Part shown: positions 1 to 64,000 of the stretch, in pieces
How positions within the stretch are numbered: position 1 is the first letter of the stretch
Layout of the letters: every line of letters begins with the position of its first letter
Source of the DNA: a virus
Length of the DNA stretch: 64,000 nt
IMG/VR virus record: IMGVR_UViG_3300036944_000550
Span: 32,536 to 96,535 of that record
Reading direction: 5' to 3' (one strand)
Translations under genes and position numbers: made by a program
Notes under the pieces: generated by a model
Database searches by the model: none
What the model was told of the DNA's origin: nothing
What the model saw: the letters and a program-made list of their open reading frames with translations, nothing else

Positions 1-1
1 G

Positions 2-727
2 GGTGATAAGTATCCTGCCAAGTATGTAAACAATTTGTATAACATGGTGAAGAAGAACTACGCCAACCTGTTTACATTCACGTGTTATACGGATGACACC
101 GATGGTTTAATTTGCGATACTGCACCAATACCTGACGATGGTATCCTGCATCCAAAATATTGGTTTGGTAAAGAAACATTCTGTTTCGATCGAGCAAAGT
201 TCTCAGTATTTAATTCACACAACTGGTTAGGTTACGAAGGCAACTGGTGCTACTTTGATCTCGATATAGTAATCCAAGAAGATATAACCGATGTAATAGA
301 ACTTGCACAGAAACCTCGTATCATTCAATGCCGCTGGCAACCACAGTCTCAAAAACACGACAGACTATTCATTGATATTCGCGGAACCTTTTACAACTCT
401 AGTATGATGTTATGGCCTGGAAAATCTTGCGAACACATTTACAGTGATGCATTAGAGAATTCAGAATCGATATTTAAGACTTTCTTCAAGGGAACTGATA
501 ACTATCATTACTGGCGACAGAGAGATTTCTGGAAAGATATTCCAAGCGGATGGGTATATTCTTGGAATAGGGGAAAGTACCATCCAGAAGATGTTGAGCG
601 ATTTAAGTTTCGTAAAGATGCAAAGATCTGCCTATTCAATACTGACAACGTCCCACACCCTTCAGCAAAAGAACAGATAGAATTATCTGAATGCGTAGAT
701 GAAAATATTATTAGGTTGTGGCAATGA
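2..727 (+). CDS. glycosyltransferase-like protein, 5' end missing (partial)
   Basis: The reading frame is open from base 2, so the gene starts before the window. The visible part begins GDKYPAKYVNNLYNMV and aligns with the start of the next two genes (KWGTKYS..VN). The central YFDLDIVIQ holds a DLD (DxD-like) motif typical of metal-dependent GT-A glycosyltransferases, which use nucleotide sugars. The downstream paralogue shares the HPKYWFG block, GTDNYH and the late Tyr-Ser-x-Asn-Arg-Gly block. The stop overlaps the next start in an ATGA, so the genes are translationally coupled. The sugar and acceptor cannot be read from sequence. An internal TTG at 35 is not a credible start because homology extends upstream. 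Confidence 0.7.
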   Translation, partial: GDKYPAKYVNNLYNMVKKNYANLFTFTCYTDDTDGLICDTAPIPDDGILHPKYWFGKETFCFDRAKFSVFNSHNWLGYEGNWCYFDLDIVIQEDITDVIELAQKPRIIQCRWQPQSQKHDRLFIDIRGTFYNSSMMLWPGKSCEHIYSDALENSESIFKTFFKGTDNYHYWRQRDFWKDIPSGWVYSWNRGKYHPEDVERFKFRKDAKICLFNTDNVPHPSAKEQIELSECVDENIIRLWQ

Positions 728-1542
728 GAGTTAATTACGTCTGCTGTAAATGGGGAACAAAGTATTCTGCTGAGTTTGTCAACCGTCTTTATCGAATGGC
801 AAAGAAACACACCACCGAAGAATTCGAGTTTCACTTCTATTGCTATACAGATAATAGCGAAGGATTCGAAGACGAGATTAAAGTCATCGACTTCCCAGAC
901 ATCGCTGATATTCATCCCAAATATTGGTTCGGAAGCGAAGACTACAAATATGGTATGGCAAGGTGTTGGGACAGACCAAAAACCTTCATCTTCAATACGC
1001 ATAATTTTGCAGAAGACAAACCGACTGGTAGATTTGTATTCTTCGATCTTGACGTTATCATTCAAAACGATTTAACGCCAATCATTACCTACGATCTAGA
1101 CAACCCCACCAAGTTTCGATCTTGGTGGCAAGATCCTCGCCCAATGAAGTCACGCAACTTTAAACTATCGCATGGTGCATATACGAATGGTAGTTGCATG
1201 GTTTGGTCAGATGATCAGACAGAATGTATATGGCAAGATGTTCTAGAGCACCAAGAACGAATCTGGTTTACATTTACAGATGGAACTGACAACTACCACA
1301 GTTGGCGGTGGGGCGACTTTAGTAATACCCCTCTGTGGAAACATTTCCCAAACACCTTTGCTTACTCATACAATCGCGGTCGCGACTGGGATTCAGGGGA
1401 TCTTGAAGTTGGTATATATAGAAAAGACTGTATTGTTTGTGTTTTTAATGTGGATCTACTTCCATTCACAGACAATAGCAGAGGAAAAGTGAAACAGGAA
1501 TCCTTGGTCGATCCTGATCTTTTAGAGCATTGGAATGTTTGA
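724..1542 (+). CDS. glycosyltransferase-like protein (GT-A, DLD motif)
   Basis: Paralogue of the genes on either side. The N-terminus (VNYVCCKWGTKYS) matches a family common beside tail-fibre genes of marine T4-like phages. FFDLDVIIQND around residue 120 is the DxD-like metal/nucleotide-sugar motif. The ATG at 724 is preferred over a GTG at 718 because it forms a 4-nt ATGA overlap with the previous stop. Likely cytosolic, acting on a host surface glycan or a phage component (inference). Of the three paralogues this is the longest, about 273 residues. Confidence 0.65.
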   Translation: MRVNYVCCKWGTKYSAEFVNRLYRMAKKHTTEEFEFHFYCYTDNSEGFEDEIKVIDFPDIADIHPKYWFGSEDYKYGMARCWDRPKTFIFNTHNFAEDKPTGRFVFFDLDVIIQNDLTPIITYDLDNPTKFRSWWQDPRPMKSRNFKLSHGAYTNGSCMVWSDDQTECIWQDVLEHQERIWFTFTDGTDNYHSWRWGDFSNTPLWKHFPNTFAYSYNRGRDWDSGDLEVGIYRKDCIVCVFNVDLLPFTDNSRGKVKQESLVDPDLLEHWNV

Positions 1543-2225
1543 TGATTAGTATTTACACAGTGAAGTGGGGAACAAAATATAGTGTTGACCATGTTAATAA
1601 AATACTTGAGCAATGCAGAGAACACATAACAACTGATTTTGATTTTTACTGTTTGACTGAACATACCATCGGTTTACATTCTGACGTTATCGTAATTCCT
1701 TTTCCAGAAGATAATTACTATGAAAAATGGTGGAATAAATTATACTTATTCGATAAGCAAGTTGTATCTCAACGTGGAGAAAAACTATTTCTGGATCTTG
1801 ATATAGTTATTCAAAACAATATCGATTGCATAGTAGACCATGACCCAGAAGATGGTTTGACATTTGTTCACACTCACTGGCACAACATGAAGAAAATGAA
1901 ACGCGATACACAAGACATTCCTCGTGCATACACCGACCTAAATTCTAGTGTGTTAAGATGGAATGATAGATTAGATACTGATAAGATTACCAAGTTTGTT
2001 ACAGACTATCCCGACCAAATGTTTTTTCATTATCGAGGTCTTGATAATCTTTTCGGTCACCAGCGCGACCGCTTATTGAAAATTGATTTTTTTCCTGATG
2101 GTTGGGTGTATAGTTACAACTACGGATACATGTGGCCGATTGATACTAGAGAACAAGTTATCCGAACCGAACCACTAATTTGCTTATATGACTCAATGGA
2201 AAGACCACAAGATGTTAAATTATAA
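1542..2225 (+). CDS. glycosyltransferase-like protein (third paralogue)
   Basis: The N-terminus MISIYTVKWGTKYSVDHVN and LFLDLDIVIQNNID match the two preceding genes, giving a third GT-A-like copy with a DLD motif. Start at the ATG overlapping the previous stop (TGATG); an upstream in-frame TTG at 1530 is less likely. It lacks the HPKYWFG block of the first two, so the donor or acceptor may differ. The aromatic WVYSYNYGYMW near the C-terminus is the equivalent of the YSYNRG block in its neighbours. Its 3' end overlaps the next gene by about 14 nt. Confidence 0.65.
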   Translation: MISIYTVKWGTKYSVDHVNKILEQCREHITTDFDFYCLTEHTIGLHSDVIVIPFPEDNYYEKWWNKLYLFDKQVVSQRGEKLFLDLDIVIQNNIDCIVDHDPEDGLTFVHTHWHNMKKMKRDTQDIPRAYTDLNSSVLRWNDRLDTDKITKFVTDYPDQMFFHYRGLDNLFGHQRDRLLKIDFFPDGWVYSYNYGYMWPIDTREQVIRTEPLICLYDSMERPQDVKL

Positions 2226-2868
2226 TTATTTGAATAACTATCGTTATTGGGGCGAAGGATTGGATAAAATCAATCACGAACTGCCATGGAAACATGAAGA
2301 CTTTCGTAAGTCTCTGAATCCGAATACTATGGATGCTGCTATTTGGTTAGTAGAAGAACTACTGAAAGTAGAAGATATCCCAGAAGAATTGAATATTACA
2401 ATTTTGAATTCATGGTTAGGATTTCCTCTGCTACCGTTACTCTGCGAAAATTTAAATGTCAAGAAGATTAATTTGATTGATATTGATAAAGATGCGTTGG
2501 AACTATCAAAAGTATTCAATCGGTTTTATAGCGATAGTGGAATAGAACTAGACCATATCAACTGGGATGTTCCCTTTGCATATCATGACATCAATGCACT
2601 AGAAACTGATGTAGTAATTTCTATTGGGTGCGAGTCAATGTATCCGTTGAAGAAAATGACGACCGCAAACAAGGATTGTATCTTTGCTTGTCAGTCTTCA
2701 AATGTTTTTAGAGAGATGTATGGTATCAATTGTGTTCCATCGATCGAAGAGCATGTTGAGAATGTTGGAGTTACTGATGTTTTCTACGAGGGATCTATTA
2801 AGCAGTCATACTATAGTTGGGATGGCAAGGTCGAGTTTGACCGCTTCATGGTAATTGGAAAAAAGTAA
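2212..2868 (+). CDS. SAM-dependent methyltransferase-like protein
   Basis: The segment INLIDIDKDALELSKVFNRFY resembles the second strand (acidic ribose-binding residue) and helix of a class I Rossmann methyltransferase. The usual glycine motif I is weak (ILNSWLGFPLLPLL), as in several phage members. Start chosen at the ATG at 2212, which begins MLNYNYLNNYRYW and overlaps the previous gene by 14 nt; an ATG at 2188 would overlap more. The methyltransferase-like gene at 51882-52445 has a similar layout. Substrate unknown; the neighbours suggest sugar or glycan tailoring (inference). Confidence 0.5.
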   Translation: MLNYNYLNNYRYWGEGLDKINHELPWKHEDFRKSLNPNTMDAAIWLVEELLKVEDIPEELNITILNSWLGFPLLPLLCENLNVKKINLIDIDKDALELSKVFNRFYSDSGIELDHINWDVPFAYHDINALETDVVISIGCESMYPLKKMTTANKDCIFACQSSNVFREMYGINCVPSIEEHVENVGVTDVFYEGSIKQSYYSWDGKVEFDRFMVIGKK

Positions 2869-3468
2869 ATGATGCTTGGGACAAACACGGATATTAAAAA
2901 AATAACTGAGAATTGGATTCCAGAAAATTCTGTAGGTGCAGAAATCGGTATCTGGAGAGGTGATGCGTCAAAACAACTTTTGACAAAATGTAGTTATCTA
3001 CATATGATAGATCCATATAATATCAGCGTATATGAAAATACTACTGATTGGTTGAATATGGGGTACGAAAAAATATTAGAGAGATATTCTTCATTAGTAG
3101 GTTCGACAGACCCAGCAGATTTTCAAAAATTTTATGACGATCTCTATCTTGACGTTTGTGAACAATTTAAAGATTTACCTGCAACTATCCATCGAATGAC
3201 TTCTCGGGATTGGTTTTCTTCTTATACTGGAGAAAAATTGGACTGGATTTATATCGATGGTGATCATAGTTATGAGGGTGTGATGGAAGATTTGGTATCT
3301 AGTCTTGATGTGGTAAAACAAAATGGATTAATTTTTGTTGATGATTATTCAATACATAATAGTTTACATCCTGGAGTTAGAGCAGCAGTCAGAGATTTCT
3401 GCTATGAGAGAAAATTAAAATTCAAGAGATTATATCTCAATACGTGCATGATAGAATTGGGGACATAA
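2869..3468 (+). CDS. class I SAM methyltransferase (Methyltransf_24-like)
   Basis: VGAEIGIWRGDAS (motif I region), YLHMIDPYN (acidic second strand) and DWIYIDGDHSYEGVMEDL are characteristic of the Methyltransf_24 group found in cell-surface polysaccharide loci and many marine phages. About 199 residues, a normal length for a single-domain enzyme. It follows the preceding gene with a one-base spacing and continues the glycosyltransferase/methyltransferase run. Likely O-methylates a sugar or small acceptor (inference). Confidence 0.7.
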   Translation: MMLGTNTDIKKITENWIPENSVGAEIGIWRGDASKQLLTKCSYLHMIDPYNISVYENTTDWLNMGYEKILERYSSLVGSTDPADFQKFYDDLYLDVCEQFKDLPATIHRMTSRDWFSSYTGEKLDWIYIDGDHSYEGVMEDLVSSLDVVKQNGLIFVDDYSIHNSLHPGVRAAVRDFCYERKLKFKRLYLNTCMIELGT

Positions 3469-3469
3469 T

Positions 3470-4207
3470 ATGGCAAGAGCAAGAGTCGTCGCACCACCAC
3501 CACAAGATTATATTCCAGAACCTTTAGTATCAGCACCACCTCCTCCCGAGGAAGTGGTCGCGGAAGAATGGATCGATGGAAACTTCCAAGAAGAAATTAT
3601 CGAAGTTGAGATTAATGAACCTTCCCAAGAAGAACTTGATAGGGAAAGAATCGCGCAAGAAAAACATGAAGAAATACAGAGACAAAAACTTGCAATAGAA
3701 GAAGAATCAAAAGTAGCAGCAGAAACAATTGCTAAAGCAAAAGAGATTCTAGAAAATCCGCCTGTCGTAATTGAGAAGGTAATCGAAACAGTAATCGAAA
3801 CTGTTCATGTTACAGATCCGAAACTAGTTGAAGAATTACAAATCCTCAAAGAGGAAAATGAAAAACTTGCCAGAGAAAATGCTGCAGCAGTAAGAGCAAA
3901 AGAAGAACAAATTTTAAAGGCGCGACAACAGGCAACTGAACAGCGCAGCAATCAACACATGGTTCAATTAAACATGACACCAAAAATTCCATCGTTAATT
4001 AGTAAAATTAAAACAGTATTTCGAAACCGTCGAATTAAGTCTGCTACTAATGTTGGAATTAAAAACTATGAAACTGCAATCCTCGAGCGAGCAAGAATTG
4101 CAGTTCCTAAGTTGTTAGATGATATTGAAAAAATGCATGAGCAGTTGACTATTCTAGAAGATCTGCTCACAAAATATAGTGAGGTTAAGAGCACTCAGGA
4201 AAAGTGA
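3470..4207 (+). CDS. proline-rich/coiled-coil protein of unknown function
   Basis: 245 residues. The N-terminus is Pro-rich (APPPQDY, SAPPPPEE) and acidic, followed by a long charged helix rich in Glu/Lys/Ala (about residues 50-165) that reads as coiled coil. A basic stretch (SLISKIKTVFRNRRIKS, about 175-190) and a second helical segment follow. No catalytic motif seen. Starts right after the methyltransferase stop and converges with the next gene with a 13-nt tail-to-tail overlap. Could be a scaffold or structural accessory; function not recognised. Confidence 0.6.
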   Translation: MARARVVAPPPQDYIPEPLVSAPPPPEEVVAEEWIDGNFQEEIIEVEINEPSQEELDRERIAQEKHEEIQRQKLAIEEESKVAAETIAKAKEILENPPVVIEKVIETVIETVHVTDPKLVEELQILKEENEKLARENAAAVRAKEEQILKARQQATEQRSNQHMVQLNMTPKIPSLISKIKTVFRNRRIKSATNVGIKNYETAILERARIAVPKLLDDIEKMHEQLTILEDLLTKYSEVKSTQEK

Positions 4208-4872
4208 GAAGCGTCTTCACCTGAGATATCTTCAATCATTGACCGCCAGATTTCTAGATGCGGTACAACATATCCTAGTGTCAATCTTTTAGCAGAGTTA
4301 CCGCAGCAGTGGTATACAATTTTATTCGGATCGCTACGATCACCGAAATGACCAACCTTACATGACCAACCGATAGGATCAACCATAGTTACGATTTCCT
4401 TTGTAACTGGATCCAAGTAGCGAAAGTATCCACCATTTTCTTCTGTATTGTAAGTAATCAGAATATTATATCCTGATGCATTCCAATTGGTATGCCAACC
4501 CATGAAACCATTTTCGGGATAATAGGTAAACACCGCATTGTTTCTTGCACCAAGATAACTCATTATCTCAGAATTCGTTGCTTGCTGTCTTCTACCATAT
4601 TCGGTTGGAAACCATGTTTGTCCATGTGCCTGAGACATGTCAGTACACCATGCAACATCAGGGAAACCAACATGTCGCTCACCTTTACTAACGATATGAT
4701 TAAGATACTGTTCATCAGTAGCAGTTTCCATATTCAATCCACCTCGACGTATTTCTTGATGCCTTTCTGGACCCAGCACGAGATGTTGATCATTTTGAGC
4801 AAAGAACCATTCTGTGAATGGATCTAAAATATCACTTAGTTCTTTAGAAACTGAATTTGTAAATTGTAGCAT
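4195..4872 (-). CDS. 2OG-Fe(II)-oxygenase-like protein with HxN variant
   Basis: The C-terminal half looks like a double-stranded beta-helix oxygenase: FMGWHTNWNASGYN (His127, Asn129), then GGYFRYLDP, a distal VYHCC (His188) and KRLTLGY (Arg196), in the order HxD...H...R of the Fe(II)/2-oxoglutarate family. The iron-binding Asp is replaced by Asn, so activity is uncertain. 225 residues, third gene of a short - strand operon whose sigma70 promoter lies at 6059-6087. Alternative: a cupin-like protein that is no longer an enzyme. Confidence 0.45.
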   Translation of the reverse strand: MLQFTNSVSKELSDILDPFTEWFFAQNDQHLVLGPERHQEIRRGGLNMETATDEQYLNHIVSKGERHVGFPDVAWCTDMSQAHGQTWFPTEYGRRQQATNSEIMSYLGARNNAVFTYYPENGFMGWHTNWNASGYNILITYNTEENGGYFRYLDPVTKEIVTMVDPIGWSCKVGHFGDRSDPNKIVYHCCGNSAKRLTLGYVVPHLEIWRSMIEDISGEDASHFS

Positions 4873-4882
4873 GTGTGTCCTG

Positions 4883-5578
4883 TTAATCTAATAAAGAATG
4901 TGGAATTGTATAATGATAAATCACTACTGGTCGACCCTGCAATTCTTCTTGTTTATATCCGGAAACAAAGTTCCATCTGGCATCTGGATCAGGGAATCTG
5001 GCAGTTTTAACGCCAAAGTCGAAATGATTTAGGAGTCTCCACATTGTGAATGTGTCCCACTGCAATGCTGATTTGGGATAATGTTTACGATCCCATCCTG
5101 GTTTATTCTGTTCCCAGTACTCGTCATACCATGCACGCATGAGTTTCAATGTTTGTTCATTGTTTCGGTAGATAAACAATCCACAGTGCTCAGTCATTTC
5201 TTCTGTGTCAGATAACTTAGTCAGTGCTGCGTTATACGGGCGATTAGCAGTAAAGAGGATATCTACATCTTTGGGGATTTGATCAAAGATCTTTTGGATG
5301 TCTTCATGCTCAACTTCCATGTCACAATCCATGTAGGTTGTTAAGTCATACGGAGTTTGATCAAGCGCCCAAAGTTTCGCTCGTTTATCTCTTGGGACAT
5401 TCTCAGTTACAACTGTGTCAAAGATTTCATAATCATCTGGTTGAACCCATTCCTCATGCGTGAAGAATGTTATTTTTGCATCAGGATAGAAATCGCGTAG
5501 AGATATAGCGGAATTTCTCGCCGCTCTATAATAACCTTTTCTTACCGTTGCAACATAAAGGAAACCATTATTCTGCAT
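4883..5578 (-). CDS. GT8-like glycosyltransferase
   Basis: FLYVATVRKGYYRAARNSAISLRDFYPDAKITFF is a typical N-terminal strand-helix of nucleotide-sugar transferases, and DLTTYMDCDMEV carries the DxD motif (Asp-Cys-Asp) that binds the metal and sugar nucleotide. About 231 residues, the usual size for small phage GT8-like enzymes. The ATG at 5578 is preferred over the upstream TTG at 5581. It overlaps the upstream gene end by about 11 nt, indicating coupling. Acceptor unknown; the location beside fibre genes suggests surface or virion glycosylation (inference). Confidence 0.7.
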   Translation of the reverse strand: MQNNGFLYVATVRKGYYRAARNSAISLRDFYPDAKITFFTHEEWVQPDDYEIFDTVVTENVPRDKRAKLWALDQTPYDLTTYMDCDMEVEHEDIQKIFDQIPKDVDILFTANRPYNAALTKLSDTEEMTEHCGLFIYRNNEQTLKLMRAWYDEYWEQNKPGWDRKHYPKSALQWDTFTMWRLLNHFDFGVKTARFPDPDARWNFVSGYKQEELQGRPVVIYHYTIPHSLLD

Positions 5579-6023
5579 CAACTGCTTCTCGCACGATAGC
5601 AGTATTTGCTTCTTCCTGTTGTAGAAGAATTACCGTGTACGCAGTAACTTCCATAATGTTTTTTGCTTTGCGGATCTTAGATTTTAACTCGCGATTTTTC
5701 GAGGACTTGATTAGATCGATCTCAAATGCATCTAATTTAGCAGCGAACAGTTGCTCTTGCTGCATACGAGTCTTGTCAACCTTCTGGCGTTCAATGTTGT
5801 GCTTGATATGTTGATTGCGGTCATCAAATCGTTTCTTGGTATTCGCATCAATCTGCTCGACGCTATACTTCTTCATCAATTCATCATAATCTCGATTAGT
5901 ACCATCGTTCATAATTGATGCAGTTGCTCGTTTACCCGTATCGGAATAAACGAACTCCGCAATCACATGTTGTTTTTCTTTGTTCGCCCAGTAAGGATTT
6001 TCAATAGTGCGTGTACTAGTCAT
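5568..6023 (-). CDS. conserved-looking hypothetical protein
   Basis: 151 residues. N-terminal half (TRTIENPYWANKEKQHVIAEF) looks globular; the middle is charged and helical (KKRFDDRNQHIKHNIERQK). No catalytic signature seen. First gene downstream of a strong sigma70-type promoter (6059-6087), with a purine-rich ribosome site (AATGGAGATTTG) before the ATG. Followed directly by the GT8-like and oxygenase-like genes, so probably co-transcribed early. The similar layout next to tail-fibre genes in other marine T4-like phages suggests an accessory role, but function is not recognised. Confidence 0.6.
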   Translation of the reverse strand: MTSTRTIENPYWANKEKQHVIAEFVYSDTGKRATASIMNDGTNRDYDELMKKYSVEQIDANTKKRFDDRNQHIKHNIERQKVDKTRMQQEQLFAAKLDAFEIDLIKSSKNRELKSKIRKAKNIMEVTAYTVILLQQEEANTAIVREAVDAE

Positions 6024-6058
6024 TCAAATCTCCATTAAAAAATAAATTCTCAATATTA

Positions 6059-6087
6059 TATATACGCGATTTTCATATAAAAGTCAA
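6059..6087 (-). promoter_or_regulatory. sigma70-type early promoter
   Basis: On the - strand TTGACT (6082-6087), 17 nt, then TATATA (6059-6064, followed by TAAT). Lies 35 nt upstream of the 151-residue gene and just beyond the fibre gene end. Same CTTGACTTTT core as the promoters at 41259, 42149 and 53268. Confidence 0.75.
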
Positions 6088-6092
6088 GGGTT

Positions 6093-7871
6093 TTATACGG
6101 TGCGAACCCAAAGTTTTATGGTCGATACAGTTTCTTTAGTTGCGATCACTGTCGCACCCGAGAAGTTGCTTGAATATGTTCCACTAAAGTTACTGGCATA
6201 ATTTCCTGTATAGTTTCTAGAACCTGAATAATATCCAGTGTAGTTTCCTGTAAAGAATCCAGTGTAGTTACCAGTATATGTTGCAGTTCCTGCAAAGAAC
6301 CCAGTATAAAACCCTGTAAAGAACCCAGTGTAAGTACCCGTATATGTTGCAGTTCCTGCGTAAGCACCTGTAAAGAATCCAGTATAATTACCAGAATATG
6401 TTCCAGTGTAAGTTGCTGGTCCAACATAGTTACCAGTAAAGAATCCTAAGTATGTACCGAGATATGTTCCATTATAGTTACCTGCATAGTTTCTAGAACC
6501 AGAATAGGTGCCGAGATAGTTGCCGGAGAAGTTACCTAGATAGTTACCTGAGAAGTTGCCCGTATAAGTTCCAAGATAGTTACCCTGGAAATTTCCATTA
6601 AGGAATCCGCCAAAGAATCGTGCATATGTTCCGAGATAGTTACCAGAGAAACCTTGCGAGTAAGTTCCTGTGAAGTTTCGCGAATATGTTCCGAGATAGT
6701 TTCCAGCATAGTTACCTGCATAGTTTCTAGAACCAGCATAATTTCCTGAGTAGTTTTTACTGAAGTTACTGGTGTAGTTACCAGAATAACCAGCAGTCCC
6801 TACAAAGTTACCAACATAGTTTCCACTGAAACCTCTCGAGTAAGTACCTGAATAGTTTGCTGGACCAACATAACCGCCACTAAAGTTGTTTGCGAATGCT
6901 CCAGAATATGCTGCGGAATAGTTTGCTGGACCCACGAAACCGCCACTAAAATTGTTTGCGAATGCCCCAGTATATGTCCCAGCATATGCTGCAGAATAGT
7001 TTCTTGAACCTGAGAAGGTGCCGAGATAGTTACCCGAGAAGTTACCCAGATAGTTCTGTGGTGTTACTTGCTCTCTGGTATCAGCAAACTCATCACCCAT
7101 CGCAACCCAAGTACCACTCACTGGTGCTGTAGATTGAACCTTATATGTGCCGATTCCCGTGTCAATAATTCTGTTTCTAAAACTCGGAAGCATCTGTAGG
7201 ATTTCAGAAGATGACATTTCTTTGACATCTTTGGTATCAATCAGTTTTAGTGGTTTGAGATTAGAGTCTGACAATGTAGTTGCAGCAGTTTTCTGCCATA
7301 GATATGTTACTGTGTTGCCGCCATTAGCAACATCAGTTAATGTGTATCGAGCAACCCATGTACCACCTGATGGAGCAGTTGGTTGTAGTTTATATTGCCC
7401 AGCAGTATATGTGGTCTCGGTGATCATCGCATTGATTGCATAATCTAAGATTTCACTATCAATTTGACCATCGGACATTTCTTTAATACCATCGTCATAT
7501 TTCAACGGACGATTGGTAATGCTTTCTGCCGCAGCAGCAGTAACCTGTTTTGCAGTGTATGTGACAACATTCGCATTTGCCATGTATGTACCAGAAGCGT
7601 CCGTATAAGCCGTACCAACTGCATCTGCTGGATGAGTTCCTGTCGCCGCTTGAAGATCTGTGTCAACAAACGTGCCGATCGAAGTACCAGAACCACTGTT
7701 GTTTGTTGTGATGTTGATTTCAGCAGTGCCAGTACCATCTGAGTTTGCGCCGAAAGAAACTGTCAGAGTTTGTGCAATGTAATTCTTTACTTCATCGACA
7801 GACATCTGTTGTAGACCCTGCCAGTTTACAGCAGAAACTGGTGTTGCCGAAGATTTATTTCTCAAAACCAT
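6093..7871 (-). CDS. Tyr/Gly-rich repeat tail fibre or adhesin protein (paralogue 1)
   Basis: About 592 residues from the ATG at 7871; an ATG at 7892 would add seven residues that have no match in the paralogue. The first ~260 residues match the next gene: VKNYIAQTL, GTAEINITTNNSGSGT, and two copies of a G-x-YK-Q-x-x-AP-x-x-GTWV unit. Then follow about 300 residues of near-perfect tetrapeptide repeats, G-x-[Y/F]-x (for example GNYLGTYSGNF). The end is a conserved cap, ATKETVSTIKLWVRTV. Likely a receptor-binding fibre of low-complexity beta structure at the distal tail (inference). The gene closes the structural operon. Confidence 0.7.
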   Translation of the reverse strand: MVLRNKSSATPVSAVNWQGLQQMSVDEVKNYIAQTLTVSFGANSDGTGTAEINITTNNSGSGTSIGTFVDTDLQAATGTHPADAVGTAYTDASGTYMANANVVTYTAKQVTAAAAESITNRPLKYDDGIKEMSDGQIDSEILDYAINAMITETTYTAGQYKLQPTAPSGGTWVARYTLTDVANGGNTVTYLWQKTAATTLSDSNLKPLKLIDTKDVKEMSSSEILQMLPSFRNRIIDTGIGTYKVQSTAPVSGTWVAMGDEFADTREQVTPQNYLGNFSGNYLGTFSGSRNYSAAYAGTYTGAFANNFSGGFVGPANYSAAYSGAFANNFSGGYVGPANYSGTYSRGFSGNYVGNFVGTAGYSGNYTSNFSKNYSGNYAGSRNYAGNYAGNYLGTYSRNFTGTYSQGFSGNYLGTYARFFGGFLNGNFQGNYLGTYTGNFSGNYLGNFSGNYLGTYSGSRNYAGNYNGTYLGTYLGFFTGNYVGPATYTGTYSGNYTGFFTGAYAGTATYTGTYTGFFTGFYTGFFAGTATYTGNYTGFFTGNYTGYYSGSRNYTGNYASNFSGTYSSNFSGATVIATKETVSTIKLWVRTV

Positions 7872-7873
7872 GT

Positions 7874-9907
7874 TTATGCTGTCCTTATCCACAATTTAAC
7901 AGATGACACTGTTTCTTTAGTTGCTTGTATTGTTGCGCCGGAATATGTTCCTATAAAGTTATTTATATAACTCCCCAAGTAATTTCCAGTGTAATTTGTT
8001 GTTCCAGTGTAAAAACCAGTATATGCTATTCCTACGCCAGTGAAATACCCTGTATAGGTTCCAGTGTACGCTGTTCCAGTAAAGGTTGCAGAATATGGAG
8101 TTCCTGGAGTTCCGCTGAAAAACCCTGAGTACGCTGGTCCTGGACCAGTATAGAATCCAGTATATGAAGTTCCTGGACCACTGAAAAACCCTGAGTACGC
8201 TGGTCCTGGACCAGTATAGAATCCAGTATATGAAGTTCCTGGACCTGTAGGTCCAGTATAAGTTCCTGCATACGGCTGACCATATGATGGACCTGCTGGA
8301 TTCGAGTATGATGGACCTGCTGGATTCGAATATGATGGACCAGCTGGGTTTGATCCTGCAGGTGTAGAATATGATGGCGGTCCCGCATAGAATCCAGTGT
8401 AATATGCCTTGTCATAACCAGTGACAAAATACAGGGAAGGGCCTTGGAAATTTCCTGCATAACCTAAATTTGATGCATAGAATCCAGCATAATTTTGTGG
8501 TGCCGAAAACTCTCCTATGTAAACTTCTCCAGGTTCATTTGGAGCGATAGGTATCTCAAAGTATCCAGTATAGTTGAGACCTGGACCTGTATAAAACCCA
8601 GTATAGTTTGCAGCAAAGATACCACTAGTATAATATACTACCTGTTCTCTTTGGGGCGGAGGACCATCGTAATTCCCTCCATAACTGCCAGTATATGGTG
8701 TTGAATATGATGGACCTGCTGGATTATTACCTGCTGGATTCGAGTATGATGGACCTGCTGGATTCGAATATGATGGACCAGCAGGTGTAGAATAAAATGG
8801 ACCACCTATGTAATTACCAGTATAATTTGCTCCTGGATTTGCTGGACCCGTATAAGTTAATCCAGTATAATTAGTAGTACTAGAAAAATTACCAGTATAA
8901 TTGCTGGACCCTGTATAGGTTGTTCCAGTATATGCTAAAGGAGAGGAAAAAGATCCAGTATAATTGCTGGAAGTACTATAGGTTGTTCCAGTATATGGGG
9001 AACTATAAGCAGGTCCAGTAAAATTACTGCTGTAATTTCCTGATGCAGAATAAGGCGCAGAATATGGAAAAGGACCAGTATAATTACCAGTATAATTACC
9101 AGTATAATTACTACTGTAATTACCAGCGTAGTTCTGTGGCGTTACTTCTTCGCGAGTATCCGTGAATGTGTTACCTGTTTGAACCCAAGTGCCGCCACTA
9201 GGCGCATCTGATTGGATTTTATAAGTTCCGATACCTGTTTCAATAATTCTATTTCTAAAGACTGGAAGCATCTGTTCGATTTCTGCTTCAGTCATCTGCT
9301 TGCAGTTACCACCATTAAACGTTCTTAGTGGTGTGAGATCCGCTGTTGGTAGTGAAGATGAAACTGTTTTCTGCCACAGATATGTTACAGTGTTTCCACC
9401 TTGTGCTGTATCTGTTAATGTATACCGCGAAACCCAAGTTCCGCCTGATGGTGCAGTTGCTTGCAGTTTATATTGTCCAGCAGTATATGTTGATTCAGAT
9501 ACCATTGCATTAATACACAGATCCATTGTGCTATCAATGTCACCATCTACCATTTCTTCTAGACGAGAATCCCATGCTAATGGTCTGTTGGTAATACTTT
9601 CCACTGCTGCAGCAGTAACCTGTTTAGCAGTGTATGTTGTTGTAGAAACTGCACCAGTAGCAGGATGCGTTCCGATAGATTCGGTTCTTGTCGTATCGAC
9701 AAACGTACCGATCAAAGTTCCTGCACCTGAGTTATTTGTAGTAATATTAATTTCAGCAGTTCCAGTACCATCTGTTACTGCAGCAAACTTTTCTGTGATA
9801 ACATTAGCAATATAATTTTTTACCTCTGCATCGGTCATGGTCTGCAAACCGCTGATGTTTGCAGAAGTGATTGGGGAACCTGTTGCCTTGACCTTTAGAG
9901 GGTTCAT
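7874..9907 (-). CDS. Tyr/Gly/Pro-rich repeat tail fibre or adhesin protein (paralogue 2)
   Basis: 677 residues. N-terminal ~260 residues and the C-terminal cap (GATIQATKETVSSVKLWIRTA) match the adjacent paralogue. The repeat region mixes Y-[ST]-G-x-Y units with Pro-rich blocks (NPAGPSYS) and two identical 22-residue copies encoded by a 66-bp tandem repeat (8115-8246). Also contains a non-repetitive insert (EIPIAPNEPGEVYIGEF). Probably a second, more variable receptor-binding fibre. The start follows the stop of the upstream small fibre gene by one base. Confidence 0.7.
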   Translation of the reverse strand: MNPLKVKATGSPITSANISGLQTMTDAEVKNYIANVITEKFAAVTDGTGTAEINITTNNSGAGTLIGTFVDTTRTESIGTHPATGAVSTTTYTAKQVTAAAVESITNRPLAWDSRLEEMVDGDIDSTMDLCINAMVSESTYTAGQYKLQATAPSGGTWVSRYTLTDTAQGGNTVTYLWQKTVSSSLPTADLTPLRTFNGGNCKQMTEAEIEQMLPVFRNRIIETGIGTYKIQSDAPSGGTWVQTGNTFTDTREEVTPQNYAGNYSSNYTGNYTGNYTGPFPYSAPYSASGNYSSNFTGPAYSSPYTGTTYSTSSNYTGSFSSPLAYTGTTYTGSSNYTGNFSSTTNYTGLTYTGPANPGANYTGNYIGGPFYSTPAGPSYSNPAGPSYSNPAGNNPAGPSYSTPYTGSYGGNYDGPPPQREQVVYYTSGIFAANYTGFYTGPGLNYTGYFEIPIAPNEPGEVYIGEFSAPQNYAGFYASNLGYAGNFQGPSLYFVTGYDKAYYTGFYAGPPSYSTPAGSNPAGPSYSNPAGPSYSNPAGPSYGQPYAGTYTGPTGPGTSYTGFYTGPGPAYSGFFSGPGTSYTGFYTGPGPAYSGFFSGTPGTPYSATFTGTAYTGTYTGYFTGVGIAYTGFYTGTTNYTGNYLGSYINNFIGTYSGATIQATKETVSSVKLWIRTA
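7960..7967 (-). promoter_or_regulatory. possible T4-type late promoter box
   Basis: Exact TATAAATA on the - strand, about 90 nt upstream of the fibre gene starting at 7871, but inside the coding sequence of the upstream fibre, so it may be chance. Confidence 0.35.
8115..8246. repeat. 66-bp tandem duplication in fibre gene
   Basis: The segment starting CTGAAAAACCCTGAG at 8115 is repeated from 8181 with no visible difference over about 66 bp. It encodes a 22-residue unit of the form GPGTSYTGFYTG...AYSGFFS and keeps the reading frame. Confidence 0.85.
8284..8790. repeat. dispersed copies of NPAGPSYS-coding repeat
   Basis: A block of short direct repeats (TGATGGACCTGCTGGATTCG and close variants) occurs near 8284-8345 and again near 8709-8780. 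Both copies code NPAGPSYS units. Nearly identical DNA in two places suggests recombination between repeats within the fibre gene. Confidence 0.75.
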
Positions 9908-9908
9908 T

Positions 9909-10391
9909 TTAGTTTAACCTGTTACCACTCGAGTCATATACAATTAAATTAGTTACACGATACCAATCTACGGCATCTTGTGCAATCAATTCAACAGATG
10001 AATATGGTGATAGATTAACACCAACGTTGACAGTTCCACCGTCAATGACATCTGAAGTATTTGGATACACCTTAATGGTAACTGCTGTGGTATTGATAAC
10101 CTTGATGGTCAAACCAGCGGCAGCAGTCGGGAGTTTTACACCTTGATTTGCTGTTGCTGTTGTGATCATGTTGACAGTTTTTGTCAGCGCAGTAGCATCA
10201 CCTTGAGTGGTTCCTGCTGCTGTAACTGTGCCTGCGACCGATTTGGTCAGGGTTCCGGTAAGTGTTAAATCTGCAAAAGAAGGACTAGCGCCAGATTCAT
10301 ACTTATCTGTATTCAAATTGCTGAAGTTATTATCAACTTCAGTATTCGTCAGCGGAGTCCCCTTTACAGATCTAAGGGTAAGAGTGCTCAT
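9909..10391 (-). CDS. small tail fibre/virion protein
   Basis: 160 residues. The start STLTLRSVKGTPLTNTEVDNNFSNLNTDKYES is the short N-terminal module often seen at the start of tail-fibre proteins of marine phages. The remainder is Thr/Val-rich beta structure ending TNLIVYDSSGNRLN, resembling a small trimeric fibre knob. Sits between the repeat fibres and the giant DUF4815-type protein. Ribosome site AAGGAT upstream of the ATG. Function inferred from position and composition only. Confidence 0.6.
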   Translation of the reverse strand: MSTLTLRSVKGTPLTNTEVDNNFSNLNTDKYESGASPSFADLTLTGTLTKSVAGTVTAAGTTQGDATALTKTVNMITTATANQGVKLPTAAAGLTIKVINTTAVTIKVYPNTSDVIDGGTVNVGVNLSPYSSVELIAQDAVDWYRVTNLIVYDSSGNRLN

Positions 10392-10397
10392 GCGTTT

Positions 10398-10613
10398 TTA
10401 TCCTTGTTTCTGTAGTATTTTTGTTAGTAAGTTTTTAATCTCAATCATTTCATCCTTAAGATTATTTATATCGTCTCCATATGATTCTATTTGCTTCATA
10501 TGTTGTTTACGAGACTTATATGCATGCAGAGCAGGCAGGTCATTCGAAAGTATTGCCTTCGAATGACCATCACGTTCATACTTTGTTGTATCAGTTAGTT
10601 TAATTCTTGTCAT
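10398..10613 (-). CDS. small helical protein, virion accessory candidate
   Basis: 71 residues from the ATG at 10613, which follows the upstream stop as TAATATG; a longer start at 10631 would overlap the giant gene. TRIKLTDTTKYERDGHSKAILSNDLPAL then a Lys/Glu coiled coil (DINNLKDEMIEIKNLLTKILQKQ). Similar short coiled-coil proteins with SKAIL and a terminal KNLL..IL heptad pattern lie beside fibre genes in T4-like marine phages; role unknown. Confidence 0.6.
   Translation of the reverse strand: MTRIKLTDTTKYERDGHSKAILSNDLPALHAYKSRKQHMKQIESYGDDINNLKDEMIEIKNLLTKILQKQG
10463..10470 (-). promoter_or_regulatory. T4-type late promoter box (candidate)
   Basis: Exact TATAAATA on the - strand, about 70 nt before the start of the 160-residue fibre protein. 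It is inside the coding sequence of the small helical protein, which lowers certainty. Confidence 0.45.
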
Positions 10614-10614
10614 A

Positions 10615-13600
10615 TTACACCTGCAACGCAATCGCTCTTAGTTCTCTCACGCGAGGAACGACAGAACTATTTGTTGATAGAGGAATAACCTTTACTGCGA
10701 AACTTTTATATCCGCTGTAAGTAGCACTTCCTACTGTGTATTCAAGAACTCCAGCATTTTTATTTGCTGTCGGTATGGTATACTGATATTCAACATAACC
10801 AGATTTTGCTGTGGTGCTAAGAGGTGGATTTACTGCCTCTAATTCGATCCAAGCAAGATCATCAAAGTTCGAGGGATCTGTTGCTTCTTGGAATTTACCA
10901 TATACCTTAACATCACAACCAACAGGAATCTGATTGCTCAAATATACCTTTAGATCTTCTGCATCTTGACCATCATCAAGAACAACCCTACGAGAGATAT
11001 ACTTAGAAGCAGCGGAACCGTTGTTTCCAGTTTCAGTAGTAGTAAGATTATTTACATCATTGGCAATTGCGATTATAGAACATTTTCTAGTATCGATTAC
11101 AGGCGAAACAGTTGATGTTTGTGTCATCATACCTGCTCTAACTGTCAGAGATTTATCACCATCCAAATCTGTTTGTTCATTTGAGTACGAATAGATTTGT
11201 GCTTCATATGATAACTCATACTCCTGCCCGAAATTGATTCCCTCAAACGTAGTTCCGCCAGCACCTGCACCAGTTGCAGTTGGTGCAACTGACCAAGAAA
11301 TTGTTGCAGGAGTATGATCAATAGAACCGATATTGGTTTCAAGGACATTAAGTTGCTTATTTTCGATTTCTGTGATTTCAGCATAAGATGTACCGTTACC
11401 AATAATATCAGCAGCAGTGAATGAACCCAGATTTACTAGAATCTTACCTACATTGTATAGGGAATCATATTGTTTAACAAATCCTCTATTCAAAGTTACT
11501 GCTACTGCTGCAGCAGAACCACTACCACTCGAGATAGTTAGTCTTGGATTGGATGTGGTCACATATGTCAGACCTGTCAACGTACCAGCAGTAGTTACGA
11601 TTGCTGCACCGCCAGAAGTTTGAAGAGTGAATCCAGTAACATTTGGTGACGTTCCAGTTACTGCAGAAACTTTGTAGACAGTTCCTGATGTGTATCCAGT
11701 AATGGTGCCTGTACCTGCACGAGTACCAGTAATTGTTACAGTATCACCAACAGATAGCGACGATGCGCCACAAGTAAACTGCCCAGCAGTACCAGAAGTA
11801 GCAACAGTCGCTGCCAGAGTTCCAGTCGTTGTATTATATCCCGCTCCTGGATTTATAACTGCAACATTTGTTACTGATCCGCCTGCGATTGTTACCGCAA
11901 CAGTTGCATTTGTAGTAGCACCACCACCTGAAAGAGTATGTGTAATAGTTCCGTTCGTATAACCAGTACCTGCATTCGTAATATTGAAGGAGAATCCGTG
12001 AATTACATCACCTGCTTCAAAGTTTCCGTTCGTAAACGAATCGAATTTCAGGAAGTCGACATCCATGTTTCTCATCACAAGCGAACCAACTGTATTGATT
12101 TCAAAGTTTGCACGACGTAACGTAAACTTAATATCTTCTGCTTGGTGTGCTGTCCAAGATCTATCATTTGCAGATGTAAATAGAAGACCTACGTGTGGTT
12201 GCTCAGAAATTCTATTCTCTGTGCCGAGTTCGTTCTCGCCCAATTCAGAAACCCAAATATTATAATCTGGATTATTACCTGCAGGAAGAAGAACAAAACA
12301 GTATTCCGTATTGTTCTGAAGATATACAGGTGATGGGAAAGTGAATGTTGTTGCAGTTGCAGCGGTTTCACTCACAGAAACGTCAGCAGGATTTAGTGTT
12401 ACTTCACCAAACGGAATAACTCTATTACCAGGATATCCATTTACCACTTCTCTTAGTTGGAGAGTAATTGGTGCACTAGATGACTTGGTTCTGAAATATA
12501 CATCAAGATTGGTAGCATAACAACCGAATGGCATACCTTCGACATAGAAGGTCTGTGCAATAGGATCTCGTCCTCGAACTGGTGGCGCGCAAGGATTTAC
12601 TGTGTTACAAATTTCAGGAAGTGATATTGTTTCAAAACTTCCAAAAACGAGACCACCGAAACCACCGAAACCACCTATTTGAATTTCTTGTGCAGGCGTG
12701 CAAGTTGTTACTGGTTCGCAAGGATTTGGAGTTGGAGTTTCGGCAACGGGCACGACAGGTGCGGTTGGTGTTGGTGGTGGAGTTGGTGTAATAACAGGAG
12801 GATCTGCAACAACAACTGGCGGTAACGTAGGAGGAGGAGGTGTTCCTGGTGGTGGTGGAGGAGGTGGCGGAGGAGGTGGTGTAATCACGGTATTTTCAAT
12901 ATTTGTTATGTTATTAACCGTCGTAAATGTATTATTTACTGTTGTTTGGACAACACCAACATTTCTATCTGCTAATCTATTTTCAGTAGTAGATGTTTCA
13001 AATACTGATCTTGAATCAGAAACATTGTTGATCGCCACGTTAGCAACACGAGTCGATACGACTGTGTCTTGGACAGATTGTGACAATCCATTTGCTGACC
13101 ATGTTTGCGTGGACGCAGTTGTTATGAACGTATCGCGGTTAAATTCATCATCACAGAGACGGAAATTCTTATCACCAGTACGGAATGTTGCTGCTGGAAT
13201 TCTAAATTGTCCTACGCAAATACCCTGAGCATTTGTAATTAGCGAGGCACCATAAGCACCCGAATTGCCAGCAATCGCATATGAAGAATACGCTGCAGGA
13301 TCCGTTGGTGGAATATCCGTAGTTGGATCAAAACTCAGTGGTCTACAATGTGTCGCAACACCAATACCATCAAAGAATGGGAATACTCGTGTATTTGGTT
13401 TCATTCTTTTTGCGATGAAGGTTATGACAACTGACCGCATGAACGGAATGATGGAAGTATCTGTTACGCGAGCACCAATTCTCTGACTTTGCGTTTCCGG
13501 AGTTACTGAAATAGAAACACCTTGACGAGTTTGGCGCTGTTCGGTGGTAGTAGTTATAACTTGTGTTTGTTCTTGGAATAGTGTATCACCACGTATTTGT

Positions 13601-16600
13601 GTATTACCAGCGACAGTTTGTGAGGTTTGTCCTGTGGCAGTTCTTCCAGTTACTACATCTTGCCAATCACCATACTGAGTTCCCCATGCATCTGCCATGG
13701 TTTCCCAAGCATCATAATTTCCATCGAAGTTTACACTTACATCTGGTTGCATTGAGGTATCCGTCCAGTTATCAACTGGTGGATCTAGTTCCATATTTCC
13801 GATGTAGTTAAAGAGTAACTCCCCGACACAATTTCTCGGTTTAGAGGCCGATGTATTTTCTGTCATCATGATATTAGTATACGGGAGGGTTATCAAGTCG
13901 CCCGTCTTATATACGTTTGTTGAGTTGGTATAATCAAAAGCGAGATCGATATTTTCTAGATAGAAGAAAGGACGCAGTTCTTTTTTTACTGGATCAATTG
14001 AGATATGATATGCACTATCAAAAACATTACCGATATTATGTCCAGTAAACGCATCAACTAGGATACCGTTTTTAAAACGATCAAGTCCAGAACCATCAGG
14101 TATAGACAAATCACTGGCCGCTTTTTCTAATAGCGTCAACGATGTATAATACTCAAGACGGTTGATTCGTTGTTCTAGAACACCGATGTCGCGCATAGTA
14201 TATCGACGATTATCAATGCTTCGGAATGTCACACCATAATCTGGACGATTTACGCTCTTCGCAACATTAGGAGCGAGTGATGGATATGGTGGAATTGTTA
14301 TGATTGCCAGTGACATGCAATTATCTGGTTCAGCAGGAATTCCAGGAATCAGTGATGGTGTACCATATATCGTACTGAATACACCTTCGGAGTCAATGAT
14401 CAGTCGATCTGTTCTTCCGAGATAATACTCTAGATCAGTAATAAACTGTTCGGTTGGAACTGGATTTGTGATACCAACGGAAGGAGCAGATAAGGTTGTG
14501 CTCTCAGTAGGATTAGTTGTTGCAGATCCTACAGTGGTAGAATTCGCTGCAGAATCTGCATAACGAACACGGAAATCTAAAGTATCACGCAAGTCAAATG
14601 ATTCACCTGTCAGCGGCGATCTATAAATTGGAATATCCTGCGTCTTAATTGTTCCTGCGGCCGCACCAGTATCATCAATCGGATATGAGTCAACAACAAA
14701 GAAAGTACCGTCTGCAGAAGCACCATCGTGGGTGAAGAAATCTAATTTGATAACCAATTTCTTATTCGTAAGTGACGGTGCACTAGGTTTCTTGATAATT
14801 TTGGCATTGCGATATTCATTATCACGTTGACCATTATCGAGAGTAAACGAAGAAGCAATGTCTACACCAGCAGCAACTACTGCAGCATCAGTATCAGTAT
14901 TAGCACCAATAAAAATATTTTTAATTTGATACACATCTGACAGACCAAGTGAATACGTACCAGTATTTGTTGATGGGTGGGTATTCGTATTGATAATTGC
15001 GTAACGATCTTCACGAAGAACCTTTAAAATAGGTTGCGCATTAGCAGTCTGAACATTTACATAAAGTTTAACCTGCTTTGGTGCAGCGGCAAGACTTCCT
15101 GTAAGATCAATAGTGATTGATTGTGCCGAGTTCTTTGTGAATGTTGCCTCAACCGTAGTAAGATTAATTATCGATCCAATTGGACGACTATCACCATCAA
15201 TGGTAGCCGCTTCTTTCATCACCATAGTGAAATTATTGTTTCTGATTGTATTAGTAAACGAATCATATGGGAAAGTTTCGTCACCACTTAGAGTTATGGT
15301 AACTCCACCAGTAATGCTTAATTCACCGTCGAATTCTTTGGTGTAGATAAATGAGTTATCATAAACTGCACTGGGAGCAATAGTTTTCGTTGCTCGAGCA
15401 GGAATTCTATATAGAGATTTGTTGAAACTTGTTTCTTGTAGAACAGCATTACCACCTACGAGAACAATATCGGCATGACCATCAGCAGTATCATTATAGA
15501 AGATACCGCGAACATCCTTAAAATCTCCACTTGACATTGCAATGTCATAGAGATATAAACGATATTCTGCCGCAGCAGTTCCAACTGTTCCAGATTCATA
15601 TACAATCTGTTTTACGCGAGCAGTACCAACCTGAGATCCCGCTGCAGCAGTTGCAGAAAATGTAGTTGCAGTGATTGCTCCTGCTGCTATACTGCGAAGA
15701 CTGACTTTATCGCCAGTGTTTAAATCCCACATCCCGCAGAATTCGTCTACGAGAATATAGTTACCATACGCAGTACTAATTGGAATTTCTTGTTGATTTA
15801 CTGTTGTCAATCCCTTTGGAACAACAACGTATTCTGTTTGGAATGTTTCATGCTCATATCCGCGAACATATGCTTTACCTGCTTCAAGACCGATAGCAAG
15901 AAGATCTTTGCTACCACCACGTTCTGGATCGACAGTGTTTAGTGTTCGTAAACCATTGTTATCGTCAACATTAAGATGCTCTTTAATCAAAACAGGGAAT
16001 TGTCTTACTGCATAATTACCTGACTCGTCATATGTGCGTCTCGCCATGTTCTTACCGAGTTCGCCATAGATATTTGCAGTGTAAATTCTTTGGACTTCTC
16101 CACTTATGATTTCAACCAATTGGTTAAACGTGGGAGGAATTGTGTCAGTTGATTCATATGCAACAAGCGTAGTTGTTACTTGGTATCTATCTGCCCCTGG
16201 AGCAGCATAGTTGAAAGATCCTTGTGCAGGATCTAGTAAAGTTTGATCATCTTCAGCAGAAACTGTATCTTCTACGATCTGGAATCCAACCTTTACAGAT
16301 GGTAGATTGGAATACTTAGAAAGTATGATTGTTTGTGTTTCGTGATTGACGAATTTACCATCAATATACACAATACCGTCATCAACAGTCAACGCAGAAG
16401 CAAGACCCCAATAACTGTTAGTTGGTTCTGCTTCATCATATGTGGTATCAACAACAAATGTATCACCGTTTCTGCCCGCAGTCGTGGAAGTTACAGTAAG
16501 AGTTTCACCCCCTGTGAAGTGAACCGCAGTCGTAGATCCATCACCGCTTGTATAGCGAAGATATAGTGTTTTCAAGTCAGGAGATTCTGCTTGAGTACCA

Positions 16601-16932
16601 GTTGCTGCATCAAGAATTACTGCGGTGATTCCTGATGTTGCACCAGTTACCGTATCGCCAATATAATCTACTAGTGTGTCATTATCTACTCCAGCATCAA
16701 GGATCTTAACGAATGCTCTCTGAGAATCCAGTTTGAATTCACAACCTTGGACGACTGAACCATTCTTGAAAATATGGTTTCCGAATTTACCAATTTGAGA
16801 TTGCAACAGAGTTTGTAGTTGCGTAAGTTCGCGTGCCTGTACTGCATATCCAGGACGGAACAAAACTCGATTGAAATTTTTTGCATCGTCAAAGTCATCA
16901 TAGTATGGAGATACATTTAAATTCAGTGCCAT
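10615..16932 (-). CDS. giant DUF4815-type baseplate/fibre structural protein
   Basis: 2105 residues. The N-terminal block FDDAKNFNRVLFRPGYAVQARELTQLQTLLQSQIGKFGNHIFK is the signature of the DUF4815 structural proteins of T4-like cyanophages and relatives, thought to link the baseplate rim to fibres. The middle contains a coiled segment and a Pro-rich hinge with 11 consecutive prolines (near 12851-12883), followed by CEP..C-type residues. The C-terminal third holds a GxGY repeat and an LAATVATSGTAGQFTCG module also found in the gp7-like protein. No gp9-gp12 homologues are seen, so this protein may replace them (inference). Confidence 0.8.
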   Translation of the reverse strand: MALNLNVSPYYDDFDDAKNFNRVLFRPGYAVQARELTQLQTLLQSQIGKFGNHIFKNGSVVQGCEFKLDSQRAFVKILDAGVDNDTLVDYIGDTVTGATSGITAVILDAATGTQAESPDLKTLYLRYTSGDGSTTAVHFTGGETLTVTSTTAGRNGDTFVVDTTYDEAEPTNSYWGLASALTVDDGIVYIDGKFVNHETQTIILSKYSNLPSVKVGFQIVEDTVSAEDDQTLLDPAQGSFNYAAPGADRYQVTTTLVAYESTDTIPPTFNQLVEIISGEVQRIYTANIYGELGKNMARRTYDESGNYAVRQFPVLIKEHLNVDDNNGLRTLNTVDPERGGSKDLLAIGLEAGKAYVRGYEHETFQTEYVVVPKGLTTVNQQEIPISTAYGNYILVDEFCGMWDLNTGDKVSLRSIAAGAITATTFSATAAAGSQVGTARVKQIVYESGTVGTAAAEYRLYLYDIAMSSGDFKDVRGIFYNDTADGHADIVLVGGNAVLQETSFNKSLYRIPARATKTIAPSAVYDNSFIYTKEFDGELSITGGVTITLSGDETFPYDSFTNTIRNNNFTMVMKEAATIDGDSRPIGSIINLTTVEATFTKNSAQSITIDLTGSLAAAPKQVKLYVNVQTANAQPILKVLREDRYAIINTNTHPSTNTGTYSLGLSDVYQIKNIFIGANTDTDAAVVAAGVDIASSFTLDNGQRDNEYRNAKIIKKPSAPSLTNKKLVIKLDFFTHDGASADGTFFVVDSYPIDDTGAAAGTIKTQDIPIYRSPLTGESFDLRDTLDFRVRYADSAANSTTVGSATTNPTESTTLSAPSVGITNPVPTEQFITDLEYYLGRTDRLIIDSEGVFSTIYGTPSLIPGIPAEPDNCMSLAIITIPPYPSLAPNVAKSVNRPDYGVTFRSIDNRRYTMRDIGVLEQRINRLEYYTSLTLLEKAASDLSIPDGSGLDRFKNGILVDAFTGHNIGNVFDSAYHISIDPVKKELRPFFYLENIDLAFDYTNSTNVYKTGDLITLPYTNIMMTENTSASKPRNCVGELLFNYIGNMELDPPVDNWTDTSMQPDVSVNFDGNYDAWETMADAWGTQYGDWQDVVTGRTATGQTSQTVAGNTQIRGDTLFQEQTQVITTTTEQRQTRQGVSISVTPETQSQRIGARVTDTSIIPFMRSVVITFIAKRMKPNTRVFPFFDGIGVATHCRPLSFDPTTDIPPTDPAAYSSYAIAGNSGAYGASLITNAQGICVGQFRIPAATFRTGDKNFRLCDDEFNRDTFITTASTQTWSANGLSQSVQDTVVSTRVANVAINNVSDSRSVFETSTTENRLADRNVGVVQTTVNNTFTTVNNITNIENTVITPPPPPPPPPPPGTPPPPTLPPVVVADPPVITPTPPPTPTAPVVPVAETPTPNPCEPVTTCTPAQEIQIGGFGGFGGLVFGSFETISLPEICNTVNPCAPPVRGRDPIAQTFYVEGMPFGCYATNLDVYFRTKSSSAPITLQLREVVNGYPGNRVIPFGEVTLNPADVSVSETAATATTFTFPSPVYLQNNTEYCFVLLPAGNNPDYNIWVSELGENELGTENRISEQPHVGLLFTSANDRSWTAHQAEDIKFTLRRANFEINTVGSLVMRNMDVDFLKFDSFTNGNFEAGDVIHGFSFNITNAGTGYTNGTITHTLSGGGATTNATVAVTIAGGSVTNVAVINPGAGYNTTTGTLAATVATSGTAGQFTCGASSLSVGDTVTITGTRAGTGTITGYTSGTVYKVSAVTGTSPNVTGFTLQTSGGAAIVTTAGTLTGLTYVTTSNPRLTISSGSGSAAAVAVTLNRGFVKQYDSLYNVGKILVNLGSFTAADIIGNGTSYAEITEIENKQLNVLETNIGSIDHTPATISWSVAPTATGAGAGGTTFEGINFGQEYELSYEAQIYSYSNEQTDLDGDKSLTVRAGMMTQTSTVSPVIDTRKCSIIAIANDVNNLTTTETGNNGSAASKYISRRVVLDDGQDAEDLKVYLSNQIPVGCDVKVYGKFQEATDPSNFDDLAWIELEAVNPPLSTTAKSGYVEYQYTIPTANKNAGVLEYTVGSATYSGYKSFAVKVIPLSTNSSVVPRVRELRAIALQV
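12851..12883 (-). other. polyproline hinge (11 consecutive Pro codons)
   Basis: On the - strand eleven CCN codons in a row follow an ACA codon, and more Pro-rich sequence follows after Gly-Thr. Translation of such a run normally needs elongation factor P. Likely a stiff linker between the DUF4815-type part and the C-terminal domains. Confidence 0.8.
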
Positions 16933-16947
16933 ATTTTATGTTCTCTC

Positions 16948-18564
16948 TTAAAATTTTAGAATTGCTCTAATTTTCTCTACCTGATCTTCTTGACGAACGA
17001 TGAATTCTCTGTTATCCAGATATATAATTTCGCCTGTTTTGTTGTCAAGTTCAGGTTCTACCACACTATTTATAGTCAATCCAGTCAAAGATTGCGTAGT
17101 ATTACTGAGTATACTAGAAGATGTTATTATTGGTATTATAGGAAGAAGGTATATACTTTCCAATGAACCATCGTTGTTGGCATCAACCTTTTGAACGACA
17201 ATAAATTTACCGCCGCTGTCAGTTGTAATCACATCATCCAAGGCATAACTAGCAGGAGATGAAGTGTTAATAATGTAACAGCAGGTTCCCGTGGAATCTT
17301 GAAAATTATTATTAGTATCAAAAATTAATGGATTTTTAACCAATCCGATTTGTCGGAAATCATTATTCAGAAACAGATCAGCAGTGTCATTTGTTAAATT
17401 GACAGAGAATCCAACATTAGTTGCAAACAGTTCTTTTTGTGCATTCGCACCATGACCTGCTCTTGGTGAAATAACTGCAATTATACTAGCACCAGATCCT
17501 TCTACGCCATCAATAGTAATGTCAGCAAAAGAATAACCAGTACCACGATTTGTTATAGTAATTGAAAGAATTGCTCCATCATCTGGATCAATTTCTAGTG
17601 TTGCTTCTGCCCCAGAACCATCACCAATGATTCCAACCGATGCATCGTTTTCTTGGTAATCGATGCCGCCAGAAAGAATTTCTATGCGATCAATTGTTCC
17701 TGGAATAGCAGCATTCTCAACGTTTTGTTGCGCAGTACCAGACTCAGTAGCGCCCAAGGTGACAGAAGCCGCAGCACCAGATCCACCACCACCCGAGAAT
17801 GTGATGTACGCAAAACTATAACCTTCGCCTGGATTTGTCAGAGAAATATTTGTAAGAACTCCCGCACCAGAAACCGTAGCAGTTGCAACTGCACCAGTAC
17901 CATCACCATTTATGATAACTGTTGGTGCAGTTTCATATGAAGAACCAGTATTGGTAATAGTAATAGTGTCGATACGTCCATTAACATCAAATGCAGGATC
18001 ACCAGAACCTGCAATTTTTCTCACAGGGATAAATTCTGGTGTGAGAAACTTTGTCTTATCTGATGCCTCGACCTTAAACATAAACTTCCAGATATATCCA
18101 TCTGCTGTTTCAATCGCAGAAGTAGAAGTTCCTGTTGGTTTAGTGGTGCTTTGAGAATTACCATCATTGAAGATGCACTTATAAACATGGTCGTCATCAG
18201 TTAGCACATAAAATTCTGCATCTTTGAGCGATAGAGCACCACTGTTTGCAGCATATGCGTCACCATTCGCATCTAGTTCGCCATATTTGTCATCATACTG
18301 ATCATAAACTGTTCCTGACGCCCAGTTGATTCTAGGAATCATAAGAACTGTGTCGCTCGACTGAATACGTTTAACGAACAGCATGTTTCTATTTGACGTG
18401 TTCGCATAACGCACAGAATCTACTGGATCTTCGGGTGATTCTTCGTCATCCCATTCAGTTGTTCTGCCTACAAAGAAATAGTAGAAGTCGTTCTCGTTGT
18501 AAATATCACGATAAAGACTTCTTGCTATTTCTGTGCGACCTGCTGATCGTAAAAGAAGTGTCAT
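16948..18564 (-). CDS. 8: baseplate wedge protein gp8-like
   Basis: 538 residues. The N-terminus (RTEIARSLYRDIYNENDFYYFFVGRTTEWDDEE...) and the block IPRINWASGTVYDQYDD, followed by FYVLTDDDHVYKCI and GYIWKFMFKV, are the gp8 signature of T4-like phages. T4 gp8 is 334 residues; the extra length is two or three inserted GTGYSFA/GGSGAAA repeat units in the middle. Role: dimeric wedge subunit joining gp10/gp7 at the baseplate periphery. Lies between the DUF4815-type protein and gp7, close to T4 order. Confidence 0.85.
   Translation of the reverse strand: MTLLLRSAGRTEIARSLYRDIYNENDFYYFFVGRTTEWDDEESPEDPVDSVRYANTSNRNMLFVKRIQSSDTVLMIPRINWASGTVYDQYDDKYGELDANGDAYAANSGALSLKDAEFYVLTDDDHVYKCIFNDGNSQSTTKPTGTSTSAIETADGYIWKFMFKVEASDKTKFLTPEFIPVRKIAGSGDPAFDVNGRIDTITITNTGSSYETAPTVIINGDGTGAVATATVSGAGVLTNISLTNPGEGYSFAYITFSGGGGSGAAASVTLGATESGTAQQNVENAAIPGTIDRIEILSGGIDYQENDASVGIIGDGSGAEATLEIDPDDGAILSITITNRGTGYSFADITIDGVEGSGASIIAVISPRAGHGANAQKELFATNVGFSVNLTNDTADLFLNNDFRQIGLVKNPLIFDTNNNFQDSTGTCCYIINTSSPASYALDDVITTDSGGKFIVVQKVDANNDGSLESIYLLPIIPIITSSSILSNTTQSLTGLTINSVVEPELDNKTGEIIYLDNREFIVRQEDQVEKIRAILKF
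17067..17074 (-). promoter_or_regulatory. T4-type late promoter box (candidate)
   Basis: Exact TATAAATA on the - strand inside the gp8-like 3' end, about 135 nt upstream of the giant structural gene. Confidence 0.4.
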
Positions 18565-18570
18565 TTTATA

Positions 18571-19020
18571 TTACGAGATCGTAACCGTCCAAGTGATAGT
18601 CATGCTGTCTGATGCACCCTTGTTGATGACAGCAAATTCAGTGCGGCAAAGCATTGTTCCGCTGGTCAGAGCATTGAAGATACCTGCTTCAGTTACCGCA
18701 CCAGTACCTGCACCAGCACCAAACGTTGCAACATATTCAATTGCGTTTGCTGTTACCGTTGTTGAAGTCAAAGCAACACGTGCACCGAGTGCAGTTTCAA
18801 GAGCAGTATCACCTGCTGCTGGATTTGTTGTACCCGAACCAACACCCATGTGCGTCATAGCAGTAAGAGTGGTGTCTTTCATGCGCGAAGCAATATAAGC
18901 AAGACCAGTGTTAACAACAAGGTTAGGGACAGTTACTTCTTGAGTAACATTACCTGCTTCGTCGCGAAGAACGATGTTTAGTTCGCCCTTAGTACCTTTT
19001 ACGTTTTCGATTAGTTTCAT
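18571..19020 (-). CDS. small virion protein of fibre type
   Basis: 149 residues, start MKLIENVKGTKGELNIVLRDEAGNVTQEV. Middle MTHMGVGSGTTNPAAGDTALETALG and the end SMTITWTVTIS match a family of short tail-associated proteins in many phages (beta-rich, usually trimeric). A T4-type late promoter lies 58 nt upstream and no other gene intervenes, so it heads its own transcript. Exact position in the virion unknown. Confidence 0.65.
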   Translation of the reverse strand: MKLIENVKGTKGELNIVLRDEAGNVTQEVTVPNLVVNTGLAYIASRMKDTTLTAMTHMGVGSGTTNPAAGDTALETALGARVALTSTTVTANAIEYVATFGAGAGTGAVTEAGIFNALTSGTMLCRTEFAVINKGASDSMTITWTVTIS

Positions 19021-19078
19021 TTGTTTTACCTTCTTCTTAGTTGAAAAACAGGTTAATTTATCACCTGAGTATAATGTA

Positions 19079-19086
19079 TATTTATA
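19079..19086 (-). promoter_or_regulatory. T4-type late promoter
   Basis: Exact TATAAATA on the - strand in the 104-nt gap between the gp7-like gene and the 149-residue virion protein. Intergenic position and orientation fit a real late promoter read by the gp55/gp33-modified polymerase. Confidence 0.75.
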
Positions 19087-19124
19087 TAGACTGCTTTTAT
19101 TTATTCGGGTTTTATATTGTTATT

Positions 19125-22100
19125 TTAGATATCAAACCGCCCACGAAGAGCAGTAAAGTTTTGTGTAATTTCTGCGTCCGATAAGGCACGATCGTAGATC
19201 ATTGCCACACCAATATTACCTTTGAAAAATCTACTACTATTGAGATCATCCCAACCAATTTTTATATCATCCAGAGTAGTGCTAGTATGAGATACAGTAT
19301 TGGTGGCAGAGGTAATTCCACTAGATTGGCACAAATATGCCTTTGCTGATGTGCTGGTAACGGAAACTGCAACCATGCACCATGTTGAATCTGGAATAAG
19401 TAGTCCACTATCCCATTGATAGGTATTAATGGCATTGTTCCAAGTATATGAAAGTTTATTGGTTGTACCGTAAACCGTTAATCCAGTAGCAGTTGCGCTT
19501 CTAGAATACATGATACCATCATAATCATCCTGAGGGCCGTTTCGTTTTATCCAGACTATAAAAGTTGCTGCCGATGTTGTAAGTGATCCTGAACATTGGA
19601 CATAGTCATTGGTACCATCAAACACGATGGACCCACCATCTGCACTGCTATATGTTGGTCCATTGGTTAATGTTCCACTGTGGTCACCACCACTCATATC
19701 AGTCCATGTAGTGCCAGTTCCTGAGTAACTTAGAGAGTTACCTGCATCAAGATTCAATATAGAATTGGGAACAGGGAATGATGAATTGGTGCCAGCAAAG
19801 GTCATGGACTGACCAACATAATCTGAACCGAAATCGCCTTCGATATAATTTTGAACGTTAATGATTCCATCTTCAGTAACTGCTACTGTTTCAAATATGC
19901 CTTTGAGTACATCTAAAAGCGATTGTTCAGTTGCTGCAATAGATTCTATTGTTTCAGAATCATTTGCGACGATTAATAATTCAGTGGCACCTGCATCATC
20001 AGTTTTAACCAGATAAGGAATTATGCCGATTGTATCAGTTGATGTAACGGAATCTGTCAAAGATTTATACAGATGGTTGAATGAAGTTTCAGTAGCATTT
20101 GCCTCATCTACATCAATTGCTTCATCATTACCAGGACGCTCTATACCTGCGCTGGTATATTCATGTGTGATCACAGATTCTGCAAACGTTCTATAATACT
20201 CTACAGTTCTGGTAAACGATTCGGTCGCAATAACAGCATCTTCACCTGCTATATGTTCGAATGTAGTTCCTCCGATAGAAAGATAATAACCAAATGGCAT
20301 TCCAAACCCAGAAACAATAGTAATAACACCTTCACTGTTGATACTAATAGTCATAGTATAAAGACCACCATCTTTAGTTATATCAAAGGTGGTACCGTAA
20401 AGTGCACTGGCGTTATCAAACGGAGTAACATAAGAAGGTGTTATTACTTTCGAAACTGCAAATACATTTGCTTCAGAAGTCGTTGCTGCTTCAGCAAGAA
20501 CCTTTGCGAAATCAAATTCAGTAGTATCTGCTGCGACATAATTCTCATCGAAGAAACCGCCTTCAGCGTATGGATCTTGGAGGAAAATAGATTCTTGTAG
20601 AACCTTATCAAAATCAGTAATTGCATTTTCAGCAGTAATTGTTGTTTCGTTTACTTCTCTGACATATTGAACAACACGATCAAACACATCCAGTGTTTCT
20701 GTAGTATCATCTTCCGTTCCATAGATACCAACAGTAAAATCAAGAGTTGTTATATCTGCCACTGTAGCAGCATCAGCCAATACCTTAAAGACATGACTGC
20801 TATTTGCCTCTGCTACTGTTGCAGAGTCAGTAAGAACTTTTCTAAAGTTTACTGCATAATAGAACGTATCAGCAGACAATTCTTCAAGCACAAACTCATA
20901 GATATGCAGAGGTTGTATTGGTGTTGTAATGAATTGATTGAAGTCAACCGTCTGCTCAATGGTAAGTTCACCGAAGATAGCAGTACCTGCTGGGTGAGTA
21001 GTATTCTTGACAATATCCAACCATTTATTGGATGGAACATTTGAACGAACAACATATGAGTAGTTTTGATAGTAGAAGTTATCTTGTAGTTTGTTGACAT
21101 TCGACAACATACCACGCGAGTCTCTAAATCTGCCTGTCTTAACGTTTACTGCACCCGTGGTAAACGACAGAGTAGCAGTACATCCAAGTGCTGATTCTAT
21201 ATCTACTGTGAATGATTCGCGCTCGAAGTCAAATCCAGTATCGAAAATACTAACTGCGGTAGGACAACCATCAACATCAATCGCATCAATTCGAATTGAT
21301 GCCTTGTTATCTCTACCAACAAGAGTATACGGATTCAGCGTAGTGTCAGTTTCATTATATTTGTTTAAAAAGTATCCAGAACTGCTTGACGTTGTAGTAA
21401 CATATGTCAGACCTGTCAACGTACCAGGAGTCGTTGTTATAATACTGCCCGCAGATGTTGTTAAGGTAAACCCAGTAACATTCGGTGATACACCAGTTAC
21501 TGCAGAAACTTTATAGACAGTTCCTGTCGTGTATCCAGTAATAGTTCCTGTGCCTCCACGAGTACCAGTAATTGTTACAGTACTATTAACTGCAAGTGTT
21601 GATGGTCCACAAGTAAATTGACCCTCGGTCCCAGAAACAGCAACAGTTGCTGCAAGAGTTCCAGTTGTCCCTGAATTAAATTCTACAGTATATGAACCTA
21701 CTGATCCAGATTCATCGATCGAGTAAATATCGCCGACTGAGAATCCGCATGGTGGTGTCCCAGAACAATCAATAACATCAACAGTTGAAAGTTGACGAAC
21801 AACATACCCATACAGGGTTGTCGTAGTTCCAGAAACTATCTCAACCTTAGTTCGTATTGCTTCTGTGGAAAACGTAACAGCAGGCGCTGTTGAATATCCA
21901 GATCCACCGTTTGTAACTATTACGTGTGATATTTCACCAGTATCTGTCAGGATTGTTCTAGCAGTTGCAGATGTTCCTGTCGCTGAGGTAAATTGTACTG
22001 CAGGTGCTGCAAAATATCCATTACCACCATCAGTAACAGGTTCATAAAGTCTATTATTTCCTGGATCTGCAGGTGCAATATTAATCCCAGTACCCAGTGT

Positions 22101-23255
22101 TGCATTATTTGCAGATAATGCTAATTTTATTTGGTTGGAATTTACAACAATTACGTAATATATTGCATACTCTGTTAATCCGCCGACAACATGTCCTGTG
22201 CCTCTAGTATATATTACAATATCACCAGTAGAATAACCGTGACTGTTTATTGTAATTATATTCGTGGCATCATTTACGCCTGTTGATGAGTTGAATTCCT
22301 TATACGCATCACCAACAATTGCCTTTACTTGACCACCAGAAACTAAAGCATTCGCAGAAGCGCCAGCGCCTGGAACTAAAATTCGTGCAGTTTTAGGTAA
22401 ACTTGTCACCAACTCATACACGGCAGGGAAAACATATGCGAATTTAGTTACATTGCTTATGTTAGTTTCAACAGTTCGTTCATATGTTACTGATGAGACA
22501 TTCTCATAATATGTAATTTTGACTGTTTTGCTGTTTAGGTCGAATGGATTTGCTGTGATAGATGAATCAACTGCAAGTTTTAATGTTATGTCTTCAATCC
22601 AGATACCATCAGATGCACGAAGCACCTGTTCAGATGGATAAAAGATTTCTGTACGTTCATTGTATAAGATTCTAAAGAGAAGTTCAATTGCCTTCTCAGA
22701 ACCCTTTGCTTCATAGAACTGCTTGATGAATTTGATTAATCTTCTGTCATCAATCTGCGCAGTAAGCGGAAAGTTCTGTGCATACTGGTTCTTAAACTTG
22801 GGGAGGAATGTATCAAGTGTTCTGTTAATATCGAAATTCTTCTCGTAGTTGAGAAGGAAATTGTTTACCTGATTTTCTTCATCTAAAAACTCATAATATT
22901 TTTCTAGGAACGTAATGAATACAGGATACTCGACACGAACGAAATCTGGAAGTTGGTTTGCAATAAGATGACTTAATGATTGCTTGAAACCATTGTAGGC
23001 ATCATCAATATACACCATGTTCGCAGTTGCTGCCGCACCAGATCCACTACCACCTGAAAATGTAATTGTTGGCGGTGAAAGATAATTATAACCAGCAGAT
23101 GTCAAAGTAATTGCAGTAACTTTACCAGAAGAAACTGTAGCAGTTGCTGTAGCATTTCCGCTGATTGTAACTGTTGGCGCAGAGGTATAACCTGATCCAC
23201 CATCAGTGACAGTTACACTAGCAACCTTCTTATAATATGAGGTGGTTTCGGTCAT
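19125..23255 (-). CDS. 7: baseplate wedge protein gp7-like with C-terminal LamG-like domain
   Basis: 1376 residues (T4 gp7 is 1032). After an N-terminal [10 protein letters not shown] repeat, the block [28 protein letters not shown]... and [26 protein letters not shown] identify gp7, the wedge organiser that binds gp10, gp8 and gp6. The middle carries more GxGY repeats and a module shared with the giant DUF4815-type protein. About the last 200 residues ([19 protein letters not shown] ... [20 protein letters not shown]) form a LamG/concanavalin-like jelly roll, which typically binds glycans. That domain is not part of T4 gp7. Confidence 0.85.
21400..21680 (-). repeat. module duplicated in the giant DUF4815-type gene
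   Basis: Encodes [17 protein letters not shown]...[12 protein letters not shown]...LTYVTT. A nearly identical module is coded at about 11560-11830 in the giant structural gene. DNA identity between the two is high over runs such as AGTACCAGTAATTGTTACAG, so the copy is recent or kept alike by gene conversion. Confidence 0.75.
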
Positions 23256-23258
23256 TTA

Positions 23259-25139
23259 TTATTCTTGCGAATTAGCAACTGCAGTAATCGACAGACCTGC
23301 AGGAATATTTGTAACTGAATTTGCTGCACTAGTATCCAATGTTAACACAGTATTTCTAGCAGCATAAGGAAAAACCGCTGCCGTCGAAGAAGTGGTAGTA
23401 GATGTTAAGTCTGTTGTTAAAATATTTGGAGCATCACCAAAAGGTTCAACATAGATTCTCAATTCTGTTTCCAAATCAATTAAAAGATCTGTGATAGTTA
23501 CAACACCCGTAGTGTAATCAACGCTTCCAGTGTTAGATAGAACAATTGTGTCATCAGAAACCCTCTTCATTACAAGAGTTCCAATGTCACCAACTGTTAT
23601 ATCATGCTGATCCGTTATATAAACATCATAGTTTTGTGTGCCAATAGTTGTATTAAAAGTCGTCGTTTTCAGAGTTTCAATTTCAAGCGGACCATTAAAT
23701 CTTATTACATAATCTTCAGCAACTCCTGCAAATATTGGTATTCTTTTGTGCATCAAAACTTGGATACTGGAAGAGAAAATAGACTGGGTTGTTCCAACAA
23801 CTGCAGAAAGCAATTTAGAATAATAAAAGTTTTTCTGTAGTTTGTTAACATTATTTGTGAAGAAACTTTCAATTACTGTTCTAACCTCAGATTCAATTCT
23901 CGAGGAAGTTAATGACGTAATTGTTTTGTTGTAGTTGACTGAAATGTTCAACCCGATGTATGTTACGATTGGGTCGACGAACTCGGGTTGAATCGAAACA
24001 ACACTTCTTGGTCGAATAATATCTCTAGCGATAATGTCCTTATCTGCTTGGGAGACAATCGATCCAGGTAGTGGTTGAATAGATATAAATACCTTACCGT
24101 AAATAGGAGGATTGTTTTCTTCACCACCCCAAACAGCAATAGAATTGATGTTACCAAATCTGGATCTGATCAATGTCTCGTAGTCATCAGAAGTGACAAC
24201 ACGATTTTTAGTAGAATTAAATTTGGGAGCATTATAACGAATACTGTCAACACTTTCCTTTTCGCGACCACCCGTCGCAGCAGATCCAAGATAGACTACT
24301 TTAGACTCCCCAGATGCAGTAAAAGTTTTTGATGGTGAAAAGTTAGGAATAGAGTTCGCTGCTGATCCACTGCTAACAATATAATCGATGCTAACAATAT
24401 TACCAACTTGCAGTTGCTGTCCGATAATATCATCACCAAATCTTACTTCATATAATCCTGATGGACCTTCTTCAATAAAGAATGCCTTTGTAGTTTCATC
24501 GACTTCCATGATGTCATCATAGAAATTCCACGTTACAGTTGTTGTGACTGTGGATGATGTCTGCACTCTTACTCTAACAGTAGTAGTATCAATATTTACA
24601 TTCGGTAGAACAAATGGACCAGACTTATTAGATTGATCAACAATGAACGTATTAGTTACTCGCTTACCTTCAATCAGTTCCATCGGGAAAGTAAATCCTG
24701 TTTGTCCAGTTTCAAGAGTTACTAGTCCAGAAACATAGTCCTCTTTCGGAAAGAAAGTATATGTGTTCTTTGCTGTCTTTGCAGTGAACGGTGTATCACG
24801 TAATATAGTTAAACTTGTATTGGTAAACGTAACAGGCGGATCAATCTGCAATGTTATATTGGCGCGAGCAGATTTTCTAGAAGTCGGCGTATAACCTAAT
24901 GTTTTCGCAATAGATGTGACTGAATTTCTCTTGACTGCACTATCAATAAACATTTCATTTGCTTGAAGGTGTGCAAGAGTTGCATTATAATGTGTATTAT
25001 ATGCAAGAATATCAAGAAGTATCGTGAGACCTGCGCCATCAAAGTTGTAATCTTGGAACTCCTCTTGCGATTGCATGAAGGTTTTTAGATTTTCCTTGAT
25101 AGTTGCGAAATCTAATTCAGTTACATTAAGTTGTGACAT
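23259..25139 (-). CDS. 6: baseplate wedge protein gp6 (baseplate J family)
   Basis: 626 residues, close to T4 gp6 (660). LLDILAYNTHYNATLAHLQANEMFIDSAVKRNSVTSIAKTLGYTP is the strongly conserved N-terminal block of T4-type gp6/baseplate J proteins, and RFGNINSIAVWGGEENNPPIYGKVFISIQP marks the core domain. gp6 forms the ring that holds the wedges together and triggers sheath contraction. Directly upstream of gp7 and downstream of gp25, as in the standard wedge module. Confidence 0.9.
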   Translation of the reverse strand: MSQLNVTELDFATIKENLKTFMQSQEEFQDYNFDGAGLTILLDILAYNTHYNATLAHLQANEMFIDSAVKRNSVTSIAKTLGYTPTSRKSARANITLQIDPPVTFTNTSLTILRDTPFTAKTAKNTYTFFPKEDYVSGLVTLETGQTGFTFPMELIEGKRVTNTFIVDQSNKSGPFVLPNVNIDTTTVRVRVQTSSTVTTTVTWNFYDDIMEVDETTKAFFIEEGPSGLYEVRFGDDIIGQQLQVGNIVSIDYIVSSGSAANSIPNFSPSKTFTASGESKVVYLGSAATGGREKESVDSIRYNAPKFNSTKNRVVTSDDYETLIRSRFGNINSIAVWGGEENNPPIYGKVFISIQPLPGSIVSQADKDIIARDIIRPRSVVSIQPEFVDPIVTYIGLNISVNYNKTITSLTSSRIESEVRTVIESFFTNNVNKLQKNFYYSKLLSAVVGTTQSIFSSSIQVLMHKRIPIFAGVAEDYVIRFNGPLEIETLKTTTFNTTIGTQNYDVYITDQHDITVGDIGTLVMKRVSDDTIVLSNTGSVDYTTGVVTITDLLIDLETELRIYVEPFGDAPNILTTDLTSTTTSSTAAVFPYAARNTVLTLDTSAANSVTNIPAGLSITAVANSQE

Positions 25140-25140
25140 C

Positions 25141-25539
25141 TTATCTACTTCTTCTTAGAACAGTTGAAAATGAAACGGGATCCGGAATCCCGACAACATA
25201 AAAATAAATGGAGACATTAAATGCATTCTGATCAAAGAGCGGCACAACATCTATTTGTTGTGCTCTAACTCGCGGTTCATACTTATTAATTAATAACTCT
25301 AATCTTAATTTTAAAGAGTTAGCAGTAACAATATCAACATTCTCAAACATCATACCGTAGATCGGAGAACCAATCTTGGGTTGGAATGGTCTTTCGTAAA
25401 AGTTCGTAAGAACGAGAACTTTTAGTGCCTGTTTTACAGCATTGACATCAAACTTTCTCGCAACGTCACCCGTAATTGGATGCATTGCGAAGGATAAGTC
25501 TAGATCCGAATAGATTCTGTTTACTGTTTTTGTTGTCAT
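25141..25539 (-). CDS. 25: baseplate wedge protein gp25
   Basis: 132 residues, the size of T4 gp25 (132). IYSDLDLSFAMHPITGDVARKFDVNAVKQALK and NFYERPFQPKIGSPIYGMMFEN are the classic gp25 (lysozyme-related fold, W0 wedge) blocks. It joins gp6 and gp53 and primes sheath polymerisation. No Shine-Dalgarno sequence precedes the ATG; instead a perfect late promoter box ends 5 nt before it, predicting a leaderless message. gp6 follows immediately. Confidence 0.9.
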   Translation of the reverse strand: MTTKTVNRIYSDLDLSFAMHPITGDVARKFDVNAVKQALKVLVLTNFYERPFQPKIGSPIYGMMFENVDIVTANSLKLRLELLINKYEPRVRAQQIDVVPLFDQNAFNVSIYFYVVGIPDPVSFSTVLRRSR

Positions 25540-25544
25540 ATAGT

Positions 25545-25552
25545 TATTTATA
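25545..25552 (-). promoter_or_regulatory. T4-type late promoter placed for a leaderless gp25 mRNA
   Basis: Exact TATAAATA on the - strand, then ACTAT, then the gp25 ATG. If the box sits at -13 to -6 as in T4, transcription would start at the A of the ATG. Confidence 0.7.
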
Positions 25553-25554
25553 TG

Positions 25555-28500
25555 TTACCAAGGAGTGAATTTACCAGGACTTATAATTTTAGTACTACCA
25601 TTAGACTGTAATTTAGCGGTTCCGTTCGCAGTTCCGCTTCGTTTCTGTCCATTGTAAAGAACCCAACCAATATGAATCCATGCTGTTTTTCCACTCGCAG
25701 TTTCTAAGAGAATTTGATCACATTTCGGTAAAGAAGTTGCAATGTAATTTGCGATTTCAATCATCTTTTTACGATTATCTGCAAATCCCCACTGAATATC
25801 TACTGCGGCATATCTATGTGCACTTTTCGTATCATGTCGGAAACCAGAGTTGATTCTAAAACCTGGATATCTTTCTCTCAATGGTTCTAGGATGTTCAAG
25901 CACAAACATCTATAATTTTGAATAATATCCCATTGACTGATTACACCCGACCCACCCTTCAAAGATCTTGGATATGAAATAAATTGACTCAACTTACGAG
26001 GGTAGAATGCCTTTGAAAAGAAATCATCCAAAACATAATTATCAGACAATTGAATGTTGCCTGAAATTTTACCACCACCAAGTGCAGGCATTGGTTTCTT
26101 AGTTTTGTAGAAGATATTACATCCAGGAATAGCATCAGGAACCTTGCCGAAATCACCAGTTACCGCAGAACTACCATCATCTGCCGCTGTTCCTGGACCT
26201 CCTGGTTGCGATGGATCTGACTTATCGACACAATCTTCAGTACCACTATCTGGTTCATCTGGTACGTCATTCTCAGTATTATCCGGAACACCTTGTGATC
26301 CACCACTTACGTTTGCTGCTGCAGCACCGCCGACATATTGTGATTTACCAGTTACAGATTTACTGACAGGTTTTTCAACAGTCTTGATAGTTGACAATGG
26401 AGCAGCGACTGCACATACAGCTTCTGCAGCAGAAGCTGGTTCGGTCACAGATGCCGTTGTAGTTCCAGCAACTGGTAGATTATGTGTACTTCCACCATTG
26501 GTGCCAGTGTCTGTTCCAGTTGCCCGAAGATTGGTACTACCAGCATTCAGAGTTGTTACATTTACTGTGGTTACGTCAAGAGTTGGAGTGTCAATCGGCG
26601 AAGAAGTTACAAGAGGTGCCTTTAGACTGATATTACCTGCACCTTCAACATTAACAGCAGCACCAGATTTTATTTCAGTTGCTGCACCTGATTTAGTTTT
26701 TATTGCTGCATCAGTGCATAAGTTTGTATCGCCTGTTGAATGATTGAAGAATGACCCTGCCGATTTAATATGAGTATCCGCTTTAGAGGTGACATTAACA
26801 CCTGCATCAGAGGTCAAATTAAACTTGCCTGTGACATCGGTTGTGAAATTGCCTTTCGAATCAATGTCGATATCACCAACATTTTCTAGAGACATTAATC
26901 CACCATTTCTTGCATAAATTCCATCGGCAACAGATAATGATAATCTACCCGCGATGTTAACGTCGACATCATTATGAATGTCCATAGAGACTTTACCATG
27001 CATTGTCAAATTTGTGTCGCTCATGATGATCACATTACAGTTTCCAGCAACGTGCACATTCGCCATACCTTCTATTAAAATGTATCCATTCTTGTCTAGA
27101 ATTGTGTATCCATCACCAACAATCTTAGTTACTTTGGTTCCGTTCGGTCCAATCTCGTCAAATGTTCCGGATCTATGTGCCCAGTTAAGTCTTTCAGAAC
27201 CAGGAGTGTCATCAATTTCCATAGCATGACCTGATTCAGAACCAAACACTTTATTGAATGGATATTGTGCATTATATGGTGATTCTGGTTGCGCCCAAGT
27301 AACACCATTTCTGCCTGCTGTTTGGACTTCACGTTTTCGAGATGCATTTCTTGCAGCAGGGGATGCTCCTGCGCTTAATGTTTCCCTATTCCCCGAAGAA
27401 CTCTTAGGACTCTTACCAATTTGGGGAGAGTTTACACCTGTTGCTAACGGATTTGTATCAGGTTTATTTACTGATGATCTTAATGGATATACGCTGGTAG
27501 GATCTTTAAACCCCTTCGTGTCATCTTGTTGAGATGCAGGCAATACATCTGTGTTTTTGGGTTGATTGTTTGATCTGAAAGTATCAATTGAATTGTCAGT
27601 ATTAACTTGGTCGCTTACTGCAGCATTTTGTACCTGAGTTGATGGTGTGAATGATACATCGGGTTCTTCTGGTTTGACTTCAAGTGCTATCTTCTCAGAT
27701 GTTGTTTCTTTAGTTCGCAGAGTTCCATCTGCATTCACAGTTTCAACAACAGTAGTCTTAGTTCCATCAGGATTAGTTATTGCTGTTGTTGTTATGGTGT
27801 TACCAGCAGCGTCGAAAATTGATGTTATTGTTGGATCAATAATATTGAGTTGTTTTTTAATTGGAGCAATATCTGTTTCAAAAGAATCAACAATCTGCGT
27901 CTTTGCAGATTGTAGAAGTTGGTATTTTTCTTCAAGTCCAGTAATTTTTGCTGCTTGAATTACTTTATCTAATTGTGCAGTAAGACTTGTGATAGACACT
28001 GGTCTTGATACTGCAATTTCTTTACCATCATATAAAAATCTGCCTGCAATATCAGTTCCTGCTGCTACATATTCTATTACGAGACTTCCAATAGTATTTT
28101 CTACTGCCGCCAACCCACCTTCGATTGGAGGCAGAACAGGAACATCTGGTTTCGCCACACTAATTTCTAATGGGGTAGCAGTAACAGAGTTATACCCAAT
28201 GTCATACCAATACTTTGATGTAATACCTGAAGTATCTTTTTTGATAATACCATTAGCATAATTTGCTGCAGTATCATAGTTGATACATAATGCTACTGAT
28301 AGTAATCCAGCAACAATATCCTTATCAGTTGAATCGTTTATTATTCTTGCATTATACAGCAGACTGTAAATGAAATTTAAATAAGCATATGCGATTTCGT
28401 CTTGGTATGATTTATTTGAAAGGATGTCAAATGCTGTTTCTATGCGTACATTGACAGGAATTCCAGTAAGCGCATAAGTCAAGAAATAATATTGGGCGCT

Positions 28501-28875
28501 ATTTTTTGCTTCGATTTTAGATTCAGCAAAATCTAACTGGGTACCATATTTTTCTTTTGCTGCTTCATAGTATGATTTTCGTGTTTCTAACTTTTCTGGA
28601 CCCTCTGGGCGATCAATTAATGTATTGTCAATATAATCTCTAGCAAGGATACCAAGCCAACTCGCATCAATTAGTTGATTGATTGTTAATCTGTATGCAC
28701 CATACTCGCCACCATCGTGAACCTTCGACCATATATCCTTGCTTCCTGCTACAGGATATTGCTCTTTGATTGCATTCTGGCACGCAATAAGAAGTTTTGA
28801 GATATCTTCTGGAGTCAAACTCCCAATATCTGTGCTAAAACTTTCTAATGTAGTTTCATATGTCATAGTAATCAT
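25555..28875 (-). CDS. gp5 C-terminal-like beta-helix spike fused to M15-like peptidase
   Basis: 1106 residues. N-terminal ~500 residues are helical and then Pro/Ser/Thr-rich. The middle (ILIEGMANVHVAGNCNVI ... MHGKVSMDIHNDVDVNIAGRLSL ...) is the strand-turn repeat of T4 gp5C, the triangular beta-helix needle. The last ~200 residues resemble an M15 D-Ala-D-Ala peptidase: RINSGFRHDTKSAHRYAAVDIQW (His and Asp zinc ligands) and a later WIHIGW (third His). In T4 the needle is part of gp5; here it is separate from the OB-fold/lysozyme polypeptide. Start at 28875 (ATG ATT ACT ATG); the second ATG at 28866 is also possible. Confidence 0.75.
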   Translation of the reverse strand: MITMTYETTLESFSTDIGSLTPEDISKLLIACQNAIKEQYPVAGSKDIWSKVHDGGEYGAYRLTINQLIDASWLGILARDYIDNTLIDRPEGPEKLETRKSYYEAAKEKYGTQLDFAESKIEAKNSAQYYFLTYALTGIPVNVRIETAFDILSNKSYQDEIAYAYLNFIYSLLYNARIINDSTDKDIVAGLLSVALCINYDTAANYANGIIKKDTSGITSKYWYDIGYNSVTATPLEISVAKPDVPVLPPIEGGLAAVENTIGSLVIEYVAAGTDIAGRFLYDGKEIAVSRPVSITSLTAQLDKVIQAAKITGLEEKYQLLQSAKTQIVDSFETDIAPIKKQLNIIDPTITSIFDAAGNTITTTAITNPDGTKTTVVETVNADGTLRTKETTSEKIALEVKPEEPDVSFTPSTQVQNAAVSDQVNTDNSIDTFRSNNQPKNTDVLPASQQDDTKGFKDPTSVYPLRSSVNKPDTNPLATGVNSPQIGKSPKSSSGNRETLSAGASPAARNASRKREVQTAGRNGVTWAQPESPYNAQYPFNKVFGSESGHAMEIDDTPGSERLNWAHRSGTFDEIGPNGTKVTKIVGDGYTILDKNGYILIEGMANVHVAGNCNVIIMSDTNLTMHGKVSMDIHNDVDVNIAGRLSLSVADGIYARNGGLMSLENVGDIDIDSKGNFTTDVTGKFNLTSDAGVNVTSKADTHIKSAGSFFNHSTGDTNLCTDAAIKTKSGAATEIKSGAAVNVEGAGNISLKAPLVTSSPIDTPTLDVTTVNVTTLNAGSTNLRATGTDTGTNGGSTHNLPVAGTTTASVTEPASAAEAVCAVAAPLSTIKTVEKPVSKSVTGKSQYVGGAAAANVSGGSQGVPDNTENDVPDEPDSGTEDCVDKSDPSQPGGPGTAADDGSSAVTGDFGKVPDAIPGCNIFYKTKKPMPALGGGKISGNIQLSDNYVLDDFFSKAFYPRKLSQFISYPRSLKGGSGVISQWDIIQNYRCLCLNILEPLRERYPGFRINSGFRHDTKSAHRYAAVDIQWGFADNRKKMIEIANYIATSLPKCDQILLETASGKTAWIHIGWVLYNGQKRSGTANGTAKLQSNGSTKIISPGKFTPW

Positions 28876-28878
28876 TGG

Positions 28879-29835
28879 TTAAACCTTATACTTGTTTTTA
28901 TAGAAGGCAAATTTATTTTTTCTGTCGGGGAGTCCAGTATCACCACCATTGATCTGTTGTGTTACATAATTGATATCATTCCATTTATTATTTTTACCAA
29001 TTTTTGCTCTTTCCTTATTGAAATACCAAATAATAAGTTCTGCAGCAATTTCTTTTTGCGCAACTAACTCTGGGTTATTTACTAAATCTTTTCCAATGTA
29101 TTTTCCTGCGTTTCTGTAAGCAGATTTCCATGTGTGCTGTAGAAATCCTCTTCCTCTATATTTTGAACCATCGCCTGCAGTAGTATTACCATACTGTCTG
29201 GCTCTGGTAGGATTATCTCCAGTGATATCATATTTTAGAAAATAACTTTCTTTTCCTACTTCTTTTAATTTTCTAAAACCGCCTGTTTCATGATTACATT
29301 GTGCCATAATCATCGCCTTGGCGATTGGAGTATACCCATTTATTTTTTTGCCATTAAGATCTAACCAAGCTTCTAACCAAGACTCTACATTTTTTGCGTC
29401 GCCAGAAGGTTGAACCACATCACCAATATCACCACCAGAATCAGAGTTCCCGCTACCTGTTGCAGCATCACCAGAAGATCCAGATCCTTCGCTCGGAGAA
29501 CAATCATTTGAATTTAATCCTCCTGGAATAGCACCAACTGTTCCAAAAAACATAGGGTGCTGTCCATTCTCACCGTCAGCAAAAAATCCAACTACCCATG
29601 AACCTTCGACTGCACCTGTAGGAGACCATCCAACACCCGAAGTTCCTGCTGAGTTGGCAGGCATTATTGGCATCGCCCAAGGAAGTTCTTCCGTTGGTAA
29701 ACCAATATTATCTTCTGTGTGGTAACCAATAATTCTTACACGACATCTACCCAAACGTAATGGATCGTTGCGATCTTCGACAACCCCAAACCACCAATAG
29801 AAGTTTGCATTATTATTAGATGTAATATTATCCAT
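28879..29835 (-). CDS. 5: gp5-like OB-fold protein with GH19-like lysozyme domain
   Basis: 318 residues. Residues 1-105 match the gp5 N-terminal OB domain (FGVVEDRNDPLRLGRCRVRIIGYH ... GSWVVGFFADGENGQHPMFFGTVG). A Ser/Gly linker (110-145) follows. Residues 150-318 look like GH19 chitinase/lysozyme: AQCNHETGGF (catalytic Glu183), KYRGRGFLQHTWKSAYRNAG, VTQQINGG. T4 gp5 carries a GH24 lysozyme here, so the enzyme class has been exchanged. Acts at the tip of the tail tube to breach peptidoglycan. Overlaps the gp27-like gene upstream by 8 nt and is followed by the needle gene. Confidence 0.8.
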   Translation of the reverse strand: MDNITSNNNANFYWWFGVVEDRNDPLRLGRCRVRIIGYHTEDNIGLPTEELPWAMPIMPANSAGTSGVGWSPTGAVEGSWVVGFFADGENGQHPMFFGTVGAIPGGLNSNDCSPSEGSGSSGDAATGSGNSDSGGDIGDVVQPSGDAKNVESWLEAWLDLNGKKINGYTPIAKAMIMAQCNHETGGFRKLKEVGKESYFLKYDITGDNPTRARQYGNTTAGDGSKYRGRGFLQHTWKSAYRNAGKYIGKDLVNNPELVAQKEIAAELIIWYFNKERAKIGKNNKWNDINYVTQQINGGDTGLPDRKNKFAFYKNKYKV

Positions 29836-31411
29836 TGTTCACTTCTTCCACTTCATAAATTTCTTGCGCATACGAATCTTTGGAAATCTCTAAAAACATT
29901 GTATGTCTTAACGGAGATATTTGATGATGTATTGCAGTTATCATATAAATTCCTGATACAAATTTATCCCATATTAATGCTTCGGAATCATCTTTAGTCT
30001 TTTCGCCGACTGATGGATAGTACAAGTTAATTAATCTACCAACTTCGGCATCTGTTCTCCCAGGAACTGTTATTTGCATTCGCAACGTAGTTAAATCCAT
30101 TAGAGAACTATTTCTTTGTGAAATAAAATTCTCTGGGTGTAAATCAACCGAATCCTCAGTTGAATCTAACACTCCAGGATTTACCGTAGATACGAATGGT
30201 TTATTATCTGAAGAGCGCAAAACATTAATTGGAAAAATCATTTTGTATTTTTTAGATGAATTTTCAGTTTCGGTATCCAAAGAATATTTACCTGTTGTCA
30301 CATCATACGTTCCATCTTCCATGTGAGCATATTCTCTATAGTTAAACCCATGATCATAATAGTATGACTTGTAATCTTTCTTAACCATATCAAAAGAATG
30401 CACAGTACTAGCAAAATGCCCTAAGTCTTGACTTTGAATTATATCTAAATTTGTAATAAATTCTAGTGCCTCGATTGTTTGAAATCCTTTGGTCAACGAG
30501 GAAACTCTATCAAGATTCTGCAGATTAGTATTATATACGAACGCTGAATATATGTCACCGTTTTCTAACTGATTTGCTACAAGACTTTCTATTGATGCAA
30601 AATAAAACGCTTTCGTTGTTTCAAAGAATAAAAATGTTGGAGATTTATGTTTTAGACCAATTGATCGTTTCGCTAACCAATTTAAGCACTGGATTGGTGT
30701 CCACATAGGAGATACAAATGTTATATGCGAATCGTGTGGTGTATCTGCGATAAAGAATTCTGTTAATGCTGTTTCAGTAGAAATTTGTACTCCATCAACT
30801 GTTTGATTGTTGGCAATTCCAGATTCCTCAGAACCTGCACTATCTGCGATATTTTTATTTGTAAAAAATCGTGGCGATTTCATGTTCTCCGTGAAAATCT
30901 CAGCAGCAATTTCGTCAGTTGTTCCTTCAAATTTTTTACATACTTTAGTTACATTATCTGAAGATGCTTCAAGCGAGCAAAAAAACAATTCATAATATTG
31001 CTCTCTGTCATTATTCAGTTTACGATTCTTTACTGAATACACCGAGAAAGATTTCTGAATCTTATTGATTGGATCGAAGGTTCCGAGATTACTTGTCGTG
31101 TTTCCGCCCAACCCTCCCCATGGAGTTTGAATATCAACAGTAAGAATTTCATCACCAACAATAGGCAATCTTCCAATAAGGTTAAGAGAGTCGCGTATAA
31201 CTACGGAACCATTTAGTGTCGGGGAAAAAATATCTTCATATAAATTTATTTCCATCATAAATGGTTTTAAATCTAATGGTTGCTCTGCAGAGATCACAGT
31301 CAAGTCAAGTGATGTAATAATTACATCTCCTGGTTTTGCCAATGTATCACTGACTGCTGTTGTCTTTTTAGATGATACAGATTTACTTGGATCTGCTGTT
31401 GGTTCTACCAT
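29828..31411 (-). CDS. 27: baseplate hub protein gp27-like
   Basis: 527 residues (T4 gp27: 391). LDLTVISAEQPLDLKPFMMEINLYEDIFSPTLNGSVVIRDSLNLIGRLPIVGDEILTVDI is the typical hub start with two tube-like domains. FFIADTPHDSHITFVSPMWTPIQCLNWLAKRSIG is conserved in hub proteins of marine T4-like phages. The C-terminal half includes DLTTLRMQITVPGRTDAEVGRLINLYYPS. gp27 trimers link the tail tube to the gp5 spike, and the gene sits beside gp5 here. The extra N-terminal Ser/Lys-rich 30 residues are unusual. Confidence 0.75.
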   Translation of the reverse strand: MVEPTADPSKSVSSKKTTAVSDTLAKPGDVIITSLDLTVISAEQPLDLKPFMMEINLYEDIFSPTLNGSVVIRDSLNLIGRLPIVGDEILTVDIQTPWGGLGGNTTSNLGTFDPINKIQKSFSVYSVKNRKLNNDREQYYELFFCSLEASSDNVTKVCKKFEGTTDEIAAEIFTENMKSPRFFTNKNIADSAGSEESGIANNQTVDGVQISTETALTEFFIADTPHDSHITFVSPMWTPIQCLNWLAKRSIGLKHKSPTFLFFETTKAFYFASIESLVANQLENGDIYSAFVYNTNLQNLDRVSSLTKGFQTIEALEFITNLDIIQSQDLGHFASTVHSFDMVKKDYKSYYYDHGFNYREYAHMEDGTYDVTTGKYSLDTETENSSKKYKMIFPINVLRSSDNKPFVSTVNPGVLDSTEDSVDLHPENFISQRNSSLMDLTTLRMQITVPGRTDAEVGRLINLYYPSVGEKTKDDSEALIWDKFVSGIYMITAIHHQISPLRHTMFLEISKDSYAQEIYEVEEVNNG

Positions 31412-31417
31412 TATTAA

Positions 31418-31930
31418 TTACCTACTAATCAAACTCGAGTATAGAGATACGAATTCTGCCAAATATTTTGGATCCAACATCTTTATTTCTCGTTTTGTAT
31501 TATTTAGTTCTTCTTCATACTGATAATTAGAAACAACATTAATTACCCCATTTGCTAAATCTGTAGCATTATAATCCACAATCAATGGTGGATTATCTGT
31601 TGTTCTGTAATGATGAGGTAAGTAAATTCCAGTTTCACCATATTTCTTTTTGCAATATGCGATTAAATCTGAATCGCTTATCGGCCATTCTTTACGCACA
31701 TCAACAATTTCATTTATGGTTATTATTACCCAATGATACTCTGGGTTATCATAAAACTTATCGGAAACTTGTTCGATCGTAAAACCGTCAGGAACAGTAA
31801 TTGTTTGTAATAACACAATATTATTTTTGAATTTATTAAGTGAGATTCTACGAAATATATCAGTTACAAGTGTTGCTGTGTTTGGTGTGATAGTATTGAC
31901 TATCAATTTTGGGAACATAGAAAAAAACAT
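31418..31930 (-). CDS. 53: baseplate wedge protein gp53
   Basis: About 170 residues from the ATG at 31930 (MFFSMFPKLIVN); an earlier in-frame start at 31948 would overlap gp48. DIFRRISLNKFKNNIVLLQTITVPDGFTIEQVSDKFYDNPEYHWVIITINEIVDVRKEWP is the conserved gp53 core with the LysM-like fold. gp53 caps the wedge-hub joint with gp25. Two-base gap from gp48 upstream and six-base spacing to the hub gene downstream. Confidence 0.85.
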   Translation of the reverse strand: MFFSMFPKLIVNTITPNTATLVTDIFRRISLNKFKNNIVLLQTITVPDGFTIEQVSDKFYDNPEYHWVIITINEIVDVRKEWPISDSDLIAYCKKKYGETGIYLPHHYRTTDNPPLIVDYNATDLANGVINVVSNYQYEEELNNTKREIKMLDPKYLAEFVSLYSSLISR

Positions 31931-31931
31931 A

Positions 31932-33176
31932 TTAGTATCCCTTCTCAATTCTGTCAGTAGTCAGAGTTTCCAATTCAGAGAATTGTAATCTAACAAATGC
32001 TTCAGTCGGGCAACCATTTGAGAATGTAGTAAAACCTTCTGCACCATAATCAATAACCATATCTGTCAGTACACAGTTTGATATTTTTCTAACATATGTG
32101 TTTTCAGCGCCATTGTGATAATAGATTATCATAAATTCTGATGGATACGTTAGGAAAAGTCCATTCGGACTCATGGTTGGATGCATGTGCATTGTAAATA
32201 ATTCGAGTATACCAGATTTTCCACCTGGACGACCAAAAACCATTTCTGCCTCGTCAGCATTTCTCGGCGCAAATCTATAGTCAAACGAGAATTTTCTAAA
32301 TCCCATAGATCTAAATAATTGCTCCTTGTATGGATTTTCTACTTTCTTAGAAGTTGCTTCAAGAGCATTAGTAAATTGATCAAATCCAGCAATATTTGCG
32401 ATTCGTCCTGCCTTTCTTACGAGAAAATCAGCAGTTTCTGATCCTTCTGTAACCAATCCAGATAATGACGCTTTTCCTGAAGCTAGACCACCGACGAGTG
32501 CACCAAGATCTGCTGTCTCATAGTTTGCATTATACCCTGATCCAATTTTTTCTGGTATATGAAGAATAATTTCGTCGCTACCAATTACTAGGCGTTGTTC
32601 TCCAGCGATACCACTAGCAGCAACACCTGCTGCAGCGCCCACACCAGCACCAATGATTACTCCACCAAGTCCTGCTGCCAATTTAGTAGCAATAGAAACT
32701 GGTCCGCCTGTTACATTTGGATTCGGATTTACTGTATTACCACCATTTGCCTTTAAACGATTGCCGAGAGATGTTGCGGCACCAATTCCAGCAGCTGCTC
32801 CCAACCCTGCACCAATAATTGCACCTGCTGCTCCCACTGCCACTTTACCATTTTCTGGATCAACTCTATTTTGGTCCGTCTGGTCGAAAATTTTTCCACC
32901 ACCACTTGCCAATAATTCTTTACCTCGTTTTGTTCCTTCACGAACAAGAGGGTAGAAAACAACATAGTGTGGAAACTCTTCAGATTCCCCAATATCTATC
33001 GGGTAACGACGTTGTCCATCTACGTCTCGTGGTGTTTCTAGAAAATTAACAGGCGCAGTTCCTCTGCTAAACCGACTTTCTTTTTTTGGTTCTGGTGCTG
33101 TAGTTGCAGCAGCAGGTGCAGTTGTTCCTGGAGCAGGAGTTTGCGTAGGGGCTGCGGGTGCAGGAGTTAATGCCAT
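31932..33176 (-). CDS. 48: baseplate tail-tube cap gp48
   Basis: 414 residues (T4 gp48: 364). A Pro/Ala-rich N-terminal 35 residues, then FLETPRDVDGQRRYPIDIGESEEFPHYVVFYPLV. Two Gly/Ala-rich stretches (AVGAAGAIIGAGLGAAAGIGAA and a second around residue 170) look membrane-active, as in other gp48 proteins. The C-terminal RSMGFRKFSFDYRFAPRNADEAEMVFG and MHMHPTMSPNGLFLTYPSEFMI are the tube-like gp48 core. It forms the platform on which the tail tube starts. First gene of the long - strand baseplate operon, behind a late promoter at 33213. Confidence 0.85.
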   Translation of the reverse strand: MALTPAPAAPTQTPAPGTTAPAAATTAPEPKKESRFSRGTAPVNFLETPRDVDGQRRYPIDIGESEEFPHYVVFYPLVREGTKRGKELLASGGGKIFDQTDQNRVDPENGKVAVGAAGAIIGAGLGAAAGIGAATSLGNRLKANGGNTVNPNPNVTGGPVSIATKLAAGLGGVIIGAGVGAAAGVAASGIAGEQRLVIGSDEIILHIPEKIGSGYNANYETADLGALVGGLASGKASLSGLVTEGSETADFLVRKAGRIANIAGFDQFTNALEATSKKVENPYKEQLFRSMGFRKFSFDYRFAPRNADEAEMVFGRPGGKSGILELFTMHMHPTMSPNGLFLTYPSEFMIIYYHNGAENTYVRKISNCVLTDMVIDYGAEGFTTFSNGCPTEAFVRLQFSELETLTTDRIEKGY

Positions 33177-33180
33177 CTAG

Positions 33181-33188
33181 AATAAATA
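33181..33188 (+). promoter_or_regulatory. possible late promoter box for the gp4 operon
   Basis: AATAAATA, one mismatch from TATAAATA, on the + strand 31 nt before gp4. It faces away from the - strand box at 33213-33220, so the two operons would diverge from a 43-bp gap. Confidence 0.4.
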
Positions 33189-33212
33189 TCCTATTAAGTA
33201 TAGAGTTTGGAA

Positions 33213-33220
33213 TATTTATA
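33213..33220 (-). promoter_or_regulatory. T4-type late promoter for the baseplate operon
   Basis: Exact TATAAATA on the - strand, 36 nt upstream of gp48, followed by an AGGATAT ribosome site before ATG. Intergenic and correctly oriented. Confidence 0.75.
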
Positions 33221-33678
33221 TGAGTTATGGTAAGGAATCTTTGAAAGGTCTGTATAAAATACAGTATCCAAAGAAATATATTGGCAATCCAAACAATATT
33301 GTTTATCGCTCCAGTTGGGAACTAAAATTCATGAAGTGGTGTGATAATAACGACAACATATTAGAATGGGGATCTGAAGAGTTACCCATTCCATATATCT
33401 CTCCTTTAGATAATCGAGTACATAGATATTTCGTGGATTTTTATATCAAGGTTCAAGAAAAAAGTGGTGTTACAAAGAAGTATCTGGTGGAGGTTAAACC
33501 GCAGAAGTTTACTAAAGAACCCAAAGTGCCTGCTAGAAAAACAAAGAAGTTTCTACAGGAAGTTATGCAATGGGGTGTAAACCAAGCAAAGTGGAAATTT
33601 GCTACTGAGTTTTGTGAAGATAGAGGATGGAAATTTATCATCTTAACCGAAAAAGAGTTGGGAATCCGTAATAAATAA
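33220..33678 (+). CDS. 4: head completion protein gp4
   Basis: 152 residues, the size of T4 gp4 (150). IVYRSSWELKFMKWCDNNDNILEWGSEELPIPYISPLDNRVHRYFVDFYI ... KYLVEVKPQ is the gp4/gp50 family, which carries a nuclease-like core (E...D...ExK). Needed for head-tail joining after packaging. Start at the ATG at 33220; GTTATGG follows. First gene of a + strand run of tail genes. Divergent from gp48. Confidence 0.9.
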   Translation: MSYGKESLKGLYKIQYPKKYIGNPNNIVYRSSWELKFMKWCDNNDNILEWGSEELPIPYISPLDNRVHRYFVDFYIKVQEKSGVTKKYLVEVKPQKFTKEPKVPARKTKKFLQEVMQWGVNQAKWKFATEFCEDRGWKFIILTEKELGIRNK

Positions 33679-33692
33679 GAAGGAGAATATCT

Positions 33693-33848
33693 ATGGCAAA
33701 AGCAAGTAGCGGAAATAACAAGATTTCCTTTACCAATCAGAAAAAAGGCAAGACCACAATTGGTGGTAGTGCTTCTTCGATAAAGTTTTCGACCATGAAT
33801 AAACGCAAACGTGCGAACTATAAAGCATACAGAGGACAAGGTAGGTAA
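33693..33848 (+). CDS. small basic protein, 51 residues
   Basis: ATG at 33693 preceded by a strong ribosome site (AAGGAG). Translation MAKASSGNNKISFT...KRANYKAYRGQGR, very rich in Lys/Arg/Ser/Thr/Asn with a GxGR end. Stop TAA is followed directly by the TTG start of the next gene. The basic low-complexity make-up suggests nucleic-acid contact, perhaps in DNA-end protection or head closure given the gp4 neighbour (inference). Confidence 0.7.
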   Translation: MAKASSGNNKISFTNQKKGKTTIGGSASSIKFSTMNKRKRANYKAYRGQGR

Positions 33849-34421
33849 TTGGCAAATCCGTTTCAGAGACTTCGCGCCAAGGCAGGTGATGGACAAAAGT
33901 CCATGGATTGGTACATGAACAATGTGAAAAACCTCGTTGGCGCGAGGTTGTCTCAGAGCAGCGTAATGAAATCAGATATTGGCGAATTAAACTCCAATAT
34001 CGAGATTGGTTCAATGTATATGTATTTCTATGATCCAAAGTTAAAGGAAGAACTTCCTTTCTATGATACCTTTCCGCTGGTACTACCATTTGGTCCAGCA
34101 AAAGGCGGATTCTATGGAATCAATTTACATTACCTGCCTTACCTGCTGCGAGCACAAGTTCTTGGTGAGTTGTTAGATTATAAAACAACCAAGACATATT
34201 CTGAAACAACAAAGTTACGTATGTCATATAATCTATTAAATAACTTGAAGAATGCGAATGAAGTCAAACCATGTATCAAACATTATCTGACCAACCATGT
34301 TAACTCGCGATTCTTGAAAGTCAATCCTGAAGATTGGCAGGCAGCAATATTCTTACCAATCGAGAACTTTGTGGGTGCCACAAAGGAACAGGTATTTAGA
34401 GATTCTAGGAGCAAATTCTAA
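33849..34421 (+). CDS. tail/packaging protein, possible gp2-like DNA-end protector
   Basis: 190 residues; start is TTG at 33849 immediately after the upstream stop, since the next ATG would remove the conserved N-terminus. IEIGSMYMYFYDPKLKEELPFYDTFPLVLPFG and GGFYGINLHYLPYLLRAQVLGELLDYK form a core conserved in marine T4-like phages. In T4, gene 2 lies near gene 4, and this gene occupies that position. I am not certain that the family is gp2; a tail-completion role is the alternative. Overlaps the next ATG by one base (TAATG). Confidence 0.5.
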   Translation: MANPFQRLRAKAGDGQKSMDWYMNNVKNLVGARLSQSSVMKSDIGELNSNIEIGSMYMYFYDPKLKEELPFYDTFPLVLPFGPAKGGFYGINLHYLPYLLRAQVLGELLDYKTTKTYSETTKLRMSYNLLNNLKNANEVKPCIKHYLTNHVNSRFLKVNPEDWQAAIFLPIENFVGATKEQVFRDSRSKF

Positions 34422-35089
34422 TGGCGAGACCAACATATCATAACATAAATGATTTTTTATCTCAGATTAGAAAAACTGATCTCGCGAGATCAAGTCGATT
34501 TGAAGCAATGTTTATCCCACCTTCTTTCATGCGCGATCACAGAACAAGTCAAGGAATATCACCAAAATTAATTTCTATGATGGTTGAAGATGCAATGTTC
34601 CCAGGAATGTTAGTTGGAACTAGACCATTAAGAATAAACAATCTAAATGAACAACGTGCAAATGCTATTGATTTTGGTGGAGATTCTATTACGTTTACGT
34701 TTTTGTGTGACACATCTTGGACAGCAAAAGATTTCTTCGGAGACTGGATGCGCAAAATTATCAATCCATACTCGAGATATGTAAGTTACCCAGATGATTA
34801 CTATTCAGAAATTGATCTGGTATCTCTTAACAATGAAGACAACGTTATTGCTCATTGGAAAATTTATGATGCATTTCCTAGATCTATCGCGCCCATAACT
34901 GTTTCCGCGACCAATTCAGAAGTTCTTAGACTGCCTGTAACTTTCGCATATAAGAGATGGGAAGTAATAAGCGCATATACACCAGAGGGTGTAGAATATA
35001 GGAATTTGACTGAATTAGATAATGCTGACAACGCTGATCAGTTTATCAATGAAGTTGAAAATGACATCCCACAATTTGAAGACATTTAA
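34421..35089 (+). CDS. tail-tube initiator-like protein (gp54/gp19 fold)
   Basis: 222 residues. INDFLSQIRKTDLARSSRFEAMFIPPSF and DFGGDSITFTFLCDTSWTAKDFFGDWMRKIINPYSRYVSYPDDYYSEIDLVSL followed by AHWKIYDAFPRSIAPITVSATNSEVLRLPVTFAYKRWEV is the tail-tube fold pattern shared by T4 gp19, gp54 and gp48. It is longer than gp19 (163) and shorter than gp54 (320). The position before gp26 and the tape measure suggests the gp54 role, starting the tube on gp48. Confidence 0.65.
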   Translation: MARPTYHNINDFLSQIRKTDLARSSRFEAMFIPPSFMRDHRTSQGISPKLISMMVEDAMFPGMLVGTRPLRINNLNEQRANAIDFGGDSITFTFLCDTSWTAKDFFGDWMRKIINPYSRYVSYPDDYYSEIDLVSLNNEDNVIAHWKIYDAFPRSIAPITVSATNSEVLRLPVTFAYKRWEVISAYTPEGVEYRNLTELDNADNADQFINEVENDIPQFEDI

Positions 35090-35106
35090 ATAATTTGGAG
35101 TAAATT

Positions 35107-35793
35107 ATGGCATTACCTACAATATCAGTACCGACATTTGATGTTGAAGTATATTCAACAAAACAAAAGGTATCTATGAGACCATTTCTCGTGAGAGAGG
35201 AAAAGATTTTGATTCTAGCAGCGGAATCAAATCAACGAGCAGATATGATTCGATCCATGCAGCAAGTTATCAATTCCTGCTCTGATGGTAAAATTGATGC
35301 AGAGAAATTACCATTCTTTGACATACAGAACATCTTTATTAGATTGCGCTCGCAGTCTATTGGTAGAGATTCAGAGTTCAATTTGATTTGCGGCGAATGC
35401 GGGCACAAGACTCCAACTATTTTGGATCTGGATCAGATTGAGTTGCAGACAAATCCTGACCACAAAAATAAAATTATGATCACTGACGATATTGGTGTTA
35501 TCATGAAATATCCAACTGCAGAAGTTTTGGTTGATGATGACTTGCCTGTATTTGATTTAGTTGTGTCATGTATTGATAAAGTGTTTACGCAAGATGAAAT
35601 ACATGATGCAAAGGATCAAACTACTGAAGAAATCGCAGAGTTTATCGAAGGATTAACAACCGAACAGTTTGATAAGATCGTAGAATTCTTTATCACTTCA
35701 CCGAAAATTTTCCACAATATCGAGTATACATGTTCGAAATGTGAAACTGAGAACACGGTGGTCGTGGAAGGTGTTGAAAATTTTTTCGGATAA
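35107..35793 (+). CDS. 26: baseplate hub chaperone gp26
   Basis: 228 residues (T4 gp26: 208). FDVEVYSTKQKVSMRPFLVREEKILILAAES and a CGECGHKT / CSKCETEN pair of CxxC knuckles are the T4-type base-plate protein family. The ending VENFFG-stop overlies two slippery heptamers (35778-35787), and the -1 frame stays open into the gp51-like ORF. The pair sits just before the tape-measure-like gene, exactly where tail assembly chaperones G/GT lie in other phages. Ribosome site TTGGAG upstream. Confidence 0.85.
   Translation: MALPTISVPTFDVEVYSTKQKVSMRPFLVREEKILILAAESNQRADMIRSMQQVINSCSDGKIDAEKLPFFDIQNIFIRLRSQSIGRDSEFNLICGECGHKTPTILDLDQIELQTNPDHKNKIMITDDIGVIMKYPTAEVLVDDDLPVFDLVVSCIDKVFTQDEIHDAKDQTTEEIAEFIEGLTTEQFDKIVEFFITSPKIFHNIEYTCSKCETENTVVVEGVENFFG
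35778..35787 (+). promoter_or_regulatory. predicted -1 ribosomal frameshift site
   Basis: Codons at the end of gp26 read GAA AAT TTT TTC GGA TAA. Both A AAT TTT (35778-35784) and T TTT TTC (35781-35787) fit the X XXY YYZ rule. A -1 slip enters the frame of the gp51-like ORF with no stop until 35958. The product would be about 284 residues. Confidence 0.75.
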
Positions 35794-35960
35794 CCCTTTC
35801 TCATGATAACTTAATGAATTTCTATAAAATCAACTTTATTTTAATGCATGAACATAAATATAGTTTGACTGAATTAGAGAATATGATGCCGTGGGAGAGG
35901 GAAGTTTACATAGGGATGCTAATGGCGCATCTTAAAAAGAAAGCAGAGAATCAGGATTAA
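35787..35960 (+). CDS. 51: gp51-like tail assembly chaperone ORF, expressed as gp26 -1 frame extension
   Basis: In the -1 frame gp26 continues FFRITLSHDNLMNFYKINF..., then a helical block with MHEHKYSLTELENMMPWEREVY and ALKK-type charged end, the gp51/hub-catalyst signature of marine T4-like phages. A free start at ATG 35814 would give 48 residues but has no Shine-Dalgarno sequence, favouring the frameshift. Stop TAA overlaps the next ATG (TAATG). Likely a tape-measure chaperone together with gp26. Confidence 0.7.
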   Translation, partial: RITLSHDNLMNFYKINFILMHEHKYSLTELENMMPWEREVYIGMLMAHLKKKAENQD

Positions 35961-38116
35961 TGGAACAGCAACAGCAAACTAAAGGTGTCGGCAAAGAAAA
36001 TCAACTTTCTAAGATTGCTGCTGCAGTAAATCCAGGTTCTAAGGCAGAGGCAAATCCTACTGCTACACAATCTATGATCTCAACCTTCATGAAGACATTT
36101 GAGTCAGCAGCACTTGAAATGCAAAATGAAACTAGTGATGATCAGAAACAGTTGATCAAAACAATGATCGATGAGATCACCAAGTTACAGACTAAAAACA
36201 TGAACGAGTTTGAGAAAGCAATTGGTAAGATTGTTGGTATCACAAAAGAATTACAATCCTCGAATAATCCTACGTTACAAAAACTCGGATCTACGATGGA
36301 ATCAACCGCACGCGATGAAGCAGTAAAGGCATCGGGATATACCCTAACTGGTGAGAAAGATACGTTATTAAATCGCCTTGGTCGTTCAGTTGGTATGAAC
36401 ACTGAAAATGAACCAGTTGAAAAAAGTAGATCTGGTATCGGGAAACTTACTAAAGGATTTGCATCTAATTTAGGCAGAGACGTTAAACGTGGTTTCAAAA
36501 TAGCAGTTGGTGCTGACCCTGACCAAGAAGGTACATTCTATAATAATGTAGTCAGATCCGATACAGAAAAGCGCGAACGGTTGATGACCAGAATAGATTC
36601 TGAATCGAATACGGTAAAATCTGAATCTGTATCTGATCAGTTTAAGAAAGTTATTGAAGAATTCTTCAAAGAGAGTAAATCTGCTTCATCCGAAAAACCT
36701 TCAAAATCTTCTACAAGTAATAGCGAGCAGCAAGAAGATTCAGCAGGTATTTCTAAAGATGCCACAATCGAAGCACTGCAAAAAACTGCTGATTCTAATG
36801 TAGCAATACAAGAAAACACATCCGAAACAGTTGATGTATTGAAACAAATACTGGAACAGATGAAAAATATGCCAGCAGGAAATGGCGGCGGAGGTGGTGG
36901 CGCTACAGTAGTTCCTGTCCCTCTCGGTGGTTTTCGCGCAGGTTTTAACGCACTAGGTAGAGGTGTCAGAGCAGTTGGTAGAGGAATCGCATCAGGCGCA
37001 AGAGCAATTGGATCGGGTGCTCGATCATTTGGTAGAGCAATATTGGGTGGCGGCAGAGCACTCGCCAGAGGAATCGGATCAGGTGCCAGAGCTCTCGCAA
37101 CAGGTGCGAGAGCAATAACAGCGCCGATGGCAATCGCAGGGACTGCTGCAGTTGCTGCAACAGGTTCGATTCTTTACGGCATAGACAAAGGCATTAAGAG
37201 TATAAACATTGGAGCGAGAAAAGAGCAAGAAGAAGGAACTGCTAAATTTGGTTTAACTGGTAATAACATGGATGGGTTTTCTATTAATGGAAAACCTGCT
37301 GGTAAGTATAAAGATCTACCAGAATACTATCAGAAGGTTTCCGACGGTTATGGTGCCAATAGCAGAGGTGGTGCGGCAGAGCGTGCACGCGAATATGTTA
37401 AAACGCATAATCCTGATGGTAGTCCTAAGACTGAGAAAGATAAGAAAAAATCTACAGCAGAACCAGTCGCAAAACCAAAACCAACTGTTGCTACAACAGT
37501 AAAAAAAGCATCTGCCAAGTCTGACAAACCAAAAGCAAAAGCAGAGGCATCTGACAAACCAAAAGCAAAAGCAGAAGTAGAAAAATCAAAAGAAACAGCA
37601 AAACCTAAAGCAGTAGAAACTGTTAAGGAAGCAATTGAACCAAAGAAGAAACAGGATCCAGCACCTTCTTTAGATGCAGTTGATAAGTCCATTAAAGGTA
37701 AGGTTGCGGAGATAGATCCTAACGGTCGTTGGGCAAAACTTAAAGATGGTAAAATCGTAGATCCTGATTTTCCCAATGATGCTGATTCAAATAATTCTGC
37801 AGCAGCAGCATATAAGTTAAGTCAGAAAGCAGGTAAGGTCGAGAGCAAAGGCAATCAAACAGGTGATCAAATGTCACCAAAGAAAACAACTGGTAAAACC
37901 GAAACAGGCAAAAATGTTGATGGCGCAATAATTGAGAAAGGAACTGCAGACACTAAAGAGAAAGTGCAAGTTAATGTTCCTCCACCAACAGTGATCAATC
38001 AAGGTGGAAGTGGTAGTCAAACACCGCCCCAAATAACTTTCCCTGGAGGCGTAGGAAACGTTAGAACAAATGATTCTACGTGGCAACGATTCCAAGATAG
38101 AAGAGCAGTCGGATAA
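35960..38116 (+). CDS. 29: tape-measure-like hub protein (gp29 position)
   Basis: 718 residues (T4 gp29: 590). The N-terminal 270 residues are helical and charged. A Gly/Ala/Arg-rich stretch at about 325-410 (GVRAVGRGIASGARAIGSGARS ... MAIAGTAAVAATGSILYG) is amphipathic or membrane-inserting, as expected of a tape measure that reaches the host membrane. A long Lys/Ala/Pro-rich low-complexity part (about 500-570, repeats of SDKPKAKAEA) follows. The position after the gp26/gp51 chaperone pair and before gp32 supports gp29. No lytic domain is seen. Confidence 0.65.
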   Translation: MEQQQQTKGVGKENQLSKIAAAVNPGSKAEANPTATQSMISTFMKTFESAALEMQNETSDDQKQLIKTMIDEITKLQTKNMNEFEKAIGKIVGITKELQSSNNPTLQKLGSTMESTARDEAVKASGYTLTGEKDTLLNRLGRSVGMNTENEPVEKSRSGIGKLTKGFASNLGRDVKRGFKIAVGADPDQEGTFYNNVVRSDTEKRERLMTRIDSESNTVKSESVSDQFKKVIEEFFKESKSASSEKPSKSSTSNSEQQEDSAGISKDATIEALQKTADSNVAIQENTSETVDVLKQILEQMKNMPAGNGGGGGGATVVPVPLGGFRAGFNALGRGVRAVGRGIASGARAIGSGARSFGRAILGGGRALARGIGSGARALATGARAITAPMAIAGTAAVAATGSILYGIDKGIKSINIGARKEQEEGTAKFGLTGNNMDGFSINGKPAGKYKDLPEYYQKVSDGYGANSRGGAAERAREYVKTHNPDGSPKTEKDKKKSTAEPVAKPKPTVATTVKKASAKSDKPKAKAEASDKPKAKAEVEKSKETAKPKAVETVKEAIEPKKKQDPAPSLDAVDKSIKGKVAEIDPNGRWAKLKDGKIVDPDFPNDADSNNSAAAAYKLSQKAGKVESKGNQTGDQMSPKKTTGKTETGKNVDGAIIEKGTADTKEKVQVNVPPPTVINQGGSGSQTPPQITFPGGVGNVRTNDSTWQRFQDRRAVG

Positions 38117-38122
38117 TGAAAT

Positions 38123-38151
38123 GGGGGAGCGATTCGCTCCCCCAAGTTTTT
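38123..38151 (+). terminator. terminator between convergent operons
   Basis: GGGGGAGCG (38123-38131) pairs with CGCTCCCCC (38135-38143) around a 3-nt loop, followed by AAGTTTTT. It ends the tape-measure transcript. The stem is symmetrical and may also slow the gp32 transcript, though the - strand lacks a long T run. Confidence 0.85.
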
Positions 38152-39076
38152 AGTCATCAGCGAGACTCGAGAAGTAACTCATCGTGTCATCGTCACTGTC
38201 TTCTTTCCAAGGTGGCGAGTCATCCGTTGCCTTAGCAGCAGGTGCATTACGCATCTTGGTTTCGACAAACAGTTCATCTTCAGCATCAAGCGGATTAACC
38301 TTCTCAGCAGTTGCCATACGAGCACCACCACCCGTTAGAACAGTATTCATCTTCGCCTTCAGTTCATCATATGACTTGAAGTTCGAAGGATCTAGGAAGG
38401 TGGCAAGCGAATGTGCATTCTTCCAGACCTGCTCCAACTTATCCTCATCTTCATCAAGAGGAGTTGGACCATCGAATTCTGACTTATCGTAGTTACGGTA
38501 ACCTTCAACCTGACGAATGCGCAACTTAAAGTTAGCACCTTCCCAAAGGTCAAATGGGTTGACTGGTTTCTCATCCTCAAAGGTTGGTTGCATTACATCC
38601 TTGATCTTGTCAAAGATTTTCTTACCATACTTGTAGAGGAATACCTTACCTTCATTCTCAGGATTCGCGGGATCGCGAAGAACAAGAACGTTGGAGATGT
38701 AGGAAAGACGACGCTTTTGCTTACGAGCGATTTCCTTATTCGCTTCGATACCTGAGTTCCAAAGTTCGGAGTTCAGTTCGCCGACGGGATCTGGTTTGTT
38801 GATTGTGGTCAACGAGTTTTCGATATACCACTTTCCAGTTGGACCCTGGAAACCATGATCAAAGACGCGAACCCAAGGAAGTTCTTCACCTGCAGGAGCA
38901 GGAAGGAAACGAAGCACTGCTTGACCATTACCTGCCTTATCGACAGTTGGTTTCCAGAAGCGATCGTCGTCGCCACGCTTTTCATTTGATGGGTTTGCGA
39001 TTGACTCAACTGCCTTCATGAGTGAGTCAAAGTTTCCGCGATTCTTGCGGAGTTCTGATAGTGAATTAATTGACAT
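38150..39076 (-). CDS. 32: single-stranded DNA-binding protein gp32
   Basis: 308 residues (T4 gp32: 301). RFWKPTVDKAGNGQAVLRFLPAPAGEELPWVRVFDHGFQGPTGKWYIENSLTT and GKVFLYKYGKKIFDKI are gp32 hallmarks, with an acidic C-terminal tail (DDSPPWKEDSDDDTMSYFSSLADD) that contacts replication partners such as gp59 and gp43. Coats ssDNA in replication, recombination and repair. Follows gp33, gp59 and a small ORF on the - strand; a possible late box lies at 39174-39181 and an early promoter was not found nearby. Confidence 0.95.
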   Translation of the reverse strand: MSINSLSELRKNRGNFDSLMKAVESIANPSNEKRGDDDRFWKPTVDKAGNGQAVLRFLPAPAGEELPWVRVFDHGFQGPTGKWYIENSLTTINKPDPVGELNSELWNSGIEANKEIARKQKRRLSYISNVLVLRDPANPENEGKVFLYKYGKKIFDKIKDVMQPTFEDEKPVNPFDLWEGANFKLRIRQVEGYRNYDKSEFDGPTPLDEDEDKLEQVWKNAHSLATFLDPSNFKSYDELKAKMNTVLTGGGARMATAEKVNPLDAEDELFVETKMRNAPAAKATDDSPPWKEDSDDDTMSYFSSLADD

Positions 39077-39106
39077 ATGTATTGTCCTTATATTTGCGTT
39101 GTATGT

Positions 39107-39280
39107 TTAGTATTTGCGGTTTGTATTGTAATCATCGTAGTCATCATACTCTTCAGCATCATTACTACCTGAGTATTTATACAGGTTTTTACGGTGCTTA
39201 TTTGATTTATCAACACCCTTGCGTACTTCTTTTACTCGGGGTTCAGACCCGTAGTAGTCTTTACTTCTTGAGTTACTCAT
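39107..39280 (-). CDS. small hydrophilic protein, 57 residues
   Basis: ATG at 39280 starts right after the gp59 stop (TAGATG). Product MSNSRSKDYYGSEP... with a Lys-rich middle (NKHRKNLYKY) and an acidic Tyr/Asp end (EEYDDYDDY). Short charged proteins sit between gp59 and gp32 in related phages. No motif recognised. Confidence 0.6.
   Translation of the reverse strand: MSNSRSKDYYGSEPRVKEVRKGVDKSNKHRKNLYKYSGSNDAEEYDDYDDYNTNRKY
39174..39181 (-). promoter_or_regulatory. possible late promoter box upstream of gp32
   Basis: Exact TATAAATA on the - strand about 98 nt before gp32, but inside the small ORF's coding sequence (codons TAT AAA TAC). Confidence 0.4.
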
Positions 39281-39883
39281 CTAACAGACCACTTGGCCTT
39301 TCTCCTTATTCCATAGTTCAAAGAATTTTGTTCGATCTATACGAACGAACGGACGGTACTTAATTATCAAAAGATTTAAATCCTTCCAGATAAAATCGTT
39401 CAATAATTCAGTAGTTACATTATACCTGAAATCTAGTAGTTTGTCAAGTATAATAACTGTTTCTAGTGAAATTTTTTTACCAAGTAACATCTTAATTAAT
39501 AATGGATGTTGATTGCTAACAGATACAAAAGGATCTTGCTCTGACTTCTCTGCTTCTAATAGCAACCGACTAATATCATCTGTGAACATGTAAGACAATC
39601 TATCTTGTCTACCTTTCCACTTTTCATAGATGTCATCAGAATCTGCACTAAAGATGCCGCCGTTCTTATCTCCTGCTGCAAAGTTTGCAACAAAGTAGTT
39701 GATAATTTCTTGACGAGCGACGAACTTCTTCGCCAGTTTCCTGAATAGGAAAACATCTCTTCGTTTTAAGAAGGCAGATTCTGATGACTTGACAGCACCC
39801 TTGGTTTTGGTGATGTCATATGACTCAGTAGTGAAATGTAGTTTAAGTGCCATGTAGAGGCGATAAACTTCATATGCTTCCAT
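39281..39883 (-). CDS. 59: gp59 helicase loader
   Basis: 200 residues (T4 gp59: 217). MEAYEVYRLYMALKLHFTTESYDITKTKGAV is the near-invariant start of gp59, followed by the two-domain helical core (FRKLAKKFVARQEIINYFVANF). It loads gp41 helicase onto gp32-coated ssDNA forks. The start overlaps the gp33 stop (TAATG). The order gp33-gp59-gp32 matches T4. Confidence 0.92.
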   Translation of the reverse strand: MEAYEVYRLYMALKLHFTTESYDITKTKGAVKSSESAFLKRRDVFLFRKLAKKFVARQEIINYFVANFAAGDKNGGIFSADSDDIYEKWKGRQDRLSYMFTDDISRLLLEAEKSEQDPFVSVSNQHPLLIKMLLGKKISLETVIILDKLLDFRYNVTTELLNDFIWKDLNLLIIKYRPFVRIDRTKFFELWNKEKGQVVC

Positions 39884-40152
39884 TAAAGTGGTAATTTCCC
39901 GCCAGATTTACGCTTTAGCATATTTAGTTCTTCTGCTTCTGCTCGAATCTTTTCTTTTAGAGAAGTGGTGAGTAATACAGCAACAGATTCCATCTCAATA
40001 TCTTTTTTGATACAATAATCAAGAAGAATATCCAAACAAGGAATACCATTCTCGAATGATTGTTTCTCCACGAATTGAGAGAACTCTATTGCTGTATTAT
40101 ACTCTTTCGTAATTAAAAATTCATTGGTTACTTCAGAACCATCCATTACCAT
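39883..40152 (-). CDS. 33: gp33 late transcription co-activator
   Basis: About 89 residues from the ATG at 40152 (ATGGTAATGG); an upstream TTG at 40158 is a weaker option. FSQFVEKQ..., a helical core and ESVAVLLTTSLKEKIRAEAEELNMLK match gp33, which bridges RNA polymerase beta-flap, gp55 and the gp45 sliding clamp at TATAAATA promoters. Its presence explains the late boxes in this window. The C-terminus ends GGKLPL rather than a clear clamp motif. Confidence 0.8.
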   Translation of the reverse strand: MVMDGSEVTNEFLITKEYNTAIEFSQFVEKQSFENGIPCLDILLDYCIKKDIEMESVAVLLTTSLKEKIRAEAEELNMLKRKSGGKLPL

Positions 40153-40163
40153 GTTCAAAATTA

Positions 40164-40769
40164 TTATCCTGCATAAAAAATGTGATCACCGATTTTCGCA
40201 ACACGCTTCAGATTCCATCTTGGATTAACATAATCCGCATGGTAGAATAACACGTTACGTCCAAGTATACCCTGATTTGCCCCAGAAAGCAATACTTTTT
40301 CAGCAACTTTTTTAGATTCTGAATATTGCTGGGCGCTGCGTATGCTCTTGTTACCTTCGCATACCCATGAGAACTGGCAAACACGCTTAGTTCTCTGATA
40401 CACGACTGCGCATACAGACTTCGGGAACTTGGGACTTTTTACGCGATTGATAGTTACTGCAGCAACCGCCAACTTTCCTTGAGTTGACTGGTTTCCTGCC
40501 TCGTAGTAAATATTGTCTGCTAGACATTTCAATTCGCGATTATTTGCTAAATGTATGTTTTGGGTTTCAATTTTTCTTAATGCGGTTTTCTTTTTTTCTT
40601 CTGCCGCATCTTCTTTAATCTCTTGGATTACTTCTACAAAGCCAAGGGAGTATTCCCTTGTATCTCTCTCGATAGCATCTTCAGCATATGAATTGATTCC
40701 ATATAAACTATATACTAATACTGTAAAAATCGAAAGAAACTTGAAAAACTTCTTGTTAAAGGAAGTCAT
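40164..40769 (-). CDS. secreted SleB-type cell wall hydrolase (endolysin candidate)
   Basis: 201 residues. A signal peptide (KKFFKFLSIFTVLVYSLYGINSYA, cut near residue 29) is followed by a charged helix and a SleB/Hydrolase_2 domain from about residue 78: LADNIYYEAGNQSTQGKLAVAAVTINRVKSPKFPKSVCAVVYQ (catalytic Glu in YYEAG). Cleaves peptidoglycan, so likely host lysis via the Sec pathway. A late promoter at 40895-40902 and a structured 5' leader precede it. Start ATG with GGAAATAAG ribosome site. Confidence 0.85.
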   Translation of the reverse strand: MTSFNKKFFKFLSIFTVLVYSLYGINSYAEDAIERDTREYSLGFVEVIQEIKEDAAEEKKKTALRKIETQNIHLANNRELKCLADNIYYEAGNQSTQGKLAVAAVTINRVKSPKFPKSVCAVVYQRTKRVCQFSWVCEGNKSIRSAQQYSESKKVAEKVLLSGANQGILGRNVLFYHADYVNPRWNLKRVAKIGDHIFYAG

Positions 40770-40789
40770 CTTATTTCCTAGTACTTGTT

Positions 40790-40915
40790 AAACTTGAGAG
40801 GGTATTAACCAGTGACTCCCCACACTGGGTCGTAAACGACAAAATCCCCCGATGCTTTGCTGTTACCAGATCGGCACCGAGGGATTCATATAACTATTTA
40901 TAGATTTTGAATCCC
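40790..40915 (-). promoter_or_regulatory. structured 5' leader of the wall hydrolase gene
   Basis: From the late promoter to the ATG lies about 125 nt of folded RNA. AATCCCTCGGTGC pairs with GCATCGGGGGATT (13 bp, capped by CTG-GTAA-CAG), then GTCG-TTTA-CGAC and CCAGTG-N8-CACTGG. The AATCCC strand can instead pair with GGGATTCA just upstream (8 bp with TGAATCCC), so two folds exclude each other. Could be an attenuator, riboswitch or RNA processing site. Confidence 0.5.
40895..40902 (-). promoter_or_regulatory. T4-type late promoter for wall hydrolase-gp33-gp59
   Basis: Exact TATAAATA on the - strand in the loop of the GGGATTCA/TGAATCCC inverted repeat, between the tmRNA and the hydrolase gene. 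Confidence 0.7.
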
Positions 40916-41001
40916 TATGTTAACTCGTTCCACCCGTTTAATCGAACGGTTGATAGTTTTATTCTGTTTCGAGGAAAAACTATCAAAAACCCAATGCTAG
41001 C

Positions 41002-41037
41002 TTATGCAGCTAGAGCAAAGGCAACGTTATCGTTTGC
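41002..41037 (-). other. tmRNA tag reading frame
   Basis: GCA resume codon, then codons for NDNVAFALAA and TAA. The AND start and the ALAA end match proteolysis tags recognised by ClpXP-type proteases. Confidence 0.88.
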
Positions 41038-41117
41038 ATTTACAGTTTGTGGCGCTTTGCCAGTCAATCAGTCTCGGTATTCCTATTACACGAAAATCGA
41101 ATTCCAAGGTCACCCCC

Positions 41118-41187
41118 GTCATAGATACACTTTTCAGTTATTCGGTTGCTATAGCAATATCCGAGCCACTCAGGGCAAATGTATCTA
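41118..41187 (-). other. tmRNA intervening segment removed on processing
   Basis: 70 nt between the encoded CCA end and the 5' G run. It is flanked by a perfect 8-bp inverted repeat that would extend the acceptor stem and guide processing. Confidence 0.75.
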
Positions 41188-41256
41188 TGGTGGAGGTGGA
41201 GGGAGTCGAACCCTCGTCTTTCCGCTTTTATTGTCAACTGTCAACAACTGATATAT

Positions 41257-41287
41257 TATTTATACTATACATAACGTAGAAAGTCAA
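41257..41287 (-). promoter_or_regulatory. overlapping sigma70 and T4-type late promoters for tmRNA
   Basis: TTGACT (41282-41287), 17 nt, TATAAA (41259-41264). The same bases form a perfect TATAAATA late box (41257-41264). The tmRNA can thus be read by unmodified host polymerase early and by the late complex. Confidence 0.75.
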
Positions 41288-41292
41288 GTGTT

Positions 41293-41487
41293 TTATGCTT
41301 CCCAAGGAAGTTTTTTTCCTACTGAACCCCACTTACCAATGGGGCAAGATGCGCGATTAAGTTTAGTTTTTGCGGGCATGAGACAACCGCATTTCATACA
41401 CAGTTTCGCTTTTAAAAACTCACACTGCCTACAAATTTCCATCCGTTGTTCGGATAGTTCACTCACTGGTATAATACCCATTTTCAT
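41293..41487 (-). CDS. small Cys-rich (zinc-ribbon-like) protein
   Basis: 64 residues. MGIIPVSELSEQRMEICRQCEFLKAKLCMKCGCLMPAKTKLNRASCPIGKW has CxxC and CxxCxC clusters of a small zinc ribbon and is a very common companion of the exonuclease in T4-like marine phages. Overlaps the upstream exonuclease 3' end by 29 nt. May bind DNA or regulate a partner protein; role unknown. Confidence 0.7.
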   Translation of the reverse strand: MKMGIIPVSELSEQRMEICRQCEFLKAKLCMKCGCLMPAKTKLNRASCPIGKWGSVGKKLPWEA

Positions 41488-42142
41488 AGTAGTCGCGAGT
41501 GCGAAGAAGTTTCTTCACCCAGTCATCACGTTTCTCGATGAATACCTGAGGAACGTCATCTTCAACTGCGATTAGGATTACTAACCACGGAACAGGAATC
41601 CCAGTACGTTCTTCATACATGATAGCATATGCTGCTGTCTGCATGAAGTAACTTTCAATGTAAGATTTAGACTTTGACTTATTTGAAGTCTTAAAGTCGA
41701 TGACAGCACGTTTGCCTTGATACTCAGCGATACAGTCAACTCGGCCTGCCATACGCAGATGATCACTGTAAAGCGCAAGTTCCTGACAATGGATGTTGCT
41801 GATTGGTTCTAGAATAGATTTAAACTTATTGAACATCTCAACGTCAAGCATCGATGCTTTAACTTCATCAATCTTGTCACTAACGTTTTCGTTCTTGAGA
41901 TATGTCTCAGTTAGCGTGTGAATCTTAGTTCCACGAGTTGATGCTTTACTTGAGATCTTATTCGCTTCTTCTTCACCAACACGCTTTCGCCAAGCGGCAA
42001 TAGAGTCGCGGGATAGAACTCCAAGAACGGTGGTGGCAGAAGGATATGCAACGCCACTGGCATTTACATAAACTCTACCACCATCTTCGCTCGTAGTTGA
42101 CTGGGCAAAATCTTCATATTCATATATTGTTTCAAACATCAT
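41459..42142 (-). CDS. PD-(D/E)XK exonuclease (MGME1/RecB-like)
   Basis: 227 residues. PSATTVLGVLS, STRGTKIHTLTE (His75), QELALYSDHLRMAGRVDCIAEYQGKRAVIDFKTSNK (Asp136, Asp149-x-Lys151) and a late QTAAYAIMYEE are the motifs of RecB-type single-strand exonucleases. T4-like cyanophages carry the same enzyme. Likely trims DNA ends in replication or recombination. Own sigma70 promoter at 42149-42176. Confidence 0.88.
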   Translation of the reverse strand: MMFETIYEYEDFAQSTTSEDGGRVYVNASGVAYPSATTVLGVLSRDSIAAWRKRVGEEEANKISSKASTRGTKIHTLTETYLKNENVSDKIDEVKASMLDVEMFNKFKSILEPISNIHCQELALYSDHLRMAGRVDCIAEYQGKRAVIDFKTSNKSKSKSYIESYFMQTAAYAIMYEERTGIPVPWLVILIAVEDDVPQVFIEKRDDWVKKLLRTRDYYENGYYTSE

Positions 42143-42148
42143 AAATCC

Positions 42149-42176
42149 ATTATACTATAATTGACAGAAAAGTCAA
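42149..42176 (-). promoter_or_regulatory. sigma70-type early promoter for exonuclease
   Basis: TTGACT (42171-42176), 16 nt, TATAAT (42149-42154) on the - strand, with GGGC before the -35 element. The gap between PhoH and the exonuclease holds nothing else. Confidence 0.85.
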
Positions 42177-42180
42177 GCCC

Positions 42181-42933
42181 TTAATTATGTTTTTCTTCAT
42201 ATTCTAAACGAGCAAGGATATATTCCTTGACAAGTTTAGACCTGACAATATCATTCACAGAAAATTCAACCGTCTTAAATGATGGCATCATCTCAGCAAT
42301 TGCGATAAACTTTTGCAACCCTGACATGTCGTTCTTTTTATTTAGGTCGGTTTGACGGAAGTCTCCACAGAAGATAATCTTGGAGTTTTTACCGATACGT
42401 GTCATTATAGAGTTGAGTTCCATGTCAGTCATGTTCTGGCATTCGTCAACAATGATCACTGAATTATCAAGTGTGATACCACGCACGAACGAGGTGATTA
42501 GGAAATGAACGGTCTTTTGCTCCTGCATGCGCAGGAAGGGTTGGATGTGATTGAATAGATCATCACATATCTCAACGTAAGGTAAAGTATAGACCTCTGT
42601 TTTTTCCTTCTCGTCACCTGGAAGGTGTCCGATATCTCTTGATGGTACTGCTGAACGCACAACAACAAGACGTTCATAATCTGTTGTTGGATCCAGAACT
42701 TCTTCAAGTGCTTTATACATGGAAATAAATGTTTTGCCTGTTCCTGCTACACCATGTAGTAGCATTGCAGTGGACTGTTGATTATAAAGATCGAAGAAGA
42801 GTCGTTGATTCTGTGTCTTAGGTTGAATATTTCGTAGATCCTCATATTTAACTTTACACAGTTTACTCTTTTCAATTGTTACCTTTGGTTCAGAATTCGT
42901 TACAACTTGGAGATTGTTTTTTCTTCTCGTCAT
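42181..42933 (-). CDS. phoH: PhoH-like ATPase
   Basis: 250 residues. AMLLHGVAGTGKTFI is Walker A (residues 61-68), VIIVDECQNMT is Walker B, and IIFCGDFRQTDL the downstream sensor block. PhoH genes are typical of marine phages, where they are often linked to phosphate stress or RNA metabolism, but the reaction in phage is unsettled. The N-terminal 40 residues are basic. Follows the terminator at 42965-42996 in the same direction. Confidence 0.9.
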   Translation of the reverse strand: MTRRKNNLQVVTNSEPKVTIEKSKLCKVKYEDLRNIQPKTQNQRLFFDLYNQQSTAMLLHGVAGTGKTFISMYKALEEVLDPTTDYERLVVVRSAVPSRDIGHLPGDEKEKTEVYTLPYVEICDDLFNHIQPFLRMQEQKTVHFLITSFVRGITLDNSVIIVDECQNMTDMELNSIMTRIGKNSKIIFCGDFRQTDLNKKNDMSGLQKFIAIAEMMPSFKTVEFSVNDIVRSKLVKEYILARLEYEEKHN

Positions 42934-42964
42934 GAACAGTCCTTATTCTTACTAGAGTGAATAC

Positions 42965-42996
42965 AAAAAAGGCGACGCCACGCAGGTGGAGTCGCC
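42965..42996 (-). terminator. rho-independent terminator of the 13-gene - strand operon
   Basis: GGCGAC and GTCGCC (42971-42976, 42991-42996) flank an inner GTGG/CCAC stem with a TGC-type loop. On the - strand the hairpin is followed by six T residues. It ends the radical-SAM operon and micro-ORF. Confidence 0.9.
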
Positions 42997-43001
42997 GTTT
43001 G

Positions 43002-43052
43002 TTACCGAGGGAGTTCGGTATCTGAAATTGGAATTGGTGTTTTTGTTCTCAT
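43002..43052 (-). CDS. 16-residue micro-ORF before terminator
   Basis: Reads MRTKTPIPISDTELPR-stop. A near-consensus late box AATAAATA (43058-43065) lies exactly 5 nt upstream of the ATG and no ribosome site is seen, as for three other genes here. The terminator begins 6 nt after the stop. Could be a leader peptide or chance. Confidence 0.35.
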   Translation of the reverse strand: MRTKTPIPISDTELPR

Positions 43053-43063
43053 GTAAGTATTTA

Positions 43064-43603
43064 TTAAACTGTATCGCTCCACCACTCTGGAATAGGACGT
43101 TTTTTCCACTTTGCCATAGTTTTTTTTGCACCGATATAATAGTTACGATACGAAACAACTGAGCAAGGATCTTTGTATTCATCAGGCATCGCAGGAGTTG
43201 GTTGGGTAAAATAACCAACAGGAATATTAGCAGGAGGTTTGCGCAACCAGTATACTAGGCGATCAGTCGCATGAATCTTACCATATCGGTAAGTATATTC
43301 CTGTAGCAGATCCTGCAACAAACACATCAACCAATTGTAATTATTATTAGACTGCCGAACCCAAATAGCACTGGGATGGTTAATATGTGACGCCTTGTAA
43401 AGCATATTCTCCATGTTCTCATCACCAAGTCGCCAACGTTTTATGCGTCGACCAGAAGAGGCATCAATATATTCTTTACCATCAAGCATACGATGTGCTG
43501 TTGACAGTAATTGGGCATACTCTAAAATCATTTTAACAACGTGCTTATCATTGTGATATGTAGCACAAGTTTTGACGTCACGGTCAAGGTAAAAAATATT
43601 CAT
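43064..43603 (-). CDS. conserved phage protein, possibly pyrimidine-dimer-glycosylase related
   Basis: 179 residues. MNIFYLDRDVKTCATYHNDKHVVKMILEYAQLLSTAHR, HPSAIWVRQSNNNYNWLMCLLQDLLQEYTYRYGKIHATD and AMPDEYK are strongly patterned blocks of a family common in tailed phages, usually left as hypothetical. The DKHVVKM-LE-xQLLS helix resembles Pyr_excise proteins, so a DNA repair role is possible but unproved. Last full gene of the operon. Confidence 0.6.
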   Translation of the reverse strand: MNIFYLDRDVKTCATYHNDKHVVKMILEYAQLLSTAHRMLDGKEYIDASSGRRIKRWRLGDENMENMLYKASHINHPSAIWVRQSNNNYNWLMCLLQDLLQEYTYRYGKIHATDRLVYWLRKPPANIPVGYFTQPTPAMPDEYKDPCSVVSYRNYYIGAKKTMAKWKKRPIPEWWSDTV

Positions 43604-43609
43604 AATATA

Positions 43610-43894
43610 TTAGTTCTCAAGTTTAAAGGGGACTTCCTCAATCGACTTACGAATGCATTGAATATGTGCTTTCGTAGTATTAGAAATATACTCTGATTCA
43701 AGCGAAAAGTCAATACATTTTATGACATCAACTGGATCCATCTTAATTAAATCGTCAATAATTACACGATTATCTGTTTCACCAAATGCATTAACGCAGA
43801 ATAAAACAATGTCAATGTCCATGTCCGAATACAATGGTATTCGGTATAGTCGTTTCCCGTAAAACTTATCAGGAAATTTGAGTATCTCTGCCAT
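43610..43894 (-). CDS. small hypothetical protein
   Basis: 94 residues, MAEILKFPDKFYGKRLYRIPLYSDMDIDIVLF. Acidic, mixed alpha/beta, no motif seen. No Shine-Dalgarno sequence; an AATAAATA box ends 5 nt before the ATG. Sits between the hydroxylase-like gene and the 179-residue protein with short gaps. Confidence 0.5.
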   Translation of the reverse strand: MAEILKFPDKFYGKRLYRIPLYSDMDIDIVLFCVNAFGETDNRVIIDDLIKMDPVDVIKCIDFSLESEYISNTTKAHIQCIRKSIEEVPFKLEN

Positions 43895-43898
43895 AGAT

Positions 43899-44423
43899 CT
43901 ATTTATTAAAATGTGTTGAAAAAACTATGTGAAGTCTGTTTGCAGAAGTGGAAGCATTTATTGCAGTATGTTTAACGTTGGTTTGTAAACTATACAACCT
44001 ACCAATATCTGGCATTCGTTCCACCTTGTCATCTACAACAAAGAACGCATTAGTATCAGTGATCAGAGGTATGTGATAACGAATAGAATCAGGGTCAACA
44101 TGATAACTCAAACAGGTTATCGGTGTCATGTTCATAAATCTAATACGATCTATAGTTAGGTAACCATTAGAATAATTATATATTTGATTTTCTAATTTTT
44201 TAATTTCTGGGAAAATATGCTGCGTATAATCCTGCCGCTTGAGGATATTTTGATTACGCAGAGTTCCCGATCCTAGTTGGAGTTTTTCTTCAAAACTTAG
44301 CGCCTCATCACATTCTCTATATTTGAGATTATGCTGTTTCATAACTGGTAATTCTGACCACAGTTTAATGTATGGTGCAGGATCTATAGTAAATTCTAGT
44401 TCTTTAATATACCTTGACATCAT
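43899..44423 (-). CDS. aspartyl/asparaginyl hydroxylase-like 2OG-Fe(II) oxygenase
   Basis: About 174 residues from ATG-ATG at 44423; an in-frame start at 44447 overlaps the carbamoyltransferase further. CLSYHVDPDSIRYHIPLITD (His108, Asp110), NVKHTAINAS (His152) and ANRLHIVF (Arg163) give the HxD...H...R set of the Asp_Arg_Hydrox family. All metal ligands are present, unlike the protein at 4195-4872. Hydroxylates a protein, peptide or small molecule with 2-oxoglutarate and O2. Coupled to the carbamoyltransferase by overlap. Confidence 0.75.
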   Translation of the reverse strand: MMSRYIKELEFTIDPAPYIKLWSELPVMKQHNLKYRECDEALSFEEKLQLGSGTLRNQNILKRQDYTQHIFPEIKKLENQIYNYSNGYLTIDRIRFMNMTPITCLSYHVDPDSIRYHIPLITDTNAFFVVDDKVERMPDIGRLYSLQTNVKHTAINASTSANRLHIVFSTHFNK

Positions 44424-45885
44424 ACATGCCTTGAAACATTGCAGCATCTTTTACATCATTCACCATCGGAAATCCTTTGATGTTCAGACTAGTATTCAGC
44501 AACATCGGACAACCTGTTTCTTCATACCATCTTGTCAACAATTCAAACAATCCTGGATGCTGCTGCTCGTTTACAGTTTGGACGCGAGATGTGCCATCAA
44601 CGTGAATGATAGCAGGGAACTTTGTAGGAAATTTACATCTTGCAGTAAACTGCATGTAAGGGGATACTTCAACTGGCATGTCAAAATACTCTGCTGCATG
44701 TTGCTCAAGGATGACTGGTGCGAATGGTCTAAACTTTTGTCTGCGCTTGATTGCATTTACTCTATCCTTAATGTCTGTCCTAGATGGATCAGCGAGAAGA
44801 CTTCGGTTACCAAATGCTCTCGGACCAAACTCTGCCTTTCCACTAGCAACTCCAACTATACCCTCTTCAAGCAAAGAAGTCAATAGATTTTCTACAGGAT
44901 ATTCGGTATCAATATTCTCGCCGAGATATGGACCTTGCCAGTTTAGTTTTCTGCGGTTGTTTGCAGTAATAGCACCGAGAGAACTACCAGCGTCTCCTGG
45001 ATTCGGTATAATCCAGATATTATCGAAATATTTTCGAGCAATATGATTGGCAGAGCAGTTAAGTGCGCAACCCCCTGATAATACTAGATTATTTTGGAAA
45101 GTGTCTTTCATCTTTGCGCGAACGAGCAGTTTCTCGAATTCTTCCTCATAAATCTTCTGTGCTGATGCGGCAAGATCGTAGTAATCAGGATCTTCACTTT
45201 TCAACCACCACTTACATCCGCGATGTAGATTTACTTTCTCATAGAGTTCGCGCATTTCCCAATAATATTTGTCAGGATTACCATATGCTGCCATACCCAT
45301 GAGGATATACTCGTCTTCGTTTGGTTTCAATCCAACTCTGTCTGTTATAGCAGAATAGAATAAACCGAGCGATTTCGGATAATCCATGCTCCACTGTTTC
45401 TTCATCTCATTACCAGCACATGTCCAAATAGAAGCAGTATCAAATTCGCCGATAGCATCAATTACTAATGCAGTTGCAGTGTAAAATTTAGATGTGTAAT
45501 ATCCAGCAGCAGCATGCGACTCATGATGGTTCGCATATTCTATTGGTGCAGTTATACCAAATGATTTTAGATACTTCTCGGCACTGAATCTAGTCAATCC
45601 TTGCCCCGTAAGAAACCTACGCATTGCACGCAATCTCGGTTTTTCATACCAGTGGATTTTTGCTGGTTTCCCAAACTTCAATGCTACATCAATAAGATCA
45701 GTATTTAGATGCTTGTCATTTTTAATTCCACTGTATCTCTCTGCATGAGAGGCGAAGAGTATTTCTGCACCAGCAACAACAGTCAATGCAGCATCATGTG
45801 CTCCTGCAGATATACCCCATTCAATCATAGATAAACGGATCGCTCTTTCGTATCTTATTGATTCTTCTTCGTAGTTTATATGCAT
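44404..45885 (-). CDS. carbamoyltransferase (NodU/TobZ family)
   Basis: 493 residues. ISAGAHDAALTVV, ANHHESHAAAGYYTS (His120, His121, His124), MGMAAYG, LVLSGGCALNCSANH, PNPGDAGSSLGA and the C-terminal EFGPRAFGNRSLLADPS ... RQKFRPFAPVIL are the full motif set of O-carbamoyltransferases, which make carbamoyl-AMP from carbamoyl phosphate and ATP and transfer the carbamoyl group to a hydroxyl. All motifs intact, so active. Targets in the family include sugars and antibiotics. Here the acceptor may be a product of the adjacent radical SAM/hydroxylase steps or a modified DNA base (inference). Confidence 0.9.
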   Translation of the reverse strand: MHINYEEESIRYERAIRLSMIEWGISAGAHDAALTVVAGAEILFASHAERYSGIKNDKHLNTDLIDVALKFGKPAKIHWYEKPRLRAMRRFLTGQGLTRFSAEKYLKSFGITAPIEYANHHESHAAAGYYTSKFYTATALVIDAIGEFDTASIWTCAGNEMKKQWSMDYPKSLGLFYSAITDRVGLKPNEDEYILMGMAAYGNPDKYYWEMRELYEKVNLHRGCKWWLKSEDPDYYDLAASAQKIYEEEFEKLLVRAKMKDTFQNNLVLSGGCALNCSANHIARKYFDNIWIIPNPGDAGSSLGAITANNRRKLNWQGPYLGENIDTEYPVENLLTSLLEEGIVGVASGKAEFGPRAFGNRSLLADPSRTDIKDRVNAIKRRQKFRPFAPVILEQHAAEYFDMPVEVSPYMQFTARCKFPTKFPAIIHVDGTSRVQTVNEQQHPGLFELLTRWYEETGCPMLLNTSLNIKGFPMVNDVKDAAMFQGMYDVKVY

Positions 45886-45893
45886 TATACCAT

Positions 45894-46880
45894 TTAATTA
45901 TTTTCTGGAACATTTTCCCATCCTCCCCATTTCATTACTGATTTAGAATAAAATGTTTCATCATAATATCTATAATCATATTCTTGTACTTTACCATTAA
46001 ATTTTATACTGTAGAAATCGGTATATTCTGTAAAAAATGATAATGCTTCTTCTTTAGATAAATTTAAAACTCTACCCACTTCTGCATAACCTAATCCATT
46101 TTGCTCATTCGATGGATCTACGCCTTTTGATATCAACCATTCCGTAAATTCTGCATCAGTCGGAAATTCATATGTATTGCCAAAGTGACAATCAAATTCT
46201 CCGCTTATCAATCTATGCTCAGAAATTCCAGCATCTGTTACGTCATCGTCATTATCAAGATATGCTTCATACCAAGTTTTACCTGTCTGAGCGTAATGGA
46301 GATATACCAACCCATTATCAACAGTCTTGGTAAAGTTCTTTTTTTCATTTTGCGGAAGTTCTATTTTTTCATTGGCACCAAGCACACTGTAGTAGAAATA
46401 TCCGTTTCTAACTCTGTTATTCCATCGTTCCTTTTTGACTTCTTCGTCATACCAAGTTTCTAACCAATGGCAACAATGATTGAGCATGCATATTGACAGT
46501 CTAACTTCACCAGAAGAGGTCGCTAATAGTCTTGTTGGGTTCCAAACTTGCCCATGGGCAGTTTCGAAATGATGGTGCAATTTATTCAGCAATTGTTGAT
46601 CATACCGAATTCTAAGTACTGAATAATCTTCAGTTATTTTATACTCAGTTTTAGAATTGATAATATAAATCGCTCTGTCGAGTTCATCACAAACTTGTTG
46701 TGGAGTTCTATACTCACAATTAAATCCAAGTAAACTAAAATTTTTCACATAAACAATTGATTGCTTATCCATCAAACGGTCGAGTCGACTCAACCACAAT
46801 AATGATAAATTGCAATCATTAGGTTTGATATTGATATATTCTATATTATTCAGTCTATCTCTAAATCCAAGTTCTATCAT
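45894..46880 (-). CDS. unknown protein in radical-SAM operon
   Basis: 328 residues. MIELGFRDRLNNIEYINIKPNDCNLSLLWLSRLDRL, then VYVKNFSLLGFN, HFETAHGQVWNPT and a C-terminal tail of Tyr/Asp-rich segments. No catalytic motif recognised, though conserved-looking aromatic and His residues (LNHCCHWLETWYDEE, SKSVMKWGGWENVP) suggest a binding protein. Overlaps the SGNH hydrolase gene by 20 nt, so it belongs to the operon. Confidence 0.55.
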   Translation of the reverse strand: MIELGFRDRLNNIEYINIKPNDCNLSLLWLSRLDRLMDKQSIVYVKNFSLLGFNCEYRTPQQVCDELDRAIYIINSKTEYKITEDYSVLRIRYDQQLLNKLHHHFETAHGQVWNPTRLLATSSGEVRLSICMLNHCCHWLETWYDEEVKKERWNNRVRNGYFYYSVLGANEKIELPQNEKKNFTKTVDNGLVYLHYAQTGKTWYEAYLDNDDDVTDAGISEHRLISGEFDCHFGNTYEFPTDAEFTEWLISKGVDPSNEQNGLGYAEVGRVLNLSKEEALSFFTEYTDFYSIKFNGKVQEYDYRYYDETFYSKSVMKWGGWENVPENN

Positions 46881-47748
46881 GTAATTCTTTCATTATATTT
46901 TGGGCATGTTTTTCTTGCGATAGTTTTCCTGGGTGCTGTAAATCCCTTGCTTGTTTGTTATCCAAATAGTTAGGGAATATTTCTTCTGCTATGTTATGTG
47001 GCGCAACAATTTGCAACAATTCATGTGTTGGCATATCCCACGTAGTAAATAACACATTAATATTTCTCTCAGCAGCAATATCCAAGATATAATTAATGTT
47101 AAACGATAATTTAGATAATTGATAGTTTTCATGAATACCAAAAAATGGTTCCATGTATTTCTTGTGTACGTTGCTCCTAGAATTCGGAATCAAATCAGTT
47201 ACTATTCCATCCGGATCTATAAAAAATTCTCTGTAAACATGTGGTAACGTAAATACTGCTATATCAAGGTTGACAAATTTTGTAAACACAGAAAAAATTC
47301 TTGTAATTCTCTCGATGGATGATCCTCCTTTACCAACATTGAAAATTCTGGATTGGGTCAACTCTTCAAGATAATGTGGATGTATCTCGTGTGAAGGCAA
47401 TCCATCCCCGAACGTAAAACTATCACCAAAGCATCCTATCTTCTTCTTATCAGTTACAGTTAACTCCCATTTGTCTCTGAATAAATATGGATTTAAATGA
47501 TACTTCCAAGAATCCTGTATTAAACCTTGTTTAATAAGTTGCTCTTCAAAGTAATTGGTGTATTCCAGATAGACATCACGATAGGGAATTTGTTCTGGTT
47601 TTGGGTATGGCAACACATATCCCAGCACTCTAATATCATCTAAAGATAAAAATTTATGGTGCGAAATATCAGTTAACGCTTCTGACACAGATGGATCTCT
47701 GTAAAATTTTTTTTCTAATCTTATCTTTTGTAATATATCATTGTGCAT
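46861..47748 (-). CDS. SGNH/GDSL-type hydrolase
   Basis: 295 residues. KIGCFGDSFTFGDGLPS holds the block I GDS motif with nucleophile Ser110. NVGKGGSSIERI is a block II-like Gly region, and HPGKLSQEKHAQNI ends with the general-base His. A ~100-residue N-terminal extension precedes the domain. Family members remove or add acyl groups on glycans or lipids. Overlaps the radical SAM gene upstream by 11 nt. Substrate unknown. Confidence 0.75.
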   Translation of the reverse strand: MHNDILQKIRLEKKFYRDPSVSEALTDISHHKFLSLDDIRVLGYVLPYPKPEQIPYRDVYLEYTNYFEEQLIKQGLIQDSWKYHLNPYLFRDKWELTVTDKKKIGCFGDSFTFGDGLPSHEIHPHYLEELTQSRIFNVGKGGSSIERITRIFSVFTKFVNLDIAVFTLPHVYREFFIDPDGIVTDLIPNSRSNVHKKYMEPFFGIHENYQLSKLSFNINYILDIAAERNINVLFTTWDMPTHELLQIVAPHNIAEEIFPNYLDNKQARDLQHPGKLSQEKHAQNIMKELHDRTWI

Positions 47749-48997
47749 CTATAAACTCCGGATTAACTGCATAGAAATTTTGATTTCTAATATTATCAAG
47801 TCGATTAATTTTGTTTTTGAAATTATCCATCAGGTGACTATTGTCAGAAGAATACATGAAATCTATAATAGACGACCATCCAGAATACGGTATTCCCCAG
47901 TCAGATTGTAATTTCATACCATATATATGAATTTTCTCAGCACATCTATCCTTAAGAAGTTTCGGCATTACCGTAATACTGTATTCACTTGGAACGAACA
48001 GAGGATTTAAGTGGAATCTATCTGACCAATAATTTTCAATATTAATTTCCCGACCGCGAATATCAGTCAAAGGAATCAAATCGTTACTATGTAGAGTATT
48101 ATGGAGTTCTGTTAATCTGAAGATATTAAGAATACTGACAGTAGGATGGATCCAATAATCTGCAGACCTGCTTGCGCGAATTCGTTTAATATTCTCGAAT
48201 GTTTTATTCCAGTTTCCACGATAACGGATATACTCAAACGCATCACCTACGCCATCAATGCTCAAACTCAGATGGACATCTTTAAACTTCTTCCAGTAAT
48301 CTAGAACATTATATTTTTCTTTGCCAAGAGTAGTTCCATTGGTACTATATCTAAGTCGGACATTATGCCTTCCCTTTTCATCTAGTAGTTGAAGAATATT
48401 CCAATGTTCCGGCATTATGAGAGGTTCGCCACCCGCAAAATGTATCTGTTGCATACTACTAAGATTTCGTTCGATTTCTTCCCAAAATAAAGAAGATTTT
48501 TCTAGAGAAATAAGACCCAATTCAGTTTCATCATTTGGATGTAATACTTTCCAATCTTTACTCCACGAAGTGCTGAACAATGGTGCACATGTTACACATG
48601 CTAGATTACACTCATTACTAAAACGAAAGTCCCAATACAATAATCTTGCTTCGGAAATTGTTCCATCTGGTTGTGTAGATTGCACTAAATCTGCTACCGC
48701 ATCATACCACTGAGAATTCATCCCTGCGCGCATGGTGTTCAAACCATGATCGCCTTTATCTATGCAGCGATGACATTGTTCTGGTAAAGGTTTACCATCC
48801 AACATATCCTTTCTCATTTTCTTTGCGCTGTCACTATTCATAATCTCAAGAAATGATTGTTCTTTAACATTTCCAAAAGAATATTCAGATTTCAATGGAG
48901 TTTGGCAACAGGCATATGCTCTACCATCATTGATGACATGCAAGTGTGACCATAGTGCTGAACAGAATGTGGATTCGTTTTTATAATCTCTAGTCAT
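47738..48997 (-). CDS. radical SAM enzyme with Cys-rich N-terminus (copy 1)
   Basis: 419 residues. NECNLACVTCAPLFSTSW carries the CxxxCxxC cluster motif (Cys130, Cys134, Cys137). QQIHFAGGEPLIMPEHW (GGE motif), STNGTT and SLSIDGVGDAFEYIRYRG complete the radical SAM barrel. The N-terminus (FCSALW, ACCQTP, EQCHRC) has extra Cys that may hold an auxiliary cluster, like twitch/SPASM proteins. Most divergent of the three tandem copies. Start overlaps the upstream stop by 8 nt. Confidence 0.88.
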   Translation of the reverse strand: MTRDYKNESTFCSALWSHLHVINDGRAYACCQTPLKSEYSFGNVKEQSFLEIMNSDSAKKMRKDMLDGKPLPEQCHRCIDKGDHGLNTMRAGMNSQWYDAVADLVQSTQPDGTISEARLLYWDFRFSNECNLACVTCAPLFSTSWSKDWKVLHPNDETELGLISLEKSSLFWEEIERNLSSMQQIHFAGGEPLIMPEHWNILQLLDEKGRHNVRLRYSTNGTTLGKEKYNVLDYWKKFKDVHLSLSIDGVGDAFEYIRYRGNWNKTFENIKRIRASRSADYWIHPTVSILNIFRLTELHNTLHSNDLIPLTDIRGREINIENYWSDRFHLNPLFVPSEYSITVMPKLLKDRCAEKIHIYGMKLQSDWGIPYSGWSSIIDFMYSSDNSHLMDNFKNKINRLDNIRNQNFYAVNPEFIDAQ

Positions 48998-50504
48998 AGT
49001 TGCCCAATGGGTCTCCGATATTGGAAGAATCCGGAGTAAGAATCCAACCTTCTTCTTTTGCGATGCGCATCAGATCTTCATCATTAATATATTGCTTTGT
49101 GCTGTCACCATTAATCAAATTGGTCTTATCTTTCAATTTTGTATCTGGCAATGTTTGATACCAGTCACGAAGAATTACCGGAAACGTCTCAACAAGATTT
49201 TTGTTTCTGCGTTGATCATATTGACTGTAGAATGTTTTAAAATCTCTCCAAAGAGTAATTTTATTGCTGGTTCTTCTGTGCGGTGCTTCTACAATATCAA
49301 GATAATCAATCAATCGTTCGATGCTTACCTTCTCAAAATCATTCCATAATGGACGTTCTTTTGCTTGCTCATACCATGTGAGTAGTTTCTCTCGACAATA
49401 ATTCTTAATATGATCAGGAAGCGCAAGAGGACTTTGGAAACTGGGGAACCGCAGTAGATTCAAACTCAAAGTAGGTGTTTTAGAGTTTGTCATTTGTTTA
49501 ATTGAATATATATCATCCATAAATTCAGTTATGTCAAATAAACATAGACTGTTGATGGTCATCATAATATTCAATCCCTGAACATTACCTTCTGTGATTA
49601 GACGAATAAGGTTCTTTCTCCAAACAACATAATCAAAACCATCACGAATATACTCTGCATGATCTTTAGATGATTCACAACTAGTATATACTGAGAAACT
49701 TTTGATATTTTTACTTTTCTCAATCAATCTATCGATGGTTTCATCTTTAGCAATCAAGTTGGTATTGATAGCAAATGCCATGTCACTATCTTGTTTCTCA
49801 AACCAATCAAGTAGTCTCCATGTTTCAGGACTCATCAGCGGTTCGCCACCAGTAATCCTTAACTCTTTCAGTGTATCAGCAAGACCGTTGTCCCACCATT
49901 TCCAGAAAGCATCAATATACGGATTGGTATCATCCTTACTAAATGGTTCGGTCCAAGAACCATCTTGCTCAAAGGCACCTGCACCATCTGACACTAAGTT
50001 TTGATATGGTCCATTCTGTTTAATATCTCTTGCCCATGAGGTAGAGAAACTAGCATTGCAATATGAACAAGCAAGATTACAAGTTCTATCAAATGCAATC
50101 TCAAAAGTCCGGAGGGATGCATCATCCTTCCAATCGCTCGTATATGCTTTTTCGAGATCATCTTCTGTGTGGATTATAGATTTGAATACTCGATCGCTGA
50201 CATTGTCTCTGCCAATATCTTCAATTTTCCAGCAATACTCACACTCAGAAGGTCGATCACCATCCTGCATCATCTTACGCATTGCTTTTTTATGCATAGT
50301 ATTATGGATTGCAGAAGGATTGTTAGCAACCTCTTCAAGTGGAATCTTATGTGCGGGTGGGTGATGACAACTTGCTGTTGTCCCACTACCCAACCAAGTG
50401 GTCGCATTATACCATTTTGCGCCGCAAAAACTTTTAGACTTACTATCTAAAACTCTGTTACGGTATTCCAGTAGTGTCTCATCAGGTTTCTTGAACGAAG
50501 TCAT
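48990..50504 (-). CDS. radical SAM enzyme with Cys-rich N-terminus (copy 2)
   Basis: 504 residues from the ATG at 50504 (TAATATGAC after the previous stop). TCNLACSYCNASFSTSW (Cys142, Cys146, Cys149), LRITGGEPLMSPETW and INTN..., with N-terminal FCGAKW, SCHHPPAHKIPLEEVANN and ECEYCWKIED. The N-terminal Cys pattern is almost the same as copy 3 (SCHHPSPHKIPLEELAND, ECEYCWKIED), showing recent duplication. Likely modifies an organic radical substrate, perhaps peptide or sugar. Confidence 0.88.
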   Translation of the reverse strand: MTSFKKPDETLLEYRNRVLDSKSKSFCGAKWYNATTWLGSGTTASCHHPPAHKIPLEEVANNPSAIHNTMHKKAMRKMMQDGDRPSECEYCWKIEDIGRDNVSDRVFKSIIHTEDDLEKAYTSDWKDDASLRTFEIAFDRTCNLACSYCNASFSTSWARDIKQNGPYQNLVSDGAGAFEQDGSWTEPFSKDDTNPYIDAFWKWWDNGLADTLKELRITGGEPLMSPETWRLLDWFEKQDSDMAFAINTNLIAKDETIDRLIEKSKNIKSFSVYTSCESSKDHAEYIRDGFDYVVWRKNLIRLITEGNVQGLNIMMTINSLCLFDITEFMDDIYSIKQMTNSKTPTLSLNLLRFPSFQSPLALPDHIKNYCREKLLTWYEQAKERPLWNDFEKVSIERLIDYLDIVEAPHRRTSNKITLWRDFKTFYSQYDQRRNKNLVETFPVILRDWYQTLPDTKLKDKTNLINGDSTKQYINDEDLMRIAKEEGWILTPDSSNIGDPLGNYD

Positions 50505-50505
50505 A

Positions 50506-51885
50506 TTAATCTTTCCACTCTTCAAGTAAGTTCACATACATCGGGAATGTAATGCTGAAGTTCTTATTTCTTCTTATATCATATTCGTTTACAAATTTAA
50601 CGAAGTCACTACGATATTTATCTGCAGTTGGAGTAGTCCTCAGATAATCACAGAATCTTTTAATTTGATCCCATTCTTCAAGATATAGTCTTGCCCACTG
50701 TGATGATGAATGATACTTCAACCAACCTTCACAATATTTCTCAATCTTATCTGCATACTCTATTCTGGTTTCAGTGTTGAGTAGTGTTGCCTGTAAGTAT
50801 GGAGGATACCGTAAGTAGTTAACACTCAACGGAACTCTGTTTTCTTCGGTATTTCTGTTAAACAGAACACGCAGATCCATAACATGCTCGACGAATTCTG
50901 CAAAAGATGGTAAACTTAAAATATTAATCGTTGTCATAATGTTAACACGGAAGTTGGTTTCGCGTAGAATGCGTTCTACGTTTGCATACCACTTCATGTA
51001 GTTAATACCATCACGAGCATACTCTGCTTGTGCGAAGGTGCTCTCCGCGCTAGTATAAATTTGAATATCTTTGACTTTACCCTCGAGAGAGTTAATTGTC
51101 TCAATCAACTTATCAACTAACTGATCGGGCACACCCAAGTTTGTATTAATACCAAGTTCTATGTCAGCAGGAGGGTTCTGTTTGATCAGTTCCATTGTTT
51201 CCCAGAAATCCTTGCTCATAGTGGGTTCACCACCAGTCATACGAAACACTTTCACATGCTTCATCGCTTCTGGGAACCACTCTTTAAATGCTTCCGAGTA
51301 TGGATTATGTTCGCTGTTCTTATATGGGAATCGTCCTACCTGTTTCAACCATTCTAGATTACTTGTTCCGAATTGCGTAGGATATGGACCATTCTGTTTA
51401 ACGTCATCCATCCACTTACTAGAAATTTCAGGTGAACAATATGCACAAGCAAAATTACAAGCATTAGAAAACGAAACTTCAAGATATGTTGGGAATACAT
51501 TCGCATCCCATGCCGTATGCGCGATCTCATCAATCTTATCATATGACCACCATTCCGCAGTCTTGTAATGTCTGTCTGAAAAATACTCTGTATTGAGATC
51601 TTCAATTTTCCAGCAGTATTCACATTCAGATGGACGCTCGCCCTCTAGCATCTTCTTACGTTGCTGTTTCTTGAAAGAACTATTGCTCAACGCATTAATA
51701 TCATTCGCAAGTTCTTCTAGTGGAATTTTATGCGGAGATGGATGGTGACATGAATGATTGTAACCATTTTGCAAATATAAGGTTGTTTGCAACCATTTTG
51801 CTGCACAGAAAGAAGGACTTACTGCATTGATAACATCACGTTTCCTACCCAGTTCTTCTATTCGTTCTTCGTTCGGTATTATCAT
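50506..51885 (-). CDS. radical SAM enzyme with Cys-rich N-terminus (copy 3)
   Basis: 459 residues. NACNFACAYCSPEISSKW (Cys143, Cys147, Cys150), FRMTGGEPTMSKDFW, GINTNLG and IYTSAEST mark the barrel. N-terminal Cys block FCAAKW, SCHHPSPHK, ECEYCW is shared with copy 2. The start overlaps the methyltransferase-like stop as ATGA, so both are translated together. First of the three copies in transcription order. Confidence 0.88.
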   Translation of the reverse strand: MIIPNEERIEELGRKRDVINAVSPSFCAAKWLQTTLYLQNGYNHSCHHPSPHKIPLEELANDINALSNSSFKKQQRKKMLEGERPSECEYCWKIEDLNTEYFSDRHYKTAEWWSYDKIDEIAHTAWDANVFPTYLEVSFSNACNFACAYCSPEISSKWMDDVKQNGPYPTQFGTSNLEWLKQVGRFPYKNSEHNPYSEAFKEWFPEAMKHVKVFRMTGGEPTMSKDFWETMELIKQNPPADIELGINTNLGVPDQLVDKLIETINSLEGKVKDIQIYTSAESTFAQAEYARDGINYMKWYANVERILRETNFRVNIMTTINILSLPSFAEFVEHVMDLRVLFNRNTEENRVPLSVNYLRYPPYLQATLLNTETRIEYADKIEKYCEGWLKYHSSSQWARLYLEEWDQIKRFCDYLRTTPTADKYRSDFVKFVNEYDIRRNKNFSITFPMYVNLLEEWKD

Positions 51886-52445
51886 TTATAACCCACTGCC
51901 ATGTATCTATAGAAATGCCCACACTTCAACATACCTGCATACTGCGGATTTTTAATATTGTTGATTGTTAAAAATTCTTCTAGATTATCGGCAATGCGGA
52001 CATGCTCAGGATTAACTAGATTATTTCCTTGGACGATATATTTAGTCGTGTTAGGAATAGAGTCCCACCACGCATCATATACTTCTTGTGTAACATGCTC
52101 GGTACTGGTATTGATCACCAGATCCGGATGTGAATGATTGAGCGGCATGCCATTTCGCATGTCGTGTTGACGAAATGTGATATCGTGATAGCACTCATCG
52201 ATGGCATCAAATACCTGTTTACAATCAGAAGACAAGTCAGTAGTTAGAATTCGCGCATCAGGAAACTTATGTGCAATAAACTGTGCAAGAACTCCATACC
52301 ACCCACCGAAAATTACGATAGATCTATCCATGTGAGTTACATGTTCGAGCAACCATTTCTTGCTCTCGATTTGACTGTCCCAAAAGTTCTCGGAGAATCT
52401 GTATGCATTATCTGGATTATTGCGGATATATTGCATCCATAGCAT
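51882..52445 (-). CDS. SAM methyltransferase-like protein
   Basis: About 187 residues from ATG at 52445. A GTG at 52469 overlapping the previous stop would give a slightly longer form. SIVIFGGWYGVLAQFIAHKFPDARILTTDLSSD is motif I and the acidic strand of a Rossmann methyltransferase; HPDLVINTSTEHV a later strand. Heads the radical SAM block by ATGA overlap. A similar protein occurs at 2212-2868. Likely adds methyl to a pathway intermediate. Confidence 0.65.
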   Translation of the reverse strand: MLWMQYIRNNPDNAYRFSENFWDSQIESKKWLLEHVTHMDRSIVIFGGWYGVLAQFIAHKFPDARILTTDLSSDCKQVFDAIDECYHDITFRQHDMRNGMPLNHSHPDLVINTSTEHVTQEVYDAWWDSIPNTTKYIVQGNNLVNPEHVRIADNLEEFLTINNIKNPQYAGMLKCGHFYRYMAVGYK

Positions 52446-52458
52446 CACAACATCAAAA

Positions 52459-52860
52459 TTAACCACGACGCATCTTCGCAATCTCCAAAATTTGTTCATC
52501 ATTAATAACAGGAACAGCATTGCTCTTATGTAGAACGCTGATACCCTTGATAAGTGTGCCTGTGTAGATCTGTTCTTTGCGAGAATAGTTTACACCAATA
52601 CCATCACCAGAAGGATACTTGTGACGATGGTCGCTGACTTCATATTTAGGGAGAGGTGTGCCACGCAACTTGGGATTATACTTACCCTGACGATAGGAGA
52701 CATACTCATCGAATGTCTTTGTCTTGCTACCAATCCGCTTCATCTGCTTATTGTAATCTACCCAGTCCTGGGAATACCGTGCAGCGACACCCTTGTTAGA
52801 AGTCTTGCGCTTCTTGGTGCTAGTGGTGGTGAACGCATGTGACATAAGTTGCATAGACAT
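52459..52860 (-). CDS. conserved hypothetical protein heading the operon
   Basis: 133 residues. RYSQDWVDYNKQMKRIGSKTKTFDEYVSYRQGKY and GIGVNYSRKEQIYTGTLIKGISVLHKSNAVPVINDEQ are blocks seen widely in marine T4-like phages without known function. Basic N-terminus. First gene after the sigma70 promoter at 52890-52918; ends immediately before the methyltransferase-like gene. Confidence 0.7.
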   Translation of the reverse strand: MSMQLMSHAFTTTSTKKRKTSNKGVAARYSQDWVDYNKQMKRIGSKTKTFDEYVSYRQGKYNPKLRGTPLPKYEVSDHRHKYPSGDGIGVNYSRKEQIYTGTLIKGISVLHKSNAVPVINDEQILEIAKMRRG

Positions 52861-52889
52861 AACAGAATCCTTTTCTAACTCAACATACT

Positions 52890-52918
52890 CTTATACCTTA
52901 TCCAATGGAAAATGTCAA
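52890..52918 (-). promoter_or_regulatory. sigma70-type early promoter of the radical-SAM operon
   Basis: TTGACA (52913-52918), 17 nt, TATAAG (52890-52895) on the - strand. Near-consensus. It diverges from the + promoter at 52934, leaving only 15 bp between the two -35 elements. Confidence 0.85.
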
Positions 52919-52933
52919 GCTAAAAATAAGGGC

Positions 52934-52962
52934 TTGACATTTTTTAAATTATAGAGTAGAAT
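52934..52962 (+). promoter_or_regulatory. sigma70-type early promoter for small + strand genes
   Basis: TTGACA (52934-52939), 17 nt, TAGAAT (52957-52962), with GGGC before the -35 element. An AGGAG ribosome site and ATG follow 14-22 nt later. Confidence 0.85.
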
Positions 52963-52983
52963 GGTTAATCAATAGGAGAAGAA

Positions 52984-53259
52984 ATGATGAATATTTTTTA
53001 TGAAACTGGTAACGCGAAAAATAGCGATTTTAATCCGTTCACAATCCTGAAAATGAATCCTAATAGTGCTTGGGCGAATCATTCATATAATCATTTTGTT
53101 CTGTGTCACATCTTCCGCAATTCGCCCGATACACGAGAAAAAATTCAAGCCGGAAAAGAAATTGAAATCGCTGAACGAAAAATGACTTTCTGGGAACGCC
53201 ATCGTGAGTTTGATCGTGAGTCTGCCGAATATTATAGAAAAAAATATTACCGAATGTAA
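52984..53259 (+). CDS. small early protein, 91 residues
   Basis: ATG-ATG at 52984 behind AATAGGAGAAG. Sequence MMNIFYETGNAKNSDFNPFTILKMNPNSAWANHSYNHFVLCHIF, then a basic/charged helical end (KEIEIAERKMTFWERHREFDRESAEYYRKKYYRM). No known motif. Under its own strong early promoter, so probably made at once after infection; host take-over or anti-defence is a reasonable guess only. Confidence 0.65.
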   Translation: MMNIFYETGNAKNSDFNPFTILKMNPNSAWANHSYNHFVLCHIFRNSPDTREKIQAGKEIEIAERKMTFWERHREFDRESAEYYRKKYYRM

Positions 53260-53267
53260 TTTGGGGC

Positions 53268-53296
53268 TTGACTTTTCTGTAGAAATGGGGTATAGT
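53268..53296 (+). promoter_or_regulatory. sigma70-type early promoter
   Basis: TTGACT (53268-53273), 17 nt, TATAGT (53291-53296), preceded by GGGGC. Shares GGGCTTGACTTTTCTGT with the promoter at 42149-42176. Confidence 0.85.
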
Positions 53297-53318
53297 AAAT
53301 TATATTATGGAGGTTTTG

Positions 53319-53513
53319 ATGGTTATTGATATTACTCAGCGCGAAGAAGAATTGCTAGAACTGCTCGGCGTTTCGTGGAACGGGTGGCAGTATGAACAGC
53401 AAAATTTTGCTGAAATTAATTTTGAGTTGGAAGCGAACGGTGTTCCCAATTATAAATCTTTCGAGGAATACCTCGAAGGTCGTCTTAAATATAAGCAAAG
53501 GATTGCAGCATAA
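53319..53513 (+). CDS. small early protein, 64 residues
   Basis: ATG at 53319 with GGAGG 8 nt upstream; the ATG at 53307 lies before that ribosome site and is unlikely. MVIDITQREEELLELLGVSWNGWQYEQQNFAEINFEL, acidic. The stop overlaps the next start (TAATG). No family recognised. Confidence 0.6.
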   Translation: MVIDITQREEELLELLGVSWNGWQYEQQNFAEINFELEANGVPNYKSFEEYLEGRLKYKQRIAA

Positions 53514-53728
53514 TGGTTAGTATTACAACTGAAGTCGAAGTTTACATGGACGACTTTGATGACCGAGATCTGATCGAAGAACTCACAGATCGAGGTTACT
53601 ACGTTAGCAAATCAAGCGGTGACATTCCTGTCGCACAGAGTCTTTATGATGCATGGGTCTACAAGACTGGCAATTTTGAAGATCTATTTCGGCAATTTTG
53701 CCAACAATCAATTGGGAGAAGTTTTTAA
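53513..53728 (+). CDS. small early acidic protein, 71 residues
   Basis: MVSITTEVEVYMDDFDDRDLIEELTDRGYYVSKSSGDIPVAQSL, acidic and likely one alpha/beta domain. Coupled on both sides by TAATG overlaps. Acidic small early proteins of phages often mimic DNA or bind host factors (inference from composition). Confidence 0.6.
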   Translation: MVSITTEVEVYMDDFDDRDLIEELTDRGYYVSKSSGDIPVAQSLYDAWVYKTGNFEDLFRQFCQQSIGRSF

Positions 53729-53898
53729 TGTCTACAACAATTCACGATCAGGAAATCGATGAGCACTTCGGTCGAGTTGAAAGCGAACTCAATACACAAG
53801 AAGTAACAGAAACTCCTGTTGTGTTTTTCCGATTCAACGAGGAAAAGGACAACCCACTACTTACTTGGACGTGGCACGGTAAACCCCATCGAAGTTAG
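53728..53898 (+). CDS. small early protein, 56 residues
   Basis: ATG at 53728 overlapping the previous stop, ribosome site GGGAGA. MSTTIHDQEIDEHFGRVESELNTQEVTETPVVFFRFNEEKD, acidic, ending WTWHGKPHRS. Its 3' end overlaps the cyclase gene tail-to-tail by 38 nt. Function unknown. Confidence 0.5.
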   Translation: MSTTIHDQEIDEHFGRVESELNTQEVTETPVVFFRFNEEKDNPLLTWTWHGKPHRS

Positions 53899-55924
53899 CA
53901 GGAGGTTCGCCCTCCATGCGCTCGAGCATCATGTCATAGTAATTTACCAACTCTCCTTGCCAGCACTTCTTTAAGTCGCTGGCAAACATTTTAGCGTCTT
54001 CCCAATTTCCGCTACGGTAAAATCCTAAGAATTTCTTATGTTGTAATTCACCAGCAGTATCATAGAATGGGAATGCTGTATATATTCTAGCAGGTTCTGT
54101 CTTACCTTTAACAGCAATTAGATCAAGTTCTACTACTTGGTATACATCCCCAACCAATTCGGCAGTTTGCGGTCCGAGGACGAGTTTGACTCCATAAGGC
54201 TTGGATTGACCTTCCAGACGAGCAGCCAAATTAACGCCATCCCCCAAGCAAGTATAGTCAAAACGCTGAGTGCTGCCCATATTACCAACAACCACAGTGG
54301 CAGTGTTAATACCAAGACCCATCCCAAAAGCGGGTACACCTTCTCTTTTAATTTCGTCATTGAAAATCTCCAAATCTTTTAGCATCTGAAAGGCAGTTCT
54401 TACTGCATCTAACGCATGCTTGTTATTATCCAACGGTGCATTCCAGAATGCCATCTGAGCATCACCAATATACTTGTCTAGTGTACCCTTGTTCTCAAGG
54501 ATTGCTCTTGTCATCACCGTCATGTAGCGATTCATAATCTTCGTAAGACCTTGAACGTCTTCACCGTAGTGTTCAGAGATGGTAGTAAACCCACGAACGT
54601 CTGTAAACATGATCGACAGTTCCCTAGAGTCACCACCAAGTGTCAGAAGTTCTGGTTGCCTTTGTAACTGAGCGACAAGATCTGGTGACAGATAGGTTCC
54701 GAACTGCTTCTTAATTTGCTGTTTCTGTAGATATTCAGAAATATACTTTGCGGTGAAGATGTGAATATAGATGAGAGCAATAGCAAATACGTTAAATGTT
54801 ACATCGAACAGAATACCTTTGCTCGCAAACAGATAAACAGGTAGATAGAAATATCCACCGAGAATCACAGCAATATAAATTATAGAGAATTTAAAACGAG
54901 AAAGAATGATCAATGCCAGAGCAAGACCAAGAAAAGCAGCGAGATCCGCAATTGCTGACCAGTTCGGAATCGCAACCGAATCCCCATTTATCAGAGTTTC
55001 AAGAATACTCGCCTGAAGGACATGGGGATATTGCGCACCTGAGGGAGTCGCTACAGGGTTCGCTATACCAGCAGCAGTTACGCCAACAATTACAATTTTC
55101 CCATCAAGACGAGGAATATCAGAACCTACTTCAACAGATGGAAATACATAATTGGGATTAATAAACGTTCTTCCATATTCATCTGTTTTAATTGTCTCGA
55201 AAGAAGGAATTCGTAATGCTTCAACCCCAGTCTGATTTATCTTTGCCTGATACGAAGGGTCTCCGGCAGCAACTCTTAACATTTCTAGAGCAAACGCAGG
55301 ATAGTATTCACCCTCTGATGTTGCGAGAAGCGGAACTCGTCGCACAACTCCGTCAGATTCAGGAAGAGTTGACGTTACTCCAACACCAGCAGCATTCTGC
55401 TGAAGCATTGCTAGATTCGATAGGACGCATGGATATGACGAAATAAAGTCTGTCGCCTGACCGTCTCCAATCACAGCAACTCCTGTCCGACCTAGATCCG
55501 CTCGGTGAGCACTCTTTGATGCAGTACAGTCAGCGGACACAGTCTGACTGAGAACTACTGGATACTGATTTAAGGTATCCGAAAGAACTCGATCAGTCCC
55601 CATCCGATCAGACTCAGGCATAAGTATAGTGCTACCAACAAGAGTAGCCCCTCTAGCATAAAGGTCGCTAATAATTTGAGCATGGACCTCACGTGGAAAC
55701 GGCCACTGACCATATTTCTCAATTGCTTTCTCCCCAATATTGACTGTTACAATTTGTTCAGATTGCGTCGGCGAACCGAGCATCAAATAATCATAAAACT
55801 TCAATCTCGCGGATTCGACCATGTATGGATTTGCTAGTTTTACTGTTAACAATACCGCAAAAGTAATCAATGCCAACCATGGCGAGAGTAGAACTTTTTT
55901 AGTTTTTTGTATAAGAGTATCCAT
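53861..55924 (-). CDS. CHASE2-domain class III adenylate cyclase
   Basis: 687 residues. TM helix at about 12-30; extracytoplasmic CHASE2 sensor (about 35-320: VTVNIGEKAIEKYGQWPFPREVHAQIISDLYARGATLVGSTILM, IVGVTAAGIANPVATP); three or four TM helices (325-392); class III cyclase (430-625). Metal Asp442 and Asp488, adenine-selecting Lys484 and Thr558 (LDKYIGD, DYTCLGD), and transition-state Asn565/Arg569 (VNLAARLE) are all present, so it should make cAMP. It is the last gene of the late curli operon, behind FecR and curlin genes. CHASE2 cyclases are host proteins; a phage copy is unusual. Start at 55924 overlaps the curlin stop by 26 nt. Confidence 0.92.
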   Translation of the reverse strand: MDTLIQKTKKVLLSPWLALITFAVLLTVKLANPYMVESARLKFYDYLMLGSPTQSEQIVTVNIGEKAIEKYGQWPFPREVHAQIISDLYARGATLVGSTILMPESDRMGTDRVLSDTLNQYPVVLSQTVSADCTASKSAHRADLGRTGVAVIGDGQATDFISSYPCVLSNLAMLQQNAAGVGVTSTLPESDGVVRRVPLLATSEGEYYPAFALEMLRVAAGDPSYQAKINQTGVEALRIPSFETIKTDEYGRTFINPNYVFPSVEVGSDIPRLDGKIVIVGVTAAGIANPVATPSGAQYPHVLQASILETLINGDSVAIPNWSAIADLAAFLGLALALIILSRFKFSIIYIAVILGGYFYLPVYLFASKGILFDVTFNVFAIALIYIHIFTAKYISEYLQKQQIKKQFGTYLSPDLVAQLQRQPELLTLGGDSRELSIMFTDVRGFTTISEHYGEDVQGLTKIMNRYMTVMTRAILENKGTLDKYIGDAQMAFWNAPLDNNKHALDAVRTAFQMLKDLEIFNDEIKREGVPAFGMGLGINTATVVVGNMGSTQRFDYTCLGDGVNLAARLEGQSKPYGVKLVLGPQTAELVGDVYQVVELDLIAVKGKTEPARIYTAFPFYDTAGELQHKKFLGFYRSGNWEDAKMFASDLKKCWQGELVNYYDMMLERMEGEPPANFDGVYRATSK

Positions 55925-57353
55925 TACATGGTCCAGTCGTGCATGTTATTTCCATTTTCGCAGAGTCGGCGGCAGTCAAGTTATTTTGTGTGACAGTTAC
56001 ACCAATTCCAGGACTATTTAGTAAAAGTTGAAATTGCTTCGCAGAAGCACCTAGTTGAGTAACAGATGCAGTAACTCCACCAAATGGTGCGCTGATATCT
56101 AGAAAATGGTTACCAGTCCCTTGTTGTAAGGCACTGATATTATTAGAGTTTCCTAAAGCATTGATAAACAACGATTTTCCGTTAGCGTCTTTTTGCTGTG
56201 CTGAGATTTGATTGCTCAGACCATTGGTAATAATCTCCGCATATTTACCACCATATTGTTGAGTCAGAGATACAATATTGTTATTACCAGTTATAGAAAC
56301 TTCTGCTAAATTCTTACCGATTGGTGTTACTGCTGTACCTTGATTAATAGTTACGCTGTTACCGCTACCATTGATCAGCATTGCTTGTGCGCCATTAACG
56401 CCACGAATTTGATTTTGCTTTGAGAACTGTTCGATATAAACCGAATTGTTAGATCCAGTAGCATTGATGTAAATAGAGTTTTGCGTAATCGCATTTGTTT
56501 GATTAATCTTCAATGATTGGTTCGCACTGATTGATGCCAACGGAAATGTTGGTTCTGGTGGCGCAGGTGGAGGAGGTGGCGGTGCAGAAGAACCAGCATT
56601 AGGAGCAACAGGTGTAAAGGTTGCTCCATTCAAGGAGGTTGTTCCTTGCATCTGATCGATAAACAGAATTGGTGATAATGCAGTATCGCCTAGATTGAAT
56701 GAGGCAAATCCTAAAAGATAGTTTCCGTCAGCAGGAACTGTGAAGACTGCGACTTGCCAACCTGTAGCACCGTAAGACCCCACAGAATAATTTCCAGTTC
56801 CTTGATTGGTGAATCCTAGAAGCGCGAAGTTTTGAGTTTGTCCGTTGATTGTCGGAGTACCATTACCACCAGTAACAGTGATCATCGATCCATCATTGTA
56901 TGGAACATAATCCGTCGAAACATACTGCCAAGCATAAGTGTATGTTGTTCCTGCTTGAAGGAACATTGTTCTACTGATAGAAGTCGCATTGGTAGGATAC
57001 ATGCTACCATTAGAGTAAATAGTATTCCTAATTGATGTAATTGTAGAACCTGACAACCCTAAAGTAGTCATGGCACCATCAAATCCAGGAGATCCATTTC
57101 CTGCTTGTAGCGATACCATGTAGGAACCATATGGAGTAACAGTCCAGCACTTACCGCCACCTGGACAGTAGTTAGTCATACCAGTTGTTACTTGAACACC
57201 CGAACCACTATCACTCCAGGAAGTTCTTGCTGTAGTTGAACCGTTACTAACAGTCCAACCTGTATAGTTGCCATTCTCGAAACCGTAGTTCGTTACCTGT
57301 GCGAATGCAGGCATCGCAAACAATAATAAGAATAGAGCAATTAGATTTTTCAT
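55899..57353 (-). CDS. secreted curlin-repeat protein (large)
   Basis: 484 residues. Signal peptide MKNLIALFLLLFAMPAFAQ. Residues 20-255 form a beta-rich N-terminal domain with TNYGFENGNYTGWTVSNGS and lectin-like patterns. A Pro-rich hinge (SSAPPPPPPAPPEP, about 255-270) follows. From about 280 come curlin-type repeats of N-x-V/I-x-I-x-Q and G-x-x-N (SGNSVTINQG, GNNNIVSLTQQYG, GNSNNISALQQGTGN). CsgA/B-like subunits self-assemble into amyloid fibres outside the cell. Coupled to the FecR gene by ATGA overlap. Confidence 0.8.
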   Translation of the reverse strand: MKNLIALFLLLFAMPAFAQVTNYGFENGNYTGWTVSNGSTTARTSWSDSGSGVQVTTGMTNYCPGGGKCWTVTPYGSYMVSLQAGNGSPGFDGAMTTLGLSGSTITSIRNTIYSNGSMYPTNATSISRTMFLQAGTTYTYAWQYVSTDYVPYNDGSMITVTGGNGTPTINGQTQNFALLGFTNQGTGNYSVGSYGATGWQVAVFTVPADGNYLLGFASFNLGDTALSPILFIDQMQGTTSLNGATFTPVAPNAGSSAPPPPPPAPPEPTFPLASISANQSLKINQTNAITQNSIYINATGSNNSVYIEQFSKQNQIRGVNGAQAMLINGSGNSVTINQGTAVTPIGKNLAEVSITGNNNIVSLTQQYGGKYAEIITNGLSNQISAQQKDANGKSLFINALGNSNNISALQQGTGNHFLDISAPFGGVTASVTQLGASAKQFQLLLNSPGIGVTVTQNNLTAADSAKMEITCTTGPCNGYSYTKN

Positions 57354-58495
57354 CTTGCACCTGTTTCCTGCATCACAGTTATATTACCTTGTGGTCTACC
57401 AGTTCCTGATGTTGTCCACTTATCGTCCACAAAGTTGTAAACATCTATCAAACCATTTTGAACAGATACCACTTGCGCTTCGTTACCTTTCTCCAACCAG
57501 ATAGTAACTGCCTGTTGTCTATCTTCGGAGAGTCGAGTATACACCCAACCGACTTGAACATTCTTCTTGAACGTAGGAGAAACATTAGTATAGACTGTTT
57601 CTGCTGGTTTACCACCTTCGTTAAATTCAGCAAAAACTTCTAGTAGTTCTTGAGGTGTTGCTTGACGAAGCATGGCAACTGTAACTTGTTCCGTGCTATC
57701 ATCGGTGCCTGCATCTGGATCCTTATTGTCATCCGATGCTGCTTTTGCAGGGTTAGTAAATTTCTTTAAACTATCTCTAGCAAGTTGAAGCAAACTTTGC
57801 CCATCATCCGTTTCTAGTGGAACAATTTGAACATTGTTATCTAGCGCCTTCATCAAAGGATTAATAACTACTGGTGGAGCAGGAGGAGCAAAGTTGTTTT
57901 CCACAACTGTTGCTTGGAATGGTTGAGTTAATGTAACTACGCCAGATGCTGTAATAACATCTATCATTCCATTCGGACATTCCGCAGTCTGTTTGGTGAT
58001 GTCTAATTCGTTATAACATTCGGGAACCAGCACGACCGTAGAACGACCTGCTTCATCAACCGACATAACGAAGTCTGTGCCACGAACTGCGATAGTAGCA
58101 GTTGGTGTGCGAATGTTTACGCCTCTGGGGTTTGTTTTTGCGACTTTACCTGACGCATATCTAACTGTTCCAAGAGCAACTCGTAACCCGAGTTTGCCTT
58201 TTGATTTCCCTCCACCATCATACACAAAATCATCCACAAGAAGTCGCGAGTTTTCTGTAATATTAACTGTTGTCGAGTCATTGAATGTAATCCTAAATCT
58301 ACCTTGAGAGTTGGTGGACACTGTGTCCATTTTTTCTACAGCAGAACCTTTAGATGCTGCTGTAGTCTTAGCACCACGCTTAATGGCACCACCTCCTCTG
58401 GACTCTGTTATCGACCCAATACCAGCAAAGGCAGGAGTCGATAACAGAAAAATCAGTAGAAGATTAGTGACCAGTTTTGATATTAAACGTGCCAT
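57350..58495 (-). CDS. secreted FecR-domain protein
   Basis: About 381 residues from the ATG at 58495; a GTG at 58507 is possible. Signal peptide MARLISKLVTNLLLIFLLSTPAFA. FecR-type domain at about 40-190 (GRFRITFNDSTTVNITENSRLLVDDF, GKLGLRVALGTVRYASGKV, GVNIRTPTATIAVRGTDFVM). The C-terminal half is mixed charged. FecR domains sense signals outside the inner membrane; in marine bacteria such proteins often neighbour CHASE2 cyclases, as here. Overlaps the small curlin gene by 32 nt. Confidence 0.8.
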   Translation of the reverse strand: MARLISKLVTNLLLIFLLSTPAFAGIGSITESRGGGAIKRGAKTTAASKGSAVEKMDTVSTNSQGRFRITFNDSTTVNITENSRLLVDDFVYDGGGKSKGKLGLRVALGTVRYASGKVAKTNPRGVNIRTPTATIAVRGTDFVMSVDEAGRSTVVLVPECYNELDITKQTAECPNGMIDVITASGVVTLTQPFQATVVENNFAPPAPPVVINPLMKALDNNVQIVPLETDDGQSLLQLARDSLKKFTNPAKAASDDNKDPDAGTDDSTEQVTVAMLRQATPQELLEVFAEFNEGGKPAETVYTNVSPTFKKNVQVGWVYTRLSEDRQQAVTIWLEKGNEAQVVSVQNGLIDVYNFVDDKWTTSGTGRPQGNITVMQETGAR

Positions 58496-59237
58496 TTGAT
58501 CCCACACTATTAATATTGATCACAGTTTCAGATGCGCCATACTGTTGTGTTGTTACAGTGTTTAGCGAACCTGTTAGGTTTACATATAGTGAGTGACCAA
58601 ATGTTCCACCGAGATCGGTTTGTGTAACATCAAAGTCATTATAGTTGCCTGTCACCAGAATAGTTTGTGACGCATTTGGTGATAACGCATCCATGTTGAT
58701 TGTGTTATTGTTACCGTTGAAATCCATAGAGTTACGGATGTTAGCACCCGAACCACGGAAAACAAACGAGTTGTTATTACCAGTGAATTTGGCATTCATG
58801 TCAAGTTGATTACATGAGGAGTCAGTAACTTCAGTTCCGCAACGGATGGTAGCAGTATTCAGGTCACCGATTTGACGAATTGTTACATCGGCGATTCCTT
58901 GGGCTCCTGTATCGGATACGATACCCATATAAAGTTGGTTTCCATTGCCTGTTTGTATTGCGATAACGCTCTGGTTATCACCACGTAGGTAAATAGGATC
59001 AATAGAAGAACCGATGACATTAGCAGTACCAGTTTGAACGATGTTAACATCTACGTTACCCCCTTCTTGATCAATATAAACTTTATTGGTTGTCGCAACA
59101 GTATTCGCTTCTGTTTCATTTGGCGAAGTTGTTACAATTGCTGGAGGAGTTGGTGCTGTTGGTAGCACTGTTTGTGCAGTCACTGATGTTCCATAACAAA
59201 GAGCAGCTCCAACTAATAAAAACTTACTTAGTTTCAT
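58464..59237 (-). CDS. secreted curlin-repeat protein (small)
   Basis: 257 residues from ATG at 59237 (signal peptide MKLSKFLLVGAALCYGTSVTAQ); an earlier start at 59285 would disrupt the signal peptide. Then repeats of the curlin pattern: NVDVNIVQTGTANVIG, NQSVIAIQTGNGNQLYMG, VTIRQIGDLNTATI, FTGNNNSFVFRGSG, NGNNNTINM, NYNDFDVTQTDLGG. Likely the amyloid subunit exported through CsgG. Ribosome site AAAGGAAAC. Overlaps the csgG stop. Confidence 0.82.
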   Translation of the reverse strand: MKLSKFLLVGAALCYGTSVTAQTVLPTAPTPPAIVTTSPNETEANTVATTNKVYIDQEGGNVDVNIVQTGTANVIGSSIDPIYLRGDNQSVIAIQTGNGNQLYMGIVSDTGAQGIADVTIRQIGDLNTATIRCGTEVTDSSCNQLDMNAKFTGNNNSFVFRGSGANIRNSMDFNGNNNTINMDALSPNASQTILVTGNYNDFDVTQTDLGGTFGHSLYVNLTGSLNTVTTQQYGASETVININSVGSNGTFNIKTGH

Positions 59238-60048
59238 TTGTTGTTTCCTTTTGTTTGAATCTCCATAGACTCTTTCTTTCACCATCCTTGATTAACTCAA
59301 CAACGGCCGTTTCTATGGCAGAACGGATCGCATAACTACCTGCTTCATTACTTGTTTGTTGTCCATCAAATTCAAATGCTTTAGTCGCCATGTCGAAAAA
59401 TGTGAATGCAGTTACTCCCTCGGAAGTAGAGAGAACAGTTTTCTCTACAGTAACCGAATTGAGAACTTCGCCAGTCTGGACAGAAACTAGACGAAGACTA
59501 ACTGTAACTTGGTCTTGTGTGTATTGCTGGTATGGACCGACGCCAAGGAATCTAGCACCAGTACCACCAGTTTTAATGTTAGAATTATAATCAATGATAC
59601 CACCTTCAATGATGATACCCGCAACCTTTAGTGGTGGAAGAGGTTCAGCCGCTTCTCCTGAAATTTGTTCACGCATCTGACGAACAAGTTGACGTTCTTT
59701 AATCAGCGAATCAATACCGACACGTTCAACAGGAATAAACCACTTACCGTTTCCTGTATCCTGTAGTGTTTTGATCAGATATGCATCTGCACCCTGAGTT
59801 ACCGCAGTCGAGAAACTGGCAAGAGTCGAAGATGGTTTACGTTGTCCAGTTCTATCAGTAAACGAATACAGCGCGATGGGAATTGGTTGCCCATCTAATT
59901 CAGGAAGATCCTTGAATAGTTTTGGATTTGCAAAACGCTTGACTTCAGCATCATCTCTAAAGAGATATGATTGGTTGGCAGTAGGATGAAGTGCACCGAC
60001 GCATCCAGAAAGAACTAACAAAAGCGGAAGGAGAATTAACTTTTTCAT
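59224..60048 (-). CDS. csgG: CsgG curli secretion lipoprotein
   Basis: 274 residues (E. coli CsgG: 277). Lipoprotein signal MKKLILLPLLLVLSGC (Cys16 lipid anchor). FTDRTGQRKPSSTLASFSTAVTQGADAYLIKTLQDTGNGKWFIPVERVGIDSLIKERQLVRQMREQ and IIEGGIIDYNSNIKTGGTGARFLGVGPYQQYTQDQVTVSLRLVSVQTGEVLNSV are the CsgG core that makes the nonameric outer-membrane pore. All key blocks are intact. Directly after csgF. Confidence 0.92.
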   Translation of the reverse strand: MKKLILLPLLLVLSGCVGALHPTANQSYLFRDDAEVKRFANPKLFKDLPELDGQPIPIALYSFTDRTGQRKPSSTLASFSTAVTQGADAYLIKTLQDTGNGKWFIPVERVGIDSLIKERQLVRQMREQISGEAAEPLPPLKVAGIIIEGGIIDYNSNIKTGGTGARFLGVGPYQQYTQDQVTVSLRLVSVQTGEVLNSVTVEKTVLSTSEGVTAFTFFDMATKAFEFDGQQTSNEAGSYAIRSAIETAVVELIKDGERKSLWRFKQKETTNETK

Positions 60049-60057
60049 ACCGTCTCC

Positions 60058-60507
60058 TTAGAATGCGAATTTAGCAATAGGAACGACAACAACCGTAGTA
60101 TTGCCATTCTTATCCACTACTGTTAGAGTAACTTCAGTTCCAGTCTTGACATAACTCACAGAATTACCATCGAGATTAAATGTTCCTGTGGTTGATGTTC
60201 CGCCTTCTGCGAACAGATTATTCGAAAGTTGTGTAGCAAGTTGAGCATAAACCTGAGAGGTAAACAACGCCATGAATTTAGCAAGAGGAGTATTTGATGC
60301 CTCTGCTCTTATCAATGCTGCTTTCGCTGCCTCTGCGTCTTTGATTGCCTGTTCGCGCGAACGCTCTTGTGCGTCGATTGACTGCACATGCGAAGACCAC
60401 CCATAACCAGTAAAGGAAGGTGATTTAAACTGTTGAACAATCGGATCGGCGTATGCTGGACTACTTAGACTTAGTAGCGTCAGGAGCATCATCGCTCGTT
60501 TTAGCAT
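60058..60507 (-). CDS. csgF: CsgF curli assembly factor
   Basis: 149 residues (E. coli CsgF: 138). Signal peptide MLKRAMMLLTLLSLSSPAYA, then PIVQQFKSPSFTGYGWSSHVQSIDAQER, a form of the CsgF N-terminus that inserts into the CsgG pore (F-x-N-P-x-F is changed to F-K-S-P-S-F). C-terminal beta part TTTGTFNLDGNSVSYVKTGTEVTLTVVD. Ribosome site GGGGAAGAG. Precedes csgG as a complex partner. Confidence 0.85.
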   Translation of the reverse strand: MLKRAMMLLTLLSLSSPAYADPIVQQFKSPSFTGYGWSSHVQSIDAQERSREQAIKDAEAAKAALIRAEASNTPLAKFMALFTSQVYAQLATQLSNNLFAEGGTSTTGTFNLDGNSVSYVKTGTEVTLTVVDKNGNTTVVVVPIAKFAF

Positions 60508-60575
60508 TTTTCTCTTCCCCTTTGTTTTTGTTGTCAGAAGAAAAATTTAAATCAAAAGTAAATACCTTGAGGATT

Positions 60576-60842
60576 TCAATTTTTAGGTTTATTGTCATCA
60601 CTATGATCCTCTTTTATTTGTAGTACTACACTCACCTTCTGGTTTAATCTTATCAAATCGTTATCAAGCATACGAACACGGTCAATCAACGCAATCAAAA
60701 TTACATTTGTTTCACCAATCAATGGCATCAGTTTATCTGTTACGAATTTATAGATGAACCACACAAAGTACCCCATACCGACAGAGGCGACAATTGGGAA
60801 TCCATACTGCTTTACAAGTTCTGCAATCAGTTGTGGATCCAC
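60576..60842 (-). CDS. small membrane protein, holin-like (copy 2)
   Basis: 88 residues. N-terminal TM segment (YGFPIVASVGMGYFVWFIYKF), then an amphipathic/coiled part (ALIDRVRMLDNDLIRLNQKVSVV) and a charged tail (DHSDDNKPKN). Paralogue of the next gene (VGFPIAAALLGGVFVYFV...). Shape and size match BhlA-type holins, but it precedes curli genes, so it could serve secretion. The start overlaps the upstream stop by one base (60842). Confidence 0.6.
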   Translation of the reverse strand: MDPQLIAELVKQYGFPIVASVGMGYFVWFIYKFVTDKLMPLIGETNVILIALIDRVRMLDNDLIRLNQKVSVVLQIKEDHSDDNKPKN

Positions 60843-61129
60843 TAGTCTTTCCTTGCGTCGTTTTTCCCGTCTGCTCGTGCTATTCTATCTAGATCTGGTT
60901 TAAGACCCAAGGCGGAACTAACAACTGCATCAACGCGAATAATATCATGGTTCATAGTTTTCACTCGGTTATCTAACCCCATGATAATACCCTGCATTCC
61001 TTTGAGTGCTTTTACAACACCCTCAAGAATATAGTTGATGACGAAATACACAAAAACCCCACCGAGCAATGCTGCTGCGATAGGGAATCCTACATCTCCA
61101 ATTAGTTTAAAAATTATGTCGTAACTCAT
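60842..61129 (-). CDS. small membrane protein, holin-like (copy 1)
   Basis: 95 residues. TM segment GDVGFPIAAALLGGVFVYFVINYI, then a heptad-like part (GIIMGLDNRVKTMNHDIIRVDAVVSSAL) and a charged C-terminus (DGKNDARKD). First gene of the late operon. No ribosome site; a perfect late box ends 5 nt before the ATG, so the mRNA may be leaderless. Holin or pore-accessory protein; not decided from sequence. Confidence 0.62.
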   Translation of the reverse strand: MSYDIIFKLIGDVGFPIAAALLGGVFVYFVINYILEGVVKALKGMQGIIMGLDNRVKTMNHDIIRVDAVVSSALGLKPDLDRIARADGKNDARKD

Positions 61130-61134
61130 ACGAC

Positions 61135-61142
61135 TATTTATA
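61135..61142 (-). promoter_or_regulatory. T4-type late promoter for curli-cyclase operon, leaderless geometry
   Basis: Exact TATAAATA on the - strand, then GTCGT, then the ATG of the first small membrane protein. Places all eight genes down to the cyclase under late control. Confidence 0.75.
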
Positions 61143-61161
61143 AGAAGTTACGTAAATTTAG

Positions 61162-62280
61162 TCATCGAATGATTTCAATACTGTTAATACTATTTGCATT
61201 CCAAATTTCAAGATTATTTCGTAATCTTCCGTCTGACTTTAATGTTTCGTATCTTGAAGTCGCTTTTTTCTTCCACCAGCGAATAATATTCTCAAAATAA
61301 TGCTTATCAAAGTTTTCTTTGCTCTTGATCAGCGTTTTATCGTTTCCGAGGATGTAATTTTTTGAGTTTTCATACCCGTAAGTCGAAATATAAAATCTTT
61401 TTTGCGTTGTAACGTCTTTGTTCGCCTGAATTGCGTTAGAAAATGCCAAAAGTTCGCTAGAATTGTGAAATTTTAGTGAATTTTTGATAATTGACGTCAT
61501 TTTGTTCTGCATTTTCATTTTATACGACGCAATTCCTTCTCTGCCGAACAATGGGTCACCATTATTTTTGCTTGCGAACCAATTCATGGTCTCTAACCAG
61601 AAATCATCGGAAAATGAAAGGAGAAAATTGCTTACAGTATCGCCAGTGTATCGTATAAACGGTTTTAGACCATCATATTGCGATGCTTGCTTAATATTTC
61701 CGTATAATGATGTCGTTTCAAAGAGACAAGTTTCCATGTCATACTTCTTGTCGAACATTTCACGAAATTCATGAGATGCACAAAGAAGTGATAGTAGTTT
61801 ACCGCCGAGATAATTGAATCCGAACGGTTGCGCAGGAACAATAATGAATCCCATGACTGCATGTTTGTTGAATAACTTTAAATCAGGAACTTGCCCGAAC
61901 CACTCATTCCTCGGTCTAGAATTGATCAGAGGACTTGCGACTCTACAGAAACCAACGTACTTACCACTGTTCTTTTCGCGAACGATGAATTTAATTTCCT
62001 TACCGAATGAGTTCTCGTTACAGAAGGATGAAGTAATTTCAACCATCGTAGAGAACTCATTCGGAGAAGTTTCAAAGATCTCAAACTCCATGTCTTCTGG
62101 ATGCATGCTGAAGTCAGAGAATAACATGTTCTCTGGTTCATAACCTGGAAGTGTGAGAGGAAGAGTGTTTACGCGATCGAGTTTTTTCATACGCATGTGG
62201 TCGTCGATACGATCATAGTTTGACATATAATCAATAAATCGACGACCAATGTATTCTGCGTCTGCTTTATCTAATATCAA
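61162..62280 (-). CDS. DUF4338-like protein coupled to the TET/glycosyltransferase pair
   Basis: 372 residues; start TTG at 62280 forming TTGA with the glycosyltransferase stop, since no ATG lies near. KYVGFCRVASPLINSRPRNEWFG, AVMGFIIVPAQPFGFNYLGGKLLSLLCASHEFREMFDKKYDMETCLFETTSLYGNIKQASQYDGLKPFIRYTGDT are the conserved part, resembling the GGKLLALL...TTSxYG block I associate with DUF4338 (the domain of Druantia DruA). Family identity is from memory. Close coupling suggests a role in DNA modification or its protection. Confidence 0.5.
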   Translation of the reverse strand: MILDKADAEYIGRRFIDYMSNYDRIDDHMRMKKLDRVNTLPLTLPGYEPENMLFSDFSMHPEDMEFEIFETSPNEFSTMVEITSSFCNENSFGKEIKFIVREKNSGKYVGFCRVASPLINSRPRNEWFGQVPDLKLFNKHAVMGFIIVPAQPFGFNYLGGKLLSLLCASHEFREMFDKKYDMETCLFETTSLYGNIKQASQYDGLKPFIRYTGDTVSNFLLSFSDDFWLETMNWFASKNNGDPLFGREGIASYKMKMQNKMTSIIKNSLKFHNSSELLAFSNAIQANKDVTTQKRFYISTYGYENSKNYILGNDKTLIKSKENFDKHYFENIIRWWKKKATSRYETLKSDGRLRNNLEIWNANSINSIEIIR

Positions 62281-63086
62281 AACAGATCCGCTAGAGAAGA
62301 TTCTACCTTACGATACTTCTTATTACGGTCATGGAGTTTCAACTCTGCGTGACCTGTAGTTTCTCGGATATACATTGTGCAAAGTTCTGGGAACTCGTCA
62401 GCAATAATCTTCACGCTGTCATGCACATATTCCTTAGTGCGAACATCTTGAAGACCACCTTCTTCTTTGTAATACCGAGACTTGACTGTGTAGTTGTCAA
62501 GACGAGCAAGGACACCATTTTTGATATACTGACGAATAGAATATTCGTAGTCTTCACCATGGTTGGTTACTCGAGCGAGAAAATCATCATGTTCAACAAT
62601 CACACCAAACATCGAGGCAATGATATAACAAATGTCATTGTATACTCGATCTTTCATAAAAAACGCATTTGATGCTGCGTAGATACCAAAGGTCTTAGCA
62701 CCTACCTTCTCACATTCCTCAAATCCACGAAGAAAGATTTCTCGCTCGAGATCTTCGACACGACCCAACTTCTGTTCACTGATTTTGACTTGAACTTCTT
62801 CAATGTCATCATCGAACATCATCAGTCGTGTACCTTCCGGATACCAACGTTCAATGAAGTTACGTTGTCTGCCGATAGTCGGAACACCGCGAATAATCTG
62901 AATATCTTTTGCGTAAGGATTTTCCTTCAGCGCATTAGCATATCGGTCATATTCGCCTTCATCCTGATCATTAACAAAGATCGTGATTTTAGCAGGATCG
63001 ATGTTATATGATTCAAGAACTTTCAATGTCTTATTCTGAATAGTATGTTCACGATGATAAGACGGAATAGCAATACTATATTCCAT
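62277..63086 (-). CDS. TET-associated glycosyltransferase (TAGT)
   Basis: 269 residues. SIAIPSYHREHTIQNKTLKVLESYNIDPAKITIFVND, GVPTIGRQRNFIERWYPEGTRLMMFDDDIEEV (DDD metal motif, residues 92-94) and the pattern of conserved Lys/Arg match phage TAGT enzymes, which add sugars to TET-made 5-hydroxymethylcytosine in DNA. The gene directly follows the TET-type gene (TAATG overlap), the known arrangement. The C-terminus ends SSLADLF, a likely sliding-clamp-binding tail shared with TET. Confidence 0.82.
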   Translation of the reverse strand: MEYSIAIPSYHREHTIQNKTLKVLESYNIDPAKITIFVNDQDEGEYDRYANALKENPYAKDIQIIRGVPTIGRQRNFIERWYPEGTRLMMFDDDIEEVQVKISEQKLGRVEDLEREIFLRGFEECEKVGAKTFGIYAASNAFFMKDRVYNDICYIIASMFGVIVEHDDFLARVTNHGEDYEYSIRQYIKNGVLARLDNYTVKSRYYKEEGGLQDVRTKEYVHDSVKIIADEFPELCTMYIRETTGHAELKLHDRNKKYRKVESSLADLF

Positions 63087-64000
63087 TAAAATAAATCTCC
63101 GAGTGTTGATGTTGTTTTATCTGCTGCAGGATGGTATTTAGAAACTGTTTCACGTCCGAGTTTAGTTTCAAGATAGTCATACCATTCTTGCTCATCCCAC
63201 ATTCCTGGCGATACTCCATTCCAAAGTGGACGATGATGCTTATGCTCTTTGTTCAATCTACGGTCAATCACATACTGCTCACGAGTTGTTTCATATTCAT
63301 ATGAACCAAGATCTAGCATGTTCTCACGAAGATAGCAAACCAACGAAATACGCTCAGCATCTGGACGAGTCAGTTTAATCTCAGTGTTACCATGGATAAT
63401 CTCGTGATTGCTCACAAGTAACAAGTCACCTGGACGAACGTTCACTGCCATCCGATATTCAGGGAATACTAGATAACCACCAGTATAGTCGCCACTACCC
63501 ACGACCAGAAGATTGCTGAGACCATCAGCAAAGTCACCAGCGTCGCGATGCGCTGCTGTTCGGAAGGACTTGTTGACAGTGATGGTGGTGAATACAGTTT
63601 CGGGAACAACGAACTTAGAGTCAATTGTGTCGACTGCTTTCTTTTGGTTCGACCAACGCGAAGGGAGAAGTTCTTTGAAACCACGGTCCAGAGTCTGTAG
63701 AAAAGGAAAGGACAACTTAAACTTATCAAAGTTATCGCGAGTATAGGTAGTAGCACGACCAAAAGGAATCCTAGGATAACGGTCATACCACCCAGCAACA
63801 CCTGAGAAAACCGACTTAGCATAGTTGGTTGTTGAAATCCAAGTTTCTGCAATAGTTTTTGCTTCTTTAGCAACATCTTCTTTGCTCTTTGCTTCTAGAC
63901 TATCGACCCACTTATCGAACCAACCAAAATATTCTGGATATACTTTACATACTTGACTGCGCAACCAGACAGCGCCTCGCGTCTCGTCAGCATTAGATCG
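63086..64000 (-). CDS. TET/JBP-type DNA base dioxygenase, 5' end missing (partial)
   Basis: The frame stays open to the window edge (12 residues, NADETRGAVW, before a TTG at 63964), so the gene begins outside. Counting from that TTG: FTTITVNKSFRTAAHRDAGDF gives His139-x-Asp141, GGYLVFPEYRMAVNVRPGDLLLVSNHEIIHGN gives His191, and ERISLVCYLREN gives Arg205, the full Fe(II)/2-oxoglutarate set of the TET/JBP family. It oxidises 5-methylcytosine (or thymine) in DNA to the hydroxymethyl base. The C-terminus STLGDLF resembles clamp-binding tails. All needed residues are present. Confidence 0.88.
   Translation of the reverse strand, partial: RSNADETRGAVWLRSQVCKVYPEYFGWFDKWVDSLEAKSKEDVAKEAKTIAETWISTTNYAKSVFSGVAGWYDRYPRIPFGRATTYTRDNFDKFKLSFPFLQTLDRGFKELLPSRWSNQKKAVDTIDSKFVVPETVFTTITVNKSFRTAAHRDAGDFADGLSNLLVVGSGDYTGGYLVFPEYRMAVNVRPGDLLLVSNHEIIHGNTEIKLTRPDAERISLVCYLRENMLDLGSYEYETTREQYVIDRRLNKEHKHHRPLWNGVSPGMWDEQEWYDYLETKLGRETVSKYHPAADKTTSTLGDLF

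Follow-up and report, generated by a model that had tools for sequence, protein, structure and literature searches.

A circularly permuted tmRNA gene of a T4-like phage and the apparent exchange of its intervening segment among related phages

The two-piece ssrA of Methylophilales phage Melnitz (MZ577097) was published in 2022 (PMC9004378). The available part of that report describes a survey of 18,146 genomes in which 53 of 133 distinct phage tmRNA structures were two-piece, locates ssrA directly behind an early promoter, and states that Melnitz infects a gammaproteobacterium, yet carries an alpha-like ssrA. The accessible description of a tmRNA database gives 79 bacteriophage sequences (PMC11915505), and a two-piece tmRNA works in Caulobacter, according to the accessible part of a further study (PMC3985003). 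Phage two-piece tmRNA at the locus considered here, in the order nuclease, ssrA and gp33, is already known from Melnitz and from Pelagibacter phage Mosig (MT647606).

The window analysed here is a stretch of 64,000 nt (G000:C1:32536-96535) from a metagenomic virus contig of 96.5 kb. Its minus strand contains, at 41,287-40,945, a circularly permuted (two-piece) tmRNA gene together with its promoter. The initial annotation had proposed a phage-encoded circularly permuted tmRNA, without giving the strand, and the proposal was borne out by ARAGORN, two covariance models, comparative evidence and the T4-type genes of the record (baseplate, gp32, gp33 and gp59). ARAGORN reported a permuted tmRNA (tmRNA*) at 40911-41282 on the minus strand with the tag ANDNVAFALAA. 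Covariance models had been named in the annotation as a check, and two Rfam models scored above their gathering cut-offs over the full model length: RF04321 (tmRNA_permuted) with 91 bits against a cut-off of 47 (41249-41002), and RF01849 (alpha_tmRNA) with 57.6 bits against a cut-off of 50 (41291-40952), a modest margin. Assignment to the alphaproteobacterial subtype follows alpha_tmRNA as the sole group-specific model listed at gathering score, with the same modest margin.

All features given below lie on the minus strand. The acceptor piece, with its T arm and CCA, lies ahead of the coding piece, and the ends of the two pieces pair as an acceptor stem; models, sequence and predicted fold agree with the earlier description on this point. 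The acceptor piece, the 3' half of the mature tmRNA, spans 41188..41250 with an approximate 5' end (the RF04321 alignment starts at 41249) and contains the T-arm (41215-41199), CACCTCC (41198-41192) and ACCA (41191-41188), all read from the sequence. The coding piece, the 5' half, spans 40945..41117, beginning with the GGGGGTG acceptor strand (41117-41111) and followed by RF01849 to 40952, with an approximate 3' end. Between the CACCTCC-ACCA end at 41188 and the GGGGGTG start at 41117 lies an intervening segment (IVS) of 70 nt (41118..41187), which is presumably removed on processing. The perfect 8-bp inverted repeat earlier assigned to this spacer was found again within 41187-41118. Its arms, TAGATACA on the 5' side (41180..41187) and TGTATCTA on the 3' side (41122..41129), form an IVS terminal stem in which compensatory change was seen across families. 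This end-pairing lengthens the acceptor stem, and the acceptor stem together with the spacer hairpin has a predicted fold of -37 kcal/mol. A second helix joins the two pieces, with GCGGAAA (41219..41225), from a region paired in the RF04321 alignment, as its 5' side and TTTTCGT (41090..41096), as read from the letters, as its 3' side. The tag frame ANDNVAFALAA and its TAA stop codon were placed by ARAGORN at 41002..41037, and a 3' pseudoknot-type hairpin, GATAGTTTT...AAACAGAA...AAAACTATC, lies at 40952..40984 with arms at 40984-40976 and 40960-40952.

Relatives of the gene were collected by an exact match to a signature located in the coding piece; 94 viral contigs had it and, with the window, this gave 95 loci. 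Both pieces are present in 93 of the 95, the window included; L052 and L062 are truncated by the end of the contig and lack the acceptor piece. Since the loci were drawn by a coding-piece signature, conservation at the 5' end of that piece is partly by selection. CACCTCCACCA and GGGGGTG were kept in 93/93 loci, and thus the G3-U70 wobble is kept. G3-U70 is the alanine identity pair of the tRNA-like acceptor stem, and the window gene has it in the pairing of GGGGGTG with CACCTCC. Every one of the 93 loci has a tag, a stop codon and an ALAA/RLAA end, the tag sequence itself taking several forms; a script found the tag ending in AA in 91 of the 93, and L070 and L104 read ...ALAA-stop by eye. The 3' helix was assessed by a per-sequence helix search over 91 loci (contig edges), and an arm of 6-11 pairs with changed letters was found in 25 of 27 distinct 3' regions, with 2 pairs only in L091 and L124. 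RNAalifold on a MAFFT alignment of 21 coding pieces gave a weak consensus with 2 pairs showing double change and did not recover the 3' helix, because MAFFT misplaces it. In a first scan of 28 contigs, ARAGORN reported a permuted tmRNA for 27, a recurrence that speaks against chance; L021 gave none, and this row was dropped.

The tmRNA gene lies among T4-type genes. Immediately upstream is a 64-aa DUF6171 protein (41293..41487; PF19668, 34.8 bits, cut-off 27), followed by a conserved upstream neighbour, a PD-(D/E)XK nuclease/exonuclease (41459..42142; PF12705) that occupies the same place in Mosig and Melnitz. Downstream lie a conserved SleB-like cell-wall hydrolase (40164..40769; PF07486), matched downstream of the tmRNA in 86/93 loci, the gp33 late-transcription coactivator (39883..40158; PF16805), the gp59 helicase loader (39281..39883; PF08993/PF08994) and the gp32 ssDNA-binding protein (38150..39076), whose nearest named relatives are those of Melnitz (56.6%) and the Pelagibacter phage HTVC008M (54.9%). 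For HTVC008M, the comparison covered the stretch that starts at gp59. The order nuclease, tmRNA, hydrolase, gp33, gp59, gp32 is common to distant relatives. Across 28 loci (Mosig and 27 contigs), the hydrolase was downstream of the tmRNA in 24 and the nuclease upstream in 23, several contigs ending too early. The retention of neighbour order across the phage group indicates that the tmRNA locus is old there and is no fresh capture from a host.

Several further features were observed around these loci. The spacer between the tmRNA and the hydrolase (40830-40915) holds an inverted repeat, GGGATTC...GAATCCC, with no Rfam family at E<=1 except a weak miRNA match. Elsewhere on the minus strand, the window encodes three adjacent radical-SAM domain proteins (47738-48997, 48990-50525 and 50506-51885; PHROGs) and a Nol-like carbamoyltransferase (44404-45885; PF02543, PF16861; PHROGs); a carbamoyltransferase is also encoded by HTVC008M, where it lies between gp59 and gp32. 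In L104, seven tRNA genes (Rfam; 4485-5291, minus) lie upstream of the tmRNA. A 181-aa ORF with an NPPW motif, presumably methyltransferase-like, lies between the hydrolase and gp33 in L010, L049, L055 and L059 and is absent from the window.

Judged from its sequence, the tmRNA gene has its own conserved sigma70-like promoter, TTGACT-N17-TATAAA(TA), at 41257..41287. A generic promoter scan omitted it, as that scan demands T as the sixth base of the -10 element. Of 38 distinct leaders, 36 have a TTGACA-like hexamer (at least 4/6) at a distance of exactly 17 nt before TATAAA; at each of the 41 other offsets scanned, it occurs in no more than 6. The -10 element overlaps a T4-late-promoter-like sequence, TATAAATA, which we take to be the T4 late-promoter octamer and which 61 of 91 loci share in this position (contig edges set this number for the hexamer and octamer counts alike). 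Because of this overlap, late transcription is possible too. A T4-late promoter as the sole promoter was considered and dropped, owing to the -35 element at its fixed place in nearly all leaders. Throughout the window, TATAAATA octamers numbered 10 on the minus strand (61142, 41264, 40902, 39181, 33220, 25552, 19086, 17074, 10470 and 7967) versus 1 on the plus strand (24084), some of them shortly before genes, and by their sequence they are likely T4-type late promoters.

The IVS varied greatly between loci. Over the 93 loci it measured 45-134 nt, and single-linkage clustering at 70% identity or more gave 25 unrelated families, of which 11 have a single member. Coding pieces matched at 98% identity or more in 441 pairs of loci, and 283 of these had IVSs less than 65% identical, the pairs not being independent; shuffled IVSs gave a background identity of 48% on average, with a 99th percentile of 56%. 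As a control, 28 Mesorhizobium-genus genomes were compared in the same manner, and of 58 pairs that reached 98% identity in the coding piece, none had IVSs below 65%. This control covers one genus, with 30 loci; the pattern failed to cut L159 and L160, and L128, L130 and L131, from other genera, were left out.

The flanks were compared over 89 of the 93 loci (contig edges, missing neighbours). Identity below 65% was found among 401 pairs in 248 cases for the IVS, 116 for the leader upstream of the promoter and 11 for the 100-nt downstream noncoding spacer. The IVS is therefore not the sole variable stretch: the leader above the promoter is often replaced too, and the downstream spacer hardly varies. 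When both noncoding flanks of about 100 nt were also required to be at least 90% identical, 74 of 206 pairs, again not independent, still had unrelated IVSs. Over 86 loci, more than one IVS family occurred in 4 of 14 sets with an identical hydrolase protein (matched stretch), one of which comprises the window (family F14), L023 (F15) and L005, L012 and L013 (F07).

The reverse pattern was also found. In 25 pairs the IVSs were at least 95% identical and the coding pieces less than 90%. The window IVS, single in the 93-locus set, is identical at 69 of 70 nt to the IVS of L188 and L189, the only others found in a core scan of viral contigs, and the coding piece there is 68% identical to that of the window. 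IVSs of family F04 occur in phages whose hydrolases are 98%, 82%, 48% and 43% identical to the window's. The F04 pattern lay within a tmRNA in 13/13 contigs, 11 by ARAGORN and two (L063 and L093) by sequence, and six IVS-pattern contigs all read CCACC...IVS...GGGGGTGA, confirmed by ARAGORN or by the 93-locus set (L063, L093). The IVS, expected to be the fastest-changing part, is the best conserved between these divergent tmRNAs, and the sequence comparison indicates that it moved on its own. Exchange of the IVS marks recombination between phages at a scale of 70 nt.

Despite this variety, the ends of the IVS pair. The first nine bases paired with partners near the end in 217 of 225 cells across the 25 family representatives; when 3' ends were swapped between families in 2000 trials, a mean of 132 and a maximum of 166 of the 225 cells were paired. 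Position 2 of the stem is C-G, G-C or A-T depending on the family. Pairing is kept while families use different pairs, which indicates that end-pairing is selected and the letters are not. Two size and content variants were observed as well. L193 and L194 have a permuted tmRNA with a 9-nt IVS (TAAACTTAT), whose near relatives L190-L192 have 127 nt, and a stretch resembling a T arm (GAGGTTCGAATCCTCC / TGGTTCGAATCCA) occurs in the IVSs of L047, L124 and L050, which gives the impression that part of a tRNA was incorporated.

An open reading frame was found in the IVS of 17 of the 93 loci and is absent from the window. In these loci (L044, L049, L054, L074, L078, L083, L086, L090, L095, L097, L105, L109, L110, L111, L114, L116 and L120) the IVS is 133-134 nt long and opens with AGAGGA, which is ribosome-binding-like, with an ATG 4-5 nt later. 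The frame (MVICSCRDIRDSQY...) covers 41 codons in the IVS and then continues through 16-17 codons of the tmRNA coding piece until it reaches its stop. Variants of the frame differ mainly at third codon positions (e.g. 11/14 and 10/13), and it is therefore probably read as protein. The predicted product is short and Cys-rich (CxC...CCxxC) and belongs to no Pfam family, with only sub-cut-off matches to unrelated families; its identification as a Bfd-type 2Fe-2S protein was set aside, having neither Pfam support nor a convincing phage match. In L188-L194, directly upstream of the tmRNA, relatives 63-66% identical were found as genes of 50 codons that stand alone and have a stop of their own, which suggests that a gene moved from next to the tmRNA into the IVS, or in the opposite direction. 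Excision of the tmRNA would remove the stop codon from the message for this protein. An ORF-bearing IVS would thereby tie protein expression to tmRNA maturation within one transcript.

SmpB (PF01668) was not found in the window's 96.5-kb record or in 8 further records, three of which are 162-164 kb long; the same search was positive in 12 of 14 control genomes. As no SmpB gene was found in these records, host SmpB is presumably used. The suggestion in the initial annotation that the gene may redirect ribosome rescue or stand in for the host's version would likewise involve host SmpB. The initial annotation had also taken the permuted form as a pointer to the host lineage, and this is more weakly supported than the identity of the gene: the alpha model is the only group-specific match, but alpha-like ssrA also occurs in Melnitz, with its gammaproteobacterial host, and the coding piece was matched in only 8 of 385 alphaproteobacterial genomes, each match being 28-54 nt. 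A host assignment by tmRNA similarity was rejected, as a pattern of 19 specified positions gave 11 matches in genome contigs, none with an ARAGORN tmRNA, which is consistent with chance. The window IVS was found in none of the 385 genomes, a weak result because this search had no positive control.

Other explanations were considered for the diversity of the IVS and for the role of the gene. Assemblers jumping between phages in the conserved halves might create apparent IVS diversity, and these halves, long and nearly identical between phages, are a setting for chimeras. However, particular pairings of lineage and IVS turned up repeatedly in separate metagenomes: one lineage carries F07 in L005, L012 and L013 and F00 in L054 and L109, and another carries F04 in L004, L017, L024 and L025 and F00 in L044, L074 and L095. 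In addition, the variants of the F00 reading frame follow the lineages. An assembly artefact is accordingly an improbable source of the diversity, although a chimera at the conserved halves may account for the window's own lineage-IVS combination, which was seen once, whereas other combinations recur in several samples. Still less probable is that a miniature mobile element, bounded by terminal inverted repeats and inserting at the CCA/GGGGG junction, forms the IVS. Its inverted-repeat ends and precise borders would suit such an element, as would near-identical IVSs in tmRNAs with coding pieces 68-79% identical, yet the repeats differ by family and are explained by pairing in the precursor. 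The patterns of two of the 25 families, searched in viral contigs, were found in tmRNA genes only (13/13 and 2/2 contigs), and these 15 of 15 contigs for two patterns differ from the copies elsewhere with target duplications that a miniature transposable element would leave.

As to role, the phage tmRNA could be a decoy that sequesters host SmpB, EF-Tu or alanyl-tRNA synthetase and does not serve rescue. The lack of an SmpB gene in nine records would accord with this, but a decoy would have no need of a tag, and every one of the 93 loci retains the tag, its stop codon and the ALAA/RLAA end; we regard this role as hardly probable. Diversifying selection deserves more weight, though it too seems doubtful to us. 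The IVS would then be kept variable by something that reads it (a host or rival-phage nuclease, CRISPR or an antisense RNA), or the excised hairpin RNA would act on the host or on rivals, and swapping would be adaptive. The 25 families, polymorphic within lineages with identical neighbours, speak for this explanation, as do the exchange of IVSs without exchange of flanks and the absence of divergent IVSs from the 58 Mesorhizobium-genus pairs. No reader of the IVS was found, however: inspection by eye of the longest ORFs on the same strand around the tmRNA at nine loci revealed no endonuclease. Drift plus recombination is the simpler account. Selection of this kind would alter only the account of the IVS; the identity of the tmRNA is unchanged. 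A bolder version, which we offer tentatively and think rather unlikely, makes the IVS a true cassette site between CCA and GGGGG, at which selection for variety would drive the exchange of short sequences, including some genes. In the ORF form, a neighbouring Cys-rich gene would have moved in, tmRNA maturation and protein expression would be mutually exclusive, and the tmRNA would rescue ribosomes on its own by-product.

We consider it probable, on the evidence of sequence, that the gene is a functional two-piece tmRNA of a T4-like phage with its own sigma70-like promoter and an IVS that is exchanged as a unit. The anatomy, the conservation, the compensatory end-pairing and the exchange of the IVS were observed directly, and from these we infer processing, charging, rescue, the use of host SmpB and the route of recombination. 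In the precursor, the acceptor stem would be continued by the IVS terminal stem. Host tRNA-processing enzymes would make two cuts, one behind CCA (41188) and one ahead of GGGGG (41117), the 70-nt IVS would be lost, and the acceptor and coding pieces would be held together by two helices thereafter. The tmRNA would be charged with alanine by virtue of G3-U70, and host SmpB would act as its carrier. During infection, it may free ribosomes stalled on broken messages, with the products tagged ANDNVAFALAA for host proteases. Because the IVS would be discarded, its sequence would be free except for end-pairing. Exchange between phages would most likely occur by recombination anchored in the conserved halves and, with the IVS passing as a unit, near-identical phages carry unrelated IVSs and distant phages identical ones. 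A spacer that is discarded yet swapped offers a natural experiment, in which the need of the precursor (end-pairing only) can be set against possible selection in phage competition.

Melnitz and Mosig are likewise T4-like phages with a permuted tmRNA in two pieces, and their gene order (PDDEXK nuclease, small ORFs, ssrA, gp33) places it as in the window. Only 41 nt of the Mosig tmRNA gene match the window's by blastn, and the tag of Mosig is GEDNFALAA versus ANDNVAFALAA in the window. A glutamine riboswitch is claimed for Melnitz in the available part of its report (PMC9004378); it has no counterpart in the window, where cmscan of 40700-41500 at E<=1 gave a weak miRNA match as its only entry besides the tmRNA. 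That same part of the report (PMC9004378) says nothing of IVS exchange in Melnitz or Mosig, and no mention of it was found in the literature searched, although an earlier one is possible, e.g. in Sharkady and Williams 2004. E. coli arfA, as described in the accessible part of its report (PMC10107115), is an analogy, in mode of working only, to the ORF-bearing IVSs of relatives, in that a stop-less message is tied to trans-translation; it differs in gene and in enzyme, and the ORF form is absent from the window. Mycobacteriophages such as Momo and LordLeafolot, from what their partial descriptions give, carry a tmRNA in a phage with myovirus morphology, like the window's phage. Their tmRNA is presumably of the one-piece form. 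The IVS itself sets the phage genes apart from the bacterial control, with 70 nt in the window and 45-134 nt among the 93 relatives versus 28-33 nt in the 28 Mesorhizobium-genus genomes.

Follow-up and report, generated by a model that had tools for sequence, protein, structure and literature searches.

To our knowledge, 5-methylcytosine (5mC) is the only experimentally assigned substrate of a phage TET dioxygenase. Pairs of a TET and a TAGT glycosyltransferase, as well as phage TETs linked to a methyltransferase, are already known (Pfam TAGT; Burke et al., 2021, as cited in PMC11404850). The best-studied TAGT, that of phage T6, acts on glucosyl-hmC, and solitary TAGTs of unknown role occur in 288 of 753 phage genomes (PMC13216743). 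Furthermore, the Rhodococcus phage Tonitrus harbors a parB-TET-like-aGPT-Pplase2-5hmU kinase cluster, which has been annotated as a proposed thymidine hypermodification system (PMC11955845). A literature search made outside the main phage-TET papers returned no paper on T4-like phage TET operons with exchangeable cassettes and no methyltransferase. The databases already contain such TETs in the T4-like phages Cr30, DLP6 and C48C1, where they are labelled hypothetical or 'SNF2 DNA repair protein'.

The window analyzed here, a stretch of 64,000 nt in total, ends at the exact end of the 96,535-nt IMG/VR contig IMGVR_UViG_3300036944_000550. With 96.5 kb in comparison to 139-168 kb for complete relatives, the contig is an incomplete genome. 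It encodes several T4-type proteins, namely gp46/47-like nuclease subunits, a DNA helicase, the major head protein, the portal and the tail sheath. Starting from the contig end, a TET gene, a TAGT gene and a DruA-like gene follow each other on the minus strand with head-to-tail overlaps (Table 1). The TET stop and the TAGT start share a single nucleotide (TTTTAATGG), the DruA-like gene overlaps the TAGT gene by 4 nt, and the Pfam scores of all three genes were well over the curated cut-offs. An earlier note on this DNA had described two adjacent, coupled TET and TAGT genes at 62277-64000, and open reading frames, strand, overlap and Pfam matches all agree with this description.

Table 1. Features of the modification operon and its surroundings (positions in the window).
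Feature	Position	Strand	Basis
TET/JBP-family 2OG-Fe(II) dioxygenase, C-terminal 304 aa, 5' end missing at contig end	63086..64000	minus	Pfam Tet_JBP, phrog_24024, L007 homolog model
TAGT-family (PF20691) GT-A type glycosyltransferase, DDD motif	62277..63086	minus	Pfam TAGT, TET overlap, TET linkage
DruA/DUF4338-like protein, operon gene 3	61162..62280	minus	Pfam DruA 3.8e-11
Two tandem related small proteins, 95 and 88 aa	60576-61129	minus	same PHROG family, weak holin-like match
Curli (type VIII secretion) block: csgF, csgG, curlin-repeat protein, FecR-domain protein	57350-60507	minus	
Permuted alphaproteobacterial-type tmRNA gene	40911-41291	minus	Rfam tmRNA_permuted 91 bits; alpha_tmRNA 57.6 bits

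A closer look at the surroundings revealed a curli block downstream of the operon, separated from the DruA-like gene by the two small tandem proteins. A comparable block is located behind the operon in most of the close relatives (L007-L014), and pelagiphages are known to carry curli genes (PMC9599517). The contig shows a mild TA depletion together with an excess of CA/TG dinucleotides, a skew that was set aside as uninformative. The permuted tmRNA gene, for which ARAGORN predicted the tag ANDNVAFALAA, suggests an alphaproteobacterial host for this T4-like phage.

The first protein of the operon matched the Pfam family Tet_JBP (PF12851) with an E-value of 3.7e-24 (85.2 bits, cut-off 34.9) and phrog_24024 with 2.6e-114. 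In agreement with the earlier note, the HxD...H...R residues are present, and they are invariant among the relatives. In the nearest relative, L007, the TET is 92% and the TAGT 97% identical to the window proteins. An AlphaFold model of the L007 TET reached a pLDDT of 85, and Foldseek returned CcTet (2.6e-10), NgTet1 (3.7e-10), human TET2 and CMD1 as top matches. Profile match, HxD...H...R set and TET fold (the fold taken from the L007 homolog model) make the window protein a member of PF12851. Since the complete TET of L007 consists of 445 aa, including about 140 N-terminal residues beyond the window ORF that are without a Pfam match, the TTG at 63964 is unlikely to be the real start codon.

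The second protein matched Pfam TAGT (PF20691) with an E-value of 4e-13 (50.2 bits, cut-off 27.5). Of 94 relatives, 93 retain its FDDDI motif, which contains the DDD pointed out before, in the form [FLM]DDD. By analyzing 80 TAGT relatives on viral contigs, we found a TET ORF in all 78 loci with enough upstream sequence; in the remaining two, the contig has its first base at the TAGT gene or within it. In 55 of the loci, the TET stop overlaps the TAGT start to within a few bases, and in five more a gap of less than 20 nt lies between them. Profile match, DxD-type motif and linkage to TET place the window protein in PF20691.

Homologs of the DruA-like protein are present in S-SSM7, S-CAM9 and HTVC008M, and many T4-like cyanophages carry such a gene without a close TET. 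In cyanophages it sits beside clamp-loader or DNA polymerase genes, and one copy is annotated as 'mom'. The structural model was weak (pLDDT 67), with loosely GNAT-like fold matches, none of them at E<=0.001. Based on the weak model, the loose matches and the frequent occurrence in cyanophages without a close TET, we regard the DruA-like protein as no more than a possible third modifying enzyme.

To characterize the gene content of the phage group, we combined searches for a C5-cytosine methyltransferase (PF00145) and for the thymidylate synthase/dCMP-HMase/dUMP-HMase family (PF00303). PF00145 was not found in the incomplete 96.5-kb contig itself. It was also absent from 86 records of related viruses, several spanning 130-162 kb, and from 13 of the 14 named phage genomes searched, a mostly TET-bearing set that includes the complete genomes of DLP6, C48C1, Cr30 and S-CBWM1. 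The only positive genome was that of Melnitz, whose TET is about 27% identical to the window type. Melnitz-type TET loci served as a positive control: a C5-methyltransferase lies beside TET in 52/52 loci with upstream sequence, a set that includes near-copies and is not fully independent. The Melnitz methyltransferase as query detected all of these loci, confirming that the search is able to find such enzymes, but gave no match in L007-L168 or in the window. Because of this difference, window-type and Melnitz-type TETs are two types distinct in gene content. The earlier note had suggested looking for a methyltransferase beyond position 64000 and had named its absence from the full genome, together with a lack of TET activity on 5mC DNA, as speaking against a cytosine route; the genome of this phage is incomplete, and the four complete relatives are without one.

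PF00303 was absent from the contig and from the TET-bearing records searched, with the exception of Cr30, in which the copy found matches thymidylate synthase strongly and over its full length (373 bits). This absence sets the group apart from T4, which uses a hydroxymethylase at the nucleotide level, and from ViI/M6-type phages, in line with the contrast that the earlier note drew to the usual T4 route.

A different arrangement was observed in small phages, comprising the actinophages L171-L175 and HTVC112P (L005). Here, a gene with a ParB-like nuclease domain is the immediate or nearly immediate upstream neighbor of TET. TAGT with a PIG-L-type deacetylase, or alternatively a P-loop kinase, often comes after TET. 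A C5-methyltransferase is likewise absent in these phages.

Siblings of the window TET with 76-92% identity carry different cassettes in one slot before the DruA-like gene. This slot is occupied by TAGT in L007 and L010, by a GalE-like epimerase together with a UDP-galactopyranose mutase in L008, and by GATase, amidoligase-like, ParB-like, ADDT (amino acid:DNA transferase) and Ploopntkinase3 genes in L012, L013 and L016. ADDT was found in the latter three siblings and is absent from the window's own contig. Among 55 de-duplicated TETs, 35 are accompanied by TAGT, 12 by ADDT and one by both, which corresponds to a near mutual exclusion (Fisher p=1.3e-6, a descriptive value that ignores relatedness). 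The TET tree requires 14 changes of the cassette label; for TAGT and ADDT, well-supported branches make 7-8 unavoidable.

Sugar-nucleotide genes were also detected beside other TETs, namely a phosphoheptose isomerase and a nucleotidyltransferase in S-CBWM1 (L004 5207-7921), a GalE-like epimerase and/or a UDP-galactopyranose mutase downstream of TET in C48C1 and L008 (L002 and L008), and an inositol-1-phosphate synthase in Cr30 (L003 10574-14021). These genes are hints of heptose, galactofuranose or inositol decorations.

Outside the TET group, the best and most of the ADDT relatives belong to the Ackermannviridae. In three such genomes, the PF00303 gene is present and TET is absent, whereas the TET-bearing ADDT phages show exactly the reverse. 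Phage ViI is a member of this family. In its DNA, T is replaced by 5hmdU and 5-NeOmdU (PMC6449724). As ADDT is shared with these thymidine-hypermodifying phages, the most economical explanation is that the 5-hydroxymethyluracil (5hmU) of the TET-bearing group comes from oxidation of thymine in DNA by TET.

Based on these results, we propose that TET oxidises thymine in DNA to 5hmU, which is then glycosylated by TAGT, and assign a probability of roughly 0.6 to this reading. In detail, the TET homolog would hydroxylate the 5-methyl group of a pyrimidine in the replicated phage DNA, most likely thymine to 5hmU, and TAGT would add a sugar to the new hydroxyl group, resulting in a base-J-like O-glycosyl-5hmU. 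The product of the operon would be a glycosylated pyrimidine made after replication. Thymine is the preferred candidate, as this phage group has no gene for an enzyme that makes 5mC or incorporates 5hmC/5hmU. The high identity of the window TET to its siblings indicates that the substrate is probably the same, so that the window TAGT would act on 5hmU as well. TET forms the constant core, and the tailoring genes that follow it (TAGT; ADDT and kinase; GalE/UDP-galactopyranose mutase; GT1) are swapped between close relatives. Protection from host nucleases is the likely purpose.

The competing idea, in line with the earlier note, is that TET converts 5mC to 5hmC before glycosylation by TAGT, the methyl group being provided by an unseen phage methyltransferase or by the host. 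Phage TETs acting on 5mC have been demonstrated (Burke et al., 2021, as cited in PMC11404850), and the TAGT of T6 works on cytosine derivatives (PMC13216743). The incomplete contig leaves formal room for a methyltransferase of its own, and ADDT and the kinase belong to the siblings instead of this phage. The main counter-evidence to thymine comes from the active site: the residue at HxD+3, which forms a hydrogen bond to N4 of 5mC in NgTet1 (Asp234), CMD1 (Asp350) and TET2 (Asn1387) (PMC11040006), is an Asp in the window TET and in 148 of 164 relatives, which would suit cytosine. Nevertheless, we consider the cytosine route unlikely. A C5-methyltransferase accompanies none of the window-type TET records, including complete genomes of Stenotrophomonas, Caulobacter and Synechococcus phages, in contrast to 52/52 for the Melnitz type, and a dependence on host methyltransferases is implausible across such different hosts. 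Thus, the TET-TAGT pair in a T4-like phage that the earlier note had recognized is real, and its reading as a DNA-hypermodification pair is supported. Its assignment to cytosine is doubtful, given that neither the four complete relatives nor any other related record searched has a C5-methyltransferase, and given the sibling tailoring genes, which point to thymine.

Two candidate markers of the substrate were rejected during the analysis. HxD+3 does not discriminate, as the Asp occurs in both the methyltransferase-linked and the methyltransferase-free type, and the P-loop kinase is no proof of thymine, as a kinase-like gene (weak PF18751 match) is present in the methyltransferase-bearing Melnitz, too. 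A clear difference between the types was found at the R+8 position, which is Arg in 67/67 window-type TETs and Asp in 17/18 of the methyltransferase-linked type. R+8 aligns with His1904 of TET2, for which a base-contact role has been described (PMC11040006, PMC4224472). The exchange fits a different base readout without being proof of it. CcTet has an Arg at this position (Arg393) yet acts on 5mC; therefore, an Arg at R+8 is not specific for thymine.

Weak oxidation of thymine, besides that of 5mC, has been reported for NgTet1. A TET accepting both bases, or a sparse-site epigenetic mark instead of bulk genome protection, would be compatible with the conserved Asp at HxD+3 and the clade-specific Arg at R+8, which leave both substrates open, and with kinetoplastid base J, which makes up only about 1% of T (PMC6449724). 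However, the repeated exchange of whole cassettes resembles arms-race evasion more than a conserved mark, and we regard this option as improbable. It is even harder to envisage that the operon does not modify DNA at all, with TAGT glycosylating another target and TET acting on RNA or being inactive: the catalytic residues are invariant, the linkage of TET and TAGT is near-universal, and the sibling cassettes carry ADDT, a family of DNA-base transferases.

Returning to thymine as the substrate, a more far-reaching proposal, for which we see the odds as even, is that a TET/JBP homolog in a widespread group of T4-like phages oxidises thymine in replicated DNA and thereby replaces the dUMP-hydroxymethylase step. 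The exchangeable slot would then lead to sugar-, galactofuranose- or amino-acid-decorated 5hmU, and the version in the window would be a phage base J. If true, T4-like phages would possess a second route to thymidine hypermodification, in which the base is altered within DNA instead of the nucleotide pool. A methyltransferase-free type acting on thymine would give JBP a counterpart in prokaryotes and might inform the question of the origin of base J. In addition, the swapped genes behind the constant TET (TAGT, ADDT/kinase, UDP-galactopyranose mutase sets and GT1) offer a naturally occurring collection of DNA tailoring enzymes that depend on TET, and some phages of the group, such as Cr30, DLP6 and S-CBWM1, are cultivable.

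Among known systems, the operon resembles the Melnitz-type clusters of TET and C5-methyltransferase (Burke et al., 2021), which also combine a phage-encoded TET/JBP dioxygenase with subsequent tailoring enzymes, presumably acting after replication. It differs in the missing methyltransferase (0 loci versus 52/52), a TET of only about 27% identity and the Arg instead of Asp at R+8. With T4 and T6 it shares the T4-like phage background and a TAGT-family enzyme (PF20691 in T6). In contrast to the formation of hmC at the nucleotide level followed by alpha/beta-GT or TAGT in these phages, TET is present and no member of the dCMP hydroxymethylase family occurs in the contig or its relatives, apart from the Cr30 copy with its strong match to thymidylate synthase. 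Tonitrus likewise has a TET-like protein in a proposed hypermodification cluster, but is an unrelated actinophage with no TAGT reported, and its system is known from annotation only. The thymidine hypermodification of Ackermannviridae, M6 and phiW-14, based on 5hmdU, a 5hmdU kinase and a transferase, resembles the sibling TET operons with their ADDT-family transferase and P-loop kinase. There, 5hmdU originates from a hydroxymethylase of the thymidylate-synthase family at the nucleotide level, which the TET-bearing siblings do not have; the window contig contains neither a PF00303 hydroxymethylase nor ADDT, and carries TAGT instead. The kinetoplastid base J pathway (JBP1/2 thymine dioxygenase and JGT) differs in that the enzymes described here are phage proteins with a glycosyltransferase of the TAGT family, no J-binding domain was seen by Pfam, and their chemistry is a prediction. 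In both cases, a TET/JBP dioxygenase is paired with a glycosyltransferase, and the predicted path from thymine via 5hmU to O-glycosyl-5hmU is the same.
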